The notes beneath the pieces were generated by a model, which made no database searches, had not been told where the DNA came from, and saw only the letters and a program-made list of their open reading frames with translations. The position numbers and the translations under genes were made by a program. A stretch of 22,798 bases of DNA from positions 1 through 22,798 of the IMG/VR virus record IMGVR_UViG_3300009132_000042. One strand, given 5' to 3'. Of this stretch, positions 1 to 22,798 are shown piece after piece; position 1 is the stretch's first letter; each line of letters begins with the position of its first letter. This DNA is from a virus.

Positions 1-53
1 CCCGCTTGTTTACTAGCGAAGATTTTTTTCGATAAGTTGAAAGTTTTGATGCG

Positions 54-73
54 TTAAAGCGAATTAAAGCGAA
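54..73. repeat. 10-bp tandem repeat, two copies
   Basis: The decamer TTAAAGCGAA occurs twice head to tail (54-63 and 64-73), just before the longer tandem array. It belongs to the repeat-rich end of the window and has no coding explanation that I can defend. Confidence 0.8.
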
Positions 74-77
74 AAAG

Positions 78-164
78 ACGGCGTTTGAGACGGTAGATCC
101 AACGGCGTTTGAGACGGTAGATCCAACGGCGTTTGAGACGGTAGATCCAACGGCGTTTGAGACG
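78..164. repeat. 24-bp tandem direct repeat array (3.6 copies), terminal region
   Basis: Three perfect 24-bp units occupy 78-101, 102-125 and 126-149, followed by a 15-bp partial unit at 150-164. Each unit begins ACGGCGTTTGAGACG and ends GTAGATCCA. The octamer core ACGGCGTT also appears inverted (AACGCCGT) at 209-216 and 232-239. The array lies beyond the last gene at the right end of the genetic map. T7 carries short tandem repeats next to its terminal redundancy, so a role at the genome end, in concatemer processing or packaging, is a reasonable inference. There are no variable spacers, so it is not CRISPR. Confidence 0.85.
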
Positions 165-212
165 TTGCAAAAAACCAACCACACGGACAAACAGGAGCAA
201 AGGTTTTCAACG
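163..212. repeat. Imperfect inverted repeat beside the tandem array
   Basis: The arms CGTTG + AAAACC (163-167, 171-176) and GGTTTT + CAACG (202-212) can pair over 11 bp with a 3-nt bulge and a 25-nt loop. The structure starts where the 24-bp repeat array ends. It could be a processing or packaging structure, but the function is inferred only from position. Confidence 0.5.
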
Positions 213-247
213 CCGTTTTGACCGACCGAGCAACGCCGTCCTGACCG
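208..247. repeat. 17-bp imperfect direct repeat, two copies
   Basis: Two 17-bp copies at 208-224 and 231-247 differ at two positions (CAACGCCGTTTTGACCG versus CAACGCCGTCCTGACCG). Both contain AACGCCGT, the reverse complement of the ACGGCGTT core of the array at 78-164, so the region carries the same octamer in both orientations. Confidence 0.75.
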
Positions 248-321
248 CCATTCAATCGACAGCCAATCGGTTCTTTTATCACTTGTGATCGGCGTAGTTT
301 TGCGGGCTTTAGATGACAGTC

Positions 322-342
322 GTGCCAAAGCTGTGCCAAAGC
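322..342. repeat. Short direct repeat GTGCCAAAGC x2
   Basis: The decamer GTGCCAAAGC occurs at 322-331 and 333-342, an 11-bp period. It is one of several short tandem duplications in the noncoding end region. No function can be assigned. Confidence 0.7.
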
Positions 343-379
343 ATCGATCCAAGCCTCGCGCTTTACTGACCCGTGTCAG

Positions 380-418
380 AAAAACGCGCGCCCATGCGGG
401 GGTAACTAACGCGCGCGT
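380..418 (-). terminator. GC-rich hairpin with T-tract, candidate late terminator
   Basis: Read on the minus strand, ACGCGCGC (418-411) pairs with GCGCGCGT (391-384) as a perfect 8-bp stem. The 19-nt loop itself contains a small CCC/GGG hairpin. The 3' arm runs into five T residues (384-380). This is the form of an intrinsic terminator, and it sits downstream of the last gene of the late operon (572-760) and before the terminal repeats. The reverse direction lacks a T-tract. Termination by the phage polymerase is inferred. Confidence 0.55.
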
Positions 419-469
419 ATATAGCGTTAGGGACTTCAGATTTTTACAACGAAACTATTCCGACCTTAA

Positions 470-491
470 ACGCCATCTTAACGCCATCTTA
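470..491. repeat. 11-bp tandem repeat ACGCCATCTTA x2
   Basis: ACGCCATCTTA is present at 470-480 and 481-491, followed by a degenerate third start (ACGCAGCTT). It lies between the 62-aa gene and the terminator-like hairpin. No function is evident. Confidence 0.75.
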
Positions 492-571
492 ACGCAGCTT
501 TAACCTTCTGACCCAAACTACGTACCAAATAACGTCCTGACTTGACTAGTAATCGAACGAGCACCCAGCCT

Positions 572-760
572 TTAGAAAGCATCTTCTTCATCCTCTGCTT
601 CGAACTCAACGTCCTCTGAAGGTTCGGTCAGGTAATCGATTTTAGCCAGTTCCAGACAACCTACGATGGTAGCGTGATTGATGTCGAATTCGGTATGGAA
701 CCTGTTAACTGTGTTTTGAAGTTCGAATAAAAGTGCGTCTGTTTGTTCGTTGATGTCCAT
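572..760 (-). CDS. Small acidic protein at the end of the late operon (gp19.5-like position)
   Basis: A 62-aa protein beginning MDINEQTDALLFELQNTV. The first two thirds look helical (residues 1-45), and the C-terminus is strongly acidic (residues 47-62 are mostly E and D, ending EEDAF). Small proteins of this style occur at the end of marine podovirus late regions, but I cannot assign a function. It follows TerL after a 306-bp gap and is the last gene before the repeat-rich end, the place of the tiny 19.x genes in T7. No clear Shine-Dalgarno sequence precedes the ATG. The absence of other good frames and the structured composition support a real gene. Confidence 0.7.
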   Translation of the reverse strand: MDINEQTDALLFELQNTVNRFHTEFDINHATIVGCLELAKIDYLTEPSEDVEFEAEDEEDAF

Positions 761-1066
761 AAGGTTAAGTAGTAGTGGTAAAGTTTAGTATTGACAGGTC
801 TCCTTCGGCTGGAAATAGTTACAATGAAGAACGTTTAGTTAAAACGACGTTTAAAACGTTTCGTGACCGAACGGGTCATTTAAGAAACCCTTTAATCTTG
901 TTAGTTAAAGACATCGTTAAGCGACTCTTCATGTTTTTACGTGGTTTTTCAAACCTTCAACCTACGGTTCGATGATGAATCGCAACACAACGTAGTTATA
1001 ACTAGGGAACTTTTGATCAACAACATGACTAAGATCACGAGTATTAAGTAGTAAACTACGTTATGG
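761..1066. other. 306-bp intergenic gap between TerL and the 62-aa gene
   Basis: No ordinary gene is evident. On the minus strand two very short, basic, overlapping frames occur: 876-932 (18 aa, MKSRLTMSLTNKIKGFLK) and 835-879 (14 aa, MTRSVTKRFKRRFN), joined by an ATGA stop/start overlap. Neither has a ribosome binding site. Just after the TerL stop there is a small hairpin, GTAGT/ACTAC (about 1049-1060). The plus-strand open frame at 775-975 starts with GTG, opposes all other genes and looks spurious. Confidence 0.5.
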
Positions 1067-2743
1067 TTACCAAGTTGGAACGGCAGGTGTAGTAAGTGAG
1101 CTTCCATAGGCTGCTTCTTTAAACCGTTCTAGTTCGATTTCCATCAGTTCGTTCTTTCTTTCGTTGATCTTAAGGTCGGCGTTTACCGCCATTTGCTCGA
1201 CCCAATATCCTATTGCGATTGCAAGCGCGTCTAAACGGTCGTCTTGAATGAGCGCTCCTTTGTCCCTAGTCAGTCTGCTTAGTTGGTACAAAAGCATATA
1301 ACGTGACTGTTGCTCAATAGGGTAGGTCAAGGCTGATTGGTAATCTTGTCTTATGACTGCTGGATCCACGATTAGTTTATGAGCGTTAAGAACTGGTTCC
1401 ATCGTGTCTACTATTCGTTTTTCCTTTTGTATATGGTGTCTTACTTCGTTGATAGAGACTGGATACAGGTTGTTGATAACTGGCTTAAAAAGCTCGGTAA
1501 ACATACCGTCGCCCATATTGGATTCGACAATGATTTCGTTGACCTTGTAGCGTTTTGCCACGTTAGCCAGTTCTTTCAAGACGTTTTCTCCGTACCCTCC
1601 TTTTATACCGTTGCAAGCATGAACGAACAGGTGACCGTTAAGCATCTTTACGACTGCATAAGCCGTCTCGTCCTTACCTCGTCCTGCTGGGTCAATTGAC
1701 ATGACCGACCCTGTGTACGGTACTAGATCGCCTAGTGTCTCGAATGGACGGAAGAATCTGTCCCCGTTGAATCCGACGTTAGGCAGTTCGTCACCTGACC
1801 AAGTCTGGTCTGGACCGCTTGCCCATACGTACTTCTCGTTTGCAACTTCGTTATCTAGGTCATGAACGATCAGATCGTTGATCTTGAGAGGATATCTGTT
1901 TGCATCGCTCAGTCTTGGATTGAGCATGAACTGCAGTGCATACCCGCTTCTACCGTACGATAGCTTTCTTTCTTCGAGGTCAACGTCGGTAAAGCGAAGC
2001 GGTTCCGTGGTCTTGCCTACGTCTACGGTAGAATCGGCGATAAAGGGCGATACAGCCCCGTCATAGACCTTTTGGTTGGTGTCGGCACCTATGTACTCAC
2101 TCGTCCATATACGTGCGTTATAGCCTCTGTCTCGAAGCTTATTGTAAATTGAGTCTTCGCACTGGGGAGTTCCAAGGAAGATAATGCGTGAACTGTCGAG
2201 TGGTTTGACGATAGCTTCGAACTCTTTGACTTGTTCGTCGAGCTTGTCCCGCATCCCTTGAGTAGCCGAGTTGTTTGGTACTTCGATGTCGTCGGCAACG
2301 ATTATGTCTGCCCGTGACCCCGTTAGCTGGGACGTTATGCCCAAGGACTTGACCGACGGAGCGTGTGACGCTGGAGCCATGCCTACGTCAAAGCTGATCT
2401 TACTGAATCGTTGACCGTCCCTTGGCTTTAGTCCTTGAAGAACTGGAATGTCGTGTATGATTTTCAAGGTAAAGGTCGAGAAGTCGTCCGATCTGGACTT
2501 GGACGCTGATACCACGAGGATGTTCTTGGACGGGTCGAGCAGTAGCTGGTGTACGACGTATGCACTACAAATCCAAGACTTGCCTACTCCACGAAAAGCC
2601 ATGATGACTGAACGCTTGGGACCGTCTTGTATATAGTTTGCAATGTCGTATTGAAGATCCGTTGGATCGGGTAGACCCAAATGCTTCCAGACGACGAACA
2701 AGAAGTTACGAAAGTCCCGTAGTTCGGGAGGTATGTCGCTCAC
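1067..2743 (-). CDS. terL: Terminase large subunit (T7 gp19-like)
   Basis: The packaging motor: an ATPase that translocates DNA into the procapsid through the portal, plus a nuclease that cuts concatemers. The 558 aa are close to the T7 gp19 length (586). The ATPase half shows Walker A RGVGKSW (51-57), Walker B IIVADDIE (147-154) and the coupling motif IFLGTPQ (188-194). The RNase H-like nuclease half shows SIDPAG with D351, IIVESNMGDG with E407, and DDRLDALAIAIGYW with D502/D505. The start is GTG, overlapping the TerS stop (GTGA), which implies translational coupling. It ends 306 bp before the next gene. Family and role are firm from these motifs and gene order. Confidence 0.97.
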   Translation of the reverse strand: MSDIPPELRDFRNFLFVVWKHLGLPDPTDLQYDIANYIQDGPKRSVIMAFRGVGKSWICSAYVVHQLLLDPSKNILVVSASKSRSDDFSTFTLKIIHDIPVLQGLKPRDGQRFSKISFDVGMAPASHAPSVKSLGITSQLTGSRADIIVADDIEVPNNSATQGMRDKLDEQVKEFEAIVKPLDSSRIIFLGTPQCEDSIYNKLRDRGYNARIWTSEYIGADTNQKVYDGAVSPFIADSTVDVGKTTEPLRFTDVDLEERKLSYGRSGYALQFMLNPRLSDANRYPLKINDLIVHDLDNEVANEKYVWASGPDQTWSGDELPNVGFNGDRFFRPFETLGDLVPYTGSVMSIDPAGRGKDETAYAVVKMLNGHLFVHACNGIKGGYGENVLKELANVAKRYKVNEIIVESNMGDGMFTELFKPVINNLYPVSINEVRHHIQKEKRIVDTMEPVLNAHKLIVDPAVIRQDYQSALTYPIEQQSRYMLLYQLSRLTRDKGALIQDDRLDALAIAIGYWVEQMAVNADLKINERKNELMEIELERFKEAAYGSSLTTPAVPTW

Positions 2744-2988
2744 TTTTGTTGACGTATTGCTTCCTTGTCCTCGTCGCTATCGTCGAACGGGAGGACTTGA
2801 GCGAGGTTACCAAGAGGCGACCCTTGCTCGCTCAGACTGATCACGTCGTTGTCCTTGAGCAGTTGCCTAGCTCCGTTAAGGATGGCAGCGTTTACTTCGA
2901 CTTCGCCGTCCTTCATTTCTTGTATTGATTGCTTGTAGGTGTCTGCAAGGAGTACTTGTAGTTGTTCGAGTTGTTCGCGTTTTTTCAT
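2740..2988 (-). CDS. terS: Terminase small subunit (T7 gp18-like)
   Basis: The DNA-recognition subunit that brings concatemeric DNA to the large terminase. The 82 aa are close to T7 gp18 (89 aa). An N-terminal helix (MKKREQLEQLQVLLADTYKQ) is followed by a central segment VNAAILNGARQLLKDND (residues about 32-48), typical of this family, and an acidic/polar tail. It lies directly upstream of terL with a 4-nt GTGA overlap and 6 nt downstream of the 96-aa TM/coiled-coil gene. The identification rests on size, the central motif and position before terL. Confidence 0.88.
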   Translation of the reverse strand: MKKREQLEQLQVLLADTYKQSIQEMKDGEVEVNAAILNGARQLLKDNDVISLSEQGSPLGNLAQVLPFDDSDEDKEAIRQQK

Positions 2989-2994
2989 AAGTTG

Positions 2995-3285
2995 TTACCT
3001 GCGCATTAGTATTTCCATCATGCGATCCAGCTTGCTGTTAATCTCCTTGACGGATGTTTCCAACCCGCTCATGCGGTTTTCCACGGCTGTATCGCGTTCA
3101 CGTTGAGTAGCCAGTTCGACTTCTATCTTAGTCAGGCGTTGTTCGTCGGTGTCCAAGCGGTCGGAGAATTTCTTTCCGATCCATCCGAATACGCCGAGTA
3201 CAACCGCCAAAGCAGTGTCGAGAAAGTGGGAGATTTCTTCGGTCATGTTGTTTAGACTTCTATTTCTTCTACCACTAACGTCCAT
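2995..3285 (-). CDS. Single-TM coiled-coil protein, candidate holin or spanin component (gp17.5/18.5 region)
   Basis: 96 aa from the first ATG, or 83 aa from an internal ATG at 3246. One hydrophobic segment (residues about 22-36, TALAVVLGVFGWIG) is followed by KK and a charged heptad-like helix to the C-terminus (about 38-96). The long start has a strong GGAGG nine bases upstream (3295-3299) and overlaps the preceding gene by 34 nt. The short start lies 5 nt after that gene's stop with only a weak GAAG. The position between fibre and TerS matches the T7 lysis genes (holin 17.5; Rz 18.5 lies nearby). One TM with a coiled coil also resembles XhlA-like or inner-membrane spanin proteins. A membrane role is likely; which lysis role is undecided. 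Confidence 0.75.
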   Translation of the reverse strand: MDVSGRRNRSLNNMTEEISHFLDTALAVVLGVFGWIGKKFSDRLDTDEQRLTKIEVELATQRERDTAVENRMSGLETSVKEINSKLDRMMEILMRR

Positions 3286-3893
3286 GCGGAAGAGCCTCCG
3301 TAAATTCTACCAGAAGATTTCCCGTTAACGTACATGGTGTAAGTGCTGTCTGAACCGTATCGTATGGAGATGGTCTTAGCGGTAGTAGCCCCAGGAGCGT
3401 ACTCATAGACACCGCTTAAAGAGAACTCGTAACTGTTTGAATTAGGCTGAAAAGCAGTGGTATGCAAAGCGTCGGTTCCTCCGTCAAAAACTGAAGCAGA
3501 ACATAAAGCGCCTACGGTGTTACTTGTAAAGCAACCTCCATAGGTTATCCGCAAACGGTTGGTAGATGCGCTCAAGGTTCCTGTAGTAAGTGTCAGTATT
3601 TCAACGCCTTCGGTAATTTGCGGCTTCGTGTCATCTCCTGGTACAGCGGTAGCAGTCGAACCATATGTAGCGTTTTCAGCGTAATATCGGCTTACGATCT
3701 TTCCACCGCCTACGTTCGTCAACAACGATCCGTCAACGGCAGGTAGCTGAGACGACCCGTTGAGTTGAACGACGTTTGAAGCGGAGGTACCTACGTCTAA
3801 AGCCGCTGCCGTGCCTTGTGAAGCTGTCGTTGCGTATGTAGAACCTGCGTCTACGTCTGATACCATTCGTGAGTGTGTCTGTGTAATTGCCAT
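3252..3893 (-). CDS. Accessory tail-fibre-like protein
   Basis: A 213-aa protein rich in S, T, G and A. The N-terminal third (to about residue 65) holds ASNVVQLNGSSQLPAVDGSLLTNV, a type of linker repeat common in phage fibre and baseplate proteins. The rest (about 67-213) looks like an all-beta domain ending SSAWTLVVEEIEV, similar in style to C-terminal receptor-binding or jelly-roll modules. It lies 40 bp downstream of the gp17-like fibre and overlaps the next gene. Two fibre-type genes in a row suggest that the N-terminal fibre part anchors to the tail and this protein adds a tip or chaperone function. That division is inference. No clear ribosome binding site is seen. Confidence 0.75.
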   Translation of the reverse strand: MAITQTHSRMVSDVDAGSTYATTASQGTAAALDVGTSASNVVQLNGSSQLPAVDGSLLTNVGGGKIVSRYYAENATYGSTATAVPGDDTKPQITEGVEILTLTTGTLSASTNRLRITYGGCFTSNTVGALCSASVFDGGTDALHTTAFQPNSNSYEFSLSGVYEYAPGATTAKTISIRYGSDSTYTMYVNGKSSGRIYGGSSAWTLVVEEIEV

Positions 3894-3933
3894 ATATAGT
3901 GGTGGTTGGAAGGATTAAAGTTGTCGGTCGGGA

Positions 3934-5349
3934 TCAAGACAAGACTTGATAACACAAGATTTTATAGTTTACGACGAGCGAACTCACGTTGCCTTTGTGT
4001 TGGATTACTCCAGAAGCGTCCGTTATCGTGGTCACGATACCTCCTTTGCTAGCGTCGTTTGTCAAATAAACGCCAGAAGCTCCCAGAGCCCCCGAATCGC
4101 TCGACGGTATATATGGGTCTAGTGTTTCGCCTTTTGGTTTTACGAAAAGCTGGGTATCGGCACTTCCACCTGTAAACATTATCATTACGAACGCCCTGTT
4201 GCTCCCTACCGTAGCGCTTAAATCCAAGTCAGCATACGACGTGGTAGGGCTAATCCAGCTTCCAGCTCCAGAATAAGTCATTGAACCACCAGACCCGCTG
4301 GACGCAGCAGTGATGCGACCTTGAGCGTCAACCGTCAGGTTAGTGTTCGTGTAGCTTGCTGGGGTAACTGCTGTGTCGGCGAGTTTGTCAGCCGTGACGG
4401 CGTTATCGGCGATGGTCAAAGCAGTTGAGCCAGTAACGTCTCCAGTATGGGTAGCATTCGTTACCTTTGCCGTGTTAGCTGTTACTGCCGAGTTGTTTGC
4501 GACTTCCGTGTCAAAGTCCGATATGGTCGATGCAGTTTGCGTACCCGTGTGTATGGAACGAGCTTTTGCCGTACTGTCCAGTTTATCGGCTGTAACGGAT
4601 CCGTTGACAATCTGAGAAGTACTTACCGTACCAGTGGTCACTGGAATAGAATAACCCCGCTGAACGACTACGATGTTAGAACTCGTTGGAGGAGCGCTTG
4701 TAAAGGTTATGGTGTTGGCGTCAGCGTCAATCGCGTAAGCGACAGTAGGCTCTTGCAGGACTCCGTCAATGGCAACTTCGTACATCGTGTCCCCGTCAAG
4801 CGAGATACCAGACGCGAAGGTAAACGCAGTGCTGCCGTCGCCAGTAAAGGTCGTTTTAACTGACTCAGTCGATGAACCGCTTACGGTGTTGGATATTTGA
4901 GTGTCAACGTAGGTCTTCGTCGTAGCGTCCTGTACAAGCGTGGGATCTCCAACGTTTATGATCTTGTTTGTCTTGGCGTCCCAGTTGTCGCCTCCAGCTT
5001 GTTTCTGCAAGGACTGCTCGTTCAAGTTGCCTATTTCCTCGTTCAAGTAGAGGTTGTGTCGGTATGACTTGTCGAGTTCTGACTCAGTCAAGACCGACCC
5101 GTTTACGAAGTCAACGAACGGACTGTCGGAATCGGCGTTGGAATCTCGTCGAATACGAACGACACCAGACGTGACAGGCGTGTTCAACCTGACCAAGTTT
5201 GGAGATCCTGCAACAATCGAGTAAGCGGATGTCGCTTGAAGGACGCCGTCAATTTCGACGACGACGTGTGAATCTTCGAGGTATTCAAACGTTATATTGA
5301 AATCAGTCGTCGAAGTAGAGACGGTGTAGTCTTCAAAGGTATTAGCCAT
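3934..5349 (-). CDS. Tail fibre protein (T7 gp17-like N-terminus)
   Basis: A 471-aa receptor-binding fibre subunit. Residues 1 to about 150 match the T7 gp17 tail-attachment domain: MANTFEDYTVSTSTTDFNI at the start, then the IDGVLQ strand, LTESELDKSYRHNLYLNEEI and the KIINVGDPTLVQDATTKTYVD linker. Residues about 165-232 resemble the first 70 residues again (AIDGVLQEPTVAYAI), an internal duplication. The middle contains fibre linker repeats (VTADKL twice; NTNLTVDAQGRITAASSGS), and the C-terminal 120 residues form an unrecognised beta-rich domain. It is preceded by a T7-like promoter with its start site 10 nt before the ATG. The specificity region bears no similarity to T7 that I can see. Confidence 0.92.
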   Translation of the reverse strand: MANTFEDYTVSTSTTDFNITFEYLEDSHVVVEIDGVLQATSAYSIVAGSPNLVRLNTPVTSGVVRIRRDSNADSDSPFVDFVNGSVLTESELDKSYRHNLYLNEEIGNLNEQSLQKQAGGDNWDAKTNKIINVGDPTLVQDATTKTYVDTQISNTVSGSSTESVKTTFTGDGSTAFTFASGISLDGDTMYEVAIDGVLQEPTVAYAIDADANTITFTSAPPTSSNIVVVQRGYSIPVTTGTVSTSQIVNGSVTADKLDSTAKARSIHTGTQTASTISDFDTEVANNSAVTANTAKVTNATHTGDVTGSTALTIADNAVTADKLADTAVTPASYTNTNLTVDAQGRITAASSGSGGSMTYSGAGSWISPTTSYADLDLSATVGSNRAFVMIMFTGGSADTQLFVKPKGETLDPYIPSSDSGALGASGVYLTNDASKGGIVTTITDASGVIQHKGNVSSLVVNYKILCYQVLS

Positions 5350-5353
5350 GATG

Positions 5354-5378
5354 TCTTTCTATAGTTAGTTATTAGTTA
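5354..5378 (-). promoter_or_regulatory. T7-type phage RNA polymerase promoter before the tail fibre gene
   Basis: The minus strand reads ACTAACTATAGAAAGA with the inferred +1 G at 5359. The T7 promoter core is ACTCACTATAGGGAGA, so 10 of the 11 positions from ACT to TATAG agree, and the GAAAG initial region recalls SP6 (CTATAGAAG). AT-rich sequence (TTTTAACTAATA) lies upstream. It sits in the 43-bp gap between gp16 and the fibre gene, where T7 has phi17. The leader before the ATG would be only 10 nt. Confidence 0.75.
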
Positions 5379-5392
5379 AAAGCGATGTTTAT

Positions 5393-8300
5393 TTAGTCGT
5401 TTAAAAGTTCAAATACGGATTTAGGTTTGCCTCCAACGTCTAGTTTAACGCCAGTTTGTTCGTAAAGTTCGAGCAGGTTCCTGTCGTTTTTATCCACGAA
5501 GCTAGACATAAAACGTTTGTCTTTAAGGACTTCCTTCTTTGTGCGGTTGTAGTAGCTCCTTAATTCGTCATTAAGCATTTTCAAGCCTTCGTTCTGGAAC
5601 TTACCGTCAAGCGTTTGCGTAGGTGGTTTTTCATACAGCTTTTTAAAACGCTTGCTTGCTAACAAACTGTCTACTGCTTCGCTTATTGTTTTCTTACCAA
5701 TACGTATTTCTCGTAGTTTTAAAGAGAAAGCGTATTCAAGTGTCAGCCCGTCTTCGTTACGCCATTCAGTCATCTTGATCCCAGGAGCAAGCGTAGTAGG
5801 TTTACCTGACACTTGTTGGTAATTATCGGTCGCCAACACTTCGTCAAGTTTCGTCCTGACCGCTTCTTTCTGCGGAGCCAATCGAGTCACGTTCTGGGTA
5901 AGAAACGTCCTTGGACTTTCCAGAGCCTCGCCAAGCACGTCGGTTTTCTTATTGGCTGGTCCCGTTCCAAGCGTGTGATACCCGACACGTTCCCAAAACG
6001 TAGCGCCGCGTAAATCATCAACTGTTCCATCGGATGTAACCGTTTGAGTAATCTTACGGACTTGGGCGGGAAGAGGTATGTAACTAGAAAGTAACTTGGC
6101 GGTAGCGTTCTTTACCATTTCATCCGTCCCAGTCGCCAACTCTTTACCTGTTTTATAACCAGCAGTAAGAGGTTGTTCGGCAAGAAGCGAAGTAATGGAA
6201 GACCTCATCACGGTTATGCGATCTTGATCTTTTTGTAGAAGAGGCAAACCAGAGTCGTCTTCTGACTTTTTCATCTCGTCCCAAACAGCCATATCCGCTC
6301 CAATTGCTAACGGTCCACTCCAAGGCATATTGGCAACGTAATTAACGCCTAAAGCATCGTAAGGTTTGAGCTTGTTCTTTTTCTTTTGATCGTCCGTCAT
6401 CCAAGACAGCCCGCCCGTTAACCCGCCTTCCGACGCCATAAGGTAACCAGTTGCAAACAAACCAGTACCGACAAGCAAATCAGTCAACGCTTCGGAGTTA
6501 TACTTGGAACGTCTGGCGGTTGCCGTTTCAACCTTTTCCGTAAGTTCTTTTATAACGTCTTCAAGTCCTTTTATTCGATCTGGATTAGTTTCCTTTCGTA
6601 AACTGTCTTGAGCGGCTTTCAGTTGGTTTGAAAAGCGTTTGATCTTACTTGAGTACGGGTTAGCTACGGTAGCTTTCAATACACCGAGAAAAGGCAGGGA
6701 ATAATGACCCAGTCTGTAAGCTCCTCTGATTGGAACGCCTATGTACGGCATGAAAGCGCGTATTAAATTTCCAAGTAATTGAGAAGTTTCTGCGCTTTTA
6801 CTGTCAGACAGTTTGTTAAGAGTTCGTATAATAGCTTCCGAAAAAGGTTCGTGAACGTCGTCTACTCTGTCCACATTGGAAGCAAACAATAACTCTTCAT
6901 TCACTTGATTGATTTCGTCGTAAAAGTTGGATACGTCGTCAAGAACGGCAAGACCGTCGTTATCTCTCCAAGCAGACTCGTACAGTTCCTTTGCGTATTT
7001 TTCTGCTTTAGCTGGATCGTTCGGAAACTTTCTTATTCCGTTCTTCGTGGCTTCCGACCACATCCTTCCTTTGATGATCTGACGCTTGAATACTTCGTCT
7101 ACTGACTGAATGCCTCGAACCCCTAAAGACATGATATGCCAGAAGTTACGGGAATTAATCCACCTTCCAAACACGTTTCCTACGTTTTCAACAGCTTCCG
7201 CTTGTCGTTTGGCATCGTTCCATGCTTTCGCAATCAAAGCGTCTTCACCTCTTGGTAACGTCGTTTGCGAAACTTCATCAGAAAACTTACCGACGGTTCT
7301 GGTGGTAGCTCCCAAGTTCTGTTGAAACGTGCGTTTTACAGCTGTTGGCAAACCTTTTAAATCGGTAAGCATCTTTATTGCTCCGAATAAATCCGCTTGA
7401 GCGTACCTTATTGCTTTGGTCATACCCGTTTGATTCAAGGTGACGTTGGCAAGAAAACCGCCTACGGGTCTGAAGAATTGTTTGAACGCAGCCAACACGT
7501 TTGTCCCTACGCCAGCAAACACCGAAGGTAGTTGATTGATAAGAGCAAGTTGACGGGCTAGTTGAACGGCGTTTATACCTTTCGTGAAGAGACTGATCCC
7601 GTCTTTGTTCAAGGCAGCGTCGAAATGGTCGCGGTAGTTACCGTAGATTTCCATACGTTGTTGAGCGGCGTTTATATCTGCTTGAGCCTTGTCAATGTCT
7701 GCAACCCGCTTTTTCATACGGGCTTTGGACTGTTGTATCTTTTCTCTTAACTCGGCAGAACGGGAAGGTTTGGTCGGTCCTTTTGGTTTGGGTGTAGTTT
7801 CGGCTCTCATGTCACCCATGACTCCACGCCCTTCGACTTCAGCGACCCTAGCCAATTCCTTTTCGAGCTCAACGACCTTTAAAGCTTCTGCTTCTGCGTC
7901 CCTGTAAAATTCAATGCGGTCTTCCAAGTCTTTTATCTTCGGGTCTTCTGGAAGTTTAGGCATACCAGCTTTTGCTCTGGCTTGTTCTAGGTCGCCAAAG
8001 CGTTCACGGCGTTGGTTTAATTCCTTTTCAAGACGCGCTACTTTTGTTTCATGGGCTTTGCGTATCTTCTCCGCTTGAAACTCAGGCGACATTTCCTTCG
8101 CAGCCTTATCGATTTCTTGAACACGGTTTCTCATGTTCTTTTTAAGGAACGCAATGTCAGCTTCTACTTGTTCCAACCTGCCAGACGCTTTCTTCGGTCC
8201 CGTAGGTTTCTTAGAGACTTCAGCGCGTTGAGCGCCTAACGGTCCAGTCTCAACGGCAAGTAAACGTTCGCGTTCTTTCAGTCGTTCTCCAAGTCGGATA

Positions 8301-10582
8301 GCGTCCCGTTCGTTTGCTTCGTGAAATTTTATACGCGCCTTTAAATCTTCAATCTCAGCGTCGGCTTCTTTCTTTTTAGGAGCGTCTTTAGGTTTAAGCT
8401 TTGCATCGTCTCCAAAACGCTTTTGAAGTTTTTCCAACTTCTTTTTAAGGACGTCCTTTTCTTTCGCTTCTTTCTTTGCAACTTGTTCGGGCGTCAGTTC
8501 TTTTGCTGGTTTCTTCTTACCGAGCGTCTTACCAGACTTTTTAACTTCGGGCTTAACACCCAAATAGTCCTTCATCAGTTTGGATAGGTCAGTTTCTTCA
8601 CCGCCGTCCAGTCGTTCCCTCAAGCTGTTTTCCAGTTTATTTAAAGCCTCGTCTTCTTTAAGCGCGCGATGACTGAATTTGGCTTCCCAACTGTATTTAT
8701 TGGAATCCTTACGAGATCCCTGTACGAGCCGTCCACCTGCTGTCTTGGATAAATCCAAAAGCTTACTGTTTAATTTTCGTAAGGTTACGACGGCATCTAG
8801 AGCGCTACTAACGGCTTCCGTATTGTCAGCATTCTTCGACAACGCAACTAGGTTTTCCCCCAGACGCCTATGTACACGTTCGTTAAAACGTTCAGCGTCT
8901 CGGTGTACCTTTGGACCCAGTGCCGAAACAGTTTCACTGTCTATGCTTTCCCAACGCTTTATAAGGGCGTTCAGTTCGTCGTCGTCTGGATCGCTTGGGG
9001 TTTCCTTGGTCGGCGTTTTAGGGGGCGTTGGAGCGTCGGCAGTTTTATTAACCTTGCTAATTTTATATGCAAACTTTGCTTGCATTTTTGTACCGTCACT
9101 AAGCGTTATGTCTTGTACTTTAAGAACTGTCCCGTCTGGGTTTTTTACGTCAAAAGCTCGATTCACCTTTGAGGGCATTCTCACAGAACCGTCAGAACCG
9201 TCCATTTTTTGTAATTTAATTTCTCCACGGGCTTCCATTTTTTGAAGCATTTGAAGAAAAGGGACGCTCATTCCACCTTTAGAAACGGTGTCGGTGTAGA
9301 CGTTTGGATGTTTAGCTAATAAGTCCTTTAAGATTTCCTGGGCAGAACCTTTAACTGTTCCGTCACCTTCTATAAAAGTTATTGCAACTCCGTCTTCTCT
9401 GGGCTCGTAACGTACATAAGCTTTAGAATTTGGTTTAGATATTTTCTTTTGTTGTGGGTGCTGTTTAACAGGATCGTTTACTTCAACTATATCTTCGTCC
9501 GTTTTAGGGGGCGTTGGAGCGTCGTCCACTACGTCTTTCTTTAACGGTACGGGGTTCTTTTCACGAGCGCTTATTGATTCACTTGCTTTTACAATACCGT
9601 TCAAAGCGTCGTCTATTATTTCTTCAGCGTGTTCGATGTCCCTTAACTGTTTTTTGGCGACGTCAAGACCTACGTCTTTACCTGTCTGTATGTAGTTCCC
9701 TCCCCAACTGTACTTAAGGTTGTCAGGCAGGGGTTGTTTCGACTTCTCAATCGTTTCTTGAAGTTCAGCCTTTTTCTTTCCTAAGATGTCCTTGGCGTTT
9801 TGAACGGCTTGTTTAGCCTGTCCACGTCCCCACGACCCAGTCTTTGACCAAGCGGTAAACAACGTATTCATGCCCGTGTTCATGGCTCCGCCTATTCCTC
9901 CGCTTAAAAGTAAGTCATACTCGTCGAAGTTTTCCCGTTCGTTTAAAAGCATTTGAGTTGACTGTCTTAAAGTAGATTCGGCGATACCTAACGCTGCTCC
10001 GCTTACAAACGTCTTCGTCCCGTTTACTACGAGGGTTCGACCTTTCCACGTCTCTTTGCCAATTGCAGGACGACCTAATGCAAATACTCCCTTGTTTACC
10101 TTGTCGAATATAAAAGTAGTGCCAAACACACTGGCTGCTATGGCTTCTCCCGCAGAGAACTCTTCTTGAATCCCGTAAGACTTTCTAACGTACTGACCGA
10201 GTATGTTGGAACCTCCCCATATCAACGCTTCGGTTCCAGCCAGCCCTACTAAACCAGCCACGGTGGAACCTCCTTCGGGCGCTACGATGCCAACTTTACT
10301 TACGTGACTGGCTCCCCGTAAAAACCTCATTGCTGGACGGTACTTGTTGAGTAGGTACTGCATACCTATGCCCATGGTTAACTCAGTGCCTATGGACGCA
10401 GCAGTGCCTTCGATGTACTTCCCCGTTTCAATCTCCGAATTGACCTGAGACATCGCTTCAAGAACGCTTTGATCCACGGTCGGCATAGGCGCTGCATCTT
10501 CTTCCGCTTGGGGAGTGTCGGGTCTAACTCCTAAAGTTCCTTCGTCTGCCGATTTAAGTAGAGCTTCTCTAGGGTCTTCCAT
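5393..10582 (-). CDS. Internal virion protein D (T7 gp16-like ejection protein), 1729 aa
   Basis: The large internal core protein that is ejected and helps conduct DNA through the envelope. It is longer than T7 gp16 (1318 aa). Residues 1-250 are glycine- and alanine-rich with several hydrophobic stretches; I see no lytic transglycosylase motif such as the N-terminal E-S-x-F of T7 gp16. Residues 355-515 form an alpha/beta module bounded by DAPTPPKT repeats encoded by perfect 25-bp DNA repeats. Residues about 690-980 are highly charged coiled coil containing a duplicated unit of about 115 residues (about 712-826 and 847-966). The C-terminal half has FMPYIGVPIRGAYRLGHYSLPFLG (1277-1300) and a hydrophobic segment DLLVGTGLFATGYLMASEGG (1368-1387), followed by MPWSGPLAIGAD, in keeping with gp16-type C-terminal regions. 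It starts 2 nt after the gp15 stop. Confidence 0.9.
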   Translation of the reverse strand: MEDPREALLKSADEGTLGVRPDTPQAEEDAAPMPTVDQSVLEAMSQVNSEIETGKYIEGTAASIGTELTMGIGMQYLLNKYRPAMRFLRGASHVSKVGIVAPEGGSTVAGLVGLAGTEALIWGGSNILGQYVRKSYGIQEEFSAGEAIAASVFGTTFIFDKVNKGVFALGRPAIGKETWKGRTLVVNGTKTFVSGAALGIAESTLRQSTQMLLNERENFDEYDLLLSGGIGGAMNTGMNTLFTAWSKTGSWGRGQAKQAVQNAKDILGKKKAELQETIEKSKQPLPDNLKYSWGGNYIQTGKDVGLDVAKKQLRDIEHAEEIIDDALNGIVKASESISAREKNPVPLKKDVVDDAPTPPKTDEDIVEVNDPVKQHPQQKKISKPNSKAYVRYEPREDGVAITFIEGDGTVKGSAQEILKDLLAKHPNVYTDTVSKGGMSVPFLQMLQKMEARGEIKLQKMDGSDGSVRMPSKVNRAFDVKNPDGTVLKVQDITLSDGTKMQAKFAYKISKVNKTADAPTPPKTPTKETPSDPDDDELNALIKRWESIDSETVSALGPKVHRDAERFNERVHRRLGENLVALSKNADNTEAVSSALDAVVTLRKLNSKLLDLSKTAGGRLVQGSRKDSNKYSWEAKFSHRALKEDEALNKLENSLRERLDGGEETDLSKLMKDYLGVKPEVKKSGKTLGKKKPAKELTPEQVAKKEAKEKDVLKKKLEKLQKRFGDDAKLKPKDAPKKKEADAEIEDLKARIKFHEANERDAIRLGERLKERERLLAVETGPLGAQRAEVSKKPTGPKKASGRLEQVEADIAFLKKNMRNRVQEIDKAAKEMSPEFQAEKIRKAHETKVARLEKELNQRRERFGDLEQARAKAGMPKLPEDPKIKDLEDRIEFYRDAEAEALKVVELEKELARVAEVEGRGVMGDMRAETTPKPKGPTKPSRSAELREKIQQSKARMKKRVADIDKAQADINAAQQRMEIYGNYRDHFDAALNKDGISLFTKGINAVQLARQLALINQLPSVFAGVGTNVLAAFKQFFRPVGGFLANVTLNQTGMTKAIRYAQADLFGAIKMLTDLKGLPTAVKRTFQQNLGATTRTVGKFSDEVSQTTLPRGEDALIAKAWNDAKRQAEAVENVGNVFGRWINSRNFWHIMSLGVRGIQSVDEVFKRQIIKGRMWSEATKNGIRKFPNDPAKAEKYAKELYESAWRDNDGLAVLDDVSNFYDEINQVNEELLFASNVDRVDDVHEPFSEAIIRTLNKLSDSKSAETSQLLGNLIRAFMPYIGVPIRGAYRLGHYSLPFLGVLKATVANPYSSKIKRFSNQLKAAQDSLRKETNPDRIKGLEDVIKELTEKVETATARRSKYNSEALTDLLVGTGLFATGYLMASEGGLTGGLSWMTDDQKKKNKLKPYDALGVNYVANMPWSGPLAIGADMAVWDEMKKSEDDSGLPLLQKDQDRITVMRSSITSLLAEQPLTAGYKTGKELATGTDEMVKNATAKLLSSYIPLPAQVRKITQTVTSDGTVDDLRGATFWERVGYHTLGTGPANKKTDVLGEALESPRTFLTQNVTRLAPQKEAVRTKLDEVLATDNYQQVSGKPTTLAPGIKMTEWRNEDGLTLEYAFSLKLREIRIGKKTISEAVDSLLASKRFKKLYEKPPTQTLDGKFQNEGLKMLNDELRSYYNRTKKEVLKDKRFMSSFVDKNDRNLLELYEQTGVKLDVGGKPKSVFELLND
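9014..9524. repeat. Perfect 25-bp direct repeats bounding a 486-bp module inside the gp16-like gene
   Basis: The same 25 bases occur at 9014-9038 and 9500-9524 (both begin CGTTTTAGGGGGCG and end GGAGCGTCG on the plus strand). The offset is 486 bp, exactly 162 codons, and both copies encode DAPTPPKT on the minus strand. Recombination between them would remove residues about 354-515 without a frameshift. The gene's other repeats are recognisable only at protein level, so exact DNA identity stands out. Confidence 0.9.
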
Positions 10583-10584
10583 TC

Positions 10585-12834
10585 TTAATTAGATAAAAGG
10601 TTTTCTTGTGCTTTCTGAAACGCTCCAAAAGACTCTGCATTATAAATTCCAAACTTCTGATATAACTCTCTCGTCTTTTCTTCTTCGGGCGTCAGTTTTT
10701 CACGAGCGTCGTCTTTTATTGATACTCTTGCCCATTCTGCTAATACCGTTTCTAGCTCTAACTGGTTCTTAAAAAGCTTAACGTCGTCGGCGTCCATCTT
10801 GTACGTCTCTAACTCGTCTGCTATTTCGGGGGTAAAAGTTGGGTATCCGAAGTTATAAAGAGAACGTCTGTACGATTTCGAATGATCGTTCTTCTTCATT
10901 TCGGCTCGGTCGCTTTGAATCTCTTGTTCGGTTATAAGTTTCCCTGCCAAAGCCATCTTGCGAGTCGTGTTGACGTTGTCTAATACCTTCAAAGTCTCGT
11001 ATTCAAAGTCTCCAAACTCTAACCAACCAGACTTGTCGATTACAGCTTTCCCTTGTTCTTTAATTTCTTTGGGATCTTCTTCTCGTGAACCTACTGCAAC
11101 CAATGAGACGAGTGCTTCAGCTTCACGTTCAAACCTCTTCTTTTCGTCTGCAATCGCTTGAGTACGCTCGTCACGTAAAGCCTTTTCCCTTTGGTCTGGC
11201 GGTAAATCTGCAACTTCCTTCGCCTTTTCAATCAATCGTTCATTAATAAAAGGCAAGGCTCTTAAAACAAAAGCGTCGTCAAAGCCGTCTGGTAGGTCGT
11301 CTGGGTCTATGTCACCTACGTCCGACGTCAACATTTTAAGTTGATTACCCAAAGCGAGCTTGGCAGTCTTGTAGACGTCCAACTCAACGATGTAATCGCC
11401 TTTGGTTTCTTCTTTGTCAGCTTCAATAAGTTCGGTAAAACCCGTTACACCGTACTGTTTGTTTTCCTCTTTAACGAAATCTCCCGCGTCCTTACCGATG
11501 TTCTCAGGTAGTTGTTTCCAAGCTCTAAATTCCGATACTTCTTTCTCTCTTGTTTCTGGATTTAACGCCGAAGGAGGAAGCGGGCTAATCTGGGCTGCCT
11601 CGAAACCGTCGTTTATTTTTCCTATGTTATCGTAGTAAAGATTGTACGCTTCGTCGCTTATGTTGTCTCGATTAGCCAGAACTCTCAAAGACTCGAAGAA
11701 CACGTTCAAAGGCGCTTCAGATTCTTTCACGCTCTCGATAAGTTCTTGTATCTTGTCTTCTCCCGCTCCCAACGCTCTATACGTGTCGATCATTTCCTTG
11801 GTAGTCGAGTTGTTGACCAAACCTGTTCGGAGAGAACCCATCACGCTAACTGCTCGATTGGCAAACCTACGACCTTGTCTAGCCAACGTGTCGGTACTAG
11901 ACGTACGTAACGAACTGGCAAGACTGCGATTCAACGGGTTCAGTAACGTTTTTGCGTCCGTGGTTCTGAAGATAGGTTTCTTGTTTACTTGTATGACGTT
12001 CATGGCTGCAAGCATACGCTCGGCGTCTGCATACCTACCGTTAGCCAACAATGCGTCCACCTGTTTAGCGTAAGCATTAACGATGATTTTACTACGGAGC
12101 TTCGGGTCGTTTACTCCTGCTTCTTTTAAAAGTTTCTCACGGTTCTGAGCGGTCAGTTGCAAACCAGCCGTGTCGAGTCCGATAGGTTCCCCCGTGTTCG
12201 GGTCTACCCGACGCCTAGTCATAACGTCCAGTTCCAGACCTAGTTCTTCCGACTGACCGTCTACGATAAAGTCGTCCATCTTCTTGTCGTAAGCTTTCAA
12301 CATATCAGCCTTGAACGGACCTGTTACGGCGTTCCAAAGTACTTTACCTCCGTCGCTGTTGGCTGCGTCCTGACCTACTTCTTCGCTGAACGCTTCCCAT
12401 TGACCTTTCATAAACTCGTCAACGGCTTCGAGGAAATCTCCTTGGTTCTTATATTTCTCCAAGTCCAGTAACTCGTCAGCCGAAGACTGCATGGAAGGTA
12501 ACAAGTTGTTGCTCACAGCTCGTTTAAGAAGCGTATTTCGGTACGCCTTGTTGCGTTGAATGCTCAGAAAGGTGTCGGGTTCGGTCTTGCGTATCTCTTC
12601 AAGCACGTCTGCGTCGCTGACCGTAAGAGCTTCTTGGGCACCTATCTGTCCTTGTACTTGACCTAAAGCCCCGTACTCTTTCAACGCCGTGTTAAAGCCA
12701 GAAAGCGTGTCAGCCAGATCCATCAACTTGTTACGACCTGCTTGTTGAACGGCTACTCCGTAATTCCCGCCGCTCTGAACGGTCGCTTGAAGTTGCGGTG
12801 CGTCTGGAAGATCTCGTACTTGTACTCTAGCCAT
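10585..12834 (-). CDS. Internal virion protein C (T7 gp15-like)
   Basis: A 749-aa protein, almost the same length as T7 gp15 (747 aa), in the conserved gp14-gp15-gp16 order. It is predominantly helical and highly charged, with no signal peptide or clear membrane segment. The N-terminus (MARVQVRDLPDAPQLQATVQ) and the following NYGVAVQQAGRNKLMDLADTL helix resemble openings of gp15-type proteins. In T7, gp15 forms part of the internal core and, with gp16, a periplasmic tube during ejection. The ATG shares one base with the gp14 stop (TAATG), so translation is probably coupled. Assignment relies on length, position and composition rather than on a catalytic motif. Confidence 0.88.
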   Translation of the reverse strand: MARVQVRDLPDAPQLQATVQSGGNYGVAVQQAGRNKLMDLADTLSGFNTALKEYGALGQVQGQIGAQEALTVSDADVLEEIRKTEPDTFLSIQRNKAYRNTLLKRAVSNNLLPSMQSSADELLDLEKYKNQGDFLEAVDEFMKGQWEAFSEEVGQDAANSDGGKVLWNAVTGPFKADMLKAYDKKMDDFIVDGQSEELGLELDVMTRRRVDPNTGEPIGLDTAGLQLTAQNREKLLKEAGVNDPKLRSKIIVNAYAKQVDALLANGRYADAERMLAAMNVIQVNKKPIFRTTDAKTLLNPLNRSLASSLRTSSTDTLARQGRRFANRAVSVMGSLRTGLVNNSTTKEMIDTYRALGAGEDKIQELIESVKESEAPLNVFFESLRVLANRDNISDEAYNLYYDNIGKINDGFEAAQISPLPPSALNPETREKEVSEFRAWKQLPENIGKDAGDFVKEENKQYGVTGFTELIEADKEETKGDYIVELDVYKTAKLALGNQLKMLTSDVGDIDPDDLPDGFDDAFVLRALPFINERLIEKAKEVADLPPDQREKALRDERTQAIADEKKRFEREAEALVSLVAVGSREEDPKEIKEQGKAVIDKSGWLEFGDFEYETLKVLDNVNTTRKMALAGKLITEQEIQSDRAEMKKNDHSKSYRRSLYNFGYPTFTPEIADELETYKMDADDVKLFKNQLELETVLAEWARVSIKDDAREKLTPEEEKTRELYQKFGIYNAESFGAFQKAQENLLSN

Positions 12835-13379
12835 TAGGATATTTTAGGTTTGTCCATTAAACGTTTTAACTCAAGACCCGTGCGACCTCCGCTTATAGCG
12901 CTGCTTGCCACGTTCATAGCTCCCGTCAGGAAGCTAGGTCTGTTGATAGGTCTGTTAATGTCGATAAGTCTGTTCTGTGAACGTAACCCAGCGTCGGTAA
13001 GAGCAAGTTCCGTTTGTAAGTTTTTCATTTCCTGCTGGCGGGTAACGCCCATACGGTAATCAGCTTCCTGACGTACGTAGTCGTCCAGTAACGCGTCTAC
13101 CGATAAACCTGCTACACCAGATTCACCAGCGCTTACGGACGCCGTAGCCATCGCTTCACGGGCTTTCTTGGATACTTCGCCTATCTCGCGTGCTGTAGCT
13201 TCCTGCTCCTGCGCTTGACGCATACGAGCCGAACGCTGTTCCATCAACGACCTCTGACGTTCCGCTTCCGCTGCTCTTTGTTGGAATTGAGCTTGTTGCT
13301 TCGCCTGACGGTGTTGTCCTGCGAATTGAAGACCTGACTGAACGCCTCCTAAAACGGCTAAAGCTACTGGATGACACAT
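12834..13379 (-). CDS. Internal virion protein B (T7 gp14-like)
   Basis: A 181-aa protein (T7 gp14 is 196 aa). It starts MCHPVALAVLGGVQSGLQFAG, matching the characteristic MC plus small hydrophobic helix at the start of gp14-type proteins, followed by a long Q/A/R/E helix (residues 21-80). A conserved-looking SVSAGESGVAGLSVDALLDDYVRQEADY segment follows (about 91-118), comparable to the GSIRAAIGESMLEGSSMDRI region of T7 gp14. In T7 this protein forms an outer-membrane pore during ejection. It begins 3 nt after the gp13-like gene and shares one base with gp15. Confidence 0.9.
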   Translation of the reverse strand: MCHPVALAVLGGVQSGLQFAGQHRQAKQQAQFQQRAAEAERQRSLMEQRSARMRQAQEQEATAREIGEVSKKAREAMATASVSAGESGVAGLSVDALLDDYVRQEADYRMGVTRQQEMKNLQTELALTDAGLRSQNRLIDINRPINRPSFLTGAMNVASSAISGGRTGLELKRLMDKPKIS

Positions 13380-13382
13380 AAT

Positions 13383-13898
13383 TTAATTAAGTTGTTTGAG
13401 TGAGTCGGGCGAACTGGATGTTCTTCCCGACTTGTAGATTGTAAATTGTTTGTAGTTCTCGATTCCGACGTCCGACCAAGTAGCGCCAAGCCAAGTCAAC
13501 CAGCGAACTGATAACTCGTTGTTCTCGCATACTATGTTAGTTAAAACCTTGTAGTCGCCCATAAGACGATCCAGCCATTCTTTCGAGTGTTTGACAAAGG
13601 TTCGTTTGATGCTGTGAATGCGGTAAGTACCTAGTAACCAAACTATTCCCACGTCTTTTCCTTTCGAAGATTGAGTGACTCCAAAGCTCGCTACCGTTCG
13701 ACTGTCCGAAGAAGTTATTGTCCAAGCCTGTTCGGACGCTTCATATGATTGTTCCAACGCAAGTCGAGGATGTTCACCCAGTCCGATACATTCCAACATA
13801 TCAGCCATTCTCATGTCTTCGTATATTTGAGGAGCGTCGAACTCGCCGTTAGCAGGTGCGATTATGCAGTCGCTATAGACGTATTCGTCAGGCTCCAT
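13383..13898 (-). CDS. gp13-like internal virion or morphogenesis protein (acetyltransferase-like fold)
   Basis: A 171-aa protein between tail tube B and gp14, the place of T7 gene 13. Segments RMADMLECIGLGEHPRLAL, VASFGVTQSSKGKDVGIVWLLGT and a C-terminal WLTWLGATWSDVG are typical of the phage family annotated as internal virion protein A/DUF2833, which resembles GNAT acetyltransferases. No acetyl-CoA loop can be confirmed by eye. It overlaps the end of the gp12-like gene by 11 nt, with AAGG ten bases before the ATG. Enzyme activity is unproven; a role in virion morphogenesis follows from synteny. Confidence 0.8.
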   Translation of the reverse strand: MEPDEYVYSDCIIAPANGEFDAPQIYEDMRMADMLECIGLGEHPRLALEQSYEASEQAWTITSSDSRTVASFGVTQSSKGKDVGIVWLLGTYRIHSIKRTFVKHSKEWLDRLMGDYKVLTNIVCENNELSVRWLTWLGATWSDVGIENYKQFTIYKSGRTSSSPDSLKQLN

Positions 13899-16815
13899 AT
13901 CGTCTAGACCTTGAATGTACGAAAGTCTCGAACTCAGCCGATAAAATCTTCATAGGCAACGCAGAACTGGACTTGAGCTTGATCGTCACGTCGTCGTGCT
14001 TGCTGTGAATGGGAAAGCGAAACGAGCCGTCGTCCAAGACAAGCGACCCGATTACGGCGTCGGCTCCCAAACTAGTCGGATTGAACGGATAGGAATAAGT
14101 ATCCCGATACTGGGGAGTAACCTCAACAGTGAAGTGTCCAGTGTCGCTGTACTCGAACGCACCGTTCCGTAAGATCTGCTTGGTAAAGTTACTGGTAGAC
14201 CTCCCGCCCCGTTCCGTAGGCTGCTTGAGCGTTTGAGTGGACATCTCGTATTCAGTCTCATATTCAAGACCTACGTAAAAGTCGGTACTCGAAAGATCGC
14301 CGTTCACAGTAAACGCAGTAGCTGAAGTCCTAGTAATCGAATAACGACTACCGTTTGCTGTGTAAAGCACGGCTCCAGACGGGTCGTAAGGCATTGAACT
14401 GACTGTGGTAAGCTTGGTAGCGCTGTCGTATGAGCGCCCCAATGTCGAGTGTGCTACACGCCTGTCCAACAGTATCTTATAAGTCTTTCCACTGTCCGTT
14501 TGAGCGGGTGACAAGTCGAGCGTTTCAAGGCATCGATTCGTGCCGTCGTGCGTGAACAAGTAAAGGGTCGAGTCAACTATGTCCATTCCCAAGAACTGCT
14601 TGGAAAACGTAAACTTCGACCAAGACGATTGAATCTTGTCCTTGCCCTGCCAGAAGTAACGGTAAACGTACAAGTCATTCCCTGACGACGGGTAAGCTAC
14701 GATTGTGTTCTCGTTGGAACTCCCCGCCAAGTAGTAAATGGTAGACGGAACGTAAGCTGGTACTTGAGCTGTTAAGTCTGCTGCGTCGTATGTTTCCGAG
14801 TCCTTGTCCACGTAGTACTCGTACAGTCCAGTGAACGCTCCACGCTCATAAGGGAAGTACAAGAAGTTGGACAACGCAATAGGTCGATTGCCGACAGTCT
14901 TCATGTTGTATTCGGTAACTGGGGAGATGTTAACGGTCTTAGGCGTCAACAACTCGTTACCTCTCAACACGAACTGAGAATCGTCACTGAATAGAACGAG
15001 CTTCTCTTGAAAAGGAACTGCGTACTTGAGCTTGGATACCTTGGTATGACTCAGTCCGACGTCGATAGGAGCAGAGTCCAAAAGCGATTGAGTGGTAGTA
15101 CGCCAAAAGTTAAAGTATTCGTCAGCTTCGCTAAAGACTACGGCTGACTCCGTCAGTATGCCGAAACGGTTTTTGTAAAAGAAAAGGTCTTTGATGGTAG
15201 TCCCTACGAAAGAAGGACTTGGGTTAGTCTTGGCGTCTCCAGCGCTTCTAGCCGTCCATAGGGATTCTTGCGCAACGTACGCCAAAACCGTAGTACTGGG
15301 TCCGACGTAAGAGACGCTTGAAGCAGACCAGTCGCTGGCGTATCTAATGCCCGTTTCAACTTCCCAGTAAGACGCTCCTCCAGTCGTGGCAGGTTCGTTA
15401 GACGTGGAAGAAGTATGTGCTTGTAAGCTCTTGTAATACTTACCGTTGTGTTTGACGATGGAGGTAAAGCGGGGAATGATCTCGATAGGGAGCGTGGAGC
15501 CGTCAAAGTCCAACGGTATACCAGCTGACTGTCCAGTCGCCGTACCGTCGCTCTCCCAACCATTCGTTTCAATCCATGAACCTTCACCGAAGTTTTCGTT
15601 GTCTTTAGTCTCGAACTTGACGTAGTAGTCGTCTTGATCGAGTTCGGCGTCTCCTCGTATCTTCACTCGGAACTTGTCGAAGCATTTGGCTGGTAGGTCG
15701 GTAATGTATCCGACTTCTTTGTAAACAACGCCTAGTCCAGTATCGGACAGATCGTCGGAAGTAGTAATCGTAAAGTCTTTGTCGGCGCTGTGCTTGAGTT
15801 TCAAGACATTACCTTGTTGCTCTGTTGTAATCGTGGCACCAGCTGCTGAAATCTGTCCAGAGCTTACCGTACCGACAGCTGCCGTGGTGACTTTGGACGT
15901 AAGACCTGACCACCCCGCCACGTCTGTCCAATCGTTGAAATAGGCACTGTAAATCAACTCCGTAAACGCTACCGTTATTGGATAAGTTGCCACGTCAGAG
16001 TCATAACCGCTGCCTGGATGGGTAACCGTAACGCCTGTTATCTTTCCGTTCTCTATTATGGCTTCGCCCTTTGCTCCAGTCCCCTTGCCCGTTTGTTCCA
16101 TCGTCACTTCTACCTTGTAGTCGGTAGTCCAGCGAGGATTTACCCCCGTAGGCATCTTGTACACGCCGTTAACGGTTGGATTGGAAATGGTCACGCCAGT
16201 TACGTATTTACCCGACGTGGGAAAGGCAGTATCCAGCGCAGTTTTCAAACCAGCAGCGATGTCCGTGGAAGCGTTCGACGAGGACGTGAAACTAGAAGTT
16301 ATATTATCCACCTTGATGTTGTAGTCCGTAGAAGTGGCGCCCTGTTTGACGAATACCAAAGCTTCTTTTTCAAGGGCGTCCGACATGGTAGTACCGCTTT
16401 TGACCGTTACTTGGTCGCTAGCCACGAAGGTATAGTCGGCAACAGTCAACGCCCTTAACTGAGACATGGGCGCCGTAGCCGTGTTCAAGTACGTTTGAGC
16501 CGAACTGCTGATCGAAACGGTTATGTCGTTACCGTTTGCCAAGTCTTGAACGTCGAGTGATGCTGCGGAAGTGTTATGACTGAACAAGAAAGCGTGCTTG
16601 TTATCGGCGTCCCGCTTGAACAAATGAGTCTTTACAGCCAACCCAGAAGTACCAATTGCCTTGACGAAGTCTGTGTTAGGACGCTTCGTAAGCCCTTCCA
16701 CGACAGAGCTTAAAGCGTTTGTTTGAGACTCAGCTTGTCCTGCGTGCCTTAAATTGTCAGGCTGTTGCGAAACCCCTTGAACGAGGTTAGGAACGGACGT
16801 GGTGATTAAAGGCAT
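13888..16815 (-). CDS. Tail tube protein B / nozzle (T7 gp12-like), 975 aa
   Basis: Forms the distal tail nozzle in T7. The N-terminus MPLITTSVPNLVQGVSQQPDNLRHAGQAE and the following NALSSVVEGLTKRPNTDFV are a close family signature, as is the C-terminal ILSAEFETFVHSRSRRYGA. At 975 aa it is about 180 residues longer than T7 gp12 (794). Part of the excess seems to be an inserted beta-rich segment at about 203-285 with the motif NGKITGVTVTHPGSGYDSD (G-x-G-Y type), common as an inserted module in phage structural proteins. It begins 13 nt after the gp11 stop and overlaps gp13. There is no good Shine-Dalgarno sequence. Confidence 0.94.
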   Translation of the reverse strand: MPLITTSVPNLVQGVSQQPDNLRHAGQAESQTNALSSVVEGLTKRPNTDFVKAIGTSGLAVKTHLFKRDADNKHAFLFSHNTSAASLDVQDLANGNDITVSISSSAQTYLNTATAPMSQLRALTVADYTFVASDQVTVKSGTTMSDALEKEALVFVKQGATSTDYNIKVDNITSSFTSSSNASTDIAAGLKTALDTAFPTSGKYVTGVTISNPTVNGVYKMPTGVNPRWTTDYKVEVTMEQTGKGTGAKGEAIIENGKITGVTVTHPGSGYDSDVATYPITVAFTELIYSAYFNDWTDVAGWSGLTSKVTTAAVGTVSSGQISAAGATITTEQQGNVLKLKHSADKDFTITTSDDLSDTGLGVVYKEVGYITDLPAKCFDKFRVKIRGDAELDQDDYYVKFETKDNENFGEGSWIETNGWESDGTATGQSAGIPLDFDGSTLPIEIIPRFTSIVKHNGKYYKSLQAHTSSTSNEPATTGGASYWEVETGIRYASDWSASSVSYVGPSTTVLAYVAQESLWTARSAGDAKTNPSPSFVGTTIKDLFFYKNRFGILTESAVVFSEADEYFNFWRTTTQSLLDSAPIDVGLSHTKVSKLKYAVPFQEKLVLFSDDSQFVLRGNELLTPKTVNISPVTEYNMKTVGNRPIALSNFLYFPYERGAFTGLYEYYVDKDSETYDAADLTAQVPAYVPSTIYYLAGSSNENTIVAYPSSGNDLYVYRYFWQGKDKIQSSWSKFTFSKQFLGMDIVDSTLYLFTHDGTNRCLETLDLSPAQTDSGKTYKILLDRRVAHSTLGRSYDSATKLTTVSSMPYDPSGAVLYTANGSRYSITRTSATAFTVNGDLSSTDFYVGLEYETEYEMSTQTLKQPTERGGRSTSNFTKQILRNGAFEYSDTGHFTVEVTPQYRDTYSYPFNPTSLGADAVIGSLVLDDGSFRFPIHSKHDDVTIKLKSSSALPMKILSAEFETFVHSRSRRYGA

Positions 16816-16828
16816 TTGTTTCTATTGA

Positions 16829-17404
16829 TCATCGATCTATCACACGCAAGACGTCGTAATTGTCAAAGATGGTACGGTCTGCGTTCTCGGAATCGCTGTC
16901 TACTGCCGTAGCTTTGGCATTTATCTCGTCTCTCAAAGTGAATGCTTCGATCTCAGGCGAACCAAGAAAACGGTTTGCAAACTTGCGAGCGGCTTTGATG
17001 TTAACGTACGTACGGAACTGTTGAGGCAATTCTTCGAACGTAAGTTCAAAAGTAATGGTGACGTCCATGTCTTCGTCAAAGACGTCGGTATGGTTCTTCC
17101 TGTCATACAAAGTAGTACCACGCTGTACGATGTCCACGTCCGTGTACTTGTCGATTGGAACGTCGATTTTAAGCGTGTTGGTAGGAAGAGGAAATTGATT
17201 GGATGAGTTCCTTGCCATTGGGTATTCGAACTCGGTATTGAAATGCCAGCCTTCGGATTGCACCTCGCGACTGACTTCATCAAGCACGTTCAAAGCCGTT
17301 ACGACGGATACGGGAAGACTGCTTCCACTGATCGTGTTTACGGGTGACTCGCCGATTACGCCGAGCATTGTGTTTACCGCTTCAAGCTTTGTAGTTAGTG
17401 CCAT
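16829..17404 (-). CDS. Tail tube protein A / gatekeeper (T7 gp11-like)
   Basis: A 191-aa protein (T7 gp11 is 196 aa) that links portal and nozzle. The opening LTTKLEAVNTMLGVIGESPV, the segment VLDEVSREVQSEGWHFNTE and the C-terminal FRTYVNIKAARKFANRFLGS are characteristic of this family. It lies between the major capsid protein and gp12, as in T7. A strong hairpin (17435-17474) stands upstream, so it may be translated from read-through or processed mRNA. No clear ribosome binding site precedes the ATG. Confidence 0.95.
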   Translation of the reverse strand: MALTTKLEAVNTMLGVIGESPVNTISGSSLPVSVVTALNVLDEVSREVQSEGWHFNTEFEYPMARNSSNQFPLPTNTLKIDVPIDKYTDVDIVQRGTTLYDRKNHTDVFDEDMDVTITFELTFEELPQQFRTYVNIKAARKFANRFLGSPEIEAFTLRDEINAKATAVDSDSENADRTIFDNYDVLRVIDR

Positions 17405-17434
17405 GTCTAGTATTGGTTATAATTATGGAAGTGA

Positions 17435-17474
17435 GGAGGAGCGAGGACAAAACGAATGAAAACCCCGCTCCTCC
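17435..17474 (-). terminator. Strong hairpin after the capsid gene (T-phi position), no T-tract
   Basis: On the minus strand GGAGGAGCGGGG pairs with CCTCGCTCCTCC over 12 bp (one G-T wobble), with a 16-nt T-rich loop. It sits 18 nt downstream of the capsid stop, where T7 has its main late terminator T-phi. Because no T-run follows the stem, it may instead be an attenuator, an RNase III-type processing site or an mRNA-stabilising structure. Confidence 0.65.
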
Positions 17475-17492
17475 AACACAACCAAGAAAAGC

Positions 17493-18554
17493 CTACTTCT
17501 GCAATTCGATAGCAGCTTCGGGACGGAGAACTCCGTGACCCATAGCGTACTTCGCAATGAAAAGCGTGCCTTGACGCGAAATCTGATACTCGGACTCGGT
17601 AGCGAGATCGAGCAACTTCACGGTTCCAACGGCGCTTGGGTGGGCAACGATACCAATCGAGTTGGTGAAGTTACCATTGTACCCGCTTCCGCTGCCTCCG
17701 AATACGTCGTTGGACGCAGCTCCGTCGCCAGTAGCGGTCGAAGACAGATCGGTGGAAGGAAGGTGAGTTGACTTGTAGATATCGATACCAGCAACTTGAG
17801 CAATCGAACCAGAAGCGAGGGAGCCAGAGCCTCCTACGTCCTTGTTCGAAGCGGAAGTCGAGATGACGAGTGATCCACTGCCGCCAGTGATGAGCTTGTA
17901 GTACTCCTGTGGACGAAGAACGCAGAAGCGTCCGTCGGCAGGAACGTCGTTCTCGTCAAGCGCTTGAGCAGCGGTGAAGAGAGCGGCAACAAGTTCGGCA
18001 CCTGTAGGATCGGTGTTGTCTGCATCGTCTGAACCGTCAGCGATGGTTCCCATAGCGTTAGCGGATACGTCGAGTACTCCGCCGTCCTTACCACCAGTTA
18101 TGGTAGCTGCGGAACGAGCTGCTGCGATGAATACCTTGGCGATAGCAGTATCGAAACGGACGGCAAGAGCCTTACCCAACTCGTTAGCGTAAACGCTGCG
18201 GATGTCGTAGTGGTTCTTTACGTCGTCGATAGAACTGAGGAACGTGGAAGCGAGAAGGACGTCGTCGATAGTGATGACTACTTCGTTCTTCTTGATGTCG
18301 CTCAGATAGCTGTTACCGCTGTCTGCGATGTTCTGCCCTGGAGTGTAGTAAGAAGCGGAAGCAATGCCCGTTACGGGGAACTGCGCGCTCTTGCCATTCT
18401 CGATGGTGCGCATCGTGTGCAAACTCTTGAAAACGTTGTTTTCTTCGAATGTCGTTAATATTTCGCCAGCAAACTTCTTCAGAAAGAGAGCGTCTACGTC
18501 TCCTGCTGAATTAACCTGACCGACGCGTGAGGGAGTGGTGTCTCCATTAGCCAT
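17493..18554 (-). CDS. Major capsid protein (T7 gp10A-like)
   Basis: A 353-aa HK97-fold shell protein. It aligns readily with T7 gp10A: ALFLKKFAGEILTTF (22-36), GKSAQFPVTG (54-63), NHYDIRSVYANELG (114-127), HPSAVGTVKLLDLA (305-318) and IAKYAMGHGVLRPEAA (333-348). The middle holds glycine/serine-rich loops (224-250 and 270-294), which could be surface insertions. It has the best ribosome binding site in the window (AAGGAG, nine bases before the ATG), fitting very high expression. It is flanked by structured intergenic RNA on both sides. No gp10B-style slippery extension was recognised. Confidence 0.97.
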   Translation of the reverse strand: MANGDTTPSRVGQVNSAGDVDALFLKKFAGEILTTFEENNVFKSLHTMRTIENGKSAQFPVTGIASASYYTPGQNIADSGNSYLSDIKKNEVVITIDDVLLASTFLSSIDDVKNHYDIRSVYANELGKALAVRFDTAIAKVFIAAARSAATITGGKDGGVLDVSANAMGTIADGSDDADNTDPTGAELVAALFTAAQALDENDVPADGRFCVLRPQEYYKLITGGSGSLVISTSASNKDVGGSGSLASGSIAQVAGIDIYKSTHLPSTDLSSTATGDGAASNDVFGGSGSGYNGNFTNSIGIVAHPSAVGTVKLLDLATESEYQISRQGTLFIAKYAMGHGVLRPEAAIELQK

Positions 18555-18683
18555 GATTTATTGTCTCCTTAATTTGAGAATTAATGTTTAGTGAATGTGA
18601 CTTCAGCGTCGATAAGATTCGAAGTTATCCCGCGCACGGGGCAGCGACTTAGGTCGTTGCTTCTGTCGATTGAAAGTGATTGT
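18555..18683 (-). promoter_or_regulatory. Structured leader upstream of the major capsid gene
   Basis: A 129-bp gap with several consecutive inverted repeats: GATAA/TTATC (18611-18629), CCCG/CGGG (18629-18640), and GCAGCGAC/GTCGTTGC (18641-18660; 7 of 8 pairs with a 4-nt loop). AAGGAG then lies before the capsid ATG. In T7 the equivalent gap holds promoter phi10 and leader structure. A T7-like promoter is not clear here; TTCACTAAACATTAA (about 18580-18595) is only a weak match. Confidence 0.5.
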
Positions 18684-19148
18684 TTAGCGTCTACCGCCTG
18701 GGGTGAAGTAAAAGCCGACGATAAGCGGATAGATGCAAGTTACGGCGAAGAGGGAAATATGCCCGCTTGTAATTGCCATATGGGCTTGTGACGCTTGAAG
18801 ATCGATGAGTCCCCATAGGAATGAGTTTCGACCTTCTCCGTCAAGATTTGTTGTTGTGAGGATTGGAACGCTTGGATAGACGGTGGTGAGGAGGGTAATT
18901 GTCGAGAGCGTGCACATCCCGATAACAGCAAGCATACGCCTAGTGCCGCGAACAAAAGCGCCGCCGTCTCCCCCGTTAAGTGTTTCTTGAAATTTAAGTG
19001 CATAATCATTGTTTCGCGCCTCGCGCATCATTTCCAGCTCGTACTTCTGTTGGCGGGCATCGACCATAGCGCCGAACACGCCTTTTAAGATTGATCCCAT
19101 CGCAGCGGAGCCTCCGCCCGTCAGGAACAACGTCAACAGTTCAAGCAT
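18684..19148 (-). CDS. Holin-like membrane protein between scaffold and capsid
   Basis: A 154-aa protein with a glycine-rich hydrophobic N-terminus (1-29), a charged helix (30-58, ARQQKYELEMMREARNNDYA) and two further membrane segments (about 71-99, RRMLAVIGMCTLSTITLLTTV, and 129-148). This layout resembles three-TM phage and gene-transfer-agent holin families common in marine phages. It starts 2 nt after the scaffold stop. T7 has no gene in this position. Holin function is inferred from topology; a membrane-associated virion or assembly role remains possible. A second frame inside it encodes a candidate lipoprotein (18740-19009). Confidence 0.75.
   Translation of the reverse strand: MLELLTLFLTGGGSAAMGSILKGVFGAMVDARQQKYELEMMREARNNDYALKFQETLNGGDGGAFVRGTRRMLAVIGMCTLSTITLLTTVYPSVPILTTTNLDGEGRNSFLWGLIDLQASQAHMAITSGHISLFAVTCIYPLIVGFYFTPGGRR
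18740..19009 (-). CDS. Candidate embedded lipoprotein (Rz1/o-spanin-like) in a second frame
   Basis: An 89-aa frame wholly inside the holin-like gene in a different reading frame. The N-terminus has basic residues (FKKH), a hydrophobic core TAALLFAALGVCLLL and a perfect lipobox LSGC with Cys32, so a 58-residue mature lipoprotein is predicted, with Ala at +2 (compatible with the outer membrane). The mature part is short and has a Ser/Pro-rich opening (LPSSPPS), as in Rz1-type outer-membrane spanins, which are also often embedded genes. GAGG lies nine bases before the ATG. Against it: the frame could be a shadow of the parent's codon pattern, and Rz1 normally nests in Rz rather than in a holin. 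Confidence 0.45.
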   Translation of the reverse strand: MIMHLNFKKHLTGETAALLFAALGVCLLLSGCARSRQLPSSPPSIQAFQSSQQQILTEKVETHSYGDSSIFKRHKPIWQLQAGIFPSSP

Positions 19149-19150
19149 AG

Positions 19151-19900
19151 TTAAATTTTGGAAGACACAGCCAAGCGGCGTTCAAGTTCGTTATGATAAG
19201 CCGTGTCTCCACTCTTGTAGCGAGGATCACGCATAGCCCGACTGACTTCCTGCATCGATTCAAAAGGCAGGGTCGAAGATCCAGTCGTGTTACCCGTGAC
19301 AAGCTTGGGCTGGCTTCCGCCTACTTCCGCTTTGTAACGAGCGTATAACCCGCTTACTACGAGTTTGGCTTGATCTACGGAACCATTGTTTACCGTTTCG
19401 TTAAAAGTGTTCATCTCGTCATCAGTCAGCGTCTTTTCCGCCCATTCCGATAACGCATCGTATTCGCCGTTGGCTGCTGATTTGATCTGCGTAGCCTCGT
19501 TCTCTTGAAGAGCAGCTTGACCACGTGCATAGCCGTCAACCAATTCACGGCTAAGACCAGCTTGAGCAAGTAGCTCGTAAGTTTCTTCGGACAATTTGCC
19601 ATCGTTCTCAAAGAACTCCTTGGAAGCATCCGTGATTAAAGTCTGAGCTGGGTTAGGTTCGGTAGTAGGTTCGGTTTCGTTCTCAACTGCTTCTTCCGTA
19701 ACTTCTTCCTTGTCGGTTCCTAACTTCGATTCGAGTTCGCCGTAGGCTTTTGCCATGTCTTCGGGAGACTTGAACTTTTCGGGGAGCCATTCGGGGCGTT
19801 CTTCTTCCTGTACGTTATCCTGTACAGCTTCGGTTGCTTCTTCTGGTTCCACCTCGTTAGGCGCTGGTTCGTTTATTTCTACTTTTTGATAGTCGGTCAT
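19151..19900 (-). CDS. Capsid assembly scaffold protein (T7 gp9-like)
   Basis: A 249-aa very acidic protein, shorter than T7 gp9 (307 aa), that guides procapsid assembly and leaves before maturation. The motif RPEWLPEKFKSPEDMAKAY (35-53) is the hallmark of phage scaffold proteins of this group. An acidic, low-complexity stretch (63-84, EEVTEEAVENETEPTTE) follows, then a helical domain, and a basic C-terminal end (ERRLAVSSKI) suited to binding capsid protein. It lies between portal and capsid genes, interrupted by the holin-like gene. No strong ribosome binding site is seen. Confidence 0.92.
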   Translation of the reverse strand: MTDYQKVEINEPAPNEVEPEEATEAVQDNVQEEERPEWLPEKFKSPEDMAKAYGELESKLGTDKEEVTEEAVENETEPTTEPNPAQTLITDASKEFFENDGKLSEETYELLAQAGLSRELVDGYARGQAALQENEATQIKSAANGEYDALSEWAEKTLTDDEMNTFNETVNNGSVDQAKLVVSGLYARYKAEVGGSQPKLVTGNTTGSSTLPFESMQEVSRAMRDPRYKSGDTAYHNELERRLAVSSKI

Positions 19901-19929
19901 GACGTTTGTCCGTTTTTACTGGTTGGTTG

Positions 19930-21486
19930 TTATTGTTCAACAGGCTCTTCACCCTGCTGCTGTTGTGCTATAGCGTTAATAGTCGGCGCTACGGCGGGCG
20001 CTCCAAGCTTCATCATCATTTCTTGTTGTTGCGCTTGTTGCATAGCCATCTGAATCTCTTCGTCTGACTTGATAAGTCCATCGGTTTCGATCCCAAGTGC
20101 GGTTGCACGTCGTTTGAAGTAGTCGCCTACGTTTACGTACTGAGCGACAGCTTCGGGACCGACTACTTGATTGGCTCCTGCAAGGAACATATCGAGACGG
20201 TTAAGATCGTTTCCACGCCCTAGAGCCTCAACGCCCGTCACGATGGTAGGCTTGACGATGTCTTTCGGAAGTTTCGGTAACCTGTCCTTCTTGCTCATCC
20301 TATCCATAAGACGGGTAACAAGCGGGAGTTGAAACTCCTGAGACAATATCGAGTACAGCCCGCCCAGAGCGGATTCGAGTTCTTGTGATAACATTCGGAT
20401 TTCCTCTGCGGTAACTCGTTCTGCGTCTCTGACGACGGAGCTGTTCAAAAGGAAAGCGTGACTGAGACGATCTTGAATCTGCGCCATGACCGTTTGAGCT
20501 ACGCGAAAGTCGTTGAATTTATTGAGCTGAAGTACCGAGACGTCTCCGTCGGAGCCCTGTACAATAGCACCGTTAGGAGCTTCTGCAAGGGTACGAGCGC
20601 GAGTAGTACCGTTCGGATTGACCATGAACAAGACCTTGGCTGCTGCTGCGGAACCTTCCACGATAGCCTTGGTCAACGATTCCAAGCTCTTCAAGTCGCC
20701 GATGTATTCTTCGACAAAGCCACGACCGTAGTCTTCTCCGTCGATACGTGTATAGCGTAAAGGTAACCATGGGGACTTGTCGATAGAATACTCCCCAATC
20801 GACCCTTCTATGACGATGCCCTTGACGTCCTGTTGAACGACAAACTTGTCACCGTCCCGTACAATCGAGGTATACAGGTCGCAGTTGTTGTCTTTGGATT
20901 CCTTGTAAACTTCTTGTCGGACTTCTTCGGGAAGCATGAACGGGGCAACAGTCTCCTTGACGGCGATATGCGTAACGTTCCCCATGGCGTCACGCTTGAC
21001 AACGTAACGGTCTGGACGGAACACTCTCATACCGCCGTCGTCGGGGAGATAGAGCAACGCGTTTCCTGTGATCAACAAATTCTTCAATGCTTCGAATACG
21101 CCTACTCGGAAAGCTTCGACCTCGACTTCTTGACTGACTGCCCGTTCAACGTCGCTTAATGCTTTCTCAAGGTCGGTACGGAGTTGCTCGCCTCCTTCTT
21201 CGCCCATCTCAGCTTTGGCTTTTTCAAGCTCATAACGGTCAACTGTCAAACGGAAGAAAGGAGCGTTCGGAGGCAATAACGCAAGCAATAACTTGGAAGC
21301 AAGGTTGTTTACTCCACGCGCTCCGATCCCTTGGTAGGGCGTATAGTACTTCGTATGAGGTCCGTGACCTTCTGGCGGAAGAACGTAAGGTATGGTCAAC
21401 TCCGATGAAGAGCGGCCACGGTCGAGGAACGACCACCGCTGCCCTTCGAGCTGAGTGTATAGGCTTTGAGCCGTTTCGTATTGCAT
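19930..21486 (-). CDS. Portal / head-tail connector protein (T7 gp8-like)
   Basis: A 518-aa dodecameric portal (T7 gp8 is 536 aa) through which DNA enters and leaves. Signatures include YTPYQGIGARGVNNLASKLL (48-67), EDYGRGFVEEYIGDLKSLE (251-269) and RVTAEEIRMLSQELESALGG (357-376), followed by YSILSQEFQLPLV, nearly identical in style to T7 gp8. The C-terminus is rich in glutamine (QQAQQQ and QQQQ). The ATG is 6 nt after the 77-aa gene's stop, with no Shine-Dalgarno sequence, so coupling is likely. Confidence 0.97.
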   Translation of the reverse strand: MQYETAQSLYTQLEGQRWSFLDRGRSSSELTIPYVLPPEGHGPHTKYYTPYQGIGARGVNNLASKLLLALLPPNAPFFRLTVDRYELEKAKAEMGEEGGEQLRTDLEKALSDVERAVSQEVEVEAFRVGVFEALKNLLITGNALLYLPDDGGMRVFRPDRYVVKRDAMGNVTHIAVKETVAPFMLPEEVRQEVYKESKDNNCDLYTSIVRDGDKFVVQQDVKGIVIEGSIGEYSIDKSPWLPLRYTRIDGEDYGRGFVEEYIGDLKSLESLTKAIVEGSAAAAKVLFMVNPNGTTRARTLAEAPNGAIVQGSDGDVSVLQLNKFNDFRVAQTVMAQIQDRLSHAFLLNSSVVRDAERVTAEEIRMLSQELESALGGLYSILSQEFQLPLVTRLMDRMSKKDRLPKLPKDIVKPTIVTGVEALGRGNDLNRLDMFLAGANQVVGPEAVAQYVNVGDYFKRRATALGIETDGLIKSDEEIQMAMQQAQQQEMMMKLGAPAVAPTINAIAQQQQGEEPVEQ

Positions 21487-21492
21487 ATGAAG

Positions 21493-21726
21493 TTAGAATG
21501 GTACTGGAGAAGTCCAGTCTTCGTGACTAAGCACGTCTAGAATCTCCGCGTGAGTTAATTCAACGTCGTCTTCGTCAAGAAAGCTAGGGCGGTTTCCTTC
21601 GTATTTGATAAAAGTCTGTGAACCGTCCAGTGAGTACCTCAGCGTGTCGGCAGACGTCTCCATGACTTGGTCGAAGTCCACGCTTGCAACGTCGGATGCG
21701 GATATGATTACGTATTTTCTACTCAT
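21493..21726 (-). CDS. Small conserved-looking protein upstream of the portal
   Basis: A 77-aa protein: MSRKYVIISASDVASVDFDQV, then ETSADTLRYSLDGSQTFIKYEG and an acidic end with a tryptophan (HEDWTSPVPF). The alternating pattern suggests a compact alpha/beta fold. Proteins of this style are frequent near portal genes in marine phages, but I know no function. T7 gene 7.3 lies in a similar place without visible similarity. It is separated by 13 nt from the LamG gene and 6 nt from the portal. The short upstream gap contains TTAACCTATAAAATAC, which weakly recalls the promoter at 5354-5378. Confidence 0.75.
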   Translation of the reverse strand: MSRKYVIISASDVASVDFDQVMETSADTLRYSLDGSQTFIKYEGNRPSFLDEDDVELTHAEILDVLSHEDWTSPVPF

Positions 21727-21739
21727 GGTATTTTATAGG

Positions 21740-22798
21740 TTAAGGTGTGTCGGTTACTCGACTAGCTTCCGCCATGTTTTGCGTTGTTCCTGCATTGCCA
21801 TTTCCCGAAGCGTCGGGGATCGCCCAATTAGTGCCTCCCCATGTAGCGTCATCGCCCATTCTCCACCATCCTACGGGATCGAGTGAAGAGATGTCGTTAG
21901 GGGTCCCGCCGTAGTGCATGGCTGAAATATGGGAAGCCGACAGCGCTGAGTCGAAAAGGCTAAACTCGTCAATCTTCCCATCAAAATATTGACCCGTGGC
22001 AGACGTTGCTACCTTGCCTATTGTGGGCGCGGGGGTAGTCATGTTGTAGTTCGCGCTGTCCGTCCCGCTTGCCACGCTTGTGCCGTTTAAGTAAATAGTC
22101 CCTGTCGTTCCGCTTCGGGTATATGCAACGTGATACCATTGACCTGTAGTTGGCGTGGTATTGTAATTGACTACCGTAGACCCGTTGTACACATAAAGTC
22201 GGTAACCCGATTGTTGGGATACATACAAAGTTGGCGCTATGTCGCTACTACTTCCCCGAAGATCTATTATCGAATAGTAATCTGTACCTGGGTTCGAGTC
22301 AATCGTGGAGGCATTAAACCAAACGCTCATTGTAAAATCCCCCGTTCCGAATTCAAAGTCGGATGAGGATGCTATGCTCACGTGTTCATTCGTGCCGTCA
22401 AAGCTCGAAGAGTAGCCGTTCGTTATCGAGGGTAAAGCGTAAGGGCGGTCGTTAGAATAAGTCGGGCCGTTCGTCCCTGTCGCATCATTACCACCAGACC
22501 CTTGATCGACTACCGTTCCAACAGTATCACCACTCGCAGGCGTTCCACCTCCTGAGTCCGTATCACCCGTACCATCGCCCATGCGCCACCATCCTACGGG
22601 TTCAAAATCTTCAAGATCGGCAGGGACTCCGCTATTGTAAATCGAGGTGACATCCGAGGCTGATAAAGCAGAGTTAAAAAACGACACTTCATCGATTAAA
22701 CCTTGGTGATACATACTGAAAAGTGAGCTTGAACCGATTCTTAAATCAGCCGCATCAGTTGTGCTGAAATTAGAAGCAGACCCACTCGCCTCAAGAGA
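21740..22798 (-). CDS. Tandem LamG (concanavalin-like) repeat protein, 5' end missing
   Basis: The open frame runs to the window edge (at least 352 residues); the Met at 22714 is internal, since in-frame coding continues upstream (ending DAADLRIGSSSLFS before it). Two LamG-type units are visible: a GLIDEVSFFNSALSASDVTS block followed by PVGWWRMGDG, then SSSFDGTNEHVSIASSSDFEF and GDFTMSVWFNAS, IYLNGTSVASG, GKIDEFSLFDSALSASHISA and PVGWWRMGDD. The unit period is 241 residues. These jelly-roll domains bind sugars in many proteins; on a phage they suggest an adhesive surface or capsid decoration protein. The location directly upstream of the portal is unlike T7. Partner and placement on the virion are unknown. 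Confidence 0.88.
   Translation of the reverse strand, partial: SLEASGSASNFSTTDAADLRIGSSSLFSMYHQGLIDEVSFFNSALSASDVTSIYNSGVPADLEDFEPVGWWRMGDGTGDTDSGGGTPASGDTVGTVVDQGSGGNDATGTNGPTYSNDRPYALPSITNGYSSSFDGTNEHVSIASSSDFEFGTGDFTMSVWFNASTIDSNPGTDYYSIIDLRGSSSDIAPTLYVSQQSGYRLYVYNGSTVVNYNTTPTTGQWYHVAYTRSGTTGTIYLNGTSVASGTDSANYNMTTPAPTIGKVATSATGQYFDGKIDEFSLFDSALSASHISAMHYGGTPNDISSLDPVGWWRMGDDATWGGTNWAIPDASGNGNAGTTQNMAEASRVTDTP
21851..22600. repeat. DNA direct repeat within the LamG gene (27 bp, 723 bp apart)
   Basis: Positions 21851-21877 and 22574-22600 match at 25 of 27 bases (both start ATCGCCCAT and end CCACCATCCTACGGG). The 723-bp offset equals 241 codons, so the repeat marks the period of the LamG units, and both copies encode PVGWWRMGD. 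Longer stretches between them are diverged. Confidence 0.85.

Follow-up and report, generated by a model that had tools for sequence, protein, structure and literature searches.

The question raised by this locus is whether the gene for a 154-aa membrane protein, which holds a complete 89-aa open frame in its +1 frame, encodes a second protein, and what that protein would do. The window, by which we mean the whole 22.8-kb stretch analysed, is a fragment of an uncultivated T7-like marine phage with its late genes on the minus strand, in the order portal, scaffold, the 154-aa parent gene, capsid, tail tubes, internal virion proteins, fibre genes, a 96-aa membrane/coiled-coil protein, TerS and TerL; the portal, fibre and TerL genes are presumably such, their names being assigned from position. 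The relevant features are these:

2995..3285, minus strand: small 96-aa protein with a transmembrane (TM) segment and a coiled coil, between the tail-fibre genes and TerS (weak PHROG matches; homologues in related contigs)
17493..18554, minus strand: major capsid protein, downstream neighbour of the parent (phrog_267, E 1e-78)
18684..19148, minus strand: parent gene, 154-aa membrane protein (hydropathy; conserved in IMG/VR relatives)
18740..19009, minus strand: nested gene, predicted 89-aa lipoprotein precursor, probable outer-membrane spanin (open frame, synonymous suppression in the parent, lipobox conservation)
18914..18925, minus strand: lipobox LSGC, with the Cys codon at 18916-18914 (sequence)
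18932..18934, minus strand: upstream Cys26 codon of the nested frame, within GVC in the window and so not a lipobox here (alignment of nested frames)
19019..19022, minus strand: Shine-Dalgarno-like GAGG, 9 bases before the nested ATG (sequence)
19151..19900, minus strand: head assembly (scaffold) protein, upstream neighbour of the parent (phrog_1052, E 2.8e-47)

The nested frame lies wholly within the parent ORF, at 0.30-0.88 of its length. Its product begins MIMHLNFKKHLTGETAALLFAALGVCLLLSGC, then ARSRQLPSSPPS..., and would be a precursor with a 31-aa signal peptide followed by a 58-aa mature protein from Cys32. The initial annotation had described an 89-aa frame with a basic N-terminus, a hydrophobic core, an LSGC lipobox, a Pro/Ser-rich mature start and a GAGG nine bases before its ATG, and all of these are borne out on the sequence. 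Beyond the signal peptide no further hydrophobic segment occurs (maximum 19-residue hydropathy of the mature part -0.21), and the predicted periplasmic tail carries a conserved block around S-x-F-x-x-x-K-P-(L/I)-W.

Relatives of the parent collected from IMG/VR comprise 158 distinct nucleotide sequences, nearly all of 154 aa. No cultured phage record carries the parent, which is known only from uncultivated phage contigs. The one match in a bacterial collection, on a 9.5-kb MAG contig labelled Gammaproteobacteria, likely belongs to a phage fragment and therefore does not establish a host. Among loci fetched with the nested protein as query, we found no free-standing copy of it: all but one contain the parent, and that exception (L226) begins inside the gene; the other nominal exceptions are the window's own locus and AP013544.

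If the nested frame were a chance feature of parent codon choice, it should be interrupted in many relatives, and the initial annotation had proposed that stops among close homologues, or loss of the cysteine or start codon, would count against it. In all 158 relatives the +1 frame runs without a stop from the region of the nested start to codon 130-141, while the other alternate frame of the parent has stops in 30 of 30 representatives sharing <95% nucleotide identity. These same 30 all keep the nested frame open, 28 of them with a lipobox. When synonymous codons were resampled at the codon usage of the family, the frame remained open in 0.3-8% of trials per sequence (typically ~2%), and resampled parents combined an open frame with a lipobox in <2% of cases. 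For eight relatives with near-saturated four-fold sites, the joint chance of an open frame is ~2e-14 (log10 P -13.7); in the same eight, 71% of four-fold third positions differ outside the overlap but only 44% inside it. The hydrophobic signal and the cysteine persist throughout, whereas the ATG at parent codon 47, from which the nested frame starts in the window, is absent in 10 of 65 representatives, where another start would be needed. In one relative (L219) the parent is internally frameshifted, probably through an error of sequencing or assembly, such that parent sequence appears in the nested frame of that region.

The initial annotation had also suggested that synonymous variation in the parent would be reduced over the nested frame, and this is what we find. 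Up to codon ~66 and beyond codon ~133, synonymous change is at normal to high levels; it is depressed from ~67 to ~132, which matches the end of the nested frame at codons 130-141. The suppression is limited to the nested stretch: the ratio of synonymous change inside to outside is 0.57, a value reached in 0 of 20,000 column permutations and ranking 2 of 154 circular shifts. Similarly, third positions account for 77% of all changes before the overlap and 86% after it, but 60% over the mature part. This pattern of synonymous and third-position change is the signature of a second coding frame, and we conclude that the nested frame is almost certainly a genuine protein-coding gene. Suppression is absent over the nested n-region (codons 47-66), which makes the exact nested start less secure than the remainder of the gene. 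Of the 65 representatives, 85% have the ATG at codon 47, compared to 48% in the synonymous null, and 46% have a Shine-Dalgarno core, compared to 23%.

Conservation of the lipobox, which the initial annotation had named as a further check, was also observed, with the site occupying one of two positions. We numbered the two cysteines, C72 and C78, by +1-frame codons counted along the parent; they stand six codons apart. A canonical lipobox is present at one or the other in 139 of 158 relatives. It is at C78 (LSGC, LSAC, LLGC, LLAC) in 105, and at C72 only (LGGC, LAGC, LVGC) in 34, in which the C78 site reads SEW, LEW, LGW and similar, apart from the frameshifted L219. In other clades the lipobox (LLGGC, LLAGC) uses the cysteine equivalent to Cys26 of the window. 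The remaining 19 have a non-canonical site, mostly LHAGC (HAGC) but also of the QGGC or SSGC types. Both nested cysteines follow from parent Met codons, and the residues before them are set by parent wobble bases. Movement of the site along the signal peptide, alongside a nearly constant parent protein, would be expected from selection on lipidation, and the nested product is very likely a lipoprotein.

These observations bear on the view that the nested frame is untranslated, that RNA structure or codon bias constrains the parent codons, and that the lipobox is an accident of Met codons. In keeping with such an accident, a parent Met codon with T or C after it dictates each of the two cysteines, but the residues before the cysteine depend on wobble bases and are kept nonetheless, and most sequences that lose the C78 lipobox have one at C72. 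With no stops in 158 sequences and a suppression that shares the boundaries of the nested frame, we regard this explanation as nearly excluded.

What, then, would a lipoprotein encoded here do? The reading that fits best, on grounds of architecture, is the one offered in the initial annotation, that the nested gene encodes an Rz1-type protein: the gene probably specifies the outer-membrane half (o-spanin) of a two-component spanin. As in Rz1-type o-spanins, a lipobox, here LSGC, follows a basic n-region and a hydrophobic core (as judged by motif and hydropathy), and the 58-aa mature part is short, with no further TM segment. In a six-frame scan of the window, the nested frame is the only convincing lipobox signal peptide; likewise, in four longer related contigs (two T7-like and two of different layout), the nested gene is the only credible one with an ordinary start on a coding strand. 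Thus, if the sequence read from these phages holds an o-spanin, the nested gene is it. The nested protein has no significant family match, with PHROG spanin matches at only E 0.05-0.09, but spanins in SpaninDB are extremely diverse, with >40% of families being singletons (PMC6139136), and the absence of a spanin-family match is therefore weak evidence against an o-spanin.

Two other roles have to be weighed against the o-spanin reading. The nested protein might be a lipoprotein with a different job, for instance superinfection exclusion at the outer membrane or receptor blocking. Small phage lipoproteins with such roles exist, the partner protein is only a candidate, and no spanin model matches the nested family significantly; on the other hand, the gene sits among late structural genes and next to small membrane/coiled-coil genes, and the scanned contigs hold no other lipoprotein able to serve as o-spanin. 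We consider this role unlikely. Alternatively, the parent itself might be an unusual multi-TM inner-membrane spanin (i-spanin), in which case the locus would be an ordinary embedded Rz/Rz1 pair. All described embedded o-spanins do sit in an i-spanin gene (PMC6139136), and a low-confidence model places a charged, helix-predicted stretch after the N-terminal hydrophobic part of the parent. By hydropathy, however, two TM segments of the parent are clear, at residues 72-90 and 131-149, and a third, N-terminal one is weak; a charged helix lies between, and the protein ends in GGRR. The two clear segments, together with positive charges at 67-71 and at the C-terminus, place the charged helix in the cytoplasm and leave a periplasmic loop of ~40 residues. 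An i-spanin is laid out with a single N-terminal TM segment and a large periplasmic C-terminal domain, whereas the parent has, by the same hydropathy analysis, two strong TM segments in its distal half. Moreover, separate coiled-coil proteins adjoin the parent in 59 of 99 relatives. We judge that the parent is improbable as an i-spanin. The AlphaFold model of the parent (pLDDT 48) is too weak to use, and family searches with the parent gave no match. The label 'holin-like', given to the parent in the initial annotation, was a guess that no holin model in Pfam, NCBIfam or PHROG confirms; PF11351 (GTA_holin_3TM) is silent, and Pfam searches over 16 parent members returned only a stray OppC_N.

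SpaninDB distinguishes embedded, overlapped and separated two-component spanins as well as unimolecular ones; embedded o-spanins lie inside the i-spanin gene, in the +1 or -1 frame, and a +1 frame with a Pro-rich tail is a known pattern (PMC6139136). The nested gene shares with lambda Rz/Rz1 a short o-spanin-type lipoprotein lying wholly inside another gene, in the +1 frame, with a Pro/Ser-rich periplasmic tail, but lambda Rz1 sits in the i-spanin gene, whereas the host gene here encodes a multi-TM membrane protein unlike an i-spanin. We found no sequence similarity to lambda Rz/Rz1. With T7 gp18.5/gp18.7 the window shares the T7-like late gene order and the embedded type of o-spanin; the T7 spanin genes lie between the terminase genes, however, and the nested gene between the scaffold and capsid genes. 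The unimolecular spanin gp11 of T1 has a similar N-terminal lipoprotein signal, but proteins of that type also have a C-terminal TM segment, which the nested protein lacks. In the open-access literature we found no description of an o-spanin nested in a holin-type gene, and one may exist elsewhere. We give about even weight to the full proposal that an o-spanin gene is nested in the gene of a protein other than its partner, whether holin-like or another membrane protein, and that its lipobox has switched between cysteines six residues from each other, with the sequence of the host protein almost unchanged.

In favour of the o-spanin reading, the capsid/scaffold slot of Ayaqvirus S45C18 (AP013544) also holds a lipoprotein frame (LMSGC) inside another ORF. 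On the minus strand of AP013544.1 (L232), a 104-aa annotated ORF at 11734-12048 contains a 73-aa unannotated lipoprotein frame at 11766-11987, and a 62-aa membrane protein is present as well. The lipoprotein frame gives a weak match to Rz-like spanin (E 0.01), but the two proteins have no detectable sequence relation to the parent or nested protein, and the case is a single genome; the locus may represent an unrelated lysis cassette at this position. Nothing comparable was found in the capsid/scaffold slot of roseophage CRP-361 or pelagiphage HTVC304P.

In the account that fits best, the parent mRNA would be translated twice. Initiation at the parent ATG would give the 154-aa inner-membrane protein, and initiation at the internal ATG, in the +1 frame, would give the 89-aa prolipoprotein, a product whose coding status is backed by comparative genomics and whose exact start is less sure. 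The signal peptide suggests that Sec would export the prolipoprotein, that lipid would be attached at Cys32, and that the protein, after cleavage by signal peptidase II, would be sorted to the outer membrane. The 58-residue Ser/Pro-rich periplasmic tail may then bind a phage inner-membrane coiled-coil protein and, once endolysin has removed the peptidoglycan, fuse or disrupt the outer membrane, like lambda Rz1.

The parent is flanked by the scaffold and capsid genes in T7-like relatives. Other relatives have it at a different place, usually right after a small single-TM coiled-coil gene. Of 99 relatives, 59 have a TM and coiled-coil gene directly upstream, which is of a 72-78-aa type in 36 and of a 105-113-aa type (phrog_20984-like) in 23, and both types occur within 1.5 kb of the parent in 26. 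The 105-113-aa type has an N-terminal TM segment and then a coiled coil, the layout expected of an i-spanin, and has no match to any spanin family. These small upstream proteins are possible inner-membrane partners and the best candidates for that role. Against the o-spanin reading, no coiled-coil gene adjoins the parent in the window genome. Neither the window nor its near-identical contig yielded the 107-aa partner candidate. The 96-aa protein at 2995..3285, with weak PHROG matches to 'lipoprotein', Rz-like spanin and holin families, is a candidate membrane lysis protein of holin or i-spanin type and a putative partner. It also counts against the o-spanin reading that, in the loci read, none of the genes beside the parent was recognised as an endolysin.

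If this reading is correct, an o-spanin-like gene conserved within an unannotated membrane-protein gene would help to account for outer-membrane breakage by some marine phages, and would mean that an o-spanin can be nested in a gene other than its partner's. The locus would also offer a clean case in nature of a lipobox that changes position in a doubly coding sequence. Annotation easily misses overlapping genes. Some phages, including marine cyanophages, are listed as lacking spanins (PMC6139136).

Several loci show further arrangements of these small genes. In L187 (2306-2847), L154 (4460-5001) and L148 (4460-5001), small TM and coiled-coil genes stand in tandem directly before the parent, in both orders and in some cases with start/stop overlap (ATGA). 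This tandem pair suggests a mobile lysis-type cassette in otherwise different phages. A homologue of the 107-aa coiled-coil gene (G007:C1:13783-14091) contains an in-frame TGA. Near the contig end, at 64-339 on the minus strand of the window, a short tandem repeat codes for TPLDLPSQ units within a spurious-looking ORF.
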